NCBI RefSeq assembly: GCF_001544015.1
Contig: NZ_AP014924.1
Coordinates: 3,100,001-3,164,000 of the forward strand
Reading direction: 5' to 3'
Origin: Limnochorda pilosa
GTDB lineage: Bacteria > Bacillota > Limnochordia > Limnochordales > Limnochordaceae
Length of the DNA: 64,000 nt
Under the pieces are notes generated by a model that was not told where the DNA came from, searched no databases, and was given only the letters and a program-made list of their open reading frames with translations. Positions 1 through 64,000 of the stretch are shown here, piece after piece (the stretch's first letter is position 1; each line of letters opens with the position of its first letter). The position numbers and the translations under genes were made by a program.

Positions 1-254
1 GGCCGCTGGACAGCCTCGATCACCTTGGCCATGGTGTAGGTCTTGCCGGACCCGGTGACGCCCAGGAGCGTCTGGAACCGCTCGCCAGCCGTCAGACCCT
101 CCACGAGCTGGGCGATGGCCTTGGGCTGGTCGCCCGCGGGCTCGAAGTCGGAGACCACGCGAAAGGGCTTGGTCTCCCCCGTCACCGAGCGGGCGGGGAC
201 CTCCGGGACCCCTCCCACCTCTTCCGGCAACCTCTTCGCCTCCGCCGAACGCAT
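1..254 (-). CDS. uvrB: UvrABC excision nuclease subunit B (N-terminal part, cut by window edge)
   Basis: The first 84 codons are present. UvrB is the damage-verifying helicase-like subunit of nucleotide excision repair. The reading frame contains [17 protein letters not shown] and then the Walker A loop [15 protein letters not shown], both hallmarks of the UvrB N-terminus. The ATG at 254 is preceded by GGAGGTG. About 25 residues rich in Glu and Val precede the conserved start, which is longer than in many homologues. The rest of the gene lies to the left of the window. ctpA lies upstream on the same strand, as in many Firmicutes, where ctpA and uvrB are neighbours. Confidence 0.93.
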
Positions 255-313
255 GCCCCGCACCTCCCGCGCGTCGAGGGGCCGGTCGCTCCCACCCGCC
301 CCCGACGTCCAAC

Positions 314-319
314 ATTATA
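314..319 (-). promoter_or_regulatory. Extended -10 element for uvrB
   Basis: On the minus strand the sequence reads TGGTATAAT, a perfect -10 hexamer with the TG extension. No good -35 is visible at 17-18 bases. The expected start of transcription is near 306, about 50 bases before the uvrB ATG. Confidence 0.6.
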
Positions 320-405
320 CCACGCCCGGGGCAGGCGACACCGCCCGCGGCGCGCCCGGTTCCGGGGCGTCGAAGGCTCCCATGCCTCGAGGATGACCGG
401 GACCT

Positions 406-425
406 CCTGACACCGTCCTGTCAGG
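406..425 (-). terminator. Hairpin downstream of ctpA
   Basis: A perfect 7-bp stem (CCTGACA/TGTCAGG) with a 6-base loop lies 17 bases after the ctpA stop. There is no U-tract, so it may be a weak or Rho-assisted terminator or only a 3' stabilising hairpin. Confidence 0.4.
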
Positions 426-441
426 AACGCGCGATCGGATG

Positions 442-1722
442 TTACGCGGCCTTCTTGCCGGCGCCTTCGACGAGGCCCACGAGGACCTGGAGAGCCTCTT
501 GAAGCTGGGGGTCGTCCGCGTGGAGCTCGGACTCGGCCAGCCATTGGTTGATCTTCGCCTGGGTCTCCTCGTCGACGGGCGAGGCAACGTCGGGCTCGAT
601 GCCCTTCTCGTGGATGAAGCGCCCACCCGCCGTCTGGTACCGGGCGGTGGTGAGCGAGAGGGCGGCGCCGCCCGAGAGGGGGATCACCGTCTGTACCAGG
701 CCCTTGCCGAAGGTGGTGGTGCCCACCAGGGTGGCAACGCCCCGATCCTGGAGCGCCCCCGAGAGGATCTCGCTCGCGCTGGCGCTGAAGCCGTTCACCA
801 GCACCACCATGGGCATGGGCGGGTAGGTGCCGGCGGCCTGGGCCGAGTAGGTCTGGCGCCGGTGGCTGCGGTCCACCACGTGCACGATGGGCCCGCCCGG
901 GAGGAACATGTTGGCCACGTCGATGGCCACGTTCAGCAGCCCACCGGGGTTGTTGCGCAGGTCCAGCACGAGCCCGTCGACCCCCGCGGCCTCCAGGCGG
1001 TCCAGGGCCCGGCGCATCTCCTCGGGCGTGCGCTCGCTGAAGGAGCTGAGCTGTAGGTAGCCCACCCGGTGGCCGCCCACGACCGGGGCGTCGGTGCGGT
1101 CCAGCAGGATGGCCTTGGTGACGCTCGGCACCTCGATCGCCTCCCGGGTGATGCGGAAGGTGAGCCGGGTGGGCGCCGTCCCCTCCCCACCGCCGCGCTC
1201 GATCTCCAGGACCACCGTGGAACCCGGCGCGCCCCGCATGAGGCTGACGGCCTCGTCCTGGGACATGAGCTCGGTGGACTGGCCGTCGACGCCGACGATC
1301 CGGTCGCCCGCGTGGAGGCCGGCCTTCTGGGCCGGGGTGCCGGGCATGGGGGCGATCACCGTCAGGCGGTCGTCCTTCATGCCCACGTAGATGCCAAGGC
1401 CGCCGTACGAGCGGCCGATGTCGATCTGGGTCTGCTCGTACGCGCGCGGGTCCATGTAGCGAGAGTAGGGGTCCTCGAGGGCCTTGGCCAGCATGCCGTT
1501 GATGGTGCCTGTTTCGGTGAACCCGGCGATGAGGTCGAAGGTGCTCACGGGCTCGACGTACTGCGTCCGGACCAGGGCGATCACCTCGACCAGGTTGCGG
1601 AGCGAGTCCCCGCCGTCCTGGGCCCGCACCTGGCGCTCGACGAACCACCCCGCCCCTGACGCCAGGACCAATCCCACCAGCAGGACGACGAGACCCCGCC
1701 GCCCCCGAAAGAACCCCTGCAC
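442..1722 (-). CDS. ctpA: Carboxy-terminal processing protease (S41 family, CtpA/CtpB type)
   Basis: This 426-residue exported serine protease cleaves C-terminal tails of envelope or signalling proteins. A membrane or signal segment spans about residues 9-27. A PDZ domain (YGGLGIYVGM to the AGDRIVGVDG region) spans about 95-185 and the S41 catalytic domain follows. The nucleophile motif NGFSASASEI is near residue 308 and the general-base Lys sits in TFGKGLVQT near 337. The GTG start is preceded by GGGAGG seven bases upstream. It has its own promoter at 1755-1784. ctpA next to uvrB is a common Firmicutes arrangement, often with ftsEX nearby; ftsEX is not in view here. Confidence 0.9.
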   Translation of the reverse strand: MQGFFRGRRGLVVLLVGLVLASGAGWFVERQVRAQDGGDSLRNLVEVIALVRTQYVEPVSTFDLIAGFTETGTINGMLAKALEDPYSRYMDPRAYEQTQIDIGRSYGGLGIYVGMKDDRLTVIAPMPGTPAQKAGLHAGDRIVGVDGQSTELMSQDEAVSLMRGAPGSTVVLEIERGGGEGTAPTRLTFRITREAIEVPSVTKAILLDRTDAPVVGGHRVGYLQLSSFSERTPEEMRRALDRLEAAGVDGLVLDLRNNPGGLLNVAIDVANMFLPGGPIVHVVDRSHRRQTYSAQAAGTYPPMPMVVLVNGFSASASEILSGALQDRGVATLVGTTTFGKGLVQTVIPLSGGAALSLTTARYQTAGGRFIHEKGIEPDVASPVDEETQAKINQWLAESELHADDPQLQEALQVLVGLVEGAGKKAA

Positions 1723-1754
1723 GCCATCGCCTCCCGCCGCACCGGCTCGGCGCC

Positions 1755-1784
1755 ATTATAGCGCTTCGGCGCGGGCACCTTCAA
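1755..1784 (-). promoter_or_regulatory. Sigma-A-type promoter of ctpA
   Basis: On the minus strand TTGAAG (1779-1784) and TATAAT (1755-1760) are separated by 18 bases. The start of transcription would fall near 1748, about 26 bases before the ctpA GTG. Confidence 0.7.
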
Positions 1785-1844
1785 CCGGCATCTCCCGCCC
1801 GCAGCACCGTGACGCTGCCGGCGGCTCCGGAGAGCCCGGCGGTG

Positions 1845-2309
1845 CTACCGGGAGCCCAGCAGCTCGTGCACCGGGTACCTGAAGCCAGGAAGGGCAGGGT
1901 GTCCGTCCAGGACGTCGTCACGGGCGAAGGTGGTCAGCAACCCGCCGGGGCGGACCACGTGCACCGCCTGGCGCCGGGGGTCCACCAGCCAGACGCCTGC
2001 GCCCCCGCTTCAAGATACTCCCGGGCCCGGCCGAGCAGGGCGCACAGGGTGTCGCTCGGCGAGAAGACCTCCACGGCTAGGTCGGGGGCGCCGCGCCAGA
2101 ACGTGTCGGGCACTCCATCCGGGGGGATGCGCTCCTTCCGGATGAAGGCCAGGTCGGGACCGCGCAGGAGCAGAGGCCGCTCCTGCAGAACGAACCCGGG
2201 GTCGCCGGTCAGGAGCACCCCCGAATCCTGCTCCCGAACGAAGCGCGCCAGCGCCACCGTCAGGTCCGTCAGCACGCTTCCATGGTACGCGCCCGGCGGC
2301 TCACGGACC
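1845..2309 (-). pseudogene. Broken Uma2-family (DUF820) restriction-endonuclease-fold gene
   Basis: Minus-strand translation gives the Uma2 core: VREPPGAYHGSVLTDLTV, then GPDLAFIRKERIP, then APDLAVEVFSPSD and REYLEAGAQ. Near 2010 the frame is lost. A single missing base would restore VWLVDPRRQAVHVVRPGG through to a stop at 1845. The usual first 30-40 residues (the region before VREPPG) are also absent and are replaced by repeat-rich sequence. The gene is therefore both truncated at the 5' end and frameshifted. Intact Uma2 proteins are widespread in Cyanobacteria and high-GC Firmicutes, often in many copies, and have no settled function. Confidence 0.75.
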
Positions 2310-2340
2310 CGGCGGAGCCGGGGAGGGCGGAGCCGGGTCC
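2305..2340. repeat. Inverted and direct repeat beside the Uma2 remnant
   Basis: The 9-base arms GGACCCGGC and GCCGGGTCC are perfect inverted copies. Inside them GGCGGAGCCGGG occurs twice as a direct repeat (2311-2322 and 2326-2337). The repeat starts exactly where similarity to Uma2 stops, so it may mark the deletion joint. Confidence 0.6.
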
Positions 2341-2877
2341 GTGCAGAGCGAGCGGAGCCTGGAGGGCGAAGCGAGCGCCCGCCGGGCAGGGGCCTGCGCT
2401 CCAGCGCGCCCGCGAAAAGAGGCCCCGCAGGGGCTGGGGACCTGCGGGGCACGCCTCGGGGGATCGGGTTAGGTGTCCGCAGCGATCCTGCCGCTGCGGC
2501 TGACCGGGCTGCCTTCCGGCAGCCCCCAGAGCGACCGGCTGACACACTAGGTCCGTCCGTGCGGTCGCTCGTGGCAGATGGACTCCTTCGGGCCACCCCC
2601 CCCCCCTGCTGAGGATCCAGGCCACGTTCTGACTCCAAGGTTACAGGTACCCTGGCCTTCCTGCCATGGAAGCGTCTGGCATCATGGGATCCAACCGCAG
2701 GCAAATGGGGGGACGTTCCTGGAACCCGTTCCGCACCCGCAGGGAACCGTCCTCTGGGAGGGAGCTTCGCAGCGCAAGGAGAAGAGAGCGACGACGTTCA
2801 AGGGATGTCAACCCCGATCTCAGGTCGTGGGGAGGGCTTGACTACCGCTCGCGCAGGCGCGGACGGGAGGTGAGGCG
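2310..2877. other. Non-coding stretch between the Uma2 remnant and the sensor kinase
   Basis: I see no credible gene here. The region holds the two inverted repeats listed separately and an 11-base run of C at 2596-2606. The last 100 bases should contain the promoter of the kinase-regulator operon, but I cannot pick convincing hexamers. Confidence 0.5.
2422..2450. repeat. 10-bp inverted repeat
   Basis: The arms GCCCCGCAGG and CCTGCGGGGC are perfect inverted copies with a 9-base loop. No T-tract follows on either strand, so it is not a classical intrinsic terminator. Confidence 0.5.
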
Positions 2878-4428
2878 GTGAGTTATCCGGAAAGCGATCC
2901 TCTCCGGCTCCGGCCGCTCCAGGGCCGCAAGTGGCTCCTGGGGTGGGCGCGCGCCGGATCGGGCAGGCGGCGCAAGACGGCCGATCGGCCCGGGGGCCGG
3001 TCCACCCGCGAGTGGCTGCTCGGCGCGTTCCTGATCCTCTCCGTCCTTGCGGCCTTGGGCTACGGGTTCTTCTCCTGGTCGCGCATGGCCCAGCAGCTCG
3101 ACGTGCAGGGGCGGACCCGGGCCCAGCTCCTCATGTCCGAATTCCAGCGCGCATACCGCGAACAGGCCAAGACGCCCCAGGATACTCTACGCGGCATCCG
3201 CAACCAGCTCCTGGCGGACCGCATGGCCTTGGGCGACGTGCTCTACGCACAGATCGTGGAGAACCAGAAGCTCATGGGCGAGCGTGTGCGGGTGGAGGGC
3301 CTGGTCATCGGCCTGGTGCGCCCCATGCCCGGGGCGCAGCAGGTGCGGGAGGTGCGGGACCGCTCGGGGCTCCACTACCTGGACGTGGTCCAGGGCTTCC
3401 CCGGCGAACCGGGCACCTACCTGCGGATCGGCTACTCCCTGGCGGCCTCGGACCAGGCCCTGGCGGAGCAGCGCCAGCTCCTCACCCTGCTGGGTGCGGC
3501 CTTCATCCTGCTGAGCGCCGGCCTGGCCCTGCTCCTCCACCGCCGCCTCATCGGCCCCCTCACCCTCCTGGCCGGCCAGGTGCGCCGGTTCGGGCAGGGC
3601 CAGATCCCCGAGCTGCCCGAAGGGCGCCCCCTGCCCGGCGAGGTGGGCCTGCTGGCCCGCGAGTTCCGGGTGATGTCCCGCACCATCCGGGCCCGCAACG
3701 AGGAGCTCCAGCGGGTGAACCGGGAGCTGGCCCAGGCGAGCCAGGTGAAGTCCGAGTTCCTGGCCATGAGCGGCCACGAGCTGAAGACGCCGCTCCACTC
3801 GATCCTGGGGCACACCCAGCTCCTCCTGGAGGGGGTGGACGGGCCCATTACCCCGGACCAGGGCCGCGACCTCACCGAGATCCGCCGATCGGGCCAGCAC
3901 CTGCTGGAGCTCATCGAGAACATCCTCCACTTCTCCAAGAACGGCACGTCGGAGCAGATGGAACCCGTGCGCCTGGAGCTGGGGCCCCTGGTGGCCCGCT
4001 GCGCCGAGACCATGAACCCCGACGTGCGCCGCAAGCAGCTGAACCTCCACCTGGACCTGGCCCCCGAGGTCCACGTGGTGGCCGACGAGACCAAGCTCCG
4101 GCAGGTGGTTCTCAACCTGCTCAGCAACGCCGTGAAGTTCACGCCCGAGGGCGGCGACATCTGGGTACGGGTGCGGCCTCTGGAGGACCGGGTGCGGGTG
4201 GAAGTGGACGACTCGGGCCCCGGCGTCCGGCCTGAGGAGATGTCCCGGATCTTCGAGCCTTTCCAGCAGGGCACCGCCGCCCGGCGGGAGGCGACGGCCG
4301 GCCTGGGGCTGGGCCTCGCCGTGGCCCGCCGCTACGTGGAGATGCACCAGGGCGAGATGGGCGTGGAACGCCTTCCCTCGGGGAGCCGCTTCCACTTCAC
4401 CCTGCCCACCCAATCCTTCCGGAGGTGA
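2878..4428 (+). CDS. Membrane-bound sensor histidine kinase
   Basis: This is a 516-residue kinase that phosphorylates its neighbour regulator. A basic cytoplasmic N-terminus of about 45 residues is followed by a membrane helix near 45-65. An extracytoplasmic sensor region runs to about 200 and contains GQQ/LHY-type motifs without a recognised family. A second helix near 200-220 leads into a HAMP linker. The HisKA box SGHELKTPLHSILG places the phosphorylated His at 300. The ATPase domain has the N-box NLLSNAVKFTPEGG, the G1 box DDSGPGV and the G2 box GLGLGLAVARRY. The GTG start has GGGAGGTGAG just upstream. The stop overlaps the ribosome-binding site of the regulator, so the two are translated together. 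The stimulus cannot be told from the sequence. Confidence 0.9.
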   Translation: MSYPESDPLRLRPLQGRKWLLGWARAGSGRRRKTADRPGGRSTREWLLGAFLILSVLAALGYGFFSWSRMAQQLDVQGRTRAQLLMSEFQRAYREQAKTPQDTLRGIRNQLLADRMALGDVLYAQIVENQKLMGERVRVEGLVIGLVRPMPGAQQVREVRDRSGLHYLDVVQGFPGEPGTYLRIGYSLAASDQALAEQRQLLTLLGAAFILLSAGLALLLHRRLIGPLTLLAGQVRRFGQGQIPELPEGRPLPGEVGLLAREFRVMSRTIRARNEELQRVNRELAQASQVKSEFLAMSGHELKTPLHSILGHTQLLLEGVDGPITPDQGRDLTEIRRSGQHLLELIENILHFSKNGTSEQMEPVRLELGPLVARCAETMNPDVRRKQLNLHLDLAPEVHVVADETKLRQVVLNLLSNAVKFTPEGGDIWVRVRPLEDRVRVEVDDSGPGVRPEEMSRIFEPFQQGTAARREATAGLGLGLAVARRYVEMHQGEMGVERLPSGSRFHFTLPTQSFRR

Positions 4429-4433
4429 AAGCC

Positions 4434-5135
<702 letters not shown>

Positions 5136-5212
5136 CCGGAACGCCATCCCGGGTGCTTGCCGCGGAGAGCCGCCGGCCTGGGGACGGCGGGGTGCGGCCG
5201 GGCGTTCCCCGG

Positions 5213-5890
5213 TCACAAGGCCGGGATGAGCGCGGCCACCATCCCCACCAGGAAGATGCCGTCGCGCACGCCGGCTCCCCCGATGCTCACCACCTGGGCC
5301 CCGAGGGTGCGGATCCGGCCCAGGTTGAGCAGGTCCGCGCCCACCAGCGTCCCGAGGACCCCCGAGACGTACGCCACGGGTGCAGCGTTCTGGCCGCCGA
5401 GCATGATCCCCAGCACCGCCGCTGCGAGGGGCGGCAGCAGGAGGGGCATGGCGATCCCCCGCCCGTAGATGGGCCGCGCCAGGGCCTTGGCCAGCACGGT
5501 CATCACCGCGGCGCCGGCCAAGGAGGGCCCCAGGGGCGCCCGCTGCAGCAGGTAGAGGGCCAGGAGCACGGGGATCACCGCGCCCCCCAGGTTCACCGCG
5601 AGCACCCGCTCGCTCACCACCGGCGGCTCGCTGTAGAAGAGGAGGAAGCCCAGCCTCCGCGCGCGGCCCGGTTGCACCACCCGCTCCCGCCAGATGGGGA
5701 TGTTGACGGCGCTCCCCAGCACCACCGCCACCAAGAGCCAGAACGCAGCCTCGGGCGAGAGGCCGAGCGCGGCAAACGACGTGGCGATCAGGTTGAAGTA
5801 GATGAGCATCAGCCAGAGGGGAGCCAGGAGAAGGAGGAGAAACCAGAAAGGGAAGAAGAACATGCTCACCGTCCCCAGATCAGGGTGCAC
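5213..5890 (-). CDS. DUF1614 family multi-pass membrane protein
   Basis: This 225-residue protein has about six or seven hydrophobic helices, beginning with a phenylalanine/leucine-rich segment (MFFFPFWFLLLLLAPLW). Features matching DUF1614 are GSAVNIPIW after the second helix, VAVNLGGAVIPVLLALYL, RPIYGRGIAMPLLLPPLAA and a C-terminal GGAGVRDGIFLVGMVAALI. The asparagines and glycines inside the helices suggest a channel or transporter, but the family has no known function. The GTG at 5890 and the ATG at 5863 are both possible starts. It converges on the response regulator and diverges from the 5'-nucleotidase gene. Confidence 0.7.
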   Translation of the reverse strand: MHPDLGTVSMFFFPFWFLLLLLAPLWLMLIYFNLIATSFAALGLSPEAAFWLLVAVVLGSAVNIPIWRERVVQPGRARRLGFLLFYSEPPVVSERVLAVNLGGAVIPVLLALYLLQRAPLGPSLAGAAVMTVLAKALARPIYGRGIAMPLLLPPLAAAVLGIMLGGQNAAPVAYVSGVLGTLVGADLLNLGRIRTLGAQVVSIGGAGVRDGIFLVGMVAALIPAL

Positions 5891-6098
5891 TGCCTTTCCA
5901 TTCTGGCGTACCCGACGGCCGGGTGCAAGACCGGGGGACGGACTGTGGGGCCGGAGACGAGTCGCGGCGGGGCCAGAGCCGGAGCGAGCGCTTCTTGACG
6001 CTCCGGTAACCTGCCCGTCGCGGAACGCTCACGACCCCGCGCGACGATGGTGGACAGGTCCGCCCCCAACGGCGGAATCTCTGTGCAGGAGGGAGACC

Positions 6099-7592
6099 AT
6101 GTTCAAGCCGTTCCATCGCACGTCCCGCCTGCTCCTGGCTCTGGCACTGGTGCTGGTGCTGGTCCAGGGTGCGGCCTCGGCAGCGCAGGTCACGTTCCTT
6201 CACTTCAACGACGCGTACGACCTGCCGCCGGTGGACAAGGAGCTGGGTGGCTTCGACCGTATCGCCACCCTCATCGCCGACTACCGGGACCAGTACCCGG
6301 GGGCCCTCCTCGTCTTCCCGGGTGACCTCATCTCTCCGTCCATCTCCTCGTCGGTCTTCAAGGGCAGCCAGATGATCTCGGGCATGAACGCCCTCCAGAC
6401 CGATTTCGCCACCTTCGGCAACCACGAGTGGGACTTTGGTGACGACGTGCTGCAGCAGCGCATCGGGGAGAGCGACTTCACCTGGCTCTCCACCAACGTC
6501 CTGTGGCGCATGGGCCTCTATCCGGGCACCCGGCCCACCGCCCTGGTGACGGTGAACGGGGTAAAGGTGGGCCTTCTGGGCCTGGCCACCCCAGAGACCT
6601 GGGACCTCTCCAGCCCCGACGCCGACGTCCGCTTCGTGGACCCGGTGGTGGCCGCCCGGGTGGCGGTCTCCAGGCTGGTCTCCCAGGGGGCCCAGGTGAT
6701 CGTGGCCCTCACCCACCAGACGGTGGCCGATGACCAGGCGCTCCTCAAGTCGGTCCCCGGCATCGACCTGGTCCTGGGCGGGCACGAGCACGACGTGATC
6801 CTGGACCGGGTGGGCGACCGCCTGATCAGCAAGGCCGGTTCCGACGCCCGCTACCTGGGGGTCACCACCCTCACCGTGGAGGACGGCCGGGTGACCGCAG
6901 CCACCAGCGACTTCCTGCCCGTGGCGCGGGCGATCGAGCCCGATCCCGCCGTGGCCAAGCTGGTTGAGGATTACCAGGCCAAGCTGGACACGGCCCTGGG
7001 CGAAACCGTCGGTGAGACGCGGGTGGCCCTGGATGCCCGGAACTCCGAGGTACGGCAGAAGGAGGCCGTCCTGGGCAACCTGGTGGCCGACGCGCTGCGC
7101 CGTTTCACCGGGGCCGACGTGGGCCTCACCAACGGCGGCGGCATCCGCACCAACGCCGTCTTCGAGCCCGGCCCCATCACCCGTAAGGACGTGGTGGCCT
7201 GGCTGCCCTTCGGCAACCGGGTGGTCACCGTGCAGCTCACGGGCGCCCAGCTGAAGGCGGCGCTGGAGAACGGCGTGAGCCAGGTGGACCAAGTGGCCGG
7301 CCGCTTCCCGCAGGTCTCGGGCCTCAGCTTCGCCTTCGACCCCAGCCGCCCCGCCGGCAGTCGGGTCCTCTCGGTGGAGGTGGGCGGCAAGCCGCTGGAT
7401 CCCAATGCGACGTACGTGGTGGCCACCAACGACTTCATGTTGGGCGGCGGCGACGGCTACGAGGCGCTCACCCACGGCAAGGTGCTGGTGGACGCGAGCG
7501 CCGGCCGCCTGATGGCCGACGTGGTCGCCGACTACATCCAGACCCACAGCCCCATCGCCCTGAAGCCCGAGGGGCGGATCACGATCCGGTAG
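6099..7592 (+). CDS. Secreted 5'-nucleotidase / 2',3'-cyclic phosphodiesterase family metallophosphatase
   Basis: This 497-residue enzyme removes phosphate from nucleotides outside the cytoplasm for phosphate or nucleoside scavenging. A signal peptide ends near residue 31 (VLVQGAASA then AQVTF). The metallophosphoesterase domain shows the metal ligands in FLHFNDAYD, FPGDL, FGNHEWDFG, ALTHQTVADD and VLGGHEHD. The C-terminal substrate domain (5_nucleotid_C) has LGNLVADALRRF, LTNGGGIRTN and the GGGDGYEAL loop near the end. AGGAGGGAGACC precedes the ATG. There is no LPxTG motif, SLH domain or C-terminal helix, so the product should be soluble. It ends just before a strong palindrome and faces a nucleoside-recognition membrane protein. 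Confidence 0.88.
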   Translation: MFKPFHRTSRLLLALALVLVLVQGAASAAQVTFLHFNDAYDLPPVDKELGGFDRIATLIADYRDQYPGALLVFPGDLISPSISSSVFKGSQMISGMNALQTDFATFGNHEWDFGDDVLQQRIGESDFTWLSTNVLWRMGLYPGTRPTALVTVNGVKVGLLGLATPETWDLSSPDADVRFVDPVVAARVAVSRLVSQGAQVIVALTHQTVADDQALLKSVPGIDLVLGGHEHDVILDRVGDRLISKAGSDARYLGVTTLTVEDGRVTAATSDFLPVARAIEPDPAVAKLVEDYQAKLDTALGETVGETRVALDARNSEVRQKEAVLGNLVADALRRFTGADVGLTNGGGIRTNAVFEPGPITRKDVVAWLPFGNRVVTVQLTGAQLKAALENGVSQVDQVAGRFPQVSGLSFAFDPSRPAGSRVLSVEVGGKPLDPNATYVVATNDFMLGGGDGYEALTHGKVLVDASAGRLMADVVADYIQTHSPIALKPEGRITIR

Positions 7593-7607
7593 GAAACAGG
7601 GCACACC

Positions 7608-7647
7608 CCCGCACGGACCCCGGCCCGCGGGCCGGGGTCCGTGCGGG
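7608..7647. terminator. 40-bp perfect palindrome between converging genes
   Basis: Two 20-base arms (left arm CCCGCACGGACCCCGGCCCG) are exact reverse complements with no loop. The element sits 15 bases after the nucleotidase stop and between two convergent genes. It would form a very stable hairpin in either transcript. No U-tract follows, so it is not a textbook intrinsic terminator, although a bidirectional termination or 3'-end protection role is the simplest reading. Confidence 0.6.
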
Positions 7648-7736
7648 CGCGAGGCTCTTCCTGGGGCTCCCTGCGGCGAGCCACGGTGAGCCCGCTCTGG
7701 GCCTAGGAGCGTACTCCGTACGCGGCCTCAGGTTTC

Positions 7737-8747
7737 TCACCCTCCTGACACCTGGGCGTACCCGGCAGCGGAACGGGACTGGCCTCGACGCTTCCAGCCC
7801 AGGCCCAGCAGGACCAGCAGGCCGGCCAGGATCCGGGTGGGCAGGAGGGCTCCGGGCCCCACGCCCGACACGGTGAAGATGAAGGGATCCTCCAGGATCG
7901 AGTGGCACGCCCCCAGGAAGAGGAAGAGCTCCCAACCCTCCCGCCGGTTCAGCTTCCCCCGCTGGAACCGCTCGATCATCACCCCGGCACCGTAGATGAG
8001 CCCCAGGAAGAGGCCCGTGAGGAGCGGAAAGGCGGCCTCGCCCGTCCACCCCACCCGTCGCATCCAGGGCGTGGTGGCGATCGACCAGCGCTCGAGCCAG
8101 CCCGAGTGCTCCAGGAGCTGGATCAGAAGGGTCAGAGGGGCGAGGATGGCCACCAGCAGGAGCAGCGTCTCACCCAGGGCCCCGAGAGAGTGGAGCAACA
8201 CGGGCCCGAAGCCCTGGACGGCCGGCGTCGCGGGGGCGACCGCGCCGGCAGTAGCGACGCCGGCAGCCTCGGTGGCAGCGACGTCTCCTGCCGCTCCGCC
8301 CTCACCCAGCCGCGCCAGCGGCGCCAGCAGCGGCGCGGCCGCGGCTGCGACCACCCCCATCGCGACCCGGGCGGCCGCGTGGCGCCAGCCGCTCACCCCG
8401 CCCTGGTGGGCCACCGCCGCCTCCATGGGCAGCGCGTGGGCGAATTGGAGGAAGAGGGCCACGGGCAGCGCCTCGGCCGGCGTGAGCCCCAGGGAGGCCA
8501 TGGAGCCGATGGCCGCGTACAGGCCGGCGAAGGCGCCCACCAGGAGGGCGATGGCCGCCCTGGGTCCGATGCCCACCAGGGCCAGCGGGGCACCCAGCCA
8601 CCTTCCGGCCTCCTCGATCCACCCCGACGCCTCCAGCAGCGAGATCAGCAGGAAGATCGGCACCATCACCCTCAGCAGCACCGCCAGCGTGTGGGTGAGC
8701 CGCCCCCACCAGCCTCGAAGGAAAGCCCCGGCCCCGTCCCGCGTCAT
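7737..8747 (-). CDS. Nucleoside-recognition (Gate) domain membrane protein
   Basis: This 336-residue integral membrane protein is made of two related halves of about four helices each. The first half carries VMVPIFLLISLLEASGWI and LVGAFAGLYAAIGSMASLG. The second carries AILAPLTLLIQLLEHSGWL and LTGLFLGLIYGAGVMIERF. This internal duplication is typical of the nucleoside-recognition (Gate) family related to spore-maturation and YjiH-type proteins. An Ala/Gly-rich linker near 150-185 joins the halves. The start overlaps the TetR gene stop by ATGA, so the two are co-translated. The substrate is unknown; the neighbouring nucleotidase points to nucleosides only weakly. Confidence 0.6.
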   Translation of the reverse strand: MTRDGAGAFLRGWWGRLTHTLAVLLRVMVPIFLLISLLEASGWIEEAGRWLGAPLALVGIGPRAAIALLVGAFAGLYAAIGSMASLGLTPAEALPVALFLQFAHALPMEAAVAHQGGVSGWRHAAARVAMGVVAAAAAPLLAPLARLGEGGAAGDVAATEAAGVATAGAVAPATPAVQGFGPVLLHSLGALGETLLLLVAILAPLTLLIQLLEHSGWLERWSIATTPWMRRVGWTGEAAFPLLTGLFLGLIYGAGVMIERFQRGKLNRREGWELFLFLGACHSILEDPFIFTVSGVGPGALLPTRILAGLLVLLGLGWKRRGQSRSAAGYAQVSGG

Positions 8748-9349
8748 CGACCCACGCTCCTCAGCAAGAGGGTGGTGAGGGCGGGAATCTGGGCCTGGAG
8801 CACCTCAGGGCCCGCCTTCTCGTCCAGCACCCAGCGGAGCAAGAGCTCGTTCAGCGCCCCAAACCAGACGGTCGCAGCCAGGGCCGTGTCCTGGGGTTCC
8901 AGGTCCCCCTCGGCCACGGCCTGGTCCAGGTAGCGCTGCACCAGGCCGGTGAAGCGCTCGTGCACCGCCAGCACCCGCTGGGCGAAGGGCGGCCCCAGGC
9001 CCACCGCGTCCACCAGGAAGATCTTGGCCAGCTTCCGGTGGCGGGAGAGGGTCTCGAGGGCCACCTCCACCGCGGCGGTCACCCGGTGCACCGCGCCGCG
9101 GCGCTCGCCGATGGCCTGATCGATGCGCCGCTCCAGGAGGCCTGCGAACTCCTCCACCACCGCGAAGAAGATGGACTCCTTGCTGGGGAAGTGGAAGTAG
9201 ATGGCGCCCTTGGAGGTGCCGGACTCCCGGACGATCTCGTCCACGGCCGCCTGATGGTATCCCAACCGGGAGAAGACGTCCACCGCCGCGTCCAGGATCC
9301 GCCGGCGGGTGGCGGCCTTGGCCTCCTCGGCCCGGGGCGAAGGGCTCAC
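8744..9349 (-). CDS. TetR/AcrR-family transcriptional regulator
   Basis: This 201-residue protein has a TetR N-terminal helix-turn-helix (RILDAAVDVFSRLGYHQAAV then VRESGTSKGAIYFHFPSKE) and an all-helical C-terminal ligand domain. The GTG at 9349 shares GTGA with the stop of the menG gene. Its stop overlaps the start of the membrane protein downstream, so it probably controls that gene and possibly its own operon. The ligand is unknown. Confidence 0.85.
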   Translation of the reverse strand: MSPSPRAEEAKAATRRRILDAAVDVFSRLGYHQAAVDEIVRESGTSKGAIYFHFPSKESIFFAVVEEFAGLLERRIDQAIGERRGAVHRVTAAVEVALETLSRHRKLAKIFLVDAVGLGPPFAQRVLAVHERFTGLVQRYLDQAVAEGDLEPQDTALAATVWFGALNELLLRWVLDEKAGPEVLQAQIPALTTLLLRSVGR

Positions 9350-10176
9350 GGGCGTCGCCGGGTGCCCACCGGGCGCGCCCGGCCCCCCGCGGGCTCGCGG
9401 TCCCGTTCCGGCACCCGCAACCGGCCCGCCTCCGGGCCCTGCTCCGGCTTCCGGCCCTGGTGGACGCAGGCGATGCCGCCCGTCAGGTTCGTGTAGCGGA
9501 CCGCCTCGAGGCCGGCCCGCCGGAGGATGCCCGCCAGCCCCTCCTGGTCCGGGAAGTGGGTGAGGGACTCGGGGAGCCACTGGTAGGGCGCCGGAGCGTC
9601 CCCGGGCGCCAGACGGTTCGCCCACGCCCCCATCAGCGGGACGACGTGGCGGAAGTAGGCCAGGTAAGGGATCCGCAGCATCGGGTTGGGGGGGTGCGAG
9701 AGCTCCAGGCAGACCACCTCGCCCCCAGGTTTCAGGACCCGGACCATCTCCCGGAAGGCCTGCTCCACGTCGGCCACGTTCCGCATGCCGAAGCCGGTGA
9801 CGATGCGGTCGAAGCTCCCGTCCTGGAAGGGCAGGGCCAGGGCGTCGCCCTCCACCCAGCGGATCGGAGCCAGGGCGGAGGCGGCCCCGTTGAGGGCCGT
9901 CGCCTTGTGGCGCGCCACCTCGAGCATCCCCGCGGAGAAGTCCAGGCCCACCACCTCGCCCCCGGGCCCCACGGCCCGGGCGGCCATGAAGGTGAGGTCG
10001 CCGGTGCCGCAGCAGACGTCGAGCACCTGCTCGCCGTCGCGGAAGCCCGCCACGCGCCGGAAGACGCGCTGCCAGTAACGCCAGACGCCAGCGGTCATGA
10101 TCAGGTTCATCCGGTCGTAGCGCCGGGCGATGCCGTCGAAGAGATCCTGGACGTACTCCGCCTTCTCCACCGTCAA
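9346..10176 (-). CDS. menG: Demethylmenaquinone / 2-methoxy-benzoquinol methyltransferase
   Basis: This is the last methylation step of menaquinone synthesis (the UbiE/MenG family). The protein starts EKAEYVQDLFDGIARRYDRM, exactly the family N-terminus. SAM-binding motif I is VLDVCCGTGDLTFMAA, and IVTGFGMRNVADVEQAF and VCLELSHPPNP are UbiE signatures. I place the start at the TTG at 10176, behind GGGGGC; the GTG at 10170 is an alternative. The 276-residue length exceeds the usual 235-250 because of a basic, low-complexity tail of about 35 residues. The tail overlaps the TetR gene only at the stop. Confidence 0.88.
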   Translation of the reverse strand: MTVEKAEYVQDLFDGIARRYDRMNLIMTAGVWRYWQRVFRRVAGFRDGEQVLDVCCGTGDLTFMAARAVGPGGEVVGLDFSAGMLEVARHKATALNGAASALAPIRWVEGDALALPFQDGSFDRIVTGFGMRNVADVEQAFREMVRVLKPGGEVVCLELSHPPNPMLRIPYLAYFRHVVPLMGAWANRLAPGDAPAPYQWLPESLTHFPDQEGLAGILRRAGLEAVRYTNLTGGIACVHQGRKPEQGPEAGRLRVPERDREPAGGRARPVGTRRRP

Positions 10177-10195
10177 GACGCCCCCATGCCGGACC

Positions 10196-11113
10196 TTATA
10201 CCGCACGCCGTCGCCGAATCCTGCCCGCGCCCGGGGGCGGGGGCGCACCGGGGGCGGGCGTCATGGGCCCGAAGCCTTCGCCCAGCACCTCGTGGACGTC
10301 GTGAAGGACCAGGAAGGCCCTGGGATCGGTGCGGGAGACCAGCCCCTTGAGCTGGGCCACCTCGGACCGGGAGACGATGACCAGCAGCACCTCCCGGTGC
10401 TCGCCCGTGTAGAGCCCCGTCCCGTGCAGGGCGGTTCCGCCCCGCTCCAGCTCCTCCAGCACCGCCCGCCCGATCTCCTCGGCCCGGCTCGAGATGATGT
10501 AGGCCGCCTTTGCGTAGCTCTGGCCCTCCTGGACCAGGTCGATGGCCTTGCCGGTGAGGAAGACGGCCAGGAGCGCGTAGAGGGCCAGCTCGGGCGAGAA
10601 GGCCAGGGCCGCCGCGACGATCACCAGGCCATCGGCCAGGAGCAACGCCCGCCCGGTGCTGAAGGCGGTGAAGTGGGCGGTGATCCGGGCGGCCATGTCG
10701 GTGCCACCGGTGGAGCCGCCCGCCCGGAAGGAGAGGCCCATCCCCGCCCCGGCCAGGATCCCGCCGTAGATGGCGGCGAGGAGCGGGTCGTGGGTGAGCG
10801 GTTCGACCCGCGTCGCCAGGAGGTCGGTCCAGAAGGAGAGGCTCACCGCCCCCACGACCGTCTTGATCCCGAACTCGCGACCCAGGAAGCGGAGGCTCGC
10901 GAGGAAGAGGGGGATGTTGATGGCCAGCATCACCACGCCCACGGGCCAGCCGAACCAGTGGTAGGTGATGGTCGCCAGGCCGCTCACCCCGCCGGCGGCG
11001 ATCTGATTCGGCACCAGGAACCAGTCCAGGGCGAGGGCGGTGGCCACCGTGCCTACCACCACCCAGAGATAGGCCAGGAACCGGGGGACCACCCTCCGCA
11101 CCCGCTCGCTCAT
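10196..11113 (-). CDS. YitT family membrane protein (DUF161 plus DUF2179)
   Basis: This 305-residue protein has about five or six helices with the YitT signatures FLVPNQIAAGGVSGLATI, LSFRAGGSTGGTDMAARI and GKAIDLVQEGQSYAKAAYII. A cytoplasmic DUF2179 domain follows (VLEELERGGTALHGTG and HEVLGEGF). A short Pro/Arg-rich tail ends the protein. The family is common in Firmicutes and functionally unresolved. The ATG at 11113 shares ATGA with the upstream glycosyltransferase fusion gene, and it is followed 19 bases later by menG. Confidence 0.82.
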   Translation of the reverse strand: MSERVRRVVPRFLAYLWVVVGTVATALALDWFLVPNQIAAGGVSGLATITYHWFGWPVGVVMLAINIPLFLASLRFLGREFGIKTVVGAVSLSFWTDLLATRVEPLTHDPLLAAIYGGILAGAGMGLSFRAGGSTGGTDMAARITAHFTAFSTGRALLLADGLVIVAAALAFSPELALYALLAVFLTGKAIDLVQEGQSYAKAAYIISSRAEEIGRAVLEELERGGTALHGTGLYTGEHREVLLVIVSRSEVAQLKGLVSRTDPRAFLVLHDVHEVLGEGFGPMTPAPGAPPPPGAGRIRRRRAV

Positions 11114-13041
11114 GCCCGCTCCCCCTCTCCCCGCAGCCGCTCGGCCAGCACCGCCGCCACGAAGCGGGGCAGCGCGACCAGGCGGCGCAGGCGCCGCGGC
11201 TCCAGGACCGTGCGGTAGAGCCACTCCAAGCCGAGCCACTGAACCCAGCCCGGCGCCCTGGGCTTCCGGCCGGCCCAGACGTCGAGCACGCCTCCGACCC
11301 CCAGCATCACCCGGGCGGGGGATGCAGCCTCCCCGGTCGCCCGGAGCCGGTCGATCCAGAGCTCCTGCCGGGGCGCGCCCAGACCCACCAGCACCAGGTG
11401 CGGCTGGGCCTGGCGGAGGCGCTCCAGGGCCGCGGCCTCTTCCCCCTCCCGCAGGTAGCCGTGCTCGGTCCCCACCACCTGCAAACCCGGCCACCGCTCG
11501 CGCAGCCGGGCGGCCGCCGACTGCGCCACACCGGGCTCTCCACCCCACAGGAAGAGACGCCAGCCGTACCGGGCGGCCTCCCCGCAGAGCCGCTCGGCCA
11601 GGTCCGCCCCGGCGACCCTGCCGGGCAGGGCGTGCCCCAGGAACCGGGCGCCCCATACCAGGCCGACGCCGTCGGCCAGGGTCAGGTCCGCCCGGGCCAA
11701 GACCGCCCGCAACGCCTCCCCGCCCTCCCCGGGTGCCTGCGCGTGCATGGCCAGCTCGGGGTTGCAGGTGACCACCTGCCGGCCCCCCTCCTGCATGGGC
11801 CCCTGGCACCAGCCGGCCACGATGGCCGTCGCCTGCTCCAGGGTCACCGGGTCCACCGGCACGCCCAGCACGTGGAACCGGCGGGCCCTCCAGCCCCCGG
11901 CCGCGGTCGCCGGCGCGCTCTGGCCCGACAGGAGCTCCGACGCCCGGCGGGCCAGCGCGGCCAGGCCCGCCTCCGCCCGCTCGCGCAGCCGGGCCACGGC
12001 CTCCGGAGAGGCCGCCCGTCCCTCCTCGAGGAGGCGCTCCACGGCCGCACCCACCTCCCCGGGTCCCAGCGGGGGCGCCAGGCACTGGTCCGGCACGCCC
12101 AGCTCGGCCGCCAGCTGGGTGAGCTTGGGATCCACGGCCAGCGCCAGGGCCGGGCGGCTGGCGAGGGCCGCGAAGGCGACGGCGTGGTACCGGGCTGAGA
12201 CCACAGCTCGGAGCCCCCTGAAGGCGGCAAGCCACTCGGAGAGGGTGGCCCCCGCCCAGGCGTCCGGGTCCTCCAGCTCGACGCCCGGCACCCGCGCCAC
12301 CAGCCCTTCGGCCCAGGCCCGCTCCCGCTCCGGCTGGAAGGCTATCAGCTTCACGGGGATGCCCCGGACCGCCGCCGCCCCCGCCACGGACCGCAGGAGG
12401 GCGGCATCACGCTCCAGCCCCTCGTGCCCTTCGGAGGGCCGCAGCACCACGCCCAGGGCCCCCCCGCCTTCCGTCGAGGGTTCCGTCCCTGGGCCCACCG
12501 CCTCCGGGGGGCTCCAGACCGCGAAGACCGGATCCGCCGTCACCTGAACCCCGCGCAGCCCCAAGTCTTCCAGCAGCGCGCGGGAGGCGCCGTCGCGCAC
12601 CCAGATGGTGGCCCCATCCAGGGCGGCTCGGGTCAGGCGCAGGCTCCCCCGCCGCCAGAGCGGCCCCACCCCCTGGGCGAAGACCACCCTCGGCACGCCG
12701 CGGGCCCGCGCCCAGAGGAGCAGGGCCAGGTAGTAGAGGAGGCTCCGGCGGCTGGTCCGCTCCTGCAGGAGCCCCCCGCCCCCACTCACCAGCAGCCCGG
12801 CCCAGCCGGCCTCCGCCAGGGCGCGGACCGGAGCCCGCGAAACGGTCACCTGCTCAGCCTCCTGAGGGGAGACCACGCCGATCCGGGCCAGGCGCTGCGC
12901 CGTCGCGGCCGGGTCCGCGGAGAGCACCCGCAGCGGGACGCCCGGCGCGCCCGAACGGAGCGCCGCTGCCACCACCTCGAGGATGGCCTCGTCGCCGGTG
13001 TTGCCGAACCCGTAGTACCCCGAAAGGACCACGGGGCTCAT
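11110..13041 (-). CDS. csaB: Fusion: CsaB-type polysaccharide pyruvyl transferase + WecG/TagA/CpsF glycosyltransferase
   Basis: This single 643-residue protein joins two enzymes. Residues 1 to about 385 are a pyruvyl transferase of the CsaB type, with GYYGFGNTGDEAIL at the start, LLVSGGGGLLQE, FAQGVGPLWRRGS and SARYHAVAFAALASRPALA. CsaB adds pyruvate ketals to secondary wall polymers, to which SLH-domain proteins bind. Residues 386-643 are a GT26 glycosyltransferase (FHVLGVPVDPVTLEQA, TCNPELAMHA, LADGVGLVWGARFLG, LFLWGGEPGVAQ, LGAPRQELWI), the N-acetylmannosamine transferase family of teichoic-acid linkage and capsule synthesis. In most relatives these are separate neighbouring genes. It overlaps both flanking genes by ATGA. 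Confidence 0.9.
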   Translation of the reverse strand: MSPVVLSGYYGFGNTGDEAILEVVAAALRSGAPGVPLRVLSADPAATAQRLARIGVVSPQEAEQVTVSRAPVRALAEAGWAGLLVSGGGGLLQERTSRRSLLYYLALLLWARARGVPRVVFAQGVGPLWRRGSLRLTRAALDGATIWVRDGASRALLEDLGLRGVQVTADPVFAVWSPPEAVGPGTEPSTEGGGALGVVLRPSEGHEGLERDAALLRSVAGAAAVRGIPVKLIAFQPERERAWAEGLVARVPGVELEDPDAWAGATLSEWLAAFRGLRAVVSARYHAVAFAALASRPALALAVDPKLTQLAAELGVPDQCLAPPLGPGEVGAAVERLLEEGRAASPEAVARLRERAEAGLAALARRASELLSGQSAPATAAGGWRARRFHVLGVPVDPVTLEQATAIVAGWCQGPMQEGGRQVVTCNPELAMHAQAPGEGGEALRAVLARADLTLADGVGLVWGARFLGHALPGRVAGADLAERLCGEAARYGWRLFLWGGEPGVAQSAAARLRERWPGLQVVGTEHGYLREGEEAAALERLRQAQPHLVLVGLGAPRQELWIDRLRATGEAASPARVMLGVGGVLDVWAGRKPRAPGWVQWLGLEWLYRTVLEPRRLRRLVALPRFVAAVLAERLRGEGERA

Positions 13042-14969
13042 CGCGTCCCCCGCCCCGGCTCGCCGCCCCCCGCACCGGCTGCCCCTGGGGTGCGGTCCCC
13101 CACCCGGCCGAGCCTCCAGCGCACCGCCACCGCCAGGAAGAGGCCCAGCACCAGGCCTCCCACCCAGCCATAGGCGATCCGCTGCAGGGTGAAGAGGAGA
13201 GGCTGGTGCACGTGGGCAAGGCTGTTCACCAGCGAGAGCTGCCCTACGGACCCCCCCACCACCAGCCCCGTACCCACCAGCCAGGCGACGGGTCCGGGAC
13301 CGGCTTCACCCGGGGCGCCCCCCGGAACACCCCCAGACCCCGGGGCCGGCCCGCGCACCGTTGGACCCGGTCCGGCCAGGACCGCCAGCCCCGCGACCAG
13401 GCTGGCGTGACCGAAGAGCTCCTTGAAGCGGGGGCGGGCGCCGAGGACGGCCTCGATCCAGTCCCGCAGGTGCCGCTCCCAGGCGGGAACGGGCACCAGC
13501 TCGTTACCCGTGCGCCCCAGGTAGTAGATGCCGACCGCGGCGACCAGGAGCGCAGCCAGGGCCGCGAGCCCGGCGCCGGCCCAGGAGAGCCCGCCCCGCT
13601 GGGGCGCCGTCACGGTTCCGGGGTGCCCGGCTCGCCCCCATGCCTGGGAGACGAAGGCACGGAGCGGTGCCGGCAGCAGCACCGCGCCCACCAGCAAGGG
13701 AGGGAGCAGGTGCATCGCCTTCACCCCCCTGAAGACGTCGAGCCGGAGGAGGAAGGAGCGGTCGGAAAGGAGGCCGGCCACCAGCAGCCCTCCCGCCAGG
13801 GAGAGGAGCGTGGCCCGGACCAGCCCGGGCAGCGGCCGGTTGACACCCGCCGCCGGTGATCCGCCCGGGAGCCGGAGGGAGAGCACGGCCCAGGTCGGGA
13901 AGACCACGGCCGCGACGAAGGCAGCCAGCGCTGCGCCTGAGGCGCCCGGACCGTCCCCCGGGCCGGGCGTCAGGCTCGGAACGAGGGCGACGAGGCCCAG
14001 GACCAGGGAGGTCCCCACGAGCCCCGGAAGCGCCGCCCAGCTCGGTCCCCTGGCCCAGCGCAGGGCGTTCCCGAACCCCAGGGAACCGGGCAGGAGGCGT
14101 ACCGTCAGGAAGAGGGCCGCCCCCACCGCGGCACCCACGAGGAAGCGCTGGAGCCCGCTCGCGCCGAAGGGGGGCAGGACCGGGGCTCCTCCCAGCCGGA
14201 AGCCATCGGCCCGCAACCGCTCGGCCGCCGCCTCCACGTAGCCCAGGTCCGGCGAGCCGTCGGGACCAGGCAGCACCGGAAGGACCAGCGCCCGCACCTG
14301 CCGCTCCCGCACCGCCCGCACGTAGCGGGCGAGACGGGCCTCGAAGGCGCCGGCGCCCTGATACTCGGTCCAGTCGGCCGGGGGGATCCGATGGACCACC
14401 ACGCTCCGGCCCGGGTCCTTCCGGGCAAGGAGGGTCCAGAAGGGGCTTCCCTCCAGCTCGACGAGGGCGATGAGCGGGCCGCCCCCGAGCCGCGTGCTCT
14501 CATCGCCTTGGTTGGGCCCGTCCGCTCCCCCACCCGAGACGCCCCCCGCCAGGAGGACCTCCAGGCCCGCCCGGCGCGACCGTTCCAGGCCCTCGTCCAG
14601 CTCGGGCAGGGTCGGCGTGTGACTCCAGAAGAGGAAGACCGGAAAGCCTGACGCACGCACGGCGTCCAACGAAAGGGGATCGTCCAGCCGTTCGGCGGGC
14701 AGGAGCAGCGTGCTCACCCCCCGCTCGCGCAGGGCGGGCCCCAGGCTGGGTAGGGCTGTGCTCCAGGAGGCACCGGGCAGCTCGGCCACCAGCGCGACCT
14801 GCCGGTACCCCGCCTCCACGCGCGCCCGCTGAACCAGGACGGGCAACGCTGCCACGAGCCCCAGCGCCAGCAGCGCTGCGGCCAGCCACTCCAGCCGGGG
14901 AGAGTCCGGTCTCCGCCCCGATGCGAACGCCCCGGCGCGAGCCGGGGGACCGGTCGCCTCAGACCTCAC
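13038..14969 (-). CDS. DUF5693 family polytopic membrane protein
   Basis: The 643-residue protein has one N-terminal membrane helix (residues about 26-45). An external domain of about 240 residues follows, with VALVAELPGASW, RERGVSTLLLPAERL, LVELEGSPFW and ADWTEYQGAGAFEARLARYVR. About ten C-terminal membrane helices complete it. This matches the DUF5693 architecture as I know it, a family found beside csaB in SLH-type Firmicutes. A role in assembling or exporting the wall polymer modified by CsaB is an inference. The stop overlaps the csaB fusion by ATGA, and the start overlaps the LmeA-like gene by 11 bases. Confidence 0.72.
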   Translation of the reverse strand: MRSEATGPPARAGAFASGRRPDSPRLEWLAAALLALGLVAALPVLVQRARVEAGYRQVALVAELPGASWSTALPSLGPALRERGVSTLLLPAERLDDPLSLDAVRASGFPVFLFWSHTPTLPELDEGLERSRRAGLEVLLAGGVSGGGADGPNQGDESTRLGGGPLIALVELEGSPFWTLLARKDPGRSVVVHRIPPADWTEYQGAGAFEARLARYVRAVRERQVRALVLPVLPGPDGSPDLGYVEAAAERLRADGFRLGGAPVLPPFGASGLQRFLVGAAVGAALFLTVRLLPGSLGFGNALRWARGPSWAALPGLVGTSLVLGLVALVPSLTPGPGDGPGASGAALAAFVAAVVFPTWAVLSLRLPGGSPAAGVNRPLPGLVRATLLSLAGGLLVAGLLSDRSFLLRLDVFRGVKAMHLLPPLLVGAVLLPAPLRAFVSQAWGRAGHPGTVTAPQRGGLSWAGAGLAALAALLVAAVGIYYLGRTGNELVPVPAWERHLRDWIEAVLGARPRFKELFGHASLVAGLAVLAGPGPTVRGPAPGSGGVPGGAPGEAGPGPVAWLVGTGLVVGGSVGQLSLVNSLAHVHQPLLFTLQRIAYGWVGGLVLGLFLAVAVRWRLGRVGDRTPGAAGAGGGEPGRGTR

Positions 14970-15693
14970 CCTCCCGGCCCTCCTTCCGGTTCAGGGCCTC
15001 GCTGCTCCCCGTGGCCACCAGCCAGCCGTCCCCCATGGTGAGGTCGTCGAGCCCGATCTCCACCGGCAGCTGCTCCACGTCCACGGGGAAGACGAGCTCC
15101 TCGCCCAGCACCCGAAGCAGCGGCTGGGGCAACTCCGCCTCCCGCACCGAGACCCGCTCGGGTTGGAAGCGGATGTGGGCCGGACCCTCCAGGAGCAGGC
15201 GGCCCTCCACCCGCACCGGCAGCACCGGGCCCAGGAAGCTGCCCTCCAGGGCTGCGCCCTCCTGGGCCAGGCGGATGCTGAAGCGGCGGGAGGGGTCCAC
15301 CTTCGTCCAGAGGTACTGGTTGAGGCCTTCCTCAGTCAGCACCAGCCGGGCCCGGGCCTCGCCCTGCCCGCCGGTCGCGAAGCGGCCCTGGAGGAGGGAG
15401 GGCACGTCCACCCAGAGGTCGCTCACGTCGGCCAGGAGGGTGTCCACGGCCAGATCGTCCAGATGGATCGCGCGGGCGTCCACCCGCAGCCGGTCCACCC
15501 GGCCCACCAAGAGCTCCAGGGCAGGCATGCTGCTCACCCGGACGATCACCGGGCCCTCGGCCTTCAGGTCCGAGCGCAGGAGCCGGCCCAGGAGCGCCCC
15601 CGTCGCCGGCGGCAGGAGCACCTGGGCTGCGAGCCCCAGCGCGAGGACGAGGCCGGTGATCCGGGCCGCCCGGCGCACCGCCCCCCGGTTCAT
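14959..15693 (-). CDS. LmeA/DUF2993-like lipid-binding protein
   Basis: This 244-residue protein has one N-terminal membrane helix (ITGLVLALGLAAQVLLPPA) and an extracytoplasmic DUF2993-like domain. That domain has repeating amphipathic strands with VRVSSMPALELLVGRVDRLR, ADVSDLWVDVPSLL and LTEEGLNQYL, and the late DLTMGDGWLVATGS. The fold is a tubular lipid-binding (TULIP/SMP-like) type in mycobacterial LmeA, where it helps mannan synthesis. Here it sits directly before DUF5693 and the glycan enzymes, which fits envelope biogenesis. It overlaps prfB by ATGA. Confidence 0.7.
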   Translation of the reverse strand: MNRGAVRRAARITGLVLALGLAAQVLLPPATGALLGRLLRSDLKAEGPVIVRVSSMPALELLVGRVDRLRVDARAIHLDDLAVDTLLADVSDLWVDVPSLLQGRFATGGQGEARARLVLTEEGLNQYLWTKVDPSRRFSIRLAQEGAALEGSFLGPVLPVRVEGRLLLEGPAHIRFQPERVSVREAELPQPLLRVLGEELVFPVDVEQLPVEIGLDDLTMGDGWLVATGSSEALNRKEGREGEV

Positions 15694-16812
15694 GCCCGTC
15701 CCCTGCTGCGCAGGTAGGCCTGAATGAAGAGGTCCAGGTCGCCGTCCATCACCGCCTGGACGTTGCCCGTCTCGGCCCCGGTGCGGTGGTCCTTCACCAT
15801 CGTGTAGGGGGCGAAGACGTAGGAGCGGATCTGGTTGCCCCAGGCGATCTCGCCCTGCTGGCCCCGGAGCTCGTCGAGCTTCTGGCGCTGCTCCTCGAGC
15901 TTGAGCGCGAGGAGGCGGGCCTTCAGGATCTTCATGGCCGCCTCCCGGTTGGAGTGCTGCGAGCGCTCCGTCTGGCAGGTGACCACCAGGCCCGTGGGCA
16001 GGTGGGTGATGCGGATGGCGGACTCGGTCTTGTTGACGTACTGGCCGCCCGCGCCGCTGGCCCGGTAGGTGTCGATCTTCAGCTCCTCGGGGCGCACCTC
16101 CACCTCATTCGCCTCCTGCACGTCGGGGAGGACGTCGACGGAGGCGAAGGAGGTGTGCCGGCGGCCGGAGGCGTCGAAGGGCGAGATGCGCACCAGCCGG
16201 TGGACGCCCTTCTCGGCCTTCAGGTAGCCGTACGCGTTCTTACCCCGGATGGAGAGGGTGGCGCTCTTGAGGCCCGCCTCGTCGCCGGGGAGCAGGTCCA
16301 GGAGCTCGGCCTGGTACCCGCCCTCCTCCGCCCAGCGGGTATACATGCGCAGGAGCATCTGCGCCCAGTCCTGCGACTCGGTGCCGCCGGCGCCGGGGTG
16401 GATGGAGAGGATCGCGTCCTGCCCGTCGTACGGGCCCGAGAGCAGGGTCGCAAGCTCCATGCGGTCCACGGCCTGCTCGAGGGCGACCAGGTCGCGGGCG
16501 GCCTCCCGGGCGCTCTCCGCGTCGTGCTCCTCCAGGGCCAGGTCCAAGAGGACGGCCACGTCGTCGGCGCGGCGGCCGAGGGCCTCCCAGTCGCGCACCT
16601 GCTCGCGGATGCGGCTCGCCTCGGTGACTACCTTCTGCGCAGCCTGGGGATCGTCCCAGAAGCCGGGCTGGGCCATGGTGGCCTCCAGCTCGTCCGCCCG
16701 CCGCTTCAGGCCTTCAACGTCAAAGGTACTGCCCCATTTCGTCGATGCGTCGCCGCACGTCCTTCAGGCGGCCCTGCAGCTCCGGTTGCTCCAGGTGCAG
16801 ATCAAACGCCAC
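15690..16812 (-). CDS. prfB: Peptide chain release factor 2 (needs programmed +1 frameshift)
   Basis: RF2 terminates translation at UGA and UAA. The gene is read in two frames. A first frame of 30 codons starts at the GTG at 16812 (GGGGGAG six bases upstream) and ends with CTT TGA. The second frame continues GAC GTT GAA GGC CTG to the stop at 15690, giving 373 residues after the shift. The codon-recognition tripeptide is in ISPFDASGRRH near residue 208. The catalytic GGQ is in SGAGGQYVNKTESAI near 252. The gene follows secA on the same strand, the same order as in Bacillus. Confidence 0.95.
16716..16735 (-). promoter_or_regulatory. Programmed +1 frameshift site of prfB
   Basis: The minus strand reads ATG GGG CAG TAC CTT TGA C. 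The slippery CTT followed by in-frame TGA and C is the conserved RF2 autoregulatory site. Low RF2 lets the ribosome slip to the +1 frame at CTT. The internal Shine-Dalgarno-like GGGG lies six bases before CTT, whereas the well-studied site has about three. Confidence 0.93.
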
Positions 16813-16906
16813 GTGCGCTCCCCCTTCCCCGTCTTGCTCCCCATCCGGCTTTCCGCGGCCCGCCCTTCCTGCGCCGGCGGGCTCGGAAGGGCGAAGGCCC
16901 GGTGCC

Positions 16907-19711
<2,805 letters not shown>

Positions 19712-19819
19712 GCAACTCGCCACCTTTCCGCCAGGCCCGGGGGCCTGCGCCTGGCCTCCCATCGGAAGCCGCCACGAAGAAAAAGGCCGCTCGCCCCCGG
19801 GCGTGGCCGGCCGACGCGT

Positions 19820-19849
19820 ATTATACCATGCCGGGAAAGGGCCGAACAA
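19820..19849 (-). promoter_or_regulatory. Sigma-A promoter of secA with extended -10
   Basis: On the minus strand TTGTTC (19844-19849) and TATAAT (19820-19825) are 18 bases apart, with TGG directly before TATAAT. Transcription would start near 19812, about 100 bases before the secA start. Confidence 0.75.
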
Positions 19850-19971
19850 CCGCGGGAGCCGGAGCGAACGGTCCGAAGGGCGGCCCGGCGCCTGCGCGCT
19901 GCCGCCAGGGGAGCCCATCGGTGCCAGCCTGTCCAAGGGGACCCGGCGCGGCCAGGAGGCGGAAAGGGGGA

Positions 19972-20535
19972 TCAGGCGGGCTCGGTGCGGCGGCGGGGCA
20001 CCATGGCCCGCTGCATCAGCAGGAAGATGCCCACCCCGATGAGGACGTCGCCCAGGCTGAAGATGACGGGGCGCGGGTAGGGGGGCGGCAGGGTCATCCA
20101 GTCCCCCAGGAAAGCGAGGCGGGTGGAGGCGCCGGTGAGCTGGTGGAAGAGCTCCGCCCCGGCCTCCATGCGGCTCACGGCCCGGGCGCCCCCCAGCCGG
20201 AGGACCGCCTCGGTGAGCACCGGCATCTTGCCCCCGTTGGCCGCGATGACCAGGAAGTTGGAGAAGACCCCGGCGCCCATCACCAGCAGTTCCGGCTTCT
20301 CCCGGTTCATCCAGAACGCACCCAGGAGCAGGACGAAGCTGAGGAGGTAGATGTAGGGCGCGTAGGCCGCGACCCCGCTCAACCCTCGGCCCGCCGCCGC
20401 CCCGAAGGCGAACTGGAGGAGGAAGGCGGCCAGGATGGCCGGGATCCAGCGGAGCTCCAGATCCGCCACGTTTCGGATCCGCCCGCCCCGCAGCCAACCG
20501 GCGAGGATGCCGAGAACCATGAAGTCGAGGAGCAT
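19972..20535 (-). CDS. DUF5317 family membrane protein
   Basis: This 187-residue protein has about five membrane helices. It contains [32 protein letters not shown] and [13 protein letters not shown] (the Asn-Gly-Gly-x-Met-Pro signature), followed by a C-terminal helix and a basic tail. The function of the family is unknown. GGGAGGTCACCC precedes the ATG. It follows the HD-GYP gene by 76 bases on the same strand and probably forms one transcription unit with it. Confidence 0.72.
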
Positions 20536-20611
20536 GGGTGACCTCCCGTGCGCTGTTGCTAGTTACGGCCGGGGCCGTCATTCGATCCGGGCGCGGGGCG
20601 GGCGAACCCCT

Positions 20612-21937
20612 CTACCCCGGGTGTCCCTCCGCCGGCGCGGCCCGGGGGGCCGGGGCGGCCTCGGCCTTGGGCACCAGGATGCCCTTGGCGGGCAACACCT
20701 GGTCCAGGAAGACGTCCACGATGCGGGGATCGAACTGCGTGCCCCGCCCCGCCCGGATCTGCCGGGCGGCGTACTCGTGTGAGTAGGCCGGCCGGTAGGC
20801 CCGATCGATCACCATCGCGTCCCACGCGTCCGCCACCGCGAGAATCCGGGCCCCGAGCGGAATCTGCGCGCCGGCGATGCCGCGAGGATAGCCGCCGCCG
20901 TCGTATCGTTCGTGGTGGTAACGAACGATCTGCTGCACCTCGCGCAGGAAGCCGATGGGGCGGATCATCTGGGCGCCCCGTTCGGGGTGCTCCTGCATCC
21001 GGGCATACTCGGCGTTGTTGAGCGAACCGCCCTTGAACAGGATGTCGTCGCCCACGGTCATCTTGCCGATGTCGTGCAGCAACGCGGCCGACTCGATCAC
21101 CTGCTGTTCCGGTTCGGGCAAGCCAAGGACCTCCGTGATCGCCTTCGCCAGCTCCGCGACCCGCGTCGAGTGACCATGGGTGTAGGGGTCTCGGGCATCG
21201 AGGACCTCGGAGAGGATGCGCATGGTTTCGATGTGGGCTTCGCGCAACTCGGCGTTCTGGCGCACGGTGAAGCGAACGGCCACGAGAGACAGAAGCAGGA
21301 GCGCGATCCCCACGAGCCCGAGGGGAGTAAGGTAGACGTAGTACATGAGGATACCGAGGGTTGCGGTGATCGCGTAACTCAGCAGCGACCACCGAACATC
21401 GATCGTAAACGTGGATCGAAATCCTGACCAAAAAGAAGGCGAACGCGTTGCAATGAACGCATCCACGAAGGCCGTGTTCGTAGCAAACGTGACCACCACG
21501 GCCACAACGAAAAGAGGAAGTAACGATGCGAGGTTCCCTGGATTTGGCGGAACACCGCCGAGCCATGCTAGGACTGTACCAGTGGCCAAGACACTAAGAT
21601 ACATCTGTCCTACGTTGTAAATGAAGTTGAGGGGCGGGTAGTGTCTACGGATTCCCTCCACCCCAGCAACAGCTGCAACGACGACGGCCGAGGGCAAAGG
21701 CCCTAGAATCATGAGGCTTGCTAGGAAAACCGTGAACGATAGGGAGAGATGTGCCTTTAGTTGCGGAACAGGTACATTGTCCGACTCGGCGAGCCACGCC
21801 ATACCGAAGAGGGCGAAGAGATGGACGAGATTCCAGTTAGATGGATAGTGCACCGCTGGCCATGTGAGACTGGTCAACGCCAGATACAGTAGCCCGGTGA
21901 GAGTGAGTCGTCTTCGAGTCTTGACATCGACCGCCAC
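20612..21937 (-). CDS. Membrane-bound HD-GYP domain protein (probable cyclic-di-nucleotide phosphodiesterase)
   Basis: The 441-residue protein has an N-terminal sensor region of about seven membrane helices (residues about 10-215). A short coiled linker (VRQNAELREAHIETMRIL) and an HD-GYP domain follow. The catalytic residues are intact: RDPYTHGHSTRVAELA, LLHDIGKMTVGD near residue 287, EHPERGAQMI and HHERYDGGGYPRG near 341. HD-GYP enzymes degrade cyclic di-GMP. The GTG at 21937 has GGGGGGAG six bases upstream. The membrane half has clearly lower GC (32 of 60 at 21421-21480) than the HD-GYP half (47 of 60 at 20821-20880), which suggests a mosaic origin. A peptide gene precedes it and a DUF5317 gene follows. 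Confidence 0.88.
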   Translation of the reverse strand: MAVDVKTRRRLTLTGLLYLALTSLTWPAVHYPSNWNLVHLFALFGMAWLAESDNVPVPQLKAHLSLSFTVFLASLMILGPLPSAVVVAAVAGVEGIRRHYPPLNFIYNVGQMYLSVLATGTVLAWLGGVPPNPGNLASLLPLFVVAVVVTFATNTAFVDAFIATRSPSFWSGFRSTFTIDVRWSLLSYAITATLGILMYYVYLTPLGLVGIALLLLSLVAVRFTVRQNAELREAHIETMRILSEVLDARDPYTHGHSTRVAELAKAITEVLGLPEPEQQVIESAALLHDIGKMTVGDDILFKGGSLNNAEYARMQEHPERGAQMIRPIGFLREVQQIVRYHHERYDGGGYPRGIAGAQIPLGARILAVADAWDAMVIDRAYRPAYSHEYAARQIRAGRGTQFDPRIVDVFLDQVLPAKGILVPKAEAAPAPRAAPAEGHPG

Positions 21938-21974
21938 GTGAAACTCCCCCCGAAAAACCGGCACCGTCGATTGA

Positions 21975-22064
21975 TCACGCGTCGGGGTCGATAGACTTAA
22001 GCGCCCCGCCGGCGAGCACCAAGCTAGCGAGCGTGGCCAGGATCAGCAGAAGACGGGCCTTCAT
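21975..22064 (-). CDS. 29-residue hydrophobic peptide encoded before the HD-GYP gene
   Basis: The frame starts at an ATG preceded by GGGGGATGAGCC. It encodes one basic residue pair, a 14-residue leucine/alanine-rich helix (LLLILATLASLVLA) and a short polar tail ending in Asp-Pro-Asp-Ala. It stops 37 bases before the HD-GYP start on the same strand. A signal-peptide-like or single-helix membrane peptide is the obvious reading. It has no cysteine, so it does not fit the AgrD thiolactone type. It could be a leader, a ligand or a partner of the seven-helix sensor domain. I recognise no family. Confidence 0.5.
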   Translation of the reverse strand: MKARLLLILATLASLVLAGGALKSIDPDA

Positions 22065-22393
22065 GGCTCATCCCCCTTTGGCTGGGGCTGGTCCGCACCG
22101 CTTCGCTCGCGGCGGACCGCAAGTTCCGCTTCGCTTCCCCATAGGGGTTTGACGATGAGCCGTCCTCTTCCCCCGCGGCTACGTTGATGCTGCGATGGTG
22201 GTGCTTGGTTGACGGTGCCGGTAACGGCAAAACTCTTCACTTTTCATCGCTCCAGCCCCGACCCGGGTGACTCCGCCGGTCCCTGCCGACCGCCCATCGT
22301 GCGGCGGACCCCATCCGCGGCAGGCACCGTCTCCATTCGGTCGAGAGCCGAGCGTCGGCCTGGCGGTACAAAGCCCGCCGGCCAGGGGGGATG
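22065..22393 (-). promoter_or_regulatory. Leader / intergenic region before the peptide-HD-GYP locus
   Basis: I see no gene in this stretch. On the minus strand it contains several hairpins, including GGTCCGC/GCGGACC within 22091-22119 and GCCG-TTAC-CGGC near 22215-22235. Local AT-rich patches occur near 22230. I looked for a cyclic-di-GMP riboswitch, expected before such a gene, and did not find its conserved core on this strand. A promoter must lie here but I cannot define it. Confidence 0.35.
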
Positions 22394-23104
22394 TCACACC
22401 AGCTCCTCTTCGAGATTGAACAAGATCAGCTTGCGGTTCAGGGCGTCCAGCACCGCCCGCACCGCCGCCTCCACCGGGTCACTCTGCACCAGGGCGCTCC
22501 CCACGAGGGACTCGGGCATCCTCCCGCGGACACTGAGCTGGACGGCGGCGACCACGGCCTCCGCATCGCCCATCTCCACGGCTAGAACGTCCTCCAGGGT
22601 GATGCGGCAGAGCCCCTCCATGAACTCCTGGATCGCCCGGATGACCGCCTCTGCCCCGAGCCGGATCCCGTTGGCTCCCTGGGCGCTCCCCTCGGACTCA
22701 CCCTCGTAGAGGGCCTCGCCCTGCTGGAGCTGCACCCGGACCCGGATGGTCTTCTGGCGGTTCTCCACCAGGATCGAGTCGATCTGCAGCCTGGGCTCCT
22801 CGTCCGGGCCTCCTGCCGGGGCCTCCTCGGCCTCCACCTGCGCCACGCTGACGACGCGGTGGTCGATCTCAAGCCCGAACTGCGCCTGACAGAGGGAGAC
22901 CACGTCTCGAACGATCTGCTTGGGCGTCCGCCCCGTGTGCGCGAGCACGTGGATCTCCTCGACCGCATCCCCGCCCGGCGTGAAGACGACACGGGCCGAA
23001 AGCGCTCCCCGCACCCTGGCGATCGCCTGTTCGAGCTCGTCCGGGTCGACCCGGCTCCCGGCCGGCGGATCCCCCATCTCGCCCACGGCGGAGTGCCCTC
23101 CCAT
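22394..23104 (-). CDS. Conserved hypothetical acidic protein
   Basis: The protein is about 237 residues, acidic and without membrane helices. The N-terminal part (about 20-90) looks like a small alpha/beta unit (LEQAIARVRGALSARVVF, EIHVLAHTGRTPKQIVRDV). The C-terminal part (about 110-235) repeats strand-helix patterns (TIRVRVQLQQGEALYEGES, AVIRAIQEFMEG, VVAAVQLSVRGRM, AAVRAVLDALNRKLIL). I recognise no family. The ATG at 23104 has a weak site; the GTG at 23086 behind GGGAGGG is an alternative. It directly follows the nucleotidyltransferase-like gene and is probably co-expressed with it. Confidence 0.6.
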   Translation of the reverse strand: MGGHSAVGEMGDPPAGSRVDPDELEQAIARVRGALSARVVFTPGGDAVEEIHVLAHTGRTPKQIVRDVVSLCQAQFGLEIDHRVVSVAQVEAEEAPAGGPDEEPRLQIDSILVENRQKTIRVRVQLQQGEALYEGESEGSAQGANGIRLGAEAVIRAIQEFMEGLCRITLEDVLAVEMGDAEAVVAAVQLSVRGRMPESLVGSALVQSDPVEAAVRAVLDALNRKLILFNLEEELV

Positions 23105-23151
23105 CCTGGCGGGAACGGCCCGTATGGCGCCGTCGTGTCGGCCTGCTGGTA

Positions 23152-24261
23152 TCAAATTCTAGGAACGGCTGGGAGTTCCTGCTTGTTCCTGAGCGCGGCG
23201 TCCATCAGGGCCCAGACACCCCCGGCTACCAGCGAGTGACCGCCCAGGAGGACGGGAATGGGCGCCTCCCGCGCCGCCCGGGTCAGCTCCTGGGTGAATG
23301 GGTCCTCGATCGCGTCTGGGAGAAGCAGGTCCGAGTAGAAACGGTCGGCCGCGGACGGGGTCGACCGCCGGTGGGCCCAGAGGACGCGGGTGTCGACAAA
23401 GGCCGCGTCGGCCAGGCGGGTCAGACGGTCGATGAAGCCGGCGGGCCCCACCTCGTCCACCAGGAACCCGATGAGGGAGGTCACTTCGCCCCGCGCCTCG
23501 CGCCCCAGGGCCTTCATGCCCCGCTCCTCGCTGAAGAGGCGGAGGCGGCAATGGGTCGTCTCGTCCAGGTAGGCGAAGAGCGGCCCGCCCACCCGGCCGA
23601 AGATCAGCACGTCGCTCTCCCGGGACATGAGGCGGTCCCGGGCAAGGCGGACGCGGTCCAGCTCGAGCCCCAGGCGGGCGAGTGCGGCCGCCGTGCGGCG
23701 TCCCACCCCCGGATGCACCGCCAGCACCATCAGGTCGCTGGGCGTGTCCACGTCGAAGTTGATCCCCAGGCTCCGGGGCAGGGGGCGATAGGGGAGCCCC
23801 GCCTCCTCCAGGGCCTGGGGAAGGAGGTTGTCGATGGGGGGGAGCTCCGCTTCCAGCACGCTCCGGGCCGGCGCGAAGGCGACCACGTCCGCCGAGTGGT
23901 AGTTGTTGGCGGCCACGAAGGGCTCGGACCGCTTCAGGAGGCTCGCGATCTGCCCCAGCTCCAGCGTGTGGGCCAGGGGGGCTGCGCCTCCACCCACGTA
24001 CAGCACCGCGTCGAGGGCGTGGCGAAGGACCACGTCTCGCAGGGTCTTCCCGAAGTGGAAGGGCTCGCTTCCGGTCAGGTGCACGTGGGCACCCAGAGCC
24101 TCGGCGTGCCGAGCCATCTCGGGGCGATCGGTCACCAGGATCGACCGGTCCAGCGCGTGAATCCTGCGTGCCTGCTCGATCCGGTCCAGCACCATGCCCT
24201 CGCGCGCCTGCTGCATCATCCGCTCGGGCAGGCTGGCCGCCGGACCACCCTCGAAGATCAC
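23152..24261 (-). CDS. Nucleotidyltransferase-like (MobA/CofC-type fold) protein of unknown substrate
   Basis: The 369-residue protein looks like a GT-A/NTP-transferase fold. Residues 20-170 show RSILVTDRPEMARHAEALGA, LDAVLYVGGGAAPL and GINFDVDTPSDLMVLA, the last matching the D-x-D-T-P-x-D metal/ligand motif of CofC-like nucleotidyltransferases. The usual glycine-rich nucleotide loop at the very start is poor (IFEGGPAAS). The second half (about 190-360) carries an unknown domain with LFGRVGGPLFAYLDE-like and VLLGGHSLVAGGVWALMD stretches. A GTG start is assumed at 24261. The substrate cannot be inferred; the gene lies between hpf and an unknown partner. Confidence 0.45.
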   Translation of the reverse strand: MIFEGGPAASLPERMMQQAREGMVLDRIEQARRIHALDRSILVTDRPEMARHAEALGAHVHLTGSEPFHFGKTLRDVVLRHALDAVLYVGGGAAPLAHTLELGQIASLLKRSEPFVAANNYHSADVVAFAPARSVLEAELPPIDNLLPQALEEAGLPYRPLPRSLGINFDVDTPSDLMVLAVHPGVGRRTAAALARLGLELDRVRLARDRLMSRESDVLIFGRVGGPLFAYLDETTHCRLRLFSEERGMKALGREARGEVTSLIGFLVDEVGPAGFIDRLTRLADAAFVDTRVLWAHRRSTPSAADRFYSDLLLPDAIEDPFTQELTRAAREAPIPVLLGGHSLVAGGVWALMDAALRNKQELPAVPRI

Positions 24262-24347
24262 CAGCGCGGTCGTGCGCGTCGAAGGCTCCCTCGTTTCGTG
24301 GAACGGTCGTTATTGTGGAAGGCTGCCCGGGAGGGGCGGCTCCGGGG

Positions 24348-24917
24348 CTAGAGCTCCGGTTCGATCAACCCGTAGCCGCTGTCCCGCCGGCGGTAGACCA
24401 CGTTGATGTCGCCCGTCTCGGCGTTGGCGAAGACGAAGAAGTCGTGATCCAGCATCTCCATCTGCATCACGGCCTCTTCCACCGACATCGGCCGCACGGG
24501 GAACCGCTTGGTGCGGACGATGCGATCCGGCTCGGGACCCTCGGCCTCGGGCTCCTCCACGGCGGCCTGCTGGGACGCGATCTGGCCCGCGCTGGGGCCG
24601 GTCTGCATCCGCCTCTGGATGCGCGTCCGGTACTTCTGGAACTGCCGCTCGATGCGGGCCACGGCCTCGTCCACCGCCCCGTGCATCTCCGCGCGCTTCC
24701 CCTCGCCGCGCAGGGTGAGCCCACCGAGCTGAAGGATGACCTCGGCGATCTGCGTGCCCTTCTCGGAGCGAAGGGTCACCTCGGCCAGGACGGCGTGGGA
24801 GCCGTCAAAGAAGCGAGCCAGCTTGCTGACCTTCTTCTGAGCATACTCCCGTGCGATGGGGGTCACACCCATGTTCTTGCCCTTGACCACGATCCGCATC
24901 GACCCTGTCTCGAGCAC
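24348..24917 (-). CDS. hpf: Long-form ribosome hibernation promoting factor
   Basis: HPF dimerises 70S ribosomes into inactive 100S particles. The 189-residue length and two domains show the long form. The RaiA fold (RIVVKGKNMGVTPIAREYAQ, ILQLGGLTLRGEGKRAEMHG) spans about 7-105. The C-terminal dimerisation domain (RFPVRPMSVEEAVMQMEML, FFVFANAETGDINVVYRR) spans about 130-185. I chose the GTG at 24917 because GGGGAGGGG lies seven to eight bases upstream. The ATG at 24899 would match a shorter N-terminus. Confidence 0.93.
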   Translation of the reverse strand: MLETGSMRIVVKGKNMGVTPIAREYAQKKVSKLARFFDGSHAVLAEVTLRSEKGTQIAEVILQLGGLTLRGEGKRAEMHGAVDEAVARIERQFQKYRTRIQRRMQTGPSAGQIASQQAAVEEPEAEGPEPDRIVRTKRFPVRPMSVEEAVMQMEMLDHDFFVFANAETGDINVVYRRRDSGYGLIEPEL

Positions 24918-25032
24918 GCCGGACCCCTCCCCGCTACCGAATGCACACCCAGCCGCCTCGCGTTCCCCCGAGGTCGTGACTCTCTTCGGTCTCCCCCCGC
25001 TCGAACTCCTGCCGAACAGGCGACCTTGAAAC

Positions 25033-25038
25033 AGTATA
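25033..25038 (-). promoter_or_regulatory. Possible -10 element for hpf
   Basis: TATACT on the minus strand lies about 115 bases before the hpf start, just after cspA's terminator. The -35 region is not convincing. Confidence 0.4.
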
Positions 25039-25093
25039 ACCCACCTTCGGGGAAGGGAAGGCGCGCCCGCACCCGGTGGCACCTGGTGGTGCG

Positions 25094-25127
25094 CAAGAAA
25101 GAGGGACCCCCCGGTTGGGAGGTCCCT
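25094..25127 (-). terminator. Intrinsic terminator of cspA
   Basis: On the minus strand AGGGACCTCCC pairs with GGGGGGTCCCT (11 pairs including one U-G) around a 4-base loop, and CTTTCTT follows. It lies 26 bases after the cspA stop. Confidence 0.8.
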
Positions 25128-25152
25128 ATCCAGTGAAGAGCGTTGTCTGGGG

Positions 25153-25350
25153 TCAGATCTTGGTGACGTTGGCCGCCTGAGGCCCGCGAGCACCCTCGAC
25201 GATCTCGAACTCGACCTCTTGGCCCTCGTCGAGCGTCCGGAAACCCTCGTCCTGAATGGCGGAGTAGTGGACGAAGACGTCCGGACCGCCATCCCGCTCG
25301 ATAAAGCCGTAGCCCTTCTCAGCGCTGAACCACTTGACCCTTCCGATCAT
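25153..25350 (-). CDS. cspA: Cold shock protein
   Basis: This 65-residue CSD-fold RNA chaperone binds single-stranded RNA through KGYGFIE (RNP1) and VFVHYSAI (RNP2). The length is the usual 65-70 residues. GGAGGAG precedes the ATG. The gene stands alone, with a strong promoter at 25427-25455 and a terminator at 25094-25127. The leader is about 70 bases. Confidence 0.95.
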
Positions 25351-25426
25351 GCTCGTGAAACTCCTCCTGTCGTGCCGAAACTACCCCGCCAAACCCTGCC
25401 AAGAGGCAAGTTCGAGAGGCAGGTAC

Positions 25427-25455
25427 ACTCTAGCACATCGCCCAGGGGGTGTCAA
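25427..25455 (-). promoter_or_regulatory. Strong sigma-A promoter of cspA
   Basis: TTGACA (25450-25455) and TAGAGT (25427-25432) on the minus strand are exactly 17 bases apart. The -35 is a perfect consensus. Confidence 0.82.
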
Positions 25456-25517
25456 GCGATTGACACGCTTCTGAGCCTGTCCGCCTCCGGCCCTAGCGTA
25501 CCCCTCGCGCGCTCGTC

Positions 25518-26219
25518 CTATGAGCCCACGGGTTCCCGCGGGGCACGGGCCGGCGTCCCCCGCTCGCCCCCCACCCGCAGCCACGCCTCCGTCAGGTTCA
25601 CCAGCTGCGAGATGCCCACGGTGAGCACCAGGTAGATCAGAGCAATGAAGATGTACATCTCGAAGAAGCGGAAGTTCCGGGTGGCCACGAGCTGGCCCCT
25701 GCGCAGGAGCTCCTCCAGGGAGATGACCGCCACCAGCGACGAGTCCTTGAGCAACGCCACGAACTCGTTGCCCAGCGGCGGCACGATGCGGCGGAAGGCC
25801 TGGGGCAGGATGATGTGGCGCAGGGTCTGGGCATGGCTGAGTCCCGTGGACCACCCTGCCTCGAGCTGCCCGCGCTCGATGGATTGGATCCCGGCACGCA
25901 CGATCTCGGCGATGTACGCTGAAGAGTTCAGGGAGAGGGCGGTGATCCCCGCGATTTCCCGGGGAATGGGTCCGATCACCTGCGGCAGGCCGAAGTAGAC
26001 GAGGAAGATCTGTACCAGCAGCGGTGTGCCTCGAAAGAAGGTGATGTAGGCCGAGGCCAGCGACCGGACGGGCCACGGCCGGGCCAGGCGCGCGATGCCC
26101 ACCAGCGTCCCGATCACGAGCCCGATGCCGACGGAGATGCCGGTCAGGCGAACGGTGAGCCAGGCCCCTTCGAGGATGTACGGCCACCTGGGCAGGACCA
26201 GATCCCAGCGTAGATCCAC
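25518..26219 (-). CDS. Amino-acid ABC transporter permease (HisM/GlnP family)
   Basis: This 233-residue inner-membrane subunit has about five helices. It begins with LEGAWLTVRLTGISVGIGLV and contains TFFRGTPLLVQIFLVYFGLP, the family signature. The EAA loop that contacts the ATPase is RGQLEAGWSTGLSHAQTLRH, followed by IILPQAFRRIVPPLGNEFV. I chose the GTG at 26219 because AGAGGTGG lies eight bases upstream; the GTG at 26231 sits too close to that site. It follows its binding-protein gene after a large hairpin. No ATP-binding subunit is nearby. Confidence 0.9.
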   Translation of the reverse strand: MDLRWDLVLPRWPYILEGAWLTVRLTGISVGIGLVIGTLVGIARLARPWPVRSLASAYITFFRGTPLLVQIFLVYFGLPQVIGPIPREIAGITALSLNSSAYIAEIVRAGIQSIERGQLEAGWSTGLSHAQTLRHIILPQAFRRIVPPLGNEFVALLKDSSLVAVISLEELLRRGQLVATRNFRFFEMYIFIALIYLVLTVGISQLVNLTEAWLRVGGERGTPARAPREPVGS

Positions 26220-26243
26220 TCGATCCCCCACCTCTCACGCGGG

Positions 26244-26291
26244 ACGGGGCGCCCGCCACGTCCCTTCCTTCACGGCCGGCAGGCGCCCCGT
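26244..26291 (-). terminator. Large intergenic hairpin between binding protein and permease
   Basis: ACGGGGCGCC and GGCGCCCCGT form a perfect 10-bp stem around a 28-base loop. There is no U-tract, so it probably stabilises the binding-protein mRNA or partly stops transcription. That would give more binding protein than permease, as in other ABC operons. Confidence 0.55.
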
Positions 26292-26390
26292 TCAGACCAT
26301 GACCGGGCTCCGGATGCAGACCCGGTATCGGGGGCGGGCCTTCCAACTCGCCCCTTTTGACATGCGGGCTGAACGCCACCCTGAAGGCGG

Positions 26391-27146
26391 CTAGTTCACC
26401 CCGAACCACTTCTGGTAGAGCTCGTCGTAGGTTCCATCGGCACGCAGCTGCGCCAGGGCCCGGTTGATCTTCTCCAGGAGTTCGGTATCGCTCTTCCGCA
26501 CGGCGATCCCGTAGTCCTCGGTGGTGAAGGGCTCGCCCACCACCCTGATGGCGTCGGGGTGCTGCTTCATGTACTCGATCGACACCAGCTCGTCCACCAC
26601 CGCGGCGTCGGCCGACCGGTTGGCCAGCGCGCTGAAGGCCTGGTCGACGAACTGGTACGTGTCGAGCCGCTTGAGGCCCTGGATCTTCTCAGCCTCGAAC
26701 TGACCGGTGGTGCCCAGCTGGACGGCCACCACCTTGCCCTTCAGGTCGTCGGGGCCCGCGATCTCCGTCTCGTCGGGCCGGGTGGCGATCACCTGGCCGG
26801 TGGTGAAGTAGGGATCGGAGAAACTGACCGTCTCGGCGCGCTCGGCGGTGATGGTCATGGCGGAGATGATCGCGTCGAACTCGCCCATCACCAGCGCGGG
26901 GATGATCCCGTCGAAGGCGGTGTTGACGATCTCTATCTTGACCCCCATCTTCTCCCCCAGGGCCCGGATCAAGTCCATGTCGAAGCCGGCGTACTCTCCG
27001 GACCGCTCGTCCACGTATTCAAAGGGAGGATAGGCAACGTCCGACCCCACCCTCAACGTCTGCTGGGCTGCCACGGCCACAGGGCTCGAAACGGTGGCTG
27101 CCGCCAGCAAGAGCACCGCCACCATGGCGGAGAGCAAGCGCTTCAT
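26391..27146 (-). CDS. Amino-acid ABC transporter substrate-binding protein
   Basis: This 251-residue protein is of the polar-amino-acid SBP family 3. A classical signal peptide (MKRLLSAMVAVLLLAAA to PVAVAAQQ) has no lipobox cysteine. The mature part shows LRVGSDVAYPPFEYVDE, YAGFDMDLIRALGEKMGVK, GEFDAIISAMTITAERAE, VQLGTTGQFEAEKI and EDYGIAVRKSDTELL. Absence of lipidation is unusual for a monoderm Firmicute and would suit a periplasm. GAGGAGGGGAACC precedes the ATG. A promoter 420 bases upstream and a structured leader precede the gene. Confidence 0.9.
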   Translation of the reverse strand: MKRLLSAMVAVLLLAAATVSSPVAVAAQQTLRVGSDVAYPPFEYVDERSGEYAGFDMDLIRALGEKMGVKIEIVNTAFDGIIPALVMGEFDAIISAMTITAERAETVSFSDPYFTTGQVIATRPDETEIAGPDDLKGKVVAVQLGTTGQFEAEKIQGLKRLDTYQFVDQAFSALANRSADAAVVDELVSIEYMKQHPDAIRVVGEPFTTEDYGIAVRKSDTELLEKINRALAQLRADGTYDELYQKWFGVN

Positions 27147-27463
27147 GGTTCCCCTCCTCAAGTCTCGTCACCAGGAATCACTTACGACGGGGCCATCGAC
27201 TGGAATCGCACCTGCACGCCGGATGGGCTTACGATTCGGCGTAGTGCATCCCATGTCCTTCTGAGGAAACCGCTCCCATCCCACTCCCATCCATGGAGCA
27301 GGCACGCGGTGGGCGGCGAAGGGGGAAAGCTGCCCGCCCGGCTGACCTGGTCTTTGCCCCCACACTCGCCTGCCGGGCGCCTTGCCCCGGGCCGGGCCCG
27401 GAACGCCGCACCTCTCCGTCGCCGCATGGGCCTCTCTCGCCCTGGGGGCGGGCAGGACTTACC

Positions 27464-27531
27464 CTAAGCCGCGCCATGATCGGCAGCCAGGTTTTGGGCT
27501 GCCTTACGTGGGTCGCTTCGCCCGCGGCTAG
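27464..27531 (-). promoter_or_regulatory. Candidate structured leader RNA of the amino-acid ABC transporter
   Basis: On the minus strand CTAGCCGCG (27523-27531) pairs with CGCGGCTTAG (27464-27473) with one bulged base, giving an outer stem of nine pairs. Inside, GGCAGCC (27497-27503) pairs with GGCTGCC (27482-27488) as a perfect 7-bp hairpin. A short GGGCGAAGCGACCC hairpin completes a three-way junction. It begins about 30 bases after the predicted transcription start and about 320 bases before the binding-protein ATG. The structure is seen in the sequence; a ligand-binding role is inference. Confidence 0.45.
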
Positions 27532-27568
27532 CCTCGACTCTCAACCACAGACCCGGGCGGGCTCCATC

Positions 27569-27597
27569 ATTCTACTCGCGACGGCGGGGGTGCGCAA
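27569..27597 (-). promoter_or_regulatory. Sigma-A-type promoter of the ABC transporter operon
   Basis: TTGCGC (27592-27597) and TAGAAT (27569-27574) on the minus strand are 17 bases apart. The start of transcription would be near 27562, implying a leader of about 415 bases. Confidence 0.6.
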
Positions 27598-27757
27598 CGC
27601 CCTGGGGGACGCCGAGGCCACCCGCCCCCGGAGCGCCTGCAGGCCGCCGGGGCCGCGGGTCGTCGCTCCCCGGGGCTCCGGACGGGCCCCTTCCTAATGG
27701 CCGGAGGATTTCCGGCCGATATGCAGAATATGCCAAGCCCACAGGGGGGCCGGGTCG

Positions 27758-28474
27758 ATGGCACACCTCCACGGGCGCCCCGGCTGGGTTTCGTTGCCTG
27801 AGGCCGCCCAGACCGTCGGCACCAGCCTTCCGGCGTTGAGGTACCTCGCGCGCCGGCTGGCTCTCGTTCTCGGTGTGGCCCAGGACGATGGCGGGGACAC
27901 GTACCTGCCCGCGAGCCGCCTGCAGGACCTGCGGCGCGCGGTCTCGCTGCGGGCGCAAGGCTACGGCCCGGGCGAGATCGAGGCGTTCTTGGCCGCTCCT
28001 GGCGCCCATGCCTCCTACGACGCCGGCCTGATCGAGCCCGCCCCCGCGCTCGCGGCCGGCCGTGCCCAGCCCGAACCTGCGGGATCTCCCGGGCGCGCGC
28101 CCTTCCAGGCAGGCCCTGCCCCCGTGGACGAGCCTTCCCTTCCCTTCCCCAGCAGGCCGTCGCTGCGCACGCCGCCCGGCCGTCGTTCCCGCTCGCAGGC
28201 GCACGGGGCGCGTCACGAGCTTCCCTTCCCCAGCGAGGACGTGCGGCGTGAGTTGGAGGCGCTGCGGCGTGAGAACCAAGAGCTGCGGCAGAGGGTCGAG
28301 GATCTGGTGACGTGGCTGCAGGCCCGAGACGCCGCCGCGGCCCCGCTTCGGCCGCCGGCGGCTCAGGCCCCGGCGCAGCCCGAGGGGACCCAACTCACCC
28401 GCACCCCGTCGGGCAACCTGCGCCCGGCCGTGGTCCGCAGCTGGAACCCGCCCGCCCTCAACGGTCGCCACTGA
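27758..28474 (+). CDS. Small MerR-like helix-turn-helix protein with disordered middle and coiled coil
   Basis: The 238-residue protein starts with a winged/MerR-type helix-turn-helix (VSLPEAAQTVGTSLPALRYL, then VSLRAQGYGPGEIEAFL) spanning about 10-90. A long Pro/Ala/Arg-rich low-complexity stretch (about 95-165) follows. A coiled coil (VRRELEALRRENQELRQRV, about 167-190) and a basic tail end it. The layout resembles RacA- or MlrA-like DNA-binding proteins, but I cannot name it. The ATG lies after GGGGGG. It is the only plus-strand gene between 7592 and 61926 and converges on cheY with a 10-base gap. Confidence 0.6.
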   Translation: MAHLHGRPGWVSLPEAAQTVGTSLPALRYLARRLALVLGVAQDDGGDTYLPASRLQDLRRAVSLRAQGYGPGEIEAFLAAPGAHASYDAGLIEPAPALAAGRAQPEPAGSPGRAPFQAGPAPVDEPSLPFPSRPSLRTPPGRRSRSQAHGARHELPFPSEDVRRELEALRRENQELRQRVEDLVTWLQARDAAAAPLRPPAAQAPAQPEGTQLTRTPSGNLRPAVVRSWNPPALNGRH

Positions 28475-28484
28475 GCTTGAACGC

Positions 28485-28856
28485 TCAGTGCTGGTGGGCG
28501 TGCAGCTTCTCCACCGCTTCGACGACCCGCTCGGGTTGGAAGGGCTTCACCAGGTAGTCCTTGGCTCCGGCCGTGAGGGCTTCGATCACCATCGGTTTCT
28601 GGCCCATGGCGCTGCAGACGATGATCCGGGCGTTGGGGTCGATCTTCATGATCTCTCGGATGGCGGTGAGCCCATCCATCTCGGGCATGGTGATGTCCAT
28701 GGTGACCAGGTCCGGCCGCAGGCTCTGGTACTGCTCCACCGCCTCACGCCCGTTCCCCGCCTCGCCCACCACCTGGTAGCCGTGCCGTTCCAGGACGTTC
28801 CTCAGGGTGAGCCGCATGAAGGCGGTGTCGTCGGCAACCAAGACCCGATACGCCAC
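28485..28856 (-). CDS. cheY: Chemotaxis response regulator CheY
   Basis: This 123-residue single receiver domain carries the CheA signal to the flagellar switch. D9/D10, the phosphoacceptor D54 in DLVTMDITMPEMDG, the Thr/Ser switch in IVCSAMGQ and the Lys in YLVKPFQPERV are all present. The GTG start follows AGAAGGAGGAGG. It is the last gene of the switch/chemotaxis operon, right after cheA. Confidence 0.92.
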   Translation of the reverse strand: MAYRVLVADDTAFMRLTLRNVLERHGYQVVGEAGNGREAVEQYQSLRPDLVTMDITMPEMDGLTAIREIMKIDPNARIIVCSAMGQKPMVIEALTAGAKDYLVKPFQPERVVEAVEKLHAHQH

Positions 28857-28877
28857 GCTGGTCCTCCTCCTTCTCCC

Positions 28878-30983
28878 CTACCCCTCCAGCCACGTCTCCG
28901 GGTTGAGGATGACCGCCACTCGCCCGCTCCCCAGGACGGTCGCCCCGGCCACCTCCGGCAGAGCCCGCATGACCCGGCTCAGCGGCTTGATCACCACCTC
29001 CTGGTGGCCGACCACCTCGTCCACCAGGCAGCAGACGCTCCGCCCCGCCCGCTCCAGCACCAGGGCCAGACCCTCCATGGGCGGCTCGCCGTTGGACGCC
29101 CGCAGCCGGAGGCGCTCATCCAGGGCGATCACCGGCAGCACCGCGCCGCGCCAGTTGAGTACCGTCCCGGCCCGCATCCGGCGGATGTCCGCATCGCCGG
29201 TCCGCAGCACCTCTGAGACCACATCCATGGGCAGGGCGAGGGTCTCGCCAGCCACCTCCACCAGCAGGGCCTGAATGATGGCCAGGGTGAGAGGGAGCTC
29301 CAGCCGCACCCGGGTGCCCCGCCCGGGCTCCGAGGTCACCTGGAGGCCGCCGCCCGCGCCCTCCACCGCGGCCCGGACCACGTCCATCCCCACGCCCCGG
29401 CCCGAGACGTCGCTCACCTGCGCGGCGGTGGAGAAACCGGGGCGGAAGATCCAGTCCAGGGCCTGCCGGTCCGAGAGCTCGTCGACCTCCGCCTGGGTGA
29501 GCAACCCCCGCTCCACCAGCCGGCGGCGGATCGCAGCTGCGTCGATCCCGGCACCGTCGTCAGCCACCTCGATGACCACCCGGTTCCCCTCCTGCCGGGC
29601 GGCCACGGCCAGCCGGCCGGCAGCAGGCTTGCCGCGCCGGACCCGCTCGGCGGGTCGCTCGATGCCGTGGTCGATCGCGTTCCGTATCAGGTGGATGAGC
29701 GGGTCCGCGAGGGAGTGGATCAACGACCGGTCCAGCTCCGTCTCCTCGCCCTCCATCTCGAGCTCCACCTGCCGGCCCAGGCTCCGGGCCAGGTCGCGCA
29801 CCATGCGGGGAAAGCGCTGGAAGATGAAGCGGAGCGGAACCATGCGAAGGGCCATCACGCCGGCCTGGAGGTCCGTGGAGACCCGGTCGATCCCCTCCAC
29901 CACCTCCCGGGCCAGCCCGCTCTCCTCAGCCACGCTGAGGAGGCGGTTCCGCTGGATGACCAGCTCGCCCACCAGGTTCACGAGCTGATCCAGGCGTCCC
30001 ACGTCCACCCGGAGGGAGCGCTCGTTGAGGAAGGTGTCCCGCACCGCTCCAGGCTCTCGGGCGGCTCCCGGGCCTCCCTCGCGGGCCCCCACGGGCGGGG
30101 GCGCCGTCCCGTTCCCGTGCGCACGCGGGGCGGCCTCCGTCTCCGGGGGCGCCTCCACCCGGCGGGCGACGGCCTCGCGCACGTCGGCGACACCGTTCAC
30201 CCGGGCCGCCAGCGCCTCGGGCGGCTCCGAGGAGATCACCAGAAGCCGGAAGGTGTCGTCGAAGCGCTCCTCGTCCAGGGCCTGGGCCGGGGGCACCGAT
30301 TTCACGATCTCGCCCACCTGCTCCAGGTTCCGGAAGATCAGGAAGACCCGGACGGACTTCATCCGGCAGTCCGGGTGGAGGCGCACGAGCAGGTCCGTTG
30401 CACCCAGGCCCCGCCGCGCCGCCTCCCGCAGGATCTCTTCATCGTAGAGGTCCAGTTCGAGCGCGGGCCCATCCGGGCGGCCGGTGACGGCGCCCTCGGT
30501 CGCGCCGGCGGCCGGCTTGCGCCCCGCCAGACCGTTGGACGGCGGGGTCCTGGCGGCCTCGCTTGCTTGTTCCTGCGCGTCCCGGGCGACCAGCCCGGCG
30601 AAGCCCGAGCGGACGCGTGCCTCCAGGTCGCCCAATTCCCGGGCTGCCCGCTCCATCTCCGTCCCGTCGCCCTGCTCGTTCGCCACCAGCCACGCTTCGA
30701 GCCCGTCGCAGCTGGAGAGGAGGAGGTCCAGGTCGTCGGGGGTGAGCCGCTCGCCCGTCTCCCGCAGGCGGCTGAAGAACTCCTCCATGGCATGCGTGAG
30801 CCCCACCACCGCCTGCTCGCCCAGGGTGGCGGCCATCCCCTTGAGGCTGTGGGCGGCCCGGAAGAGCTCGTCCACCACCTGAGGGTCGGTGCCGGCGTCC
30901 AGCTGCAGGAGCCCCCGGTTGAGCAGGTCCAGGTACTCGTGGCTCTCGCTCAGGAAGAGCGCACGCTCCTCGCCAACGCTCAT
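28878..30983 (-). CDS. cheA: Chemotaxis histidine kinase CheA
   Basis: The 701-residue kinase has the standard CheA order. The HPt domain has the phosphorylated H45 in FRAAHSLKGMAATLG. A linker is followed by a CheY-binding P2 region near 180-290 (MKSVRVFLIFRNLEQVGEI). The dimerisation domain contains VDVGRLDQLVNLVGELVIQR. The ATPase domain has the N-box DPLIHLIRNAIDHG, the G-boxes VADDGAGID and GRGVGMDVVR. A C-terminal CheW-like domain ends in VLGSGRVAVILNPETW. The ATG at 30983 shares ATGA with the cheW stop. Confidence 0.94.
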   Translation of the reverse strand: MSVGEERALFLSESHEYLDLLNRGLLQLDAGTDPQVVDELFRAAHSLKGMAATLGEQAVVGLTHAMEEFFSRLRETGERLTPDDLDLLLSSCDGLEAWLVANEQGDGTEMERAARELGDLEARVRSGFAGLVARDAQEQASEAARTPPSNGLAGRKPAAGATEGAVTGRPDGPALELDLYDEEILREAARRGLGATDLLVRLHPDCRMKSVRVFLIFRNLEQVGEIVKSVPPAQALDEERFDDTFRLLVISSEPPEALAARVNGVADVREAVARRVEAPPETEAAPRAHGNGTAPPPVGAREGGPGAAREPGAVRDTFLNERSLRVDVGRLDQLVNLVGELVIQRNRLLSVAEESGLAREVVEGIDRVSTDLQAGVMALRMVPLRFIFQRFPRMVRDLARSLGRQVELEMEGEETELDRSLIHSLADPLIHLIRNAIDHGIERPAERVRRGKPAAGRLAVAARQEGNRVVIEVADDGAGIDAAAIRRRLVERGLLTQAEVDELSDRQALDWIFRPGFSTAAQVSDVSGRGVGMDVVRAAVEGAGGGLQVTSEPGRGTRVRLELPLTLAIIQALLVEVAGETLALPMDVVSEVLRTGDADIRRMRAGTVLNWRGAVLPVIALDERLRLRASNGEPPMEGLALVLERAGRSVCCLVDEVVGHQEVVIKPLSRVMRALPEVAGATVLGSGRVAVILNPETWLEG

Positions 30984-31501
30984 GCGCCCCGCTCTCCCTC
31001 CTGGGCGACGGCCTGAACGTGCTCTTCGGCCTCCTGGCGGGCCTGTTTCAGCGTCTCCAGGGAGACCTCCAGGTCCGCCTTCAGCAGCCGGGGCAGATCC
31101 ACGACCAGGATCAGCTCGTCCTCGACCCGTGCGATCCCCGTGAGGGGGGCCCGGGCCTCGTCGGACCACTGGCGGGGGGCGGCGTGGATCTGGCTCTGGT
31201 CGAGGGTGGAGACCTCCTGCACGTCGTCCACCTCGATGCCGATGGCCTCGCCCTCCAGCTCGCAGACCAGGACCCGGCTGTCGTGGTGTGGGTTTTCGGG
31301 CGCGCCCAGCTTCATGCGCAGGTCCACCACGGGCACGACCTCGCCCCGTAGGTTGGCCACGCCCCGCACGTAGGGGGGAGCCCCGGGAAGGCGGGTGAGC
31401 GGGGGAGTGCGGAGCACCTCGCGCACGTCCGTGACGCCCACCGCGAAGCGGTCGCCGCCCAGTTGAAAGATGACCACCTGGTTACCTGACTCGTCTGCCA
31501 C
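30980..31501 (-). CDS. cheW: Chemotaxis coupling protein CheW
   Basis: CheW links receptors to CheA. This 173-residue protein has the CheW fold (VVIFQLGGDRFAVGVTDVRE, RGVANLRGEVVPVVDLRMKL, GIARVEDELILVVDLPRLL). A helical C-terminal extension of about 25 residues (LEVSLETLKQARQEAEEHV) exceeds typical CheW. The GTG start follows TAGGGGGGG. It lies between fliY and cheA, so it is expressed with the flagellar switch. Confidence 0.92.
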   Translation of the reverse strand: MADESGNQVVIFQLGGDRFAVGVTDVREVLRTPPLTRLPGAPPYVRGVANLRGEVVPVVDLRMKLGAPENPHHDSRVLVCELEGEAIGIEVDDVQEVSTLDQSQIHAAPRQWSDEARAPLTGIARVEDELILVVDLPRLLKADLEVSLETLKQARQEAEEHVQAVAQEGERGA

Positions 31502-31513
31502 CGCTAACCCCCC

Positions 31514-32710
31514 CTAGCCAACAGACCGGACCCGCTGGGCGGCGTCCACGATCTCGGTGATGCGCACACCGTACCGCTCGCCGCCGATAACGACCACCTC
31601 GCCCCGGGCCACGGGCACGCCGTTGGCCAGGAGCTCGATGGGCTCGCCCTCCATGTGCTCCAGCTCCACCACGGACCCCGCACCCATCGAGAGGATCTCG
31701 GCGACGCTCAAGTGCGCCCGCCCCAGGCGGGCGCTGAGCTGGACGGGGATGTCGCGGATCAGGTCGATGCGCAGGTTGCCCAGGGCCTGGCCCTCCCGTC
31801 CCGGGAGGTGGGTGGGCTCGAAGGCCGGCCGCTCTCCGGCGTTCCCGGGCGGCGGGGCTGACCGGGCGGAGGCCACCGAAGCGGCTGCGGCCGGTCGGGC
31901 AGCGGGGCTCGCCGAGCCCGCCCCGGGCCGATCCGGAACCGGACCCTTCGCGGGCGCCAGCGCTTCCTTCGACGGGCCGGCCGCCTGCGCCGGCTGGGGC
32001 CCCGACGCCGCCTCCTCGACGCTGGCAAGGAGCTTGGACGCCAGGTCCTGGCCGAAGGTGAGCGGCATGACTTGGAAGAAGGACGTCTCGAAAAGGTCCT
32101 TCACGCTCATCTCGAACTCGACCACCACCATCGGCTCGGCGACCTCGACCAGGCTCTCCTTCTTCAGGTCCTTCCGCTTCACCACCGGCGGGGTGATGCC
32201 CACCGAGCTCCGGACCATCTCGGTCATGGCGGTGGCCGCGGAGCCCATCATCTGGTTCATGGCCTCGGCCAGCGCCGAAAGCTCGATCTCGTTGAGTTCG
32301 GGGCTGCTGGTGTCGGCTGCGTCGCCCAGCATGATGCCCGCCACGGCCTTGGCCTCAGACTCGCCCAGGAGGAAGAGGCTCTGCCCCACCAACCCGTCCT
32401 CGAAGTGGACCTCCACCGCCAGCATGGGGCGCTCCACGCTCTTGCGGAACCCCTCGCGGGAGTGGACCGAGAGGCGGGGCGCGGTGATGGTCACCTTGTG
32501 ACCAAGGATGCTGCTGAGCGCGGTCGCGGCGGATCCCATGCTTACCGTGGTGACCTCCGCCAGCGCGTCGGCCTCGTCGACGCCGAGCGGTCCTTCGGCC
32601 GCGGGCGACGTCGCCTCGGCGAACTCCTCCGGCAGCGGGTTAGGGCCGGCGTTGGACCCCAGGAGACGGTCGATCTCGTTCTGGGAGAGGAGGGGTTCCT
32701 CATCCGGCAT
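31514..32710 (-). CDS. fliY: Flagellar motor switch phosphatase FliY
   Basis: FliY is a FliN-type C-ring protein that also dephosphorylates CheY-P. The 398 residues start with the CheY-P-binding peptide EEPLLSQNEIDRLLGS. A CheC-like phosphatase domain (about 40-235) has two E-x3-N-type sites (LNEIELSALAEAMNQMMGSA is one). A Pro/Ala-rich linker (about 240-305) joins the FliN domain (LIRDIPVQLSARLGRAHLS, VVVIGGERYGVRITEIV). It overlaps fliM by 11 bases. Confidence 0.93.
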   Translation of the reverse strand: MPDEEPLLSQNEIDRLLGSNAGPNPLPEEFAEATSPAAEGPLGVDEADALAEVTTVSMGSAATALSSILGHKVTITAPRLSVHSREGFRKSVERPMLAVEVHFEDGLVGQSLFLLGESEAKAVAGIMLGDAADTSSPELNEIELSALAEAMNQMMGSAATAMTEMVRSSVGITPPVVKRKDLKKESLVEVAEPMVVVEFEMSVKDLFETSFFQVMPLTFGQDLASKLLASVEEAASGPQPAQAAGPSKEALAPAKGPVPDRPGAGSASPAARPAAAASVASARSAPPPGNAGERPAFEPTHLPGREGQALGNLRIDLIRDIPVQLSARLGRAHLSVAEILSMGAGSVVELEHMEGEPIELLANGVPVARGEVVVIGGERYGVRITEIVDAAQRVRSVG

Positions 32711-33683
32711 GTCTGCTCGCCCCCTGACGCGCCGGCCCCGTGATCAGGACGGCAGTATGGTTGCCCACACGCCCCGGTGTTCCCCGGAACTTGGTGCGGG
32801 TGCCCACCACGATCTCGATGGTGCCCTCCGGTCCCGTCTGGAGCGGCACCACGTCGCCGGCGGCCAGCTCCACCAGCTCGGCCAGGGTGACCTCGGCGCG
32901 GCCCAGGATCGCCTCGACCGGGGCCGTCACCTGTCCCAGGTGCCGGGCCCAGGCCGTCTGCTCCTTGGCCGTGGGCTGGCGGCGGCTCTTCAGCACGAAC
33001 TCGGCCGAAAGGTGGGAGAGGAGCTGGTCCAGGTCGTCGAAGGCCAGGCCGAGGCTGAGGTTCTCCGCCCGATCCTCCAGGCCGAGCTGAAAGGTGCCCA
33101 CCAGGGCCGTATCCTGGTCGTAGAGGAGGTTCAGGTAGACCGGGTTCGTCTCCACCCGGGAGAAGGCGACCTCGAGCGGAAGGAACTCCTTCCACGCCGC
33201 CTCCATGCGCCGCCCCATCTCGGCGAAGAGCTGGCGGCGCAGCACGGACATCTCCACGTCGGTCAGCTCCCGGTCTTCGCCCCGGTCGCCCGGGCCGCCG
33301 CAGAGGCGCTCGTAAAGGGCCAGGGTGACCCCCGGCTCCAGCTGCAGCACCATGCTGCCCTCCACCGGCTTCAGGGTGTAGACGGTGAGCACCGAGGGAT
33401 TGGGCAGCGACCGCCGGAACTCGCCGAAGGGAAGCTGCTGGAGGGCGGTGAGCTGGAGCTGCACCTCCTGGCGGGTGTGGGTGGCAAGAAAGCCCGCCAC
33501 CGACCGGCCCCAGGATTGCACCACCCGTTCCAGGGCCCGCATCTGCTCCCGCGAGATGCGATCGGCGCGCCGGAAGTCGTACCGCGTGACGCCCGCGAGG
33601 CTCTCTTCCTCTTCTTCCAGCTCCCCGGAGCGGAGCTGGTTGATCAGCGCGTCGATCTCATGCTGGGACAGGTTGCGCTCCAA
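32700..33683 (-). CDS. fliM: Flagellar motor switch protein FliM
   Basis: FliM is the C-ring subunit that binds CheY-P. The 327-residue protein begins with the conserved peptide NLSQHEIDALINQL. The middle domain (YDFRRADRISREQMRALERV, SVLTVYTLKPVEGSMVLQL) and a C-terminal SpoA domain (LGQVTAPVEAILGRAEVTL, LAAGDVVPLQTG) follow. A TTG start with AGGAGCGAGG upstream is most likely. FliM next to FliY is the Firmicutes arrangement. Confidence 0.93.
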   Translation of the reverse strand: MERNLSQHEIDALINQLRSGELEEEEESLAGVTRYDFRRADRISREQMRALERVVQSWGRSVAGFLATHTRQEVQLQLTALQQLPFGEFRRSLPNPSVLTVYTLKPVEGSMVLQLEPGVTLALYERLCGGPGDRGEDRELTDVEMSVLRRQLFAEMGRRMEAAWKEFLPLEVAFSRVETNPVYLNLLYDQDTALVGTFQLGLEDRAENLSLGLAFDDLDQLLSHLSAEFVLKSRRQPTAKEQTAWARHLGQVTAPVEAILGRAEVTLAELVELAAGDVVPLQTGPEGTIEIVVGTRTKFRGTPGRVGNHTAVLITGPARQGASRHAG

Positions 33684-33698
33684 TGGATCCTCGCTCCT

Positions 33699-34223
33699 TC
33701 AGCGGCGCTCGTCGAAGAACCGGGCCTTCGGCATGGGCACCCGGTAGGCGCCGGCCGCCTTCCGCTCGGCCTGGAGCACACCCGCCTGCTCCAGGAGCCG
33801 GCCCATGGCGGCCCGCAGCCGATCCTCACGCCCGCGGACGTCTTCCAGCAGGCGCCGGGCCAGGTCCCGGCTCTCGCGCACCAGCGCCCGGCCTTCGCTC
33901 AACCGGGGAGCGGCCTCCTCCTCGGCCCAGGCGGGGATCTCGCCCACCCGCAAGGTGAAGGCGTCAATCCCCCACAGGCGGCTGAGCTCGTCCTCCAGCT
34001 GCCGGGCTTCGCGGGCCAGCCCCTCCGCCTGGACCAGGTAGCGCTCCTGGCGCCGGAGGAGCTCCTCGAACCGGTCGAGGACCTCGAGGCGGGAGAGGTC
34101 TCCCTCCGCGTCGCCCTGGGCCAGCGCCTTCCGGTAGACGTCCCGCCGCTGGGCGTACAGGCCGATGAGCCTGTCCAGCAGCGGCACCCAGAGTTTGCGG
34201 GCGGGAACGGCGACGCCCATCAT
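33699..34223 (-). CDS. Coiled-coil protein of the flagellar operon, possible chaperone (FliT/FlgN position)
   Basis: This 174-residue, highly charged and almost entirely helical protein contains LSRLEVLDRFEELLRRQERY, EGLAREARQLEDELSRLWG and REDRLRAAMGRLLEQ. It overlaps the fliS stop by ATGA and lies before fliM. In Bacillus the gene after fliS is fliT, a small helical export chaperone. Position and helical composition make a FliT-like or FlgN-like role plausible, but the length is nearly double and I see no family motif. Confidence 0.55.
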   Translation of the reverse strand: MMGVAVPARKLWVPLLDRLIGLYAQRRDVYRKALAQGDAEGDLSRLEVLDRFEELLRRQERYLVQAEGLAREARQLEDELSRLWGIDAFTLRVGEIPAWAEEEAAPRLSEGRALVRESRDLARRLLEDVRGREDRLRAAMGRLLEQAGVLQAERKAAGAYRVPMPKARFFDERR

Positions 34224-34645
34224 CCGCCCGCCCTCTCATCCCGCGCCGGCTGGCCCTTGCCCTGGACGACGCCCTCGTACCATCCCTCCCGGAGCTCGCT
34301 CACCAGGTGGATGACCTCGTCGATGGGCTCCACCTTCTTGCCCACGTTCGCCTGGACCAGGCGCTGGTAGAGGTATCGATAGAGCTCGTGGAGGTTGGCG
34401 GCGATCTCGCCGCCGGCCGCCATGTCCAGCGAGCCGATGAGCTCGCTGATCACATCTTGAGCCCGGGTCAGGTCGTGGTGGGCCTTCTGCCGATCGCCCA
34501 CCTCGATGGCCCGGCGTGCGCTCCGCCCGAAGCGGATCGCCCCGTCATACAGCATGAGGATGAGTTGCTCCGGCGGAGCCGTTTCGATCTGGGTGCGGCG
34601 GTACGCCTGGTACCCCTCGGCCCCTGCCGTGATGCGGAAGCTCAT
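34220..34645 (-). CDS. fliS: Flagellin export chaperone FliS
   Basis: FliS binds flagellin in the cytoplasm before export. This 141-residue protein has the typical AYRRTQIETAPPEQLILMLYDGAI start and the helical bundle continuing ISELIGSLDMAAGGEIAANL and HELYRYLYQRLVQANV. It overlaps a winged-helix gene upstream (ATGA) and the coiled-coil gene downstream (ATGA). Confidence 0.93.
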   Translation of the reverse strand: MSFRITAGAEGYQAYRRTQIETAPPEQLILMLYDGAIRFGRSARRAIEVGDRQKAHHDLTRAQDVISELIGSLDMAAGGEIAANLHELYRYLYQRLVQANVGKKVEPIDEVIHLVSELREGWYEGVVQGKGQPARDERAGG

Positions 34646-34908
34646 GGACCCCCTCGCCCCTTCCGGTCCCTGTCGATGTAGTAACCTCCGCCGGGACCAC
34701 GGCGGACCCGCACGAGCCTGCGCCCCTTGAGGGTGAGCACCTGCTCCCTCACGTACGAGGGGGCGACGTTCAGCTCCCGCCCGATCTCCGACGACGTGAC
34801 CGGCCGGGCGTAACTCGACGCCCGCTGAGCCAACACCCGCAGGATCTCGTGGTGGATCCGCTTCAGGCTTCCGGACTCATCCCCCGCGAGGCGGGGCTCA
34901 GCCTGCAC
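34642..34908 (-). CDS. Small winged-helix protein inserted between fliD and fliS
   Basis: The 88-residue protein is one helix-turn-helix domain. RIHHEILRVLAQRA, ARPVTSSEIGRELNVAPSYV and REQVLTLKGRRLVRVRRG match a wing after a recognition helix, as in Rrf2- or GntR-type domains, and GGGYYIDRD follows. I set the start at the GTG at 34908, behind GGAGGCGGGGGGA; it overlaps the end of fliD by 11 bases. It lacks any ligand domain. A regulator at this place in the flagellar operon is not known to me. Confidence 0.6.
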   Translation of the reverse strand: MQAEPRLAGDESGSLKRIHHEILRVLAQRASSYARPVTSSEIGRELNVAPSYVREQVLTLKGRRLVRVRRGPGGGYYIDRDRKGRGGP

Positions 34909-36226
34909 TCCCCCCGCCTCCCGGAGCCAGCGCACTGATCTGTGCGAGCTGGCCGGCCAGGGCGTTCCCCTGGGCGTTCAGGGTGGCGAGCATCTGCTCC
35001 ATGCGAACGAACTGCGCCCGCAGGTTCGCCTCACGCAGGTCCAGCCGCATCTCGAGGCTGTCGATCTGCTCGTTGATATCGTCGATCATGCCCGTGTACA
35101 TGCTCTGGCGCGAAGAGATGAGCCCCGACGACTGGGTGTACTGCCCGATGAGCGACACCGCCCGGCGGGCGACGCCGTTGGCGCCATCAGCGGTTTGCTC
35201 TGCGGCAAAGAGCTTTTCGACCGCAGCAGGATCCTTGGAGAGCTGCTCGCGCAGCTTGGCCTCGTCAAGGGTGAGCTTGCCTTCACGGGTGGTGGTGATT
35301 CCGGCCAGTGCCAACTGGTCCAGCCCCGTCAGGCCGGTCACCCGGTCCGTGATCGAGGTGCGCACCCGGGAGACGAGCTGGACCAGGGCCGTGTCGCCCT
35401 GTAGCACCGCTTCCTTCGCGAGCTTCTCCTGTGCGAAGGTGTAGAAGCTGTTGTACTGGTCCACGAAGGCCTTGATCTTGGAGACGGGGGTGTCGACATC
35501 GGCCTTGACCTCAACAGTAACCGGCCCACCGCTAGCAACGAGATCGAGAGTGACACCCATGATCTTGCCAGTGACGGTATTGGAGGCACTTGTGACATCA
35601 ACACCATCGATGGTCAGGCTGGCATCATCGGCCGTAGCAATCCGGGTAGCGGTTGCCCCAGCGTTGTCCGCAACAGAGAAGTCGCTGGCCTTCCCGGTCT
35701 GCTCACCCTTCAGCACGAGCGTCCCCTCAATGACAGAAGCCTTCACACCGATGGCTTGGCCGTTAATCTTCTCCGCGAGGCTGTTCAGAGTATCCGTGGC
35801 AGTGTAATCAATGGTCTTGGTCGTGGTGGCGAACGTAAACGTCAACGTTCCGCCACTACCTAGCGAGTCGGTCCCGGAATTGACACCCGACTTCGTGAGG
35901 TTCCACTGAGCCGCAGTAGCCAAGCTAGTCACTTTCACCGAGTAGTTCCCCGATATCGCCCCAGCACCCGCGGTTGCCTTGACGATCTTCTCATCCGACG
36001 ACGTCGCGATCTTCGCATCAAATACTCCGCTCGCCAGCAAGTCCTTCAGCTTGCCCTCCAGGTTCGACAGCCGGGTGTTCACGTCGCGCCAGGCGGACTG
36101 CTGCTCCTCGAGGCGGCTGCGCCTCTGCTCCATGAGCGTGATGGGGCGCCGTTCGAGGGCCATGAGCTGCTGGATGAGCTGCTCGGTATCCAACCCGCTG
36201 ACCATTCCGCTGAAGTAGACAGACAC
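34898..36226 (-). CDS. fliD: Flagellar hook-associated protein 2 (filament cap)
   Basis: FliD caps the growing filament. The 442-residue protein starts SVYFSGMVSGLDTEQLIQQL and has the conserved N-terminal coiled region. The central domain (about 75-290) is variable and threonine/alanine/glycine-rich, with ITTTREGKLTLDEAKLREQL after it. The C-terminal coiled region (SGLISSRQSMYTGMIDDINE, RFVRMEQ-like) is conserved. GC drops inside the central domain (33 of 60 at 35581-35640) compared with the N-terminal codons (43 of 60 at 36061-36120). Confidence 0.94.
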   Translation of the reverse strand: MSVYFSGMVSGLDTEQLIQQLMALERRPITLMEQRRSRLEEQQSAWRDVNTRLSNLEGKLKDLLASGVFDAKIATSSDEKIVKATAGAGAISGNYSVKVTSLATAAQWNLTKSGVNSGTDSLGSGGTLTFTFATTTKTIDYTATDTLNSLAEKINGQAIGVKASVIEGTLVLKGEQTGKASDFSVADNAGATATRIATADDASLTIDGVDVTSASNTVTGKIMGVTLDLVASGGPVTVEVKADVDTPVSKIKAFVDQYNSFYTFAQEKLAKEAVLQGDTALVQLVSRVRTSITDRVTGLTGLDQLALAGITTTREGKLTLDEAKLREQLSKDPAAVEKLFAAEQTADGANGVARRAVSLIGQYTQSSGLISSRQSMYTGMIDDINEQIDSLEMRLDLREANLRAQFVRMEQMLATLNAQGNALAGQLAQISALAPGGGGSAG

Positions 36227-36280
36227 GGTGGAACCTCACCTCCACACAGGTGGCAGAACTCCGATCAGAGACGCGGAACC

Positions 36281-36607
36281 TCAAGCCCTCCGGTCGACGC
36301 GAATCCCCAGGTACTCCTGGATGCCGCGCATCACCTGGAGGATCTCCTCCGGCGGCACCTGACGGACCAACTCGCCGGTGAGCCCGTCGCGTATCTCGAC
36401 GACGATCCGGCCGGTGGACTCGTCCACCCGGTAGCGAAACTCCCTGAAGACCGGGATCGTCGTTTCCGTCCGTTGTTCTGACGGGGACGCGGCCCGCGGC
36501 TCCTTTCGCCGCGCTTCCTCCCACGAGATGGTCTCGCGGGGCCGCGCGCCCTCCGCCACCTGCCTCACGCCTTCCACGTGCCGGGTTGCAGTCGTACGTC
36601 CATCCAT
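36281..36607 (-). CDS. flaG: FlaG family protein
   Basis: This 108-residue protein has a disordered basic N-terminus and the FlaG core: FREFRYRVDESTGRIVVEI, RDGLTGELVRQVPPEEIL and MRGIQEYLGIRVD. FlaG influences filament length and lies before fliD in many bacteria. AGGTGAG precedes the ATG, and a sigma-D-like promoter lies about 50 bases upstream. Confidence 0.9.
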   Translation of the reverse strand: MDGRTTATRHVEGVRQVAEGARPRETISWEEARRKEPRAASPSEQRTETTIPVFREFRYRVDESTGRIVVEIRDGLTGELVRQVPPEEILQVMRGIQEYLGIRVDRRA

Positions 36608-36893
36608 GAGTCAACTCACCTCTCAGCGGGGTGGGCCGAGAGGATCTTCCTGGTACAGGTATCGAAGCCGAGGGGCCAAAACTTTAGGCGGGATCCCACG
36701 CCGCGAAGGCGCAGGATCGGCGCTAGCGGTCCTGTAGACGAGTGTCGCCAGCGAGGGGGCGAATAGATCACCCGCATGCGACGATGTTTCGTGAAACGAG
36801 CGCGTTCGCTGTCAGGAACGGTTCTGGGAAGGTGGCATGCACCCGCGGTGCGCTGCCGAGGGCGTTGGCGCCCGGCGGCTAGAACGGCCGGTG
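36608..36893. other. Gap between csrA and flaG where hag would be expected
   Basis: In Bacillus the flagellin gene lies between csrA and flaG. Here only 286 bases separate them and no flagellin-like frame is present. The right half is the flaG leader and promoter. The rest shows no gene. Confidence 0.7.
36657..36686 (-). promoter_or_regulatory. Sigma-D (FliA)-type promoter of flaG-fliD operon
   Basis: TAAA (36683-36686) and a -10 region containing CGATA (36660-36664) on the minus strand are separated as in sigma-D promoters (TAAA, 16 bases, TTCGATAC; consensus GCCGATAT). The layout matches the flgM promoter, which also begins TAAAGTT with a 16-base spacer. Confidence 0.6.
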
Positions 36894-37187
36894 TCAATCC
36901 GACTCTGGGACGGTTTCTTCCTTCGATGTCTCCCGATCTGGGGGGGCCGGCCGGTGCCGGCCCAGGAGGCTGTCCAGCTCGCCTAGACGGCCGGGTTCCT
37001 GGAGCTGGAGGGCGGCGCGCCGGTTCTCCTCCTGGATCTCCCGGTAGATCTCCTCCCGGTGGACCGGGATCCGCCGGGGCGCATCGATACCCAGCTTCAC
37101 CTGGTCTCCGTGGACGTCCACCACCACGATGCGGATGTCGTCGCCGATCATGATGCTCTCGTCCCGCTTGCGGGTGAGGACCAGCAT
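36894..37187 (-). CDS. csrA: Carbon storage regulator / flagellin translation repressor CsrA
   Basis: CsrA binds GGA motifs in mRNA leaders and blocks translation, classically of flagellin. The core [37 protein letters not shown] and [20 protein letters not shown] is complete. A C-terminal extension of about 30 residues gives 97 residues in place of the usual 60-75. The ATG at 37187 fits the family start. It follows fliW, its antagonist. Confidence 0.93.
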
Positions 37188-37266
37188 CGGACCCACGTCC
37201 CTCCATGGACACCGGCACCGACGTCCGTGGCTCGAGTGGCGGGCTAAAGGAGCTTGGTCGGAAGGC

Positions 37267-37716
37267 TCACCCGGCGCGCACGGCCGCCCAGCGCCCGTCG
37301 AACAAGAGCTGGCGCGTCGGGTAGTCTTCCTCTTCGAGCACCCACTGCATCCCGAGGCGGCGACCCCGGTGGATCAACACCGGCGCCTTGAGGTTGACGG
37401 TCGCCTTCTCCACTGCTCCCGGCAGGGTGACGACGCCGTACACCTCGATCTCGCCGGACTCATTCGGCTCAAGCTCGGCCAACTCCTCGCGCCGCAGGGA
37501 GAGCCGGTACTCGGGGAAGAACGGGCGGGGATCCACCAGGATGAACGCCAGGCCGGGTTCCTCCACAGCCTGGAGGAAGCGGAAGACGCTTCCCGGCTGA
37601 TGGTCCAGCAGCGCGTAGCGCCGGACCTCCTCGAAGCCGATCATGCCCGAGGGGAAGGTGATGACATCCTCCTCCCTCACGTCGATGCGGCCGAACTGGG
37701 TCGTTTCAATCTCCAT
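37267..37716 (-). CDS. fliW: Flagellar assembly factor FliW
   Basis: FliW binds flagellin or CsrA and relieves CsrA repression when flagellin has been exported. The 149-residue protein has [52 protein letters not shown] and [26 protein letters not shown] precedes the ATG. It lies between flgL and csrA as in Bacillus. Confidence 0.93.
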
Positions 37717-37756
37717 GATCCAGCCCCCTTGCCCCGGCCCGTGGCCGGAGCGTCCA

Positions 37757-38656
37757 TCAGCGCAGGTAGTCCGCGAGGTTGGGCTGCAGCACCCGGGCCC
37801 CCACCTGCAAGGCTACCCGATAGGCGTACTCCTGCATGCTGAGCTCCATGACCTTCTCCTCGATCTCCACGTCCTCGTTCTTTGAGAGGAGCTCCTTGAG
37901 GTTGATGTCGAACTCCTTCATGCGCATGTCGGCCATCTCCACCCGGTTGGTGCGGGCGCCGGTGACCGAGCGGGCAGCGATGATGGTGTCGAGGGCGGTG
38001 TCGAGGGCGGCGAGGTCGGCACCTCCCACCTGCGCTGGATTGTTGACCAGATCGAACTCCACTTGCTCCAACGCATCAAGCGCGGGCTTAAAGACGGGCC
38101 CTCCTACCACGTTGATCTGTAGCGTGGCAGATGGTCCGATCGGGTAGTCCATCGTCCCGGAATCGCCGGCGTAGGTATAGGTAGGCGGAGGCCCACCGCC
38201 GGGAGTGAACAGGTCAGGCGGCCCTACCTGTCGATCTACTTTGTACCCACCGAAGATGCGACGTCCCTCATGCTCTGTCTCTGTCACTTGGAGAAGTGCT
38301 TCCTTAAGCTGCTTGATCTCGCCAGCAATGGCATCACGCGCCTCTTGGGGGAGGCTGCCGTCAGCCCCTCGCACGGTCAACTCACGTGCGCGCTGAAGGA
38401 CAGTCGTTGCTTCGTTCAACGCCGCGTCGGTCGCGTTGAGCCACGACTTAGCGTCGCGGAGGTTGGCATCGTACCGACCCGTCTCCCCAAGGGACCGACG
38501 CAGGTCGTAGCTGCGGGCGATGCGTGCCGGGTCGTCGGAAGGCAGCCGGATCTCCTTGCCTGAGGAGAGCTGCTCGTTCAGGCGATCCAGCCTTCGCATG
38601 TTGCCCTGGAGACTCTGCAGCACATGAGCACTCATCATACCTTGAGTAATACGCAT
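37757..38656 (-). CDS. flgL: Flagellar hook-associated protein 3
   Basis: FlgL joins hook and filament. The 299-residue protein has the flagellin-like N-terminus MRITQGMMSAHVLQSLQGNM with LNEQLSSGKEIRLPSDDP, and the C-terminus KNEDVEIEEKVMELSMQEYA. The middle, surface-exposed part is variable with lower GC (32 of 60 at 38281-38340). GACGGAGGTGACC precedes the ATG. Confidence 0.94.
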   Translation of the reverse strand: MRITQGMMSAHVLQSLQGNMRRLDRLNEQLSSGKEIRLPSDDPARIARSYDLRRSLGETGRYDANLRDAKSWLNATDAALNEATTVLQRARELTVRGADGSLPQEARDAIAGEIKQLKEALLQVTETEHEGRRIFGGYKVDRQVGPPDLFTPGGGPPPTYTYAGDSGTMDYPIGPSATLQINVVGGPVFKPALDALEQVEFDLVNNPAQVGGADLAALDTALDTIIAARSVTGARTNRVEMADMRMKEFDINLKELLSKNEDVEIEEKVMELSMQEYAYRVALQVGARVLQPNLADYLR

Positions 38657-38693
38657 CGAACGGTCACCTCCGTCTCGACACCGTCACCGAGCC

Positions 38694-40115
38694 CTAGAGA
38701 CCCACCCGACCCGTGCGCGTGATCAACTGCTCCAGCATGGAGTCCACCGCTGTGAGCACCCGTGACGAGGCACTGTACGCGTGCTCGAACCGCAGCATGT
38801 TGGTGAGCTCCTCGTCCAGCGAAACCCCAGATACCGCAGCCCGCTGGTTTTCGAGGTGGTTCATTAGGACCTCCTGGCTGTCGACGCGAACTTGCGCCTC
38901 CTGACCGAGGGAGCCCACGCGAGCCAGCAGTGCTTCAACGGACTCATCAGGCGTCATCCCCAGGGTTGGCAGGTCAACGTTGGCAAGGGCCGCAATGGCC
39001 GCGGCAACGTTCCCGTTACCGGGTTCACCCAGGGCATCGGCTGCGGCAATCTCCTCTGGTGTCGTGAGAGCCAGCCCGATGTCCAGCGCGCTCGCTCCCG
39101 AAAAGAAGTCCCCCCCTGCGTTATCGTTCAGGTCATAGGTGTTGGGATTGGACGCATCGTTGTGAAGGTTGTTCACGGCTGTGATGAGGTCTCTTGCCAG
39201 CGCATCCAGGTCCTTGATCCACTGGACGATCCTGCTGTCGCGCAGCTCCACCATCGCTCCCAGCTTGGAACCAGGCTGCGCAAGCTGCTGACTGTCTGCG
39301 ACCCACTCGACCCTAGCCGCCTGTAGAGGTGGATCGACGAACCCAGAGGCGCCATCCTGGGTGACGTTCACCACCTGAAGCACGTACGCCCGGTCCTCAT
39401 CCACCAGCATGTGGTCGCCCATGCGGACGTTGATCTGGCCGTCCCGCCCGTCCTCGATGGTGAAGCCCACGACCTGGGAGAGGTCCCGCAGGAGCTGGTC
39501 CCGCTTGTCCATCAGGTCGTTGGGTTGCTGGCCCAGGCGGACCACCTTGGCGATCTCCTTGTTGGTCTGGGCGATGCGGTCGGCGAGGGTGTTCACCTCG
39601 TCGACCTGCACCCGGATCTGGCGGTCCAGGTCGACCCGGAGCTCGTGCAGCTGCTGGCGGGTGTGGCGGAAGGCGTCGGCCACGCCGCGGGCCCGTTCGA
39701 GCACCACCTCGCGCTCGGGGATGCTCTCGGGTCGCTTGGAGAGCTCGTTCCACGCCTCCCAGAACCAGTCGAGGGCCTGGCCGATGCCGCTCTCGGTGGG
39801 CTCCATCAGGAAGCGCTCCACCTGGCCCACCCCCCCGGCGATCTGCTCCCAGTAGCCCAGGGTCGAGTCCTCCTGCAGGAGCTGAATCTGGGTGAAGGCG
39901 TCGTGCATGCGGCGGATCTGGGTGACGTTCACGCCCGTGCCCACCTGGCCCTCGGGCCAGGCGTCGATGGGCGGGGTGGCCTGCAGGATGCCCACCTGGC
40001 GGGTGTAGCCCGGGGTGTTGGCGTTGCCCACGTTGTGGCTGGTGACGTCCAGCGAGCGCTGGTGGGCCATGAGCGCCCGCTTCGCGATCTCGATGCCCAG
40101 AAAGGTTCCGGCCAA
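38694..40115 (-). CDS. flgK: Flagellar hook-associated protein 1
   Basis: FlgK is the first hook-filament junction protein. The start is probably the TTG at 40115, with GAAGGAGG eight bases upstream, giving 473 residues that begin AGTFLGIEIAKRALMAHQRS. The flagellar rod motif HNVGNANTPGYTRQVGI, the central D2 region and the C-terminal VSLDEELTNMLRFEHAYSAS are all present. GC drops to 29 of 60 at 39121-39180 in the variable part. An upstream in-frame start at 40154 would add 13 residues without a ribosome-binding site. Confidence 0.94.
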   Translation of the reverse strand: MAGTFLGIEIAKRALMAHQRSLDVTSHNVGNANTPGYTRQVGILQATPPIDAWPEGQVGTGVNVTQIRRMHDAFTQIQLLQEDSTLGYWEQIAGGVGQVERFLMEPTESGIGQALDWFWEAWNELSKRPESIPEREVVLERARGVADAFRHTRQQLHELRVDLDRQIRVQVDEVNTLADRIAQTNKEIAKVVRLGQQPNDLMDKRDQLLRDLSQVVGFTIEDGRDGQINVRMGDHMLVDEDRAYVLQVVNVTQDGASGFVDPPLQAARVEWVADSQQLAQPGSKLGAMVELRDSRIVQWIKDLDALARDLITAVNNLHNDASNPNTYDLNDNAGGDFFSGASALDIGLALTTPEEIAAADALGEPGNGNVAAAIAALANVDLPTLGMTPDESVEALLARVGSLGQEAQVRVDSQEVLMNHLENQRAAVSGVSLDEELTNMLRFEHAYSASSRVLTAVDSMLEQLITRTGRVGL

Positions 40116-40217
40116 GGGAAGCCCTCCTTCGATGCCGAGCAGGCGGGAAAGCACAGGGCGGCAAGGGCGCGCCTCACCGCAGGGCGCAGCCCAGAACCCA
40201 CCCGAGCCGGCTCGCGC

Positions 40218-40649
40218 TCACACGTGACGGTCGATGATGACCCGTGGCTCGGCCTGCTGCAAGCGCCCGTCACCGGAGTAGGTCTGAAGGCCGGGACGCA
40301 GGTGCTCCAGCATGAAGTGCACCCAGGCCGCCTCCTGCTCCAGGAGCGCCTGGTTGGCCTGCTGCAGCGAACGCACCCTCTGCAGCCGGCGCCGGTCCGC
40401 ATCGCTCCACTGCGGAGCAACCTGTGCCCGGTCGGTGACGGCCGCGACCTCTTGCGGCGATGCCACGGCGCCTCCCTGGTCGCGGGCCCCGGATGCGGTC
40501 ACCCACCGCGTCATCTCGGCCTCGAGGGCCTCGGTGGTCTCCAGCAGCCTCTCGGGGCGGCGCTTCCGGATGGCCTCCTGCTGGCGACGGAGGAGGGCCT
40601 CCAGCCGCCGGAGCGAAGCAGACGCCCCCGGGGCGTCCGGGCGGGACAC
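40218..40649 (-). CDS. flgN: FlgN-family export chaperone
   Basis: FlgN chaperones FlgK and FlgL. This 143-residue helical protein has a typical pattern (RRLEALLRRQQEAIRKRRPE, RVRSLQQANQALLEQEAAWV) and sits between flgM and flgK as in Bacillus. The GTG at 40649 lies 2 bases from the flgM stop with AGGGAGGGAG upstream. Confidence 0.82.
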   Translation of the reverse strand: MSRPDAPGASASLRRLEALLRRQQEAIRKRRPERLLETTEALEAEMTRWVTASGARDQGGAVASPQEVAAVTDRAQVAPQWSDADRRRLQRVRSLQQANQALLEQEAAWVHFMLEHLRPGLQTYSGDGRLQQAEPRVIIDRHV

Positions 40650-40650
40650 G

Positions 40651-41001
40651 TCAGTCTCCCTCCCTGCCACCGGGGGCACCCTCTGCGTCCTGGGTGGACG
40701 GCAGGTCCGCGGCCAAACGGTCCACCAGGAATCGGGCGAACATCTTCTCGGCCACGTCGGCCGAGTCGACACGATAGGTTCCGGCGTCCAGGGCCTTCCG
40801 CAGCTCGGCCACCTTCGCTTCCCGCACGTCGGGCATCCCCGCCAGGGCTTCCCGGACCTTCTGAATCTCCCGGGCCTCCTTGGACAGGGTGACCCTGTCG
40901 GGACGGGGCCGGCCGCCGCCCGGGCCCGCCTTCACCTTCTGCGCGCCCTGCACCTGGTAGATACGGACCACCCGCTGGACCTGCGCCTCGGAGACGATCA
41001 T
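40651..41001 (-). CDS. flgM: Anti-sigma-D factor FlgM
   Basis: FlgM binds the flagellar sigma factor until the hook is complete. This 116-residue protein has the conserved RVTLSKEAREIQKVREAL and the C-terminal sigma-binding helices VAELRKALDAGTYRVDSADV, AEKMFARFLVDRLA. GGGGGTGGAGGTGG precedes the ATG. A sigma-D-type promoter at 41040-41067 makes the operon autoregulatory. Confidence 0.92.
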   Translation of the reverse strand: MIVSEAQVQRVVRIYQVQGAQKVKAGPGGGRPRPDRVTLSKEAREIQKVREALAGMPDVREAKVAELRKALDAGTYRVDSADVAEKMFARFLVDRLAADLPSTQDAEGAPGGREGD

Positions 41002-41039
41002 GCTCCACCTCCACCCCCGCCGTTGCCGGCTCATCTTAC

Positions 41040-41067
41040 CTTTCGGCATGCGCCTCCGGCAACTTTA
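41040..41067 (-). promoter_or_regulatory. Sigma-D (FliA)-type promoter of the flgM operon, inside a dyad
   Basis: TAAA (41064-41067), 16 bases, then GCCGAAAG (41040-41047) matches the sigma-D consensus at 10 of 12 positions. The -35 lies in the centre of a perfect 9-bp inverted repeat (CCTCCGGCA 41053-41061, TGCCGGAGG 41075-41083). A regulator could bind that repeat. Confidence 0.7.
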
Positions 41068-41162
41068 CGGAGGCTGCCGGAGGGCCCGACGGCCGCGGGT
41101 ACGCCGTCCCCTCGCTCCCGCGGTCGAAGGCTCGCGGGCGGGCACTCTCAGTCTGCTACAGT

Positions 41163-41585
41163 CTATCGCCGGTACCGCTCCCGGCGCTCCTCGAGCCAGT
41201 GCCGTCCCAGGTGGAAGCGAGCCGGAGATTCAGATGGCCTGGATTCCACCGGGGGCCGGGTCTGGGCAGCGGCCGCCTGCTCCATCGCCCGAGTGCAGTC
41301 CGAGCAGAGACGTCCGGTGCTGATCGACGCCCCGCATCGCTCGCACTGGAGGGCATCAGGATCACCCACCAACTCCAACCGGCCCTCCCGGAGGAAACGT
41401 CGGATGTGGTCCGCATCCACGCCGGTTGCTTGGCTCACCTCCATGAGGTTGGCCTCGGGATGATCCCGGAGGTAGTCCACCACCGCCTCGAAGGCCTCGG
41501 CGTCCTCCCGCTGGCACTGGGGGCAAAGGCTGCCCAACCGGCCGTCCGTCAGGCGCCCGCACCGCACGCAGTTCCTCAGCGCCAT
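41163..41585 (-). CDS. yvyF: YvyF/TIGR03826 flagellar-region zinc-ribbon protein
   Basis: The 140-residue protein has an N-terminal zinc ribbon (NCVRCGRLTDGRLGSLCPQC), a helix-turn-helix (ANLMEVSQATGVDADHIRRF) and a second zinc ribbon (QCERCGASISTGRLCSDC). This matches the YvyF family at the same place in Bacillus (comFC-yvyF-flgM). GGAGGT lies nine bases before the ATG at 41585. The family is linked to flagellar control but poorly known. Confidence 0.88.
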   Translation of the reverse strand: MALRNCVRCGRLTDGRLGSLCPQCQREDAEAFEAVVDYLRDHPEANLMEVSQATGVDADHIRRFLREGRLELVGDPDALQCERCGASISTGRLCSDCTRAMEQAAAAQTRPPVESRPSESPARFHLGRHWLEERRERYRR

Positions 41586-41646
41586 GAGCATCCCACCTCC
41601 GGTTACCGCTGCATCGGACTTACTGCCCCGCACGGTAGAGTTCCGA

Positions 41647-42564
41647 TCACTCAGGGCGATCTCCTTCCGGTGGCGGCGTGACCGCCAGGGTGAGGACGTC
41701 CACCCTCCGGGCACCCGCCGCCAGTAGCGTCCGGGCGGCCTCCCGGCAGGTGGCGCCAGTGGTCAGCACGTCGTCCACCAGCAGAATCCGGCGCCCCCGT
41801 ACACTCCTGGCATCGGACACCGCGAAGGCGCCCTGAAGGTTCCGCCTCCGGGAGCCCTCGTCCAACCCCACCTGGGGCGCCGTGGGCCGAGGCCGGGCCA
41901 GGAGCTCGGGCCGCAGGGGGCGGGCCAGCAGCCGGGCCACCCCCGCGGCCAGCAGCTCGCTTTGGTTGTAGCCCCGTTCCTGCAGGCGGCCCGGGTGGAG
42001 GGGCACCGGTACCACGGCCGAGGTGGTCGCGAAGAGAAGCTCCTCGCGAGCCAGGAGGCCCATGAGCGCGCCCAGTGGCAGCGAGAGCTCCGCCTCGCCC
42101 CGGTACTTCAGCCGGTGGACGGCGGCCCGCAGCCAGCCGCTGTAGAGCCCCACGGCCCGGGCCCGGGCGAAGGCGGGTGGGTCCCTGCGGCAACGGGGGC
42201 ACTCCACCGGACCCCCGGCCACCCGCAGGAAGACCTCCCGGGTCCGGCGCAAGACCGGCGGCCATCGCCCCTTCTCGCCCCTGGTTCCGGGCGGGTCCCT
42301 CACCCTTTCAGGCTCGGTGGGTTGCCCGCACCGTTCGCAGAGGAAGCCGTGGAGCCGCGGGAGCTCGGCCAGGCACTCCGGGCAGAGGGGCTCGCTCCGC
42401 GCGGTGACCGGGCCGTCCCGGCAGATCAGGCAGAGGGGCGGCCGGGGGTAGACCCACGCGCCGAGCCGTCGTCCCCACTCGGCCGCCGCGGCCCGGGCTC
42501 GGGCCGCCACCGTGGGAGGGCCCGCGCGCCTGCCGCCGGGCGGGAGCCACCCCGGGGCGCTCAC
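41647..42564 (-). CDS. comFC: Competence protein ComFC (phosphoribosyltransferase-like)
   Basis: ComFC helps natural DNA uptake with ComFA. The 305-residue protein has an N-terminal zinc-binding module (CLICRDG, LCPECLAEL, LCERCGQP, ECPRCRRDP) and a PRTase domain. AVHRLKYRGEAELSLPLG, VVPVPLHPGRLQERGYNQSE and the PRPP loop ILLVDDVLTTGATCREA are clear. The GTG start shares GTGA with the comFA stop. A 60-residue basic N-terminus is longer than usual. Confidence 0.92.
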   Translation of the reverse strand: MSAPGWLPPGGRRAGPPTVAARARAAAAEWGRRLGAWVYPRPPLCLICRDGPVTARSEPLCPECLAELPRLHGFLCERCGQPTEPERVRDPPGTRGEKGRWPPVLRRTREVFLRVAGGPVECPRCRRDPPAFARARAVGLYSGWLRAAVHRLKYRGEAELSLPLGALMGLLAREELLFATTSAVVPVPLHPGRLQERGYNQSELLAAGVARLLARPLRPELLARPRPTAPQVGLDEGSRRRNLQGAFAVSDARSVRGRRILLVDDVLTTGATCREAARTLLAAGARRVDVLTLAVTPPPEGDRPE

Positions 42565-44081
42565 GGCGCCTCCCCCGGCGCGGCGGAACCCAGGAGACCC
42601 TCCCGGGCCGCCCTCCGGTTCATCCCGCGAACGGCGAGCAGGGCCCGCCAGACTTCCCGGGAGGGCCAGGCGCCCGCGAAGAGCACCCTCCCCGCAGGAT
42701 CCTCCGGGCTCCGGCCGGACCGGCCCGCCATCTGCACCAGGGCGGCCGCATCGAAGACGGGGTGCTCGGGGAAGAGGACCATCACGTCCACCGCCGGGAG
42801 GGTGACCCCCCGCTCCAGCAGGGAGGTACTCACCAGGACCCCCACCCGCCCGCGGCGGAAGCGCTCCAGCGTCTCGTCCCTGGCGGGATGCCCAGCCCAG
42901 ATCGTACCCACCGGCTCCCCCACCAGGCGGGCCAGCACGGGGGGCAGCGCCTGCGCGAGGGTCACCGTGGGCACGAAGATCAGGAGCCGCGCCCCCCGGG
43001 CCCGCGACGCCCGCAGCCAGACCGCCAGGCGCCGGGGCCAGGCCCCCGGGACCTGCCAGGCAAGGAGCCTGGGATCCCACAGGAGCCGGGGCTCGGGCAA
43101 GGCGTGGCCGTGGGGCCGCACGGGCAGGAAGAGGAGGCCCGTGCGCCCCCGGCCCCGGCCTCCACCCCGACCTCCGGCTTGCCGCCGGAGCCATGTCGGT
43201 GGGGTGGCGCTCACCCAGAGCCGCTTCGCCCCTGGCAGGGCTGCCCGCTCCACCGCCCTCCGGAGGATCTCGTGGTCCCGGAAGGGGAAGGCGTCCACCT
43301 CGTCGACGGCCACCAGGTGGAAGGCACGGTGGAACCGGAGGCACTGGTGGGTCGTGGCCACCACCAGGGGCGCTCCCGGATCCGGCCGGCTCTCCTCCGG
43401 CGCGCCCCCGTACCAGGCGCTCACGGGCAGCGGGGCGAAGGCGGATCGGATGCGGGGCTCCAGCTCCCGCACCACCTCCCGCCGGGGGGTGGCCACCAGC
43501 ACCCGGCCCTGGGCCCGGAGGGTCGCGGCCGCCGCGGCCAGGAGCATCTCGGTCTTCCCCGCGCCGCAGGCCGCCCAGAGCAGCATGGACCCGGGGCCGG
43601 CAGGCTCCGTGGCCCAGCGTGCCAGGGCATCGGCCACCCGGCGCTGGGCCGGGGTGAGGCGAAAGGGAAGGCGGGGCCAGCTCGGAGAATCAGGCGCGCC
43701 CAGAGGGCACCCGCCGCCGGGAGCGGGCCAGGGGGTGGCAGGTCTCGCCGGGAAGCGGTAGAGCCGGTCGCAGCCGCGGGCCGGCCCCAGTGTCGCGCAC
43801 TCCTCGCAGAAGGGACAGTCCGTTCGCCCGCAGCGGCCGCAGGGCAGGAGACGGATCGCGCTCCCGCCGCACCGGAGGCAGGTCCACCCGCGAGGACCGC
43901 GTTCGATCGCGGGGACCCGGTCGACCCACCCGGCCGCCACCGCCGCCGCCAGGGTCTCCAGGTCCGACGGCGCCCCGCCGGCACGGCGGGCCAGCTCGCT
44001 CTCCAGGAGCGCCTGGCCCTGCCAGCGGTCCAGCAGGCGCGCCCCCACGGGCGCGCCTCCATCCTGCTCGTACGACGACAT
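42561..44081 (-). CDS. comFA: Competence DNA-uptake helicase ComFA
   Basis: ComFA is the ATP-dependent motor that helps pull single-stranded DNA into the cell. The 506-residue protein has an N-terminal four-cysteine zinc motif (CLRCGGSAIRLLPCGRCGR and PFCEECATLG). A DEAD-like helicase follows, with Walker A WAACGAGKTEMLL, motif II LVAVDEVDAFPF, motif III WVSATPP, and motif VI region QMAGRSGRSPEDPAGRVLF. AGGAGG precedes the ATG at 44081. comFB of Bacillus is absent between comFA and comFC. Confidence 0.92.
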   Translation of the reverse strand: MSSYEQDGGAPVGARLLDRWQGQALLESELARRAGGAPSDLETLAAAVAAGWVDRVPAIERGPRGWTCLRCGGSAIRLLPCGRCGRTDCPFCEECATLGPARGCDRLYRFPARPATPWPAPGGGCPLGAPDSPSWPRLPFRLTPAQRRVADALARWATEPAGPGSMLLWAACGAGKTEMLLAAAAATLRAQGRVLVATPRREVVRELEPRIRSAFAPLPVSAWYGGAPEESRPDPGAPLVVATTHQCLRFHRAFHLVAVDEVDAFPFRDHEILRRAVERAALPGAKRLWVSATPPTWLRRQAGGRGGGRGRGRTGLLFLPVRPHGHALPEPRLLWDPRLLAWQVPGAWPRRLAVWLRASRARGARLLIFVPTVTLAQALPPVLARLVGEPVGTIWAGHPARDETLERFRRGRVGVLVSTSLLERGVTLPAVDVMVLFPEHPVFDAAALVQMAGRSGRSPEDPAGRVLFAGAWPSREVWRALLAVRGMNRRAAREGLLGSAAPGEAP

Positions 44082-44139
44082 GAAAAACGCCTCCTGCCCC
44101 TGGGGCACGAGGCTCACGCGCCATCCGGCCGGGAACGGA

Positions 44140-47061
44140 TCACTCCCTGGTTTCGCCGGCCGCGGGCGCGGTCCTGCCGGCCTCCTCCACTTCCAGCTCC
44201 GCCACCCCGCCGCCGGCGTCGTACCGGACCCGGGCCAGGTGCAGGGGAGCGCCGGGTCCGGCCAGGAGGTAGGGGAGCAGGCGCCGGTCCACATCGGGCA
44301 GCGAGGCGCGTTCCAGCTCGGCCCGATCGAACCAGCGCAGGGCCCCCTCCCCACCGTCCCGCTCGGGGCCCGGCGCGGCCGTTCCCTGGAAGACGAAGAG
44401 CAGCCAGTTGTAGGCCGGGTGGGGACCGGTCTCGGAGGTGATCATCCGCAGCTCCAACCGCTCCAGCTCCAGGCCCGTCTCCTCCCGCACCTCCCGGCGG
44501 ATGGCCTCCTCGGGGGACTCGCCCGGCTCCACCTTGCCGCCCGGGGCGGTCCAGAGGCCGGCGAAGGGCTCCTTGGTGCGGCGGATCATGAGGTACCTCC
44601 CCTCTCGCTCCACGTAGCAGAGGGCGCTGGGCCGCTGCCGCTCTGGATCCACCCAGAGCGCCTCCAGCGGCGCGGCCAGGTGCCGCTCGCGCCAGAGGGC
44701 CTCCAGGGCCGGGCGAAGCGCCTGCACTGGGCGGATCCTCGGCGATCCCTGCCCCAGGACGTCCACCAGGCGCCGTGCCATCCGGCTGTGGCGTGCGAGG
44801 AGGGCCCCGCTGCTGCGGCAGTACCGCTCCAGCGCGTCCACCTGCCCCACCAGCACCACCAGCCGCCGGGCCCGGGTGATGGCGGTGTAGAGGAGGTTCC
44901 GGCTCATGAGCGCCGGCATCACCGACACCACCGGCATGACCACCGCCGGGTACTCGCTGCCCTGGCTCTTGTGCACCGAGGTCGCGTAGGCGAGCTGCAG
45001 CTCGTCCAGCTCGCCGGGCCCGTAGAGTACCTCCTGGCTCTCCTCCCCCTCGTCGAAGACGACGGTCACCTGCTCCTGCTCCGGGTCCACGGCCGCCACC
45101 CTCCCCAACTCGCCGTTGAAGACCATCTTCTCGTAGTCGTTCCGCACCTGCATCACCCGGTCGCCCACCCGGAACCGCTCCGGCTCACCCTCGGGCGTGG
45201 TCCCTCCGGTCACCTCGGCCTTCCCCGGGTGGGCCGGGTTGAGGGCCTCCTGCAGCGAGCGGTTGAGGCCGTCGGCGCCGCTGGGACCCCGGCGGGTGGC
45301 GCAGAGCACCTGGATCTGGGCCGGGGTGAGGTCCGGGGCGAAGGAGGGGAGGCGGCGGCTCACCAGATCGGTGACAAGGGCGGGGATCGCCTCGGGCTCG
45401 GCCGGGATGAAGAAGAACTCGCCCCCCGGCCGGTTCCACACCGGGCGCCGGCCCGTCCGGATGCGGTGGGCGTTCTGGACGATGAGGCTCTGCTCGGCCT
45501 GGCGGAAGATCTGCCGGAGGCGGAAGCTCGGCACCACCCCGGACTCCAGCAGGTCCCGGAGCACCTGGCCGGGGCCCACGGAAGGGAGCTGATCCGCGTC
45601 ACCGATGAGGATCAGGCGGGTGGGCGGCCGGACGGCGGCCAGGAGGCGGGCGAAGAGGGGCAGGTCCACCATCGAGAGCTCGTCCACCAGCACCACGTCC
45701 GCGTCCAGGGGGTTCCCGGCGTTTCGCACCCAGCGGGCACCCGCCCGCTCGCCTGCGCCGGGCACGTACGTGAACTCCAGGGTCCGATGGAGGGTGCGGG
45801 CAGGGAGGCCCGTCGCTTCCCGCAGTCGCCGGGAGGCCCGGCCCGTGGGCGAGGCGAGCAGGAGGCGGACCTGCCGCGCCTGGCACCAGGCGGCCACCGC
45901 CCGGGCGAGGGTGGTCTTGCCCGTTCCCGGCCCGCCGGTGATGATGAGCACAGGCTGGACCAGGGCCTGGACCAGGGCCTCCCGTTGCTCAGGCGCCAGC
46001 TCGAGCCTGCTGCTCCGCTCGGCCAGCGCCACCTCCTGGGAGAGCCGCGCGGGGTCCACCCGCTGGGCGCCGCGCCGGGGAGCTTCCGGGCCTGGCTCGC
46101 CGTCCTGCTCCCGCCCGGACGCCATCGCCGGCTCCCGCTCTCCCTCCGGGGACGGGCTCGACAGGAGCAGGCGCAGGCGCAGGCACACCTCGAGCTCCGC
46201 CTCGTACAGGTAAGGAAGGTAGACCGCGTCCACCTCGCCCGGCTCCTGCACCACCTCGTCCCGTTCCGCCGCGGCGGCGAGGGCTTCCTCGAACCGCTCG
46301 GGGGGGATGCCCTCCTGCACCACCTCCCGCTGCAGGTCCGGGCGGGGGAGGAAGGTGTGGCCGGCAAGGGTGGCCTCCTGCAGCCGGTGGCGGATCAGGG
46401 CTCTGGCCCGCTGGGGGCCGTCCACGGGGATCCCCAGGCTGCGGGCGATGCGGTCTGCGGTGAGGAAGCCCACGCCCCGCACGTCGTAGATGAGCCGGTA
46501 GGGGTCTTCCTGGATGCGGGCGACGGTGCGCTCCCCGTAGGTCTGGTGGATGCGGGCCGCGAGCGCGGGGCCCACGCCGTGACCCTGCAGGAACAGGAAG
46601 GCCTCCCGGGCGTCCTTCTGGTCCTTCAGGCCCCGGTGGATCCGGCGCGCCTTCTCGCGCCCCACCCCTTCCACCTCCGTGAGGCGCCGGGGGGCCTCCT
46701 CGATGACCTCCAGGGTGCGGGCGCCGAAGCGCTCCACCAGCCGGCGCGCCAGAACGGGCCCCACCCCGGGGATGGCGCCCGAGGCCAGGTACCGCTCGAT
46801 GGCCTCCGCGCCCGTGGGCTCCACCACCTCCACCGCGTCGGCCTCGAACTGCTGGCCGTAACGGGGGTGCTGGGTCCAGCGACCGAAGAGGCGCACGGGC
46901 TGGCCGTCCTTCAGCTCCGGAAGGTTCCCCACCACGGCGACCCGGCCCCCGCCCTCCTGCTCCAGGCGCAGGACCGTGAAGCCGTTCTCGGGGTTGCGAA
47001 AGGTGACGCGTGCGACCCGACCGTCGATCCGGTCGGGCCGCTGGTCGCCGGATGGGTTCAC
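44140..47061 (-). CDS. recD2: RecD2-type DNA helicase fused to a C-terminal Nudix hydrolase
   Basis: The first about 785 residues are a RecD2 (RecD-like) helicase. An OB-like N-terminus (RVARVTFRNPENGFTVLRL) and HhH repeats (SGAIPGVGPVLARRLVERFG, EVEGVGREKARRIHRGL) come first. Walker A is ITGGPGTGKTTLARA, motif II is VVLVDELSMVD, and ATSVHKSQGSEYPAVVMPV and LLYTAITRARR end the core. Residues about 815-940 form a complete Nudix domain (ALCYVEREGRYLMIRRTKEP; box GKVEPGESPEEAIRREVREE). There is no stop between them, giving 973 residues. The GTG at 47061 has AGGAGGG nine bases upstream. Such a fusion would link damage-tolerant unwinding to nucleotide-pool or cap-like hydrolysis; this is inference. 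Confidence 0.9.
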   Translation of the reverse strand: MNPSGDQRPDRIDGRVARVTFRNPENGFTVLRLEQEGGGRVAVVGNLPELKDGQPVRLFGRWTQHPRYGQQFEADAVEVVEPTGAEAIERYLASGAIPGVGPVLARRLVERFGARTLEVIEEAPRRLTEVEGVGREKARRIHRGLKDQKDAREAFLFLQGHGVGPALAARIHQTYGERTVARIQEDPYRLIYDVRGVGFLTADRIARSLGIPVDGPQRARALIRHRLQEATLAGHTFLPRPDLQREVVQEGIPPERFEEALAAAAERDEVVQEPGEVDAVYLPYLYEAELEVCLRLRLLLSSPSPEGEREPAMASGREQDGEPGPEAPRRGAQRVDPARLSQEVALAERSSRLELAPEQREALVQALVQPVLIITGGPGTGKTTLARAVAAWCQARQVRLLLASPTGRASRRLREATGLPARTLHRTLEFTYVPGAGERAGARWVRNAGNPLDADVVLVDELSMVDLPLFARLLAAVRPPTRLILIGDADQLPSVGPGQVLRDLLESGVVPSFRLRQIFRQAEQSLIVQNAHRIRTGRRPVWNRPGGEFFFIPAEPEAIPALVTDLVSRRLPSFAPDLTPAQIQVLCATRRGPSGADGLNRSLQEALNPAHPGKAEVTGGTTPEGEPERFRVGDRVMQVRNDYEKMVFNGELGRVAAVDPEQEQVTVVFDEGEESQEVLYGPGELDELQLAYATSVHKSQGSEYPAVVMPVVSVMPALMSRNLLYTAITRARRLVVLVGQVDALERYCRSSGALLARHSRMARRLVDVLGQGSPRIRPVQALRPALEALWRERHLAAPLEALWVDPERQRPSALCYVEREGRYLMIRRTKEPFAGLWTAPGGKVEPGESPEEAIRREVREETGLELERLELRMITSETGPHPAYNWLLFVFQGTAAPGPERDGGEGALRWFDRAELERASLPDVDRRLLPYLLAGPGAPLHLARVRYDAGGGVAELEVEEAGRTAPAAGETRE

Positions 47062-47166
47062 CGCCGCCGCCCTCCTGCCCGCTGCCCTCCACCGGTTTCG
47101 ACGCCTCGAAGCCCGCTCCTCCCGCTGCACGCCCAGGCCGGGCCCGCCCAGAGGGCGTGCGGGATC

Positions 47167-47448
47167 TCAGAGGGCCGTCGTGCCGGGCCCGCAGGGCACC
47201 AGGTCGTCGCGCAGGTGGGCGGCGCCCAGCCGCAGGGCGGTGACGGCGATGCGGGTGCGGTCGTCGGCGCCAAGCTTGCGGTAGATGCTGCTCACATGGT
47301 TCTTCACGGTGTGGGGGCTGATGTAGAGCGCGGCTGCGATCTCTCGGTTGTTCAAACCGTTGGCCAGGAGCTCGAGGATCTCGCGCTCCCGCCCGGACAG
47401 ATCCTTGAGCCCCTGGGCGATCCGGTCCTGCTGAGGCCGTCGATCCAC
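47167..47448 (-). CDS. LuxR/GerE-type helix-turn-helix regulator without receiver
   Basis: The product is essentially one LuxR-type DNA-binding domain: LSGREREILELLANGLNNRE, IAAALYISPHTVKNHVSSIY and RKLGADDRTRIAVTALRLGA. The assumed GTG at 47448 gives 93 residues, near the size of GerE. The frame stays open upstream to an ATG at 47655, but that part looks non-coding. It lies between degU and recD2 and its target is unknown. Confidence 0.7.
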   Translation of the reverse strand: MDRRPQQDRIAQGLKDLSGREREILELLANGLNNREIAAALYISPHTVKNHVSSIYRKLGADDRTRIAVTALRLGAAHLRDDLVPCGPGTTAL

Positions 47449-47867
47449 GTCAAATCCCGCCGTTTCGTCTCGGTAGCGTAAGAAGGGGCTTGGCTCCTTC
47501 GTTGCCCAGACTATGGCGGCACGTGGACGAGTGTGACAGGCCCATGAACCCCACGCACCCGCTCCGCGCTCTTCCCGGCCCACCCCGGCAGGAATCGTGC
47601 CCGGGAGGGACCGGGGACCCGCCGACGTGGGGTCGATCAGCGGGTCCCCATCCACTACGGTGCGCTCCGGCCGGCGCTGGGGTACGGAGTCCTTTCCGCC
47701 GACCTTGCTGCGCCCCGCTCCTTCCCGGACTGGATTGGGGATCGGGTTTTTGGTTGATGGGTCGGCTCACGAGGCTGGGGATTCCCTCGCGTGGGCTCAG
47801 AGCGTCAGCCGACCTGCTTGTCCTCATTCTAGGAAAAGGGAACCGGCGTGAACATCGGACCACGGTC
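47449..47867. other. Gap between degU and the LuxR-type gene
   Basis: I see no additional gene. A TAGAAT-like -10 occurs on the minus strand near 47830 with a poor -35. It could serve the LuxR-type gene and recD2. The upstream extension of the LuxR-type frame occupies part of the stretch. Confidence 0.4.
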
Positions 47868-48584
47868 TCATTTTCTCAGGGCGGGAAGGGGCTCCGATTG
47901 GGACCCTGGTCCCAGATCCGGCAGGTCCGAGGGGGCGACCAGCCCGTGGCGGAGCGCGTATACGGCCGCCTGGGTCCGGTCCTGCACCTGGAGCTTCTCC
48001 AGCAGGTGGGTGATGTGGTTCTTCACGGTCTTCTCGGTGATGACCAGCTCCTGGGCGATCTGGCGGTTGCTCTTGCCCTCCACGATCCCCTCGAGCACCT
48101 CGCGCTCCCGGGCCGAGAGCCGGCCGGCCGCTTCAGCCCCGGCGGCGGGGCGCGGGGAGCTGGTGCGGTGGTCCCCCAGGTGATCGAGGAAACGGGCCAT
48201 CATCTTGGAGGGCAGGACGGCACCGCCGTCCCGGACCTCGCGGATGGCGTTCACCACCCGCTGGGGAGCCTCGTCCTTCAAGACATAGCCCCGCACGCCC
48301 ATCCGCACCAGGGCCGCCAGGTACTCCTCGTCGTCGTGGATGGTGAGGGCCACCACTCGGGTCTCGGACCGCTCCCGGGCCAGGGCGCGGGCCACCTCCA
48401 GCCCCCCGCCGGGCATGTTGATGTCCAGCAGGAGCACGTCGGGCTTCTGGGCGCGCACCAGCTCCAGGGCCGTCCGGGCGTCCCCTGCCTCGCCCACCAC
48501 GCGGATGTCCGGCTCCATGGCCAGCAGGGTCGTGACGGCCTGGCGGATGAGCGGGTGGTCGTCGGCGATCCCGACGCGGATCAG
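47868..48584 (-). CDS. degU: Response regulator DegU (NarL/LuxR family)
   Basis: DegU is the partner of DegS and controls exoenzymes, competence and motility in Bacillus. The receiver domain has the phosphoacceptor D54 in DVLLLDINMPGG and the Lys in GYVLKDEAP. The LuxR domain is LSAREREVLEGIVEGKSNRQ and VKNHITHLLEKLQVQDRTQA. The frame lacks ATG, GTG or TTG at the expected start. CTG at 48584 begins exactly L-I-R-V-G-I-A-D-D-H-P, overlaps the degS stop as CTGA, and has GGGGTGGGGG before it. An ATG at 48674 would add 30 unlikely residues. Confidence 0.88.
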   Translation of the reverse strand: MIRVGIADDHPLIRQAVTTLLAMEPDIRVVGEAGDARTALELVRAQKPDVLLLDINMPGGGLEVARALARERSETRVVALTIHDDEEYLAALVRMGVRGYVLKDEAPQRVVNAIREVRDGGAVLPSKMMARFLDHLGDHRTSSPRPAAGAEAAGRLSAREREVLEGIVEGKSNRQIAQELVITEKTVKNHITHLLEKLQVQDRTQAAVYALRHGLVAPSDLPDLGPGSQSEPLPALRK

Positions 48585-49816
48585 GTTCCCCCACCCCTTC
48601 CCACGGGAATCTGCACCCGGATGCGGGTGCCCCTGCCGGGGCGGCTCTCCACCTGGAAGCTCCCCTGTAACCATTCGACCCGTTCCCGCATGTGCATGAG
48701 CCCGTAGGTGCCCCCGCGCCGCTGGACCGCCTCCCAGTCGAAGCCGATGCCGTCGTCGGCCACCAGAAGGCTGACCCGGCCAGCCGTCAGCTCCAGGCGG
48801 ACGACGATCCGCTGGGCCCGGGCGTGCCGGAGGGCGTTCTGCACCGCCTCCTGCACCAGCCGGAAGAGGGCCGCCTCTTTCTCGGGCTCCATCCGGGTCT
48901 CCTCGTCGTCGTAGTGGAAGTCGACCTCGGGGCCGCCGCTGCCGGTCTGGACCCCTTCGAGGAAGCGTCGGACCGCCGGCACGAGCCCCAGGTCGTCCAG
49001 GGCCATCGGGCGCAGGTTGCTGATGATGGTGCGGATCTCCCGCAGGCTCTCCTGGACGCCCTCCCGGATCCGCCCCAGCTCGGCGGAAAGGGTGGCCGCG
49101 ACGCCGGGTTCGGTTCCGGGCGCTGGCTTTTCGGCCACGTCCTGGCCGGCTGCAGGCTGCCCGGTGCCGGCCGCCCCAGGGAGCGCTTGCGCCAGCCGCT
49201 GGCAGATCTCGGCCCGGAAGACCAGGTTGGCTATGGCCTGGGCCGGCCCGTCGTGGATCTCGCGGGCCAGCCTGCGGCGCTCCTCCTCCACGCTCGCGAT
49301 CACCCGGCGGCCCATTTCCTGCCGGGCGCGCAGGTCCTGCAGCTGCTCGGACATGGCCTCCAGGTTCCCCTGGAGGAAGTCCAGGGCGACGCTCACCTGG
49401 GCCACCAGGGCGTCGGCCCGCTCGGCCAGCTGGCGCACCATGCGCACGGTGCGCTCCTGCTCGTCCCGCTGCAGGCGGAGGAGGCGCTCCCGCTCCTGCT
49501 GGGTGGCCAGCTCGAGCTGGGCCTCCTGGGCGTCGTGGTACGCGCGGCGGATCTCTTCCTCACTGAAGCGGCTGAAGTCGCGGTTCACCAGCATCAGGCG
49601 GTGGCGCGACCGGTACGCCTCCCGCGACGCCCGGTCCACCTGGTCCGCCACCCGCAGGAGCTGGTGCTGGAGCTGGTCGAGGCGCCGCTGGAGCTCCGCC
49701 TCCTCACCGTGCGCGGCCTCAGCCATCGCGTGCATCTCTTCGCGCCCGTCCCGGACCTGGGCGATGACATGATCCAGGAGCTCTTCCAGGCGCTGCGAGC
49801 TCAGCTCGGTCTTCAC
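48581..49816 (-). CDS. degS: Sensor histidine kinase DegS
   Basis: This is a soluble kinase of 411 residues. The first 160 residues form the coiled-coil DegS sensor domain (YRSRHRLMLVNRDFSRFSEE, RRAYHDAQEAQLELATQQER). The HisKA_3 box ERRRLAREIHDGPAQAIANL places the phosphorylated His at 188. The ATPase domain has LVQEAVQNALRHARAQRI and LLVADDGIGFD. A Pro/Ala-rich insert follows at about 205-235. The order degS-degU before comF matches Bacillus. Confidence 0.92.
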   Translation of the reverse strand: MKTELSSQRLEELLDHVIAQVRDGREEMHAMAEAAHGEEAELQRRLDQLQHQLLRVADQVDRASREAYRSRHRLMLVNRDFSRFSEEEIRRAYHDAQEAQLELATQQERERLLRLQRDEQERTVRMVRQLAERADALVAQVSVALDFLQGNLEAMSEQLQDLRARQEMGRRVIASVEEERRRLAREIHDGPAQAIANLVFRAEICQRLAQALPGAAGTGQPAAGQDVAEKPAPGTEPGVAATLSAELGRIREGVQESLREIRTIISNLRPMALDDLGLVPAVRRFLEGVQTGSGGPEVDFHYDDEETRMEPEKEAALFRLVQEAVQNALRHARAQRIVVRLELTAGRVSLLVADDGIGFDWEAVQRRGGTYGLMHMRERVEWLQGSFQVESRPGRGTRIRVQIPVGRGGGT

Positions 49817-49834
49817 CGGGGGCGCGCCTCCCGA

Positions 49835-50632
49835 TCAGGGTCGGGCCGATTCCAGGGCCTGCCCACAGGCGCACCCGCGCTCGCGGGGGATGCGGGCGAC
49901 GAGACGCTGGAGAAGCTCCCGCAACCGATCGTTGTTCTCCTGGAAGACCCGCATGACCTCCTGGTGGCTCACCGGTCGGACCTCGGGATGGCCCTCCAGC
50001 CCCACGTCGTAGTCGGTGATCAGGGCCAGGTTCAGGTAGCACATGCCCAGCTCCCGGGCCAGGATCACCTCGGGGTACTGGGTCATGTTGATCACCTCCC
50101 AGCCCTGCGCCTGGAACTCCTTGCTCTCGGCCCGGGTGGAGAAGCGGGGCCCCTGCACGACCACCACCGTGCCGCCGTCGTGGGCGCGGAAACCGACCTG
50201 GCCGGCCGCCTCCAGGGCCAGGGGGCGAAGCTCGGGGCAGTACGGGTCCGCGGCGGAGATGTGGGTGACGATGGGGCCCTCGTAGAAGGTGTCCTCCCGG
50301 CCCCAGGTGCGGTTGACGAACTGGTCGCTCACCACCAGGTCCCCGGGGCGCACGTGGGGCTGGAGGCTGCCGGCCGCGCAGGGCCCGATCACCCGGGTGA
50401 CCCCCAGCTCCTTCATGGCCCACAGGTTCGCCCGGTAGTTGATGCGGTGGGGCGGCAGCCGGTGGTCCCGGCCGTGCCGGGGCAGGAAGGCGACCCGCCG
50501 GCCCTCGACCTCGGCCAGGGAAACCTTGTCGCTCGGGGCCCCGTAGGGCGTCTCCACCCAGACCTCCTCCACGTTTTCCAGAAAGCGGTAGAAGCCTGAT
50601 CCCCCAAAGATGCCGATCTCTGCCTGTGGCAT
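49835..50632 (-). CDS. mtnP: S-methyl-5'-thioadenosine phosphorylase
   Basis: MtnP splits methylthioadenosine into adenine and methylthioribose-1-phosphate for methionine salvage. The 265-residue protein has EIGIFGGSGFYRFL, LPRHGRDHRLPPHRINYRAN, VIGPCAAGSLQ, VVVQGPRFSTRAESKEF, INMTQYPEVILARELGMCYL and ITDYDVG, all characteristic. GGAGACGAGGG precedes the ATG. It shares the strand with metK and ahcY, so SAM by-product recycling is grouped here. Confidence 0.92.
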   Translation of the reverse strand: MPQAEIGIFGGSGFYRFLENVEEVWVETPYGAPSDKVSLAEVEGRRVAFLPRHGRDHRLPPHRINYRANLWAMKELGVTRVIGPCAAGSLQPHVRPGDLVVSDQFVNRTWGREDTFYEGPIVTHISAADPYCPELRPLALEAAGQVGFRAHDGGTVVVVQGPRFSTRAESKEFQAQGWEVINMTQYPEVILARELGMCYLNLALITDYDVGLEGHPEVRPVSHQEVMRVFQENNDRLRELLQRLVARIPRERGCACGQALESARP

Positions 50633-50688
50633 GTCCCTCGTCTCCTTTCGCCGCCCTCCCGCCGCCGTCGACCCGGCCGCCGCCAGCC

Positions 50689-51630
50689 TCAGGAGATGCT
50701 CCGGGCCGCCTGCAGCCGGGCGAACTCCGACGCGACGCGGGCGGCCAGGCGCGCGTTCTCCTCGGCCAGGGCCACCCCCGTGCGCAGGGTGGCGCCTTCG
50801 GTCTTCTCGTGCAGCACCTGGAGGAGGAAGGGCGTGACGGCCTTGCCGCGGATGCCCCGCTCCTCCAGCTCGTAAAGGGCTTCGTCCACCGCGTCCTCGA
50901 CCAGGTCCGGGTCCAGCTCCAGCGCCTCGGGAACGGGGTTGGCCACCACGAGCCCTCCGGTGAACCCCAGGGCCCACTTGACACTCATGACCCGGGCAGC
51001 CTCCAGGGGCGACTCCACCCGGTAGTCCACGGGGCAGCCGCTATCCCGGTAGTAGAACGCGGGGAAGACGTCGGTCTGGTACCCGAGCACGGGGACGCCC
51101 CGGGTCTCCAGGTACTCCAGCGTCCAGTCGGTGTCGAGGACGGTCTTCACGCCGGAGCAGACCACGCAGACGGGGGTTCGGGCGATCTCGGTCAGGTCCG
51201 TGGAGACGTCCAGGGTCTCCATCACGTCCCGGTGGACGCCGCCGATGGCGCCCGTCGCGAAGACCGAGATCCCGACCCGCCCGGCTACGGCGATGGCGGC
51301 CGCCGCGGTGGTGGCCCCGTGCCATCGCTTGGTGATGAGCACCGGAAGGTCGTGCTGGCTGGCCTTGTAGACGTCGGGGTCGCTTGCGATCAGCTCCAGG
51401 TCGCTCTCGGAGAGGCCCACCTTCACCTGGCCGCCCACCACGGCCACCGTCGCCGGGACGGCCCCTCCCTCCCGGACGGCCTCCTCCAGGGCCAGGGCGG
51501 TCTTGAGGTTCGTGGGGTAGGGCATGCCGTGGGCCACCAGGGTCGACTCCAGGGCGACCACCGCCTTGCCCTCCCGCAGGGCCGCGCGCACCTCAGGCGC
51601 CACCCGGATCAGCTCCCGCACGTCCATCAC
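50689..51630 (-). CDS. psuG: Pseudouridine-5'-phosphate glycosidase
   Basis: PsuG breaks the C-C bond of pseudouridine phosphate to give uracil and ribose-5-phosphate. The 313-residue protein has VVALESTLVAHGMPYPTNL, GATTAAAAIAVAGRVGISVF, ATGAIGGVHRDVMETLDVS, DLTEIARTPVCVVCSGVKTV and DVFPAFYYRDSGCPVDYRV. The GTG-ATG start follows GGAGCGTG-like sequence. No psuK kinase is beside it. Confidence 0.94.
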   Translation of the reverse strand: MMDVRELIRVAPEVRAALREGKAVVALESTLVAHGMPYPTNLKTALALEEAVREGGAVPATVAVVGGQVKVGLSESDLELIASDPDVYKASQHDLPVLITKRWHGATTAAAAIAVAGRVGISVFATGAIGGVHRDVMETLDVSTDLTEIARTPVCVVCSGVKTVLDTDWTLEYLETRGVPVLGYQTDVFPAFYYRDSGCPVDYRVESPLEAARVMSVKWALGFTGGLVVANPVPEALELDPDLVEDAVDEALYELEERGIRGKAVTPFLLQVLHEKTEGATLRTGVALAEENARLAARVASEFARLQAARSIS

Positions 51631-51652
51631 GCTCCTTCCCGGCCCCGATCCC

Positions 51653-52447
51653 TCACGCTGCGGACCGCTGAAGCCGCTTCACGAGCCACCGGACCGTGAC
51701 CTCCAGCACCTCCCGCTCCCAGTCGGGCCGCTCGAAGGTGTGCCCAGCCCCGGGCACGAGCACCACGTCCACGCCGCCCCGGACCTGTCCCCACCGCCGG
51801 GCCTGGCCCGGGGGCACGACCCCGTCGCCCTCGCCGTGCACCACCAGGGCCGGCCCGCGATGGCGAGCGAAGCCGGCGAGCGGCTCCAGGTGGAGGAGGT
51901 CCTGGTAGAACGCGGGTCCCACCTCTTCCGCACCCCACACCACAGGATCCCCGCCTTCCAGCCGCGCCCGCGCCTCGGGGGTCACCGCGGGCAGGAAGAG
52001 CTCCTGAAGGTCCGCCACCGCAGACCAGAGCACCAGCGCGGCCGGAGGGGGCAGGTCCGACCCCTCCGTCTCGCCCGCCAGGAGGGCGGCCACCGCCCCG
52101 CCCAAGCTGAGCCCCAGGACCGCCAGGCGGGTGCGGTCCACCGAGGGGTGCCCGGCCAGGTGGGCGTAGGCGGTGCGGGCGTCGGAGAGCTCCGAGGAGA
52201 TGCTCCGCTCCGCGGCCTCCCCGTCCGACTCGCCCGCGCCCCGGAAGTCGATGCGGAGCGCCGCAAGGTCGTGATCGGCCAGGGACCGGGCCAGCTTGAC
52301 GAAGAGCCGGTGCGCCTCGATCCGGTGGCCGCCCAGGCCGTGCAGGCAGAGGACCGCCGGGTGCGGGCCCGGTCCTTCGGGCAGGTGGAGGACGCCCCGG
52401 ATCGTCTCCCCGTAGTTGCTCAGCTCGACGTACGTCTCGGTCGCCAG
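51653..52447 (-). CDS. Alpha/beta-hydrolase (dienelactone hydrolase/esterase type)
   Basis: The 264-residue protein reads GETIRGVLHLPEGPGPHPAV, LCLHGLGGHRIEAHRLFVKL, the oxyanion-loop LRIDFRGAGESDGEA, the nucleophile elbow VLGLSLGGAVAA, the acid in LVVHGEGDGVVPP and the His in LVPGAGHTFERPDW. It is a serine hydrolase of unknown substrate. The frame has no ATG, GTG or TTG before the conserved start. CTG at 52447 has GGGAGGTGAG seven bases upstream, so translation from CTG is likely. It follows the GHQP protein gene by 7 bases. Confidence 0.8.
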   Translation of the reverse strand: MATETYVELSNYGETIRGVLHLPEGPGPHPAVLCLHGLGGHRIEAHRLFVKLARSLADHDLAALRIDFRGAGESDGEAAERSISSELSDARTAYAHLAGHPSVDRTRLAVLGLSLGGAVAALLAGETEGSDLPPPAALVLWSAVADLQELFLPAVTPEARARLEGGDPVVWGAEEVGPAFYQDLLHLEPLAGFARHRGPALVVHGEGDGVVPPGQARRWGQVRGGVDVVLVPGAGHTFERPDWEREVLEVTVRWLVKRLQRSAA

Positions 52448-52454
52448 GTCGGGC

Positions 52455-54293
52455 TCACCTCCCGCCCGGCAGCCCGGGCTCGCCTGAAGATGCCTCCAGC
52501 AGACGCCAGAGCTCCTCGGGCTCGAAGAGGAAGAAGGGACAGCCCCGCTCGGCCAGCACCGCCTCCGCCCCCCGGGCGGCCGCCAGCTCCCGGGCCAGGT
52601 GACCGGCCAGCGGGCGGAGCCGCTCCGCCAGTTCCCCGTTCACCTCTCGAATCGCTTGGCCCAGAGCCTTCCGGTCACCCCCGGACTGGATCCGGCGCAC
52701 CAGCTCCTCCTTGCGGGCGGCCAGGGCGGTGAGCTCGGGATCGGGCCGCATGCCCGCGCGGGCCGCCTCCTCACCCAAGGGGCCTGCCAGGTCCGCCACC
52801 ACCCGCTGGGGGTTGTGCTCCACGCCGCGGAGCAGGTCCTCCAGGCGTTCCCTCCGGGCGGCCAGCTCGGCCAGCGGGTGCCCCCGGAAGGCCCCTTCCA
52901 GCCGAAGGGTAGCTGAGCAGACGGCATAACGGGGCACCTCGCGCCCGAAGGCCTCCGGCCAGCGGGCGGCCAAGAGGAAGTCCCCGATGGTCTCGTAGCG
53001 CGCCCCGCCGGTGCCGTGGATGAAGAGGTCGCCCAGGAAGAGGCGGGCGAAGAGGGTGAGCGGGATCGCCTTGGGGCGCAGGGCCACGCCCGCCTGAGCC
53101 AGCGCCCGGGCGGCCCCCAGCGGGTCCCCGGTCGGGAGCTCCGCCAGCGTCCGGACCCCCTCGGGCCCGGTGCTACGCAGGATGATGCGACCGCCGTGGG
53201 CCTCGCCGGCCGCCCCGTGGGGCCGATCCCCCAGGGCACAGGCCAGGACCGGACGGCGCCCGGCGGATCCCTGCGGCCCGCCGGGCACACCAGCCTCCAC
53301 GTCGCCCCCCTCCGGGGGCGGGAGGCTCCAGAAGGGGATCTCGACCCCTTCGGGCGTCTCCTCCAGGTCCGGGAAGGGGTTCGCCGGGTAGCGAAGGCGG
53401 TGGAGGATCCGGTACTGGCGGAGCGCCTCATTGTACGCCTCACGCCAGAACCTTGCGTTCTCCGCCCACTCGACCACCCACAGGCGGAAGGCGAGGGTCC
53501 CGCTCAGGGCGGAGACGGGTAGCTCCCGGTACCCGGTGGGCCCGGGGAGCGAGGCGCCCTCCTCCCAGCCGCGCCGCACCCGTGAGAAGAAGGCGGCCAC
53601 GCTCTCGCGGGGTTCGGGCGTCACCGCCGCGAGGCGGTCCAGCCGGGCCGCGGCCTGGGGAGCCAGCGGGGCCAGGAGGGCGCGCACCTGCTCCAGGAAG
53701 GCCCGCCACGCCCCCGCGTCCGGCGCCGCGCGCCGCTCCAGGGGAAGCTCGTCGGGCCCGAGGCCCGCAGGCTGGAGCCGGTGCAGCTCGGGAACGCCCG
53801 GCCGGGCGGGGCCTTCGCCGGGCTCGGCGGCCGGATCGGAGGAAAGGGCCGGCACGGGCACCGACAGATCTGCGACGTCCGAGTCGACCACCAGGTTGAG
53901 CAGGCGGCCGCCCCCGGCGTCCGCGGCGCTGGCCCCTGCGAAGAGCTTCACCCACACCCCGGGATGGTAAAGGATGGGCTGGTGCCCGGTCACCAGGACC
54001 GGAGGGTCTCCCGCCGCCAGGGGAACGGGCGCGGCGGACCCTTCCTCCCGCAGGCTCCGGCGGATCCGGTCCAGGGGCAAGCCGGCCACCTCCACCCCGC
54101 CCTCGAGCAGGAGCCGGCGGTTCCGCTCGGCCGTCGCGATCCAGCGGGAGATGGGTGGGTCGGCCAGAAGGCCGGGCGCTTGGGGCGGCTCATCGAAGCG
54201 GGCCGCGAGCCGGAGGCCCTGCGGGAGCTGGAGCTCCTCGCCCGCGGCCCCTCCCTTCCGCGCCCAGAGGGCATCTTGCCGGCAGGCGCTCAC
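52455..54293 (-). CDS. Uncharacterised soluble protein with GHQP...HPGVW motif
   Basis: The 612-residue protein begins in the GTGA overlap with the glycosyltransferase stop. Near residue 100 it has PVLVTGHQPILYHPGVWVKL, then LNLVVDSDVADLSVPVP. Mid-protein ALSGTLAFRLWVVEWAENAR and IPLTLFARLFLGDLFIHGTG stand out, and a helical C-terminal region (LTALAARKEELVRRIQSGGD) follows. Similar proteins occur next to glycosyltransferases in other phyla as far as I recall. It has a faint likeness to BshC-type proteins (bacillithiol synthesis) but I do not assign that role. No membrane helix is present. Confidence 0.55.
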   Translation of the reverse strand: MSACRQDALWARKGGAAGEELQLPQGLRLAARFDEPPQAPGLLADPPISRWIATAERNRRLLLEGGVEVAGLPLDRIRRSLREEGSAAPVPLAAGDPPVLVTGHQPILYHPGVWVKLFAGASAADAGGGRLLNLVVDSDVADLSVPVPALSSDPAAEPGEGPARPGVPELHRLQPAGLGPDELPLERRAAPDAGAWRAFLEQVRALLAPLAPQAAARLDRLAAVTPEPRESVAAFFSRVRRGWEEGASLPGPTGYRELPVSALSGTLAFRLWVVEWAENARFWREAYNEALRQYRILHRLRYPANPFPDLEETPEGVEIPFWSLPPPEGGDVEAGVPGGPQGSAGRRPVLACALGDRPHGAAGEAHGGRIILRSTGPEGVRTLAELPTGDPLGAARALAQAGVALRPKAIPLTLFARLFLGDLFIHGTGGARYETIGDFLLAARWPEAFGREVPRYAVCSATLRLEGAFRGHPLAELAARRERLEDLLRGVEHNPQRVVADLAGPLGEEAARAGMRPDPELTALAARKEELVRRIQSGGDRKALGQAIREVNGELAERLRPLAGHLARELAAARGAEAVLAERGCPFFLFEPEELWRLLEASSGEPGLPGGR

Positions 54294-55066
54294 CGGCACG
54301 CCGCCTCCCCGCGGTCGGGCTCGGGCGGCGGCGGGCAGCAGCCCGAGGCACCCGCCCGGCGGATCGATCGCTCCCACACCTTCAGATAGTAGGCCCGCCG
54401 GACCTCCGGGTCGTCCAGGGGGCCGGGAAACCGGCGCTCGAAGGTGTGTGAGTAGACGGGCGGCACAGGCTCCTCCAGCACCTCGAGCCCCTTCCGCCAG
54501 GCCTCGGCCCAGAACTCCAGGGGAAAGGCGTAGCCGTCCTCGGTCAGGTGGAGGCCGCGCAGCGCTTCGACCCGGTACGCCTTGAACCCGCAGAAGGCAT
54601 CGGTGATGCCGAAGCCCGTCACGGCGTTCACCCGCTGGGTGATCTCGCGGTTGATGGCCAGCCGCTCGGGCGGGATGGTGCCCCGGCTGCCGGCCGGCAG
54701 CGGCTCCAGGTAGCGGGAGCCGGAGAGCACGTCCACGCCCGCCGCCCGGATCCGCTGCAGGAAACGGGGGATCCAGGCCGGCTCGTGCTGGGTGTCGGCG
54801 TCCAGGGTCACCAGGAAGCGGTCGCCGCGCTCCAGGGCGACCCTGAAGCCGTCCCGCAGGGCCCGCCCGTAGCCCAGGTTCTTCGGGTGGCGCAGGCACT
54901 CGACCCGGGGGCTCGAGAGCGCCTCCACGACCTCCGCCGAGCCGTCGGTGGAGCCATCGTCCACCACCAGCACCCGCGCCCGGGTGAGCCCCAGGGTGGC
55001 CTCGATCACCTGCCGGAGCGTACGGCTTTCGTTGTAGACCGGGATGACCACCAGGTCCCTCGTCAC
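54290..55066 (-). CDS. Family 2 glycosyltransferase (polyprenyl-phosphate sugar synthase type)
   Basis: This 258-residue GT2 enzyme has a GT-A fold with LVVIPVYNESRTLRQVIEA, VLVVDDGSTDGSAEVV, NLGYGRALRDGFRVALERG and the metal-binding DXD in FLVTLDADTQHEP. The acceptor region has GITDAFCGFKAYRVEALRGL. This resembles dolichol-phosphate-mannose-synthase relatives that load sugars on a lipid carrier, but there is no C-terminal membrane helix. AGGAGG lies six bases before the GTG at 55066. Its stop overlaps the GHQP gene. Confidence 0.82.
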   Translation of the reverse strand: MTRDLVVIPVYNESRTLRQVIEATLGLTRARVLVVDDGSTDGSAEVVEALSSPRVECLRHPKNLGYGRALRDGFRVALERGDRFLVTLDADTQHEPAWIPRFLQRIRAAGVDVLSGSRYLEPLPAGSRGTIPPERLAINREITQRVNAVTGFGITDAFCGFKAYRVEALRGLHLTEDGYAFPLEFWAEAWRKGLEVLEEPVPPVYSHTFERRFPGPLDDPEVRRAYYLKVWERSIRRAGASGCCPPPPEPDRGEAACR

Positions 55067-55088
55067 ACGCACCCTCCTCGTGGTAGGC

Positions 55089-56858
55089 TCACGGTAGGGC
55101 CAGCACCGCGCCGCTCCGGGGGGCGAGCCTCCCCTGCAGCCGGCCTCCCTCCACCCGGAAGGGGTCGCCTCCCAGCAGGTCGGGCGCTCCGGCGGCCTCG
55201 GACCGGGCCCATCCTTCGGGCAGCGGCACGTCCAGCTCCAGCTCCTCGAAGCCGTTGTTCAAGGCGACGGCCAGGCGCTCATCCTCGTAGCGGCGCCCGA
55301 AGAGGTACCCTCCCGCCGGCGCGTCCACCCAGAAGGTCGCCACCTCGCCCCGGCGGAGGGCAGGATGCTCGCGCCGAAGCCCGATCGCCCTCCGGTACGC
55401 CTGGTGGAGCTCCCGCTCCCAGCGGTCGGGGTCCCAGACCATGGGGCGCCGGCTCTCCGGGTCCTCGCCACCGCGCAAGCCCACCTCGTCCCCATAATAC
55501 ACCAGGGGGACGCCTGGGTACGTCATCTGGAAGAGGACGGCCAACCGCTGGCTCTCGCTGTCGCCCCCGGCCAGCTCCCGGAAGCGGGCGGTGTCGTGGC
55601 TGTCCAGGAGGGTCACCAGGGCGTCGTGGACGGGACCCGGCAGCGAGAGCCTCCCCCTGGCGAGCTGGGCATCGAAGCGGGCGGCGCCCACCCGTCGGAG
55701 CGCGAAGAAGTCCAGGCAGGCCCGCCGGAAGGGATAGTGGGTCACCGAGTCGAGCTCGTCGCCCCGGAGCCAGGGAAGCGGGTCGTGCCAGATCTCCCCC
55801 AGCAGGACCGCGTCGGGCCGCTCCTCCCGGACCCCCCTCCGAAAGACCTTCCAGAAGCCGTGGCTCACCTCGTTGGCCACGTCCAGCCGCCAGCCGTCGA
55901 TGCCCGCCTCCCGTATCCAGTGGCGCCCCACGTCCACGAAGTAGCGCTGCACCTCCGGGTTGCTGGTGCGCAGCTTGGGCATCCGGGCCACCGACGCCCA
56001 CGTCTCGTAGGTGGGCTCCGGGTACATCTGGAGCGGGAAGCGGCGGACGATGAACCAGTCGCGGTAGCGGGAGGCCTCGCCCTTCTCCAGCACGTCCTGG
56101 AAGGCGAAGAACTCGGGGCCGCAGTGGTTGAAGACGCCGTCCAGGATCACCCGCATGCCCCGGCGGTGCGCGGCCTCCACCAGCTCCTTCAGGTCGTCCA
56201 GGCTCCCCAGGTGGGGGTCCACCTGGTAGTAGTCGGTGGTCTCGTACCCATGATACGCGCTGGAAAGGAAGATGGGGGTGAGGTAGAGCAGGTTCGCCCC
56301 CAGGTCCTCCACGTGGTCCAGGTGCTCGCGGATCCCCCGCAGGGTGCCCGGGTAACGGCCCGTGTGGGTGGGAGGATCCTCCCAGCCGAGGACCTCACCC
56401 GGGGTGCTCCGGGGAGGCTCGGGGGGCCCGGCGAACCGATCCGGGACGATCTGGTAGATCACCCCGTCGCGCCACCACTCCGGCGCTTCGATGCGGTCCT
56501 CGTCGAAAACATAGGGCACCTCGAAAGCGCCCTGGTCCGGCGGGTCGTCGAAGAAGCCGTGCTCGCCGTACCAGAGGGTCCCCGCCGGGTGATCCAGGAC
56601 GAACCAGTAGCGGTAGCGGGGCGGGTCCACCCGGAGCTCCGCCTGGTAGTAGTCGAAGAGCTCGTCGCGGCCCACCCGCCGCATGGGGCGCGCCCGGTCG
56701 GTGCTGGGCGGCTGGTAGCGGTCGCGGTAGACCACCCGCACCCGCTCCGCGTCGCCCCGCCCCGTCCTCAGCCGGACCACCAGGGACCGGCCGGGCCCCG
56801 GGTAGGCGTACGGAAGCTCGGGGCGATGAAGCACCGCGTCTCGGTGCAGGGGAGTCAC
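55089..56858 (-). CDS. GH13 alpha-amylase family enzyme (neopullulanase / maltogenic amylase type)
   Basis: The 589-residue enzyme hydrolyses alpha-glucans or cyclodextrins. An N-terminal CBM34-like domain runs to about 120. The (beta/alpha)8 barrel has WWRDGVIYQIVPDRF, VILDGVFNHCG, the nucleophile Asp in GIDGWRLDVANEV, the acid Glu in AVLLGEIWHDPLPW and the third Asp in LVTLLDSHDTARF. A C-terminal beta domain ends at 589. There is no signal peptide, so it is intracellular. The GTG at 56858 overlaps the Shine-Dalgarno AGGAGG; CTG nine bases later (56849) has better spacing. Confidence 0.92.
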   Translation of the reverse strand: MTPLHRDAVLHRPELPYAYPGPGRSLVVRLRTGRGDAERVRVVYRDRYQPPSTDRARPMRRVGRDELFDYYQAELRVDPPRYRYWFVLDHPAGTLWYGEHGFFDDPPDQGAFEVPYVFDEDRIEAPEWWRDGVIYQIVPDRFAGPPEPPRSTPGEVLGWEDPPTHTGRYPGTLRGIREHLDHVEDLGANLLYLTPIFLSSAYHGYETTDYYQVDPHLGSLDDLKELVEAAHRRGMRVILDGVFNHCGPEFFAFQDVLEKGEASRYRDWFIVRRFPLQMYPEPTYETWASVARMPKLRTSNPEVQRYFVDVGRHWIREAGIDGWRLDVANEVSHGFWKVFRRGVREERPDAVLLGEIWHDPLPWLRGDELDSVTHYPFRRACLDFFALRRVGAARFDAQLARGRLSLPGPVHDALVTLLDSHDTARFRELAGGDSESQRLAVLFQMTYPGVPLVYYGDEVGLRGGEDPESRRPMVWDPDRWERELHQAYRRAIGLRREHPALRRGEVATFWVDAPAGGYLFGRRYEDERLAVALNNGFEELELDVPLPEGWARSEAAGAPDLLGGDPFRVEGGRLQGRLAPRSGAVLALP

Positions 56859-56889
56859 CTCCTACGGTGGCGCCGGGTCTGGGGTCGCG

Positions 56890-58158
56890 CTAGGTGCCCG
56901 CCTGCCAGCTGTGCAGGTACGCCTCCTGCTCGGGCGTCAGCCGCCCGATCCGGACCCCCAGGGTGGCCAGCTTCCGCTCGGCCACCGCCCGGTCGATCTC
57001 CTCCGGGACGGGGTGGACGCCCGGAGCGAGGCGCGCCTCCCGCGAGGCGAGCCAGGCCACCGAGAGGGCCTGGTCGGCGAAGCTCAGGTCCATCACCTGC
57101 GCGGGGTGGCCCTCGGCCGCGCCCAGGTTGACCAGCCGTCCCTGGGCCACGACCCGTATCCGGCGGCCGTCGGGCAGGCGGTACTCCTCCACGTTGGGCC
57201 GGACCTCCCGTGCCGGGTGCCCGCTGGGCGCGGCCAGCTCGCGCAGCGCCTCAAGGTCGATCTCCACGTCGAAGTGCCCCGCGTTGGCCAGGATCGCGCC
57301 GTCCTTCATGCGGAGGAAGTGGGGCCGGTCGATGACGTGAAGGTCGCCGGTGGCGGTGATGAAGAGGTCGCCCTCGGCCGCCGCCTCCTCCATGGGCATC
57401 ACCCGGTGACCGTCCATCCAGGCCTCCAGCGCCCGGAAGGGGTCGACCTCCACCACGATCACGCGGGCCCCCATGCCCTCCGCCCGGGTGGCGATGCCGC
57501 GCCCGCACCAGCCGTAGCCCACGACCACCACGGTGCTGCCCGCCACCAGGAGGTTGGTCGCCCGCAAGACGCCGTCCATGGCCGACTGGCCGGTGCCGTA
57601 GCGGTTGTCGAAGAGGTGCTTGGTGAGGGCGTCGTTGACGGCCACCACGGGGTAGCGCAACGCCCCGTCGGCCGCCATGGCCCGCAGGCGCACCACGCCC
57701 GTGGTGGTCTCCTCGGTGCCGCCCCAGACGGCCGCGGCCTGCTCGGGCCGCTCCCGGTGGAGCACGCTCACCAGGTCGGCGCCGTCGTCCATGGTCACCT
57801 GGGGATCCACGTCCAGAACCTGGCGGATGTGGCGGTAGTACTGGTCCTCCGGCTCGCCCCGCACCGCGAAGGTGGGCACCCCGTACTCGTGGATCAGGGC
57901 GGCGGCCACGTCGTCCTGGGTGCTGAGGGGGTTGGAGGCGCAGAGGCGCACCTGGGCGCCCCCAGCCTGGAGCGTGCGCATGAGGTTGGCCGTCTCGGTC
58001 GTCACGTGGAGGCACGCGGCCACCCGCAACCCTTCCAGAGGCCGGCTTCGGGTCCATTCCTCCCGGATCTCCCGGAGGACGGGCATCATCCCGTCCGCCC
58101 ACTCGATCCGCTGGCGGCCGGCCTGGGCCAGGCCCGCGTCCTTGCACTCACCGTCCAT
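56890..58158 (-). CDS. ahcY: Adenosylhomocysteinase
   Basis: AhcY splits S-adenosylhomocysteine to adenosine and homocysteine and so relieves product inhibition of methyltransferases. The 422-residue protein has [70 protein letters not shown], the NAD-binding [20 protein letters not shown], and [27 protein letters not shown] precedes the ATG. It follows metK by 48 bases and shares its riboswitch-controlled transcript. Confidence 0.95.
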
Positions 58159-58206
58159 GGTCCGAAACCTCCTGGCGCGTTGGCGAAGATGGACCTCCGG
58201 GGTCCT

Positions 58207-59433
58207 TCAGCGTGTCCCGCCCCCCGGGACCCTCTGGGGAAGGCGGGCCGCCTCCAGGATCCGGGGGACCAGATCCAGCCGTTCCCAGGGAAGGTCCAGG
58301 TCCGGGCGGCCGAAGTGCCCGTAGGCGGCCACCTGGCGGTAGATGGGCCGGCGCAGCCCGAGCTGCTCGATGATGGCCGCCGGGCGGAAGTCGAAGACCT
58401 CGGCGGCGATGCGGGCCAGCTCGCCGTCGAGCAGCCGGCCCGTCCCGAAGCTCTCCGCGCCCACCGCCAGAGGCCTGGCCACGCCGATGGCGTAAGAGAC
58501 CCAGAGCTCGAGCCTTCGGGCGAGGCCTGCGGCCACCATGTTCTTGGCCACGTAGCGGGCGGCGTAGGAGGCCGAACGGTCCACCTTGGTGGGGTCCTTC
58601 CCCGAGAAGGCGCCGCCGCCGTGGCGGGCCGCCCCCCCGTAGGTGTCCACGATGATCTTCCGGCCCGTGAGCCCGGTATCGCCCTGGGGGCCGCCCACCA
58701 CGAAGCGGCCGGTGGGGTTGACCAGGATCCGGGTCCGCCCGTCCAGCAGGCCCTCGGGAACGGCTGCGCGTACCACGTGCTCCTCCAGGTCCCGGGCCAG
58801 GCGCTCCTGGCTCACCTCGGGGTTGTGCTGGGCCGAGATGAGCACCGACGCCACCCGCAGGGGGCGGTCGCCTTCGTACTCCACGGTCACCTGGGTCTTG
58901 CCGTCGGGGCGCAGGTAGGGGAGGAGCTCTTCCTTCCGCACCTGGGCCAGCCGCCGGGCCAGTCCGTGCGCGAGGGCGATGGGCATGGGCATCAGCTCAG
59001 CGGTCTCGTCGCAGGCGTACCCGAACATCATCCCCTGGTCGCCAGCGCCGATGCCGTCCAGGGGGTCGCCGTCGCCGCTCTGGCGCGCCTCCAGCGACCG
59101 CCCCACGCCCACCGCGATGTCGGGCGACTGCTCGTGGATCGAGTTCAGCACCGCGCAGGTCTCCGCGTCGAAGCCGTACTTGGCCCGGTCGTAGCCGATG
59201 GACCGGACCGTCTCCCGGGCGATGGTGGGGATGTCCGCGTAGCAGGAGGTGGAGATCTCGCCCATCACCAGCAGGAGGCCGGTGGTGACGGTGACCTCGC
59301 AGGCCACGTGCGCCTGAGGGTCCTGGGCCAGGATGGCGTCCAGGACGGCATCGGCCACCTGGTCGCACACCTTGTCGGGGTGGCCCTCGGTGACCGACTC
59401 GGAGGTGAACAAACGACGCTCGGTCTCGCCCAT
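58207..59433 (-). CDS. metK: S-adenosylmethionine synthetase
   Basis: MetK makes SAM from ATP and methionine. The 408-residue protein begins [20 protein letters not shown] and has the ATP/metal motifs [16 protein letters not shown] and [20 protein letters not shown], and the C-terminal [19 protein letters not shown] lies before the ATG at 59433. A SAM-I riboswitch with terminator precedes it, so high SAM switches the gene off. Confidence 0.96.
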
Positions 59434-59474
59434 CCGCTTGCCTCCTTGGGTTGCGCCGTGCTCGCTCGGGGGCG

Positions 59475-59508
59475 AAAAAGACCCTCCGTTCCGGGGCGCG
59501 GAAGGAGG
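59475..59508 (-). terminator. Riboswitch-controlled intrinsic terminator before metK
   Basis: On the minus strand CCTCC-TTCCG pairs with CGGAA-C-GGAGG (10 pairs with one bulged C) around a short loop. GTCTTTTT follows. It lies between the SAM-binding aptamer and the metK ribosome-binding site. Confidence 0.88.
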
Positions 59509-59517
59509 CAAGGATCG

Positions 59518-59628
59518 CCCTCATCTTCCAGGCCGCGCCGCGGCCTGCGGGAGTTGGCACCGGACCGCCGGGGGCGGCTGGTTGCCGGGTTTCATCGGGC
59601 CCGTCCCTCCACCACTCTCGATAAGAGC
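59518..59628 (-). promoter_or_regulatory. SAM-I riboswitch (S-box) upstream of metK
   Basis: The minus strand carries the hallmark S-box sequences in order: CTCTTATCGAGAG, GGTGGAGGGACGGGCCC, GATGAAACCCGGCAACC, CGGTGCCAA and GAAGATGAG. The pseudoknot and kink-turn elements are all in place. SAM binding stabilises the aptamer and allows the downstream terminator to form, which shuts off metK-ahcY. Confidence 0.96.
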
Positions 59629-59657
59629 ATCACGGCCGTGTTCCAATGGTTGTCTTC

Positions 59658-59686
59658 ATCCTAGCACGCCCCCCGGGGACCGTCAA
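59658..59686 (-). promoter_or_regulatory. Sigma-A promoter of the metK riboswitch transcript
   Basis: TTGACG (59681-59686) and TAGGAT (59658-59663) on the minus strand are 17 bases apart. The start of transcription would be near 59651, about 23 bases before the aptamer. The promoter begins right after the galT stop. Confidence 0.82.
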
Positions 59687-59694
59687 CGCGGCGC

Positions 59695-60744
59695 TCACGC
59701 CCGCAGCCACTCGGCGGCCTGCTCGGGCGCGACCACGTTGACGTCCACCCCGGCGCCCCACTCGAAGCCGGCCGGCACGGTGACGCGAGGACGGAACTCC
59801 ACGTGCCAGTGGTAGCCGGCCTCCAGCTCCTGGCCCTCGAGAAAGCCCCGTCCGCGCCGGGGGGCGGTGTGGAGGACCCAGTTGTGGGCCACGGGGCCCA
59901 GCAGGCCCTCCACCCGGCCCGTGAGCCAGCCGATCCACCGGGCCAGGGCGTCGCGCTCGTCGGGGGCGGTGGCCTCGAACCGGGCCCGGTGGAGCCGGGG
60001 CACCAGCCACACCTCGTAGGGAGAGCCCGAGGCGAAGGGCGCGAGGAGGACCATCGCGTCGTCGGCGGCCACCACCCGAGCCCCTTCCTGCAGCTCCTCC
60101 TCCACGATCCGGCAGAGCAGGCAGCCCCCGCCCGTCCGCAGGTGCTCCCCGGACCGGACCAGCTCCCGCCGGACCCGGGGCGGCACCCAGGGCAGCCCGA
60201 TCAGCTGCAGGTGGGGATGCTCCAGGGAGGCTCCGGCCTCGCGCCCCCAGTTCTTGAAGAGGACCACCTGCTCCAGCCGCCGGTCCTGGTAGTGGACCGC
60301 GAGCCGCTGGCGGACCACGGCCAGCACCAGCCGCCGCGCCTCCAGGGAGAGCTGGTGGAAAGCGGACCCGTGATCGGGGCTGTCCACGATCACCTCGTGC
60401 ACCCCGAAGGCGGGAACCCGTGCCCGACCGCCCCACGCCAGGGTCTCGGGACCCATCTCGGAGCGGACCATGGGGTACCGGTTGGGAACCACCCGCACCT
60501 GCCACGCAGCCTCGCCCGCCGGCTCCCGGGACGGCTTGCGCGAGGCGTCCAGGCGGGCGAGGTCATCCGCGCCAGCCCGGAAGACCTCGGGGGGCGTCTC
60601 CCCTTCGTGCCCCGGGCAGAAGGGGCAGTTGCCGCGCCGCGGGGGATCGGGCCGCTGGCGCGGTGCATCGTGAGGGCGCTGGCTACGCTCGGACGCGATG
60701 AGCACCCAGCGCCCCGTCCACGGGTCTTCCCTCAACTCGGGCAC
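59695..60744 (-). CDS. galT: Galactose-1-phosphate uridylyltransferase
   Basis: GalT transfers UMP between UDP-glucose and galactose-1-phosphate in the Leloir pathway. The 349-residue protein has the zinc cysteines in NCPFCPGHE, VRVVPNRYPMV, the active site GASLEHPHLQLIGLP (His-Pro-His-x-Gln), and the second half with YEVWLVPRLHRARFE and GYHWHVEFRPRV. GGGAGGGAGCC precedes the GTG. No galK or galE lies in the window, so the rest of the pathway is elsewhere. Confidence 0.92.
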   Translation of the reverse strand: MPELREDPWTGRWVLIASERSQRPHDAPRQRPDPPRRGNCPFCPGHEGETPPEVFRAGADDLARLDASRKPSREPAGEAAWQVRVVPNRYPMVRSEMGPETLAWGGRARVPAFGVHEVIVDSPDHGSAFHQLSLEARRLVLAVVRQRLAVHYQDRRLEQVVLFKNWGREAGASLEHPHLQLIGLPWVPPRVRRELVRSGEHLRTGGGCLLCRIVEEELQEGARVVAADDAMVLLAPFASGSPYEVWLVPRLHRARFEATAPDERDALARWIGWLTGRVEGLLGPVAHNWVLHTAPRRGRGFLEGQELEAGYHWHVEFRPRVTVPAGFEWGAGVDVNVVAPEQAAEWLRA

Positions 60745-60768
60745 GCGGCTCCCTCCCGAAGGGCTCGT

Positions 60769-61764
60769 TCAGTATCCCTGCCCCTTGTCGACCAGCTTCT
60801 CCAGAGGCTCTCCCCGCCCGAAGCGCTCCAGGTTCCGGAAGAAGAGGGCCACCACCCGCTCCCAGAAGTGGGGCGTCTGGCCGGCGATGTGGGGCGTGAG
60901 CAGCAGGTTCGGCAGCGCCCAGAGGGGGCTCTCGGCGGGGAGCGGCTCCTTCTCGAAGACGTCCAGGGCGGCGCCCCCGATCCACTTCTCCCGCAGGGCG
61001 CGGTAGACCGCCTCCTCGTCCACCAGGGGACCCCGGGCCACGTTGATCAGGAAGCGTTGCGGGCCCATGCGCATCAGCTCCCGGCGCCCGATGAGCTTCT
61101 CGGTGTCGGGCAGGGCGGGTGCCGCCAGCACCACGAAGATGGAGGCGTCGATCAGGTCCTCCAGGTGGCCGGGCCCCCACATGCGGTCCACCAGGTCCGG
61201 AGCGGTGTTCGCCCCCTTTCGGCGTCGCATGGCGAAGACCTTCATCCCCAGCGCCTTGCATCGCGAGGCCAGCTCCCGGCCGATCTCGCCGAAGCCCACC
61301 AGGCCCACCGAGAGATCGGCCAGCTCCATGGGCATACGCAGCTCGCGCACGTTCTCCCAGCGCCGGGCGCGCTGGCCGGCCACCGCCAGGTCGAAGCCCC
61401 GGGCGAAGTGGAGGATCGCCCCCAGCGCGTGCTCGGCCACTGCGGCGGCCATGCACCCGCGGCTGTTGGTGAGCAGGCAGTCGCTCGCGGCCAGGTCCGG
61501 GGTGAGGACCCGATCGATCCCCGCCAGGGGCACGTGCACCCAGCGCAGGTGCTTGGCCTGCCGGAAGTCCTCTGCGTCCAGGCGCGCCCCGAAGTAGACG
61601 TCCGGCTCGGCGATGCGGGCCCGGACCTCGTCGTAGCGGCGGACCAGGTCGATGCGGACGCCGAGTTCGGCCTGGCGCTGCCGGAAGACTTCCTCAGGAA
61701 AGTCGCGGTACATGGGCACCGACGCGGGCGCGTAGACCAGGACGGACAGCTTCCCTTGCGGCAC
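60769..61764 (-). CDS. D-2-hydroxyacid dehydrogenase (NAD-dependent)
   Basis: The 331-residue enzyme of the GhrA/SerA-like superfamily has VHVPLAGIDRVL, NSRGCMAAAVAEHALGAIL, the NAD-binding LVGFGEIGRELASRCKALG, the catalytic Arg in LINVARGPLVDEEAVY, and the Glu and His in DVFEKEPLPAESPLW and LLTPHIAGQTPHFWER. The substrate (glyoxylate, hydroxypyruvate or phenylpyruvate) cannot be told. GGGGGGAGGAAGC precedes the GTG at 61764. It lies 160 bases from the divergent Nudix gene, and a TATACT-containing region lies between. Confidence 0.88.
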   Translation of the reverse strand: MPQGKLSVLVYAPASVPMYRDFPEEVFRQRQAELGVRIDLVRRYDEVRARIAEPDVYFGARLDAEDFRQAKHLRWVHVPLAGIDRVLTPDLAASDCLLTNSRGCMAAAVAEHALGAILHFARGFDLAVAGQRARRWENVRELRMPMELADLSVGLVGFGEIGRELASRCKALGMKVFAMRRRKGANTAPDLVDRMWGPGHLEDLIDASIFVVLAAPALPDTEKLIGRRELMRMGPQRFLINVARGPLVDEEAVYRALREKWIGGAALDVFEKEPLPAESPLWALPNLLLTPHIAGQTPHFWERVVALFFRNLERFGRGEPLEKLVDKGQGY

Positions 61765-61925
61765 GGTGCTTCCTCCCCCCAACACGGGCGTGGGACATGG
61801 TATACTCGGGGTTGGACGGCCATCGTCACCGAGCGGCCCCGCTTCCCAGATTCCCCGCGGGCGCCCGAGAACCTTGCGGTCGCGTGCGGTGCGCCCAGAA
61901 TCAAAGAGCAAGGAGGTGGATCGTC

Positions 61926-62426
61926 GTGAGCGCGCCCTTCCACCTGGATGAGCGTACCCTCACCGTGGACGGTGAACCCCACACCTACTCGGTGCTCTCC
62001 CACCCGGGGTCCGTGGCCGTCTTCGCCGTGCAGGAGGGGCGGATCTGCCTGATCCGCCAGTTCCGCCCGGCCGCGGACGAGCCGCTGTGGGAGATCCCCG
62101 CCGGCACCCGGGAAGAGGGGGAACGGCCCGAGGATTGCGCCCGGCGGGAGCTGGAGGAGGAGGCCGGGGTGGTCGCCAAGGAGCTCGAGCGCCTGGGCGA
62201 GTTCTTCCTGGCTCCCGGCTACAGCACCGAACTGATGCACGTCTTCCTGGCCTTCAACCTCGCGGCCGGCCACGTGCACCGGGACCCGGGCGAGGTGATC
62301 GACCGGGTGGAGTGGGTCCCGCTGGACACCTTCCGCAGCATGATCCGGCGGGGCGAGGTGCGCGACGCCAAGACCCTGGCCGCCTTCGCGCTCTTCGAGC
62401 GCCGCCCCCAGAGCCCGCCGGCCTGA
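61926..62426 (+). CDS. ADP-ribose pyrophosphatase-type Nudix hydrolase
   Basis: The 166-residue protein has the NudF layout: YSVLSHPGSVAVFAVQEGRI, IRQFRPAADEPLWEIPAG and the Nudix box GTREEGERPEDCARRELEEE. TEELMHV-like FLAPGYSTELMHVFLAF and a C-terminal helix follow. Such enzymes hydrolyse ADP-ribose or related diphosphates. AAGGAGGTGG precedes the GTG. It is a standalone gene, unlike the Nudix domain fused to RecD2. Confidence 0.9.
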   Translation: MSAPFHLDERTLTVDGEPHTYSVLSHPGSVAVFAVQEGRICLIRQFRPAADEPLWEIPAGTREEGERPEDCARRELEEEAGVVAKELERLGEFFLAPGYSTELMHVFLAFNLAAGHVHRDPGEVIDRVEWVPLDTFRSMIRRGEVRDAKTLAAFALFERRPQSPPA

Positions 62427-62517
62427 CCACCGGCGCCGGCCCTTCTCTTGGGTCTGAGCGCCCGCGGCTCTGCCCCGGCGGTCCCCCTCCCGTGCGGCCT
62501 TCCCTGGCGAGCCGTGC

Positions 62518-62546
62518 TTGCCCCGGCCTCCCATGGCTGGTAAAAT
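62518..62546 (+). promoter_or_regulatory. Sigma-A-type promoter of the beta-barrel-like gene
   Basis: TTGCCC (62518-62523) and TAAAAT (62541-62546) are 17 bases apart. Transcription would start near 62553, about 30 bases before the TTG start. Confidence 0.6.
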
Positions 62547-62581
62547 GGGCGCTGGGATCGGGTCGAGGGGAGCGACGCATC

Positions 62582-63562
62582 TTGCCCGCAGTCTATCCAG
62601 CACCGGACGGCCCTCCATCTCCGAGGCGCTCCCGATGCCCCTCGCTCGCGCTCACCCTTTCCATCAGGTTGGGGATCCTGGTTCTTTCCGCCCTTCTCCC
62701 CCTCCCGCCGGTCCACGCCAACCCCGTCACGGCCCGGGCCCTGGGCATGGGCAACGCCTTCACGGCCGTGGCCGAGGGCTTCCACGCCCTCTACTGGAAC
62801 CCCGCCGGCCTGGCCGTCAACGGCTACGAGCTCTCCGCCGGCCTGGGCGGGCTGGCCCTGCCCCGCATCGGCGAGGTGATCGACACCTTCGAGGCAGGCA
62901 ATCCCCAGGCCCTGACCGCGAGCCTGGAGACCTTCGCCGGCATCCGCCTGGGTCAGGCGGCCATCGGGGCCGCCCTCGAAGCGGAGACCGGTCAGGGTGA
63001 CCCAGACCTGCAGGTGCTCGACTGGTATGGCATCGGGGTCGGTTTTCCCCTCACCCCGCCCGAGGGGTGGTCCTTCCTCTCGGTGGGCATGACCCTGCGC
63101 CACCTCGCCCAGCGAACGGCGCGATCCGTCGCTTCGAGCATCGAGCTCTCGCCCGCAAGACAGGCAGAGCGGTTGGACCTGGGGGTCCTGGCCGAGCCCC
63201 AGCAGGGCCTGCGCGTCGGCCTCACCCTGCGCGACGTCTGGACCAGCGACGTGGCGCCGGACGCCCTCGAGCCCTCCGAGAGCCGGGTGGGGATCGCCTA
63301 CCAGCCCCAGGGCTGGAGCGCGGGGCTTCGTGCGGACCTCTCCACGGAAGGAACCCTCAGCTATGGAGTCGAATGGCCTGTAGACGCACGGGAACTCCTG
63401 AAGCTCCGGCTGGGCCAGCAGCTGGTCCCGGGCATGGAGGTCATGACCACGGCCGGGGCCGGGTTGCATTTGGGCCCCTTGCGCCTCGACGTGGCCGCGG
63501 GGCTCACCCGCCTGGATCCCGAGGCAACCCGGGTCCGCGCCGACCTCTCCGTCCAGTTCTAG
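62582..63562 (+). CDS. Beta-barrel-like exported protein (PorV/UPF0164-like)
   Basis: The 326-residue protein starts at a TTG with GAGGGGAG upstream. A signal peptide (SIRLGILVLSALLPLPPVHA) ends near residue 46. The mature part opens RALGMGNAFTAVAEGFHALY followed by WNPAGLAVNGYELS, the conserved N-terminus of PorV/PorQ/UPF0164 outer-membrane barrels. Alternating hydrophobic strands with turns follow, such as RVGIAYQPQGWSAGLRADLS. The C-terminus reads RVRADLSVQF, ending in Phe like an outer-membrane beta-signal. This fits a diderm Firmicute. The fold is inferred from pattern. Confidence 0.72.
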   Translation: MPAVYPAPDGPPSPRRSRCPSLALTLSIRLGILVLSALLPLPPVHANPVTARALGMGNAFTAVAEGFHALYWNPAGLAVNGYELSAGLGGLALPRIGEVIDTFEAGNPQALTASLETFAGIRLGQAAIGAALEAETGQGDPDLQVLDWYGIGVGFPLTPPEGWSFLSVGMTLRHLAQRTARSVASSIELSPARQAERLDLGVLAEPQQGLRVGLTLRDVWTSDVAPDALEPSESRVGIAYQPQGWSAGLRADLSTEGTLSYGVEWPVDARELLKLRLGQQLVPGMEVMTTAGAGLHLGPLRLDVAAGLTRLDPEATRVRADLSVQF

Positions 63563-63607
63563 CCTGCCCCCGGGCTCCAGGACCGTCGAGAGGAGCGAAC
63601 CTTCGAG

Positions 63608-64000
63608 GTGGAACTGGCCCGCAGGATCGACCGGATCGAACCCTCCCCCACCCTGGCCATGAGCGCCCGGGCCCGCGCCCTCACGCAGCAGGGCGTGGAC
63701 GTGGTCGACCTCGGCGTGGGCGAGCCCGACTTCGACACGCCCGAGCCGATCAAGGAGGCCGCCGTCCGCGCCCTCCGCGACGGCCGGACCAAGTACACGG
63801 CCTCGGCCGGGATCCCCGAGCTGCGAGAGGCCATTGCGCAGAAGCTCCGGCGGGAGAACGGCCTGCCCTACGCCCGGGAGGACGTGCTGGTGACGGTGGG
63901 GGCCAAGCACGCCGTCTACCTGGCCCTGCAGGCCCTCTGCAACCCGGGCGACCGGGTGCTCCTTCCCGCCCCCTACTGGGTGAGCTACGCGGAGCAGGTG
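63608..64000 (+). CDS. Aspartate aminotransferase-type PLP enzyme (N-terminal part, cut by window edge)
   Basis: The first 131 codons of a fold-type I aminotransferase are present. The frame shows PSPTLAMSARARALTQQGVD, VVDLGVGEPDFDTPEPIKEA, RTKYTASAGIPELREAIAQK, VTVGAKHAVYLALQALCNPG and LPAPYWVSYAEQ, all typical of class I aminotransferases acting on aspartate or prephenate. The GTG start has GAGAGGAGCG upstream at long spacing. The catalytic Lys lies to the right of the window. Confidence 0.9.
   Translation, partial: MELARRIDRIEPSPTLAMSARARALTQQGVDVVDLGVGEPDFDTPEPIKEAAVRALRDGRTKYTASAGIPELREAIAQKLRRENGLPYAREDVLVTVGAKHAVYLALQALCNPGDRVLLPAPYWVSYAEQV

Follow-up and report, generated by a model that had tools for sequence, protein, structure and literature searches.

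A 29-codon gene of Limnochorda pilosa encodes a peptide that, judged from its sequence, belongs to a conserved microprotein family under protein-level selection. In the loci that we examined, the association of this family with a multi-helix membrane receptor of cyclic-di-GMP signalling is near-absolute and, therefore, a peptide-linked cyclic-di-GMP module is our leading reading. The original prediction had spoken of a peptide-tuned cyclic-di-GMP system; the conservation, selection and pairing of the peptide uphold its first half, and the tuning of, and contact with, the receptor are what we infer from them. The locus lies in a window of 64,000 nucleotides (NZ_AP014924.1, positions 3,100,001 to 3,164,000), to which all coordinates refer. 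The whole genome is a single 3.8 Mb contig with one such receptor; its other HD-GYP matches span the output domain only.

On the minus strand of the window, the order is a LeuA_dimer-like gene (22397–23155, conserved 5′ of the peptide, start codon uncertain), the peptide gene (ATG at 22064 to TGA at 21975), the HD-GYP receptor gene (20612–21937) and the gene of a DUF5317 membrane protein (19972–20535), a conserved neighbour of the receptor. The peptide, MKARLLLILATLASLVLAGGALKSIDPDA, is membrane- or signal-like, and its gene is called from the sequence, a leave-class-out profile and pN/pS. Its predicted ribosome-binding site, AAAGGGGG (22072–22079), ends 7 bases ahead of the ATG, and relatives place theirs similarly. 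For the receptor we prefer the GTG at 21937, which gives 441 residues and has the putative ribosome-binding site GGGGGGAG (21944–21951) just 5′ of it; the longest frame begins at the GTG at 21964, giving 450 residues and a 10-base gap to the peptide stop. The original prediction was accurate on most of this: the 29-residue peptide with a good ribosome-binding site is present at 21975–22064, the gap of 37 bases from its stop to the GTG is exact for 21937, the HD-GYP identity holds (PF13487, 148.2 bits against a cut-off of 27.2; HDIGK and HHERYDGGGYP in the translation) and DUF5317 follows (PF17248, 141 bits against a cut-off of 25). That the three genes form one transcription unit is plausible from their common strand and their gaps of 37 and 76 bases; a simple scan found no sigma-70-like promoter at the window cassette. 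The same-strand LeuA_dimer-like gene upstream is a fourth linked gene, absent from the unit as first proposed.

Lack of conservation of the peptide frame, or substitutions without protein-level selection, had been named in advance as grounds for giving up the prediction. The frame is kept in near and distant genomes, and the pooled pN is 0.090 for a pS of 0.361 (15 groups), values that come from pairwise, uncorrected codon comparisons and are not independent of each other. For the window peptide and its nearest orthologue, pN is 0.12 and pS 0.44; changes at codon positions 1/2/3 number 71/46/245 in 12 groups, and one group has a pN/pS ratio of 0.63. The window was split into its 1242 stop-to-stop segments and searched with a profile built solely from 68 peptides outside the class of the window organism. 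The window peptide came out on top with 22.4 bits (E 4.7e-6), and the runner-up had 8.6 bits and E 0.1. In the whole genome, a related profile also placed it best, at E 7.0e-4, and the next match had E 0.076.

A similar short frame stands 5′ of receptors of the same class, e.g., MKARLLLVLATLVSMVLAGGAMKHIGPDA in the nearest genome, whose receptor is 63% identical, and the family is more regular in the other classes of the phylum (MKNIVKAILALVALVLAGGGSFYW, MSKLLKAITVLVTLVLAGGASFRI, MKATLVKIAMAIVTLVLAGGAGWKL). The consensus of 88 aligned peptides is MARLLKILLALVALVLAGGANFKW. Lengths range from 17 to 31 residues with a median of 25 (n = 89), and residues 2 to 9 contain K or R in 88 of 89 peptides and D or E in two. 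The hydrophobic core tolerates exchange among L, I and V and is constant, whereas the tail differs among lineages; its consensus is GGA-N-F-K-W, and the window tail, ALKSIDPDA, is atypical and has no W. Alanine occupies the putative −1 cleavage site in 76 of the 88 aligned peptides, and the residue after LAG is G in 82 and C in none, so that a lipoprotein signal peptide or pheromone, which would carry a lipobox Cys, was rejected. An AgrD autoinducer was likewise rejected, since Cys occurs in 4 of 89 peptides and not in the window peptide, and DUF5317 has no invariant Cys or His. Membership in a known microprotein family was discarded as well: the window peptide matches no Pfam or NCBIfam family at E ≤ 0.1, and six related peptides, searched up to E ≤ 10, had nothing beyond matches below the cut-off.

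To tabulate the association with the receptor, we used 114 loci with 128 hits of the membrane domain. A peptide stands ahead of 89 of the 90 first-position receptors that have a LeuA_dimer-like and/or DUF5317 neighbour, a count that is partly post hoc because the motif list was drawn after seeing the hits, and one peptide and four of a family that we call f33 were added by eye. Receptors with both neighbours have it in 72 of 72 cases, those with the LeuA_dimer-like gene only in 8 of 8 and those with DUF5317 only in 9 of 10; the lone receptor without a counted peptide lies in a locus interrupted by a contig end. It was found before none of 29 receptors with neither neighbour, a figure that leaves out short hydrophobic frames in front of some of them, and before none of nine second tandem copies. 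A search of 299 whole genomes with a peptide profile is less biased than this count, yet 44 of the training peptides came from those genomes. At E ≤ 7e-4, a cut-off equal to the E value of the window peptide itself, it returned 74 places in 73 genomes, 69 of which lie on the same strand and 49–279 bases 5′ of a receptor domain. Four of the remaining five are at contig ends behind a LeuA_dimer-like gene and one is inside a 502-codon frame. Among the 21 weaker matches listed (to E 0.05), three are at the cassette and 18 elsewhere, mostly inside long frames; the profile missed the known cassette peptides of seven genomes. Phyla other than that of the window organism were sampled through plasmid records only.

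The pairing also appears where the cassette is rearranged. In all eight reversed-order loci that were read, where DUF5317 comes first, a small frame preceded by a ribosome-binding site lies between DUF5317 and the membrane-domain gene, immediately ahead of the latter (e.g., MKKVFFWLTVAAMVLAAIAKVPWH and MKKFEGIKYSRIVINAIIVASVVVALTSGYKLGG); these frames were chosen by a filter for hydrophobicity and ribosome-binding site, not by family membership. Among the outputs of six reversed-order proteins are HD-GYP alone or joined to a histidine-kinase-like ATPase, as well as PAS-HD-GYP-GAF-GGDEF and GGDEF-HD-GYP. In Euzebya pacifica, of the Actinomycetota, MSPRTRKALMNLAALVAVILATGAPQKWG lies 5′ of a GGDEF-EAL gene whose product has a membrane domain of this kind, and the gene 3′ of this receptor encodes DUF5317 fused to EAL. 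The Natranaerobius thermophilus peptide, MNKVVLILVTLLGVVLAGGASFTWGGGG, is missing from the listed gene table, which describes itself as incomplete, and MKKILFALASLCSLVLASGAFFCVR occupies the equivalent place in plasmid record OY725879.1. The four f33 loci have no DUF5317, and their peptides of 19–20 residues, e.g., MKKVVKVLVSLVGAGYLKW, retain the W-ending tail and are probably too short to span the membrane.

Several genomes of the class carry a second type, a divergent receptor with no adjoining DUF5317 and with its own peptide, e.g., MKKRVMAIIFTIALTLSHAVVALADTARFRMR. All 11 loci checked have this peptide, which was sought with a filter that required AD near the end; it ends in ...LAD-T..., a canonical signal-peptidase pattern. 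Codon-position differences over seven equal-length pairs are 25/0/75. In five genomes, both receptor types lie convergently in one region, each with its own peptide.

What kind of receptor is this? The window protein is a predicted phosphodiesterase by its HD-GYP domain (20720–21217), which carries the motifs HDxGK and HHExxDGxGYP. Its N-terminal membrane domain (21197–21922), delimited by alignment, gives 15.9 bits with MASE9 (PF20972), under the Pfam cut-off of 24.3. Its fold was approached through the homologue at locus L176, a natural read-through of peptide, linker and receptor domain that was modelled by AlphaFold with the stop read as Gly. The receptor domain of that model has a pLDDT of about 95 and a pTM of 0.84, and its helices fit six or seven membrane spans. 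Against solved structures, the best match is RibU (Z 12.0, rmsd 3.3 Å over 160 residues), and all of the top 21 rows are ECF S-components at Z 8.1–12.0, with the next fold at Z 5.8; the notes of the structural aligner caution that, with helical bundles, a Z below about 13 may reflect a common arrangement. Foldseek returned no PDB match for the domain at E ≤ 0.001, the best being 1.4e-3. Because one family fills the consecutive top rows, we assign the modelled L176 domain to the ECF S-component fold, with these caveats. The peptide part of the model has pLDDT values of 73/54/54, against about 95 for the domain, and is not confidently docked. With NikM and CbiM, the alignment starts from residue 22 of the model, within the peptide tail, opposite chain residue 1, which we take as a hint because that part has a pLDDT near 54.

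The other two proteins of the cassette resist assignment. DUF5317 was modelled with a pLDDT of 96, and comparison with solved folds gave no good match (best Z 5.8, a designed protein; best Foldseek E 2.8). The fold search lends no support to a known protease or transporter, although DUF5317 may still be one. Among 64 sequences, the invariant residues are G89, N93, N100, M104, P105, D145, S160, G162, D163 and G169. We considered D145 and D163 as a candidate GxGD protease signature. The domain is not confined to the module, since in ten further DUF5317 loci the stretch read showed no hit for the receptor domain, nor did any peptide match exceed 9 bits; PF17248 also matches in the control genomes of Thermus composti and Thermotoga maritima. 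The upstream protein of the window reaches 21.0 and 21.5 bits with LeuA_dimer (PF08502), below the cut-off of 24.9, and LeuA_dimer matches 5 of 28 members of the upstream family at E ≤ 0.01.

In many relatives, the 60–70 bases before the peptide ribosome-binding site form a candidate structured RNA leader. Its elements are GAGCGRAGCGG, a hairpin of about seven pairs whose loop contains TAGCGG, a GAG 3′ of the hairpin and, in many cases, an ACCG ahead of the ribosome-binding site. Over 38 leader matches, the paired share of cells is 96.8% and both sides have changed in 71 cells, counts that lean towards structure because the alignment was fitted to it. None of 500 shuffles reached as high, and sliding the partners left at most nine both-side-changed cells; one of the five measures, the number of pairs with both-side change (6), did not beat the shuffles (342 of 500). 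Hairpins were parsed by a script, the leader model was seeded with 7 of the 19 listed rows, and the first leader alignment gave no consensus fold. A second model, run on 199 genomes, had a single match at E ≤ 0.01 in each of 33; all but one of these 33 places are directly before the cassette, many of the 33 genomes having supplied training rows. The remaining match has no cassette and was taken as chance. Neither in 12 loci nor in the window between 19500 and 23500 did Rfam 15 match the leader at E ≤ 1. In four relatives that were folded, the minimum-energy outer helix takes in part or all of the peptide ribosome-binding site, but only one of these four gave a fold well ahead of its shuffles (z −3.1). 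The window has a look-alike at 22066–22110 on the minus strand (hairpin GGTCCGC/GCGGACC, loop AGCG), which at E 0.28 is not significant and does not appear in the list of 15 whole-genome matches; the leader is, therefore, a finding on the family and not on the window.

Since the peptide stays with the receptor when lineage, gene order and output change, and is selected as a protein, it would most simply be a subunit or ligand of that receptor. We hypothesize that it is dedicated to the receptor, with its C-terminal tail in an outward pocket, and that it sets the phosphodiesterase activity, and we give this nearly an even chance. The basic N-terminus and hydrophobic core predict insertion with the N-terminus inside and the short C-terminal tail outside. 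S-components open their pocket to the outside, which would place tail and pocket on the same face and favours a built-in peptide ligand, tethered or locally released, that touches the pocket of the S-component-like domain, with DUF5317 in the same complex. Occupancy of the pocket, for which a small ligand or the peptide level may compete, would shift the membrane domain, and the shift would pass through the signalling helix to the HD-GYP phosphodiesterase. DUF5317 may be a partner that holds, inserts or processes the hydrophobic stretch of the peptide. In many relatives, the mRNA leader, able to pair with the peptide ribosome-binding site, probably sets the peptide dose. A fuller version is possible, although we hold it more tentatively: in a widespread peptide–receptor system that feeds straight into cyclic-di-GMP, the lineage-specific tail would be the cognate ligand of the S-component-like receptor, DUF5317 its handling partner and the leader a new RNA class that sets the dose, with two orthogonal pairs in some genomes. 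Against the built-in ligand we counted the unplaced peptide in the model, the Foldseek and Z caveats on the receptor fold, the short f33 peptide in loci lacking DUF5317, the atypical tail of the window peptide and the DUF5317 loci outside the module.

After the built-in ligand, the main rival is a secreted pheromone, followed by an assembly factor and then by a stalling leader peptide. As a pheromone, which we consider rather unlikely, the peptide would be cut by signal peptidase I after the conserved LA to release a tail of seven to eight residues (GGAxFxW, or DTARxR in the second type), by which neighbouring cells would couple their density to cyclic-di-GMP. The signal-peptide anatomy with its frequent alanine at −1, the ...LAD-T... 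ending of the second type, the genomes in which a second-type peptide precedes a divergent receptor beside the first, and tails that vary between lineages around an unvarying core would all suit it. However, we identified no exporter or dedicated protease, DUF5317 has no invariant Cys or His, and the f33 peptides look unfit for Sec export. The peptide could instead be a structural microprotein that assembles or stabilizes the receptor–DUF5317 complex and has no signalling role. One peptide per operon adjoining the receptor, a core in which L, I and V are exchanged as in helix packing, and the joint loss of DUF5317 and shortening of the helix in f33 are consistent with such a factor; the lineage-variable aromatic tail, kept in f33, suggests recognition beyond packing, and we regard this reading as unlikely.

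A leader peptide, on which ribosomes would stall on sensing a small molecule and so control the receptor gene, appears more doubtful still. The gene is short and just 5′ of the receptor gene, the peptide is close in length to TnaC, many members carry a W near the stop, and many relatives have the structured RNA leader. That RNA, however, is conserved 5′ of the peptide, and in the four folded relatives its outer helix includes part or all of the peptide ribosome-binding site, so that its role would be to control the peptide and not to rely on the peptide being translated. The variable spacing of 49–279 bases from peptide to receptor domain, membrane-like conservation along the whole peptide and a pairing that survives changes of gene order also speak against stalling. 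As for a chance open reading frame, the peptide is short and its presence in a list of open reading frames is no evidence by itself, but codon selection, the leave-class-out profile, the 299-genome search and the association across 114 loci leave this reading with next to no probability, and we ruled it out on conservation and codon tests.

If the built-in ligand or subunit is the right reading, one large receptor class gains a concrete candidate for its ligand or partner; we know of no ligand for most of the membrane sensor domains on cyclic-di-GMP enzymes. The module also unites DUF5317 with an uncharacterised LeuA_dimer-like protein, and its peptide adds a microprotein family for which neither Pfam nor NCBIfam has a model and which is missing from the gene tables, self-described as incomplete, of two annotated plasmid records. 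That the pairing recurs in many bacteria of distant relationship suggests a peptide-dependent signalling module that has so far gone unrecognised. Among the papers listed by our literature search, which was limited to open-licence PMC papers, none describes such a peptide; in that literature the term DUF5317 is absent and MASE9 occurs in one unrelated paper.

Several known systems resemble parts of this one. Peptide quorum sensing by AgrBDCA, PapR or ComS likewise involves a short peptide gene beside those of a multi-helix receptor and another membrane protein; unlike these, the present peptides have no Cys thiolactone, DUF5317 has no AgrB-like residues and the output is an enzyme, not a histidine kinase or transcription factor. 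MgrB and SafA are membrane microproteins that regulate the sensor PhoQ, and, like them, the window peptide is a single short hydrophobic protein that we propose to act on a membrane sensor; it differs in being encoded directly before its receptor and in having cyclic-di-GMP turnover as the output. MASE9 and other orphan membrane sensors of cyclic-di-GMP enzymes also have a multi-helix N-terminal sensor of unknown ligand; unlike MASE9 proteins, the window receptor falls below the cut-off of that family, and to our knowledge no peptide partner has been described for MASE domains.

By predicted fold, the membrane domain of the homologue is closest to the ECF S-components (RibU, FolT, ThiT, BioY, NikM/CbiM), some of which work with small partners such as CbiN, and an outward ligand pocket would be expected in the receptor too. 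Unlike S-components, it is fused to HD-GYP or GGDEF outputs and preceded by a dedicated peptide. In Caulobacter crescentus, HmrC is a membrane protein described as resembling an S-component that stands atop a pathway altering cyclic-di-GMP (PMC11481889). In contrast to the window receptor, HmrC is a separate five-helix protein acting with a histidine kinase, and the retrieved excerpts of that paper mention no peptide (PMC11481889). Judged by analogy and from those excerpts, HmrC is the nearest published analogue that we found.

The gene for a LeuA_dimer-like protein (22397-23155 in the window, minus strand) is conserved upstream of the peptide: it occupies this position in the window and in 84 further loci (114 loci examined), encodes about 200-250 amino acids and scores under the Pfam cut-off. 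On the other side, secA, recognized by Pfam, follows the cassette in the window (16907-19696), and secA-like frames were recognized by eye after the cassette in L039, L040 and L044.

Nine loci (L120, L123, L124, L177, L181, L184, L189, L191 and L192) carry two receptor genes in tandem, which share a single peptide and a single DUF5317; in none of the nine was a peptide found before the second receptor copy. In four assemblies, the contig ends inside the peptide gene (genome:contig G095:C43, G165:C21, G175:C52 and G345:C5; loci L250, L249, L247 and L251, respectively), always at the GC-rich codons of the conserved LAGGA residues or just 3′ of them.

In one predicted protein of Euzebya pacifica (L245, NZ_CP031166.1, 3998-6538), DUF5317 is joined to an EAL domain, so it may act as a sensory input domain in its own right. 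On the Natranaerobius plasmid (L244, NZ_CP144220.1), the peptide frame is intact, and the HD-GYP and DUF5317 genes are broken into separate frames.

A structured RNA leader was observed 5′ of the peptide in L116, L119, L160, L182 and others (38 loci aligned), as a single copy in each genome where it was found. In the predicted folds of four relatives, part or all of the peptide's ribosome-binding site lies within the outer helix of the leader. Searches of 12 loci and window positions 19500-23500 returned no Rfam match for this leader, which we consider a candidate new class of cis-regulatory RNA.
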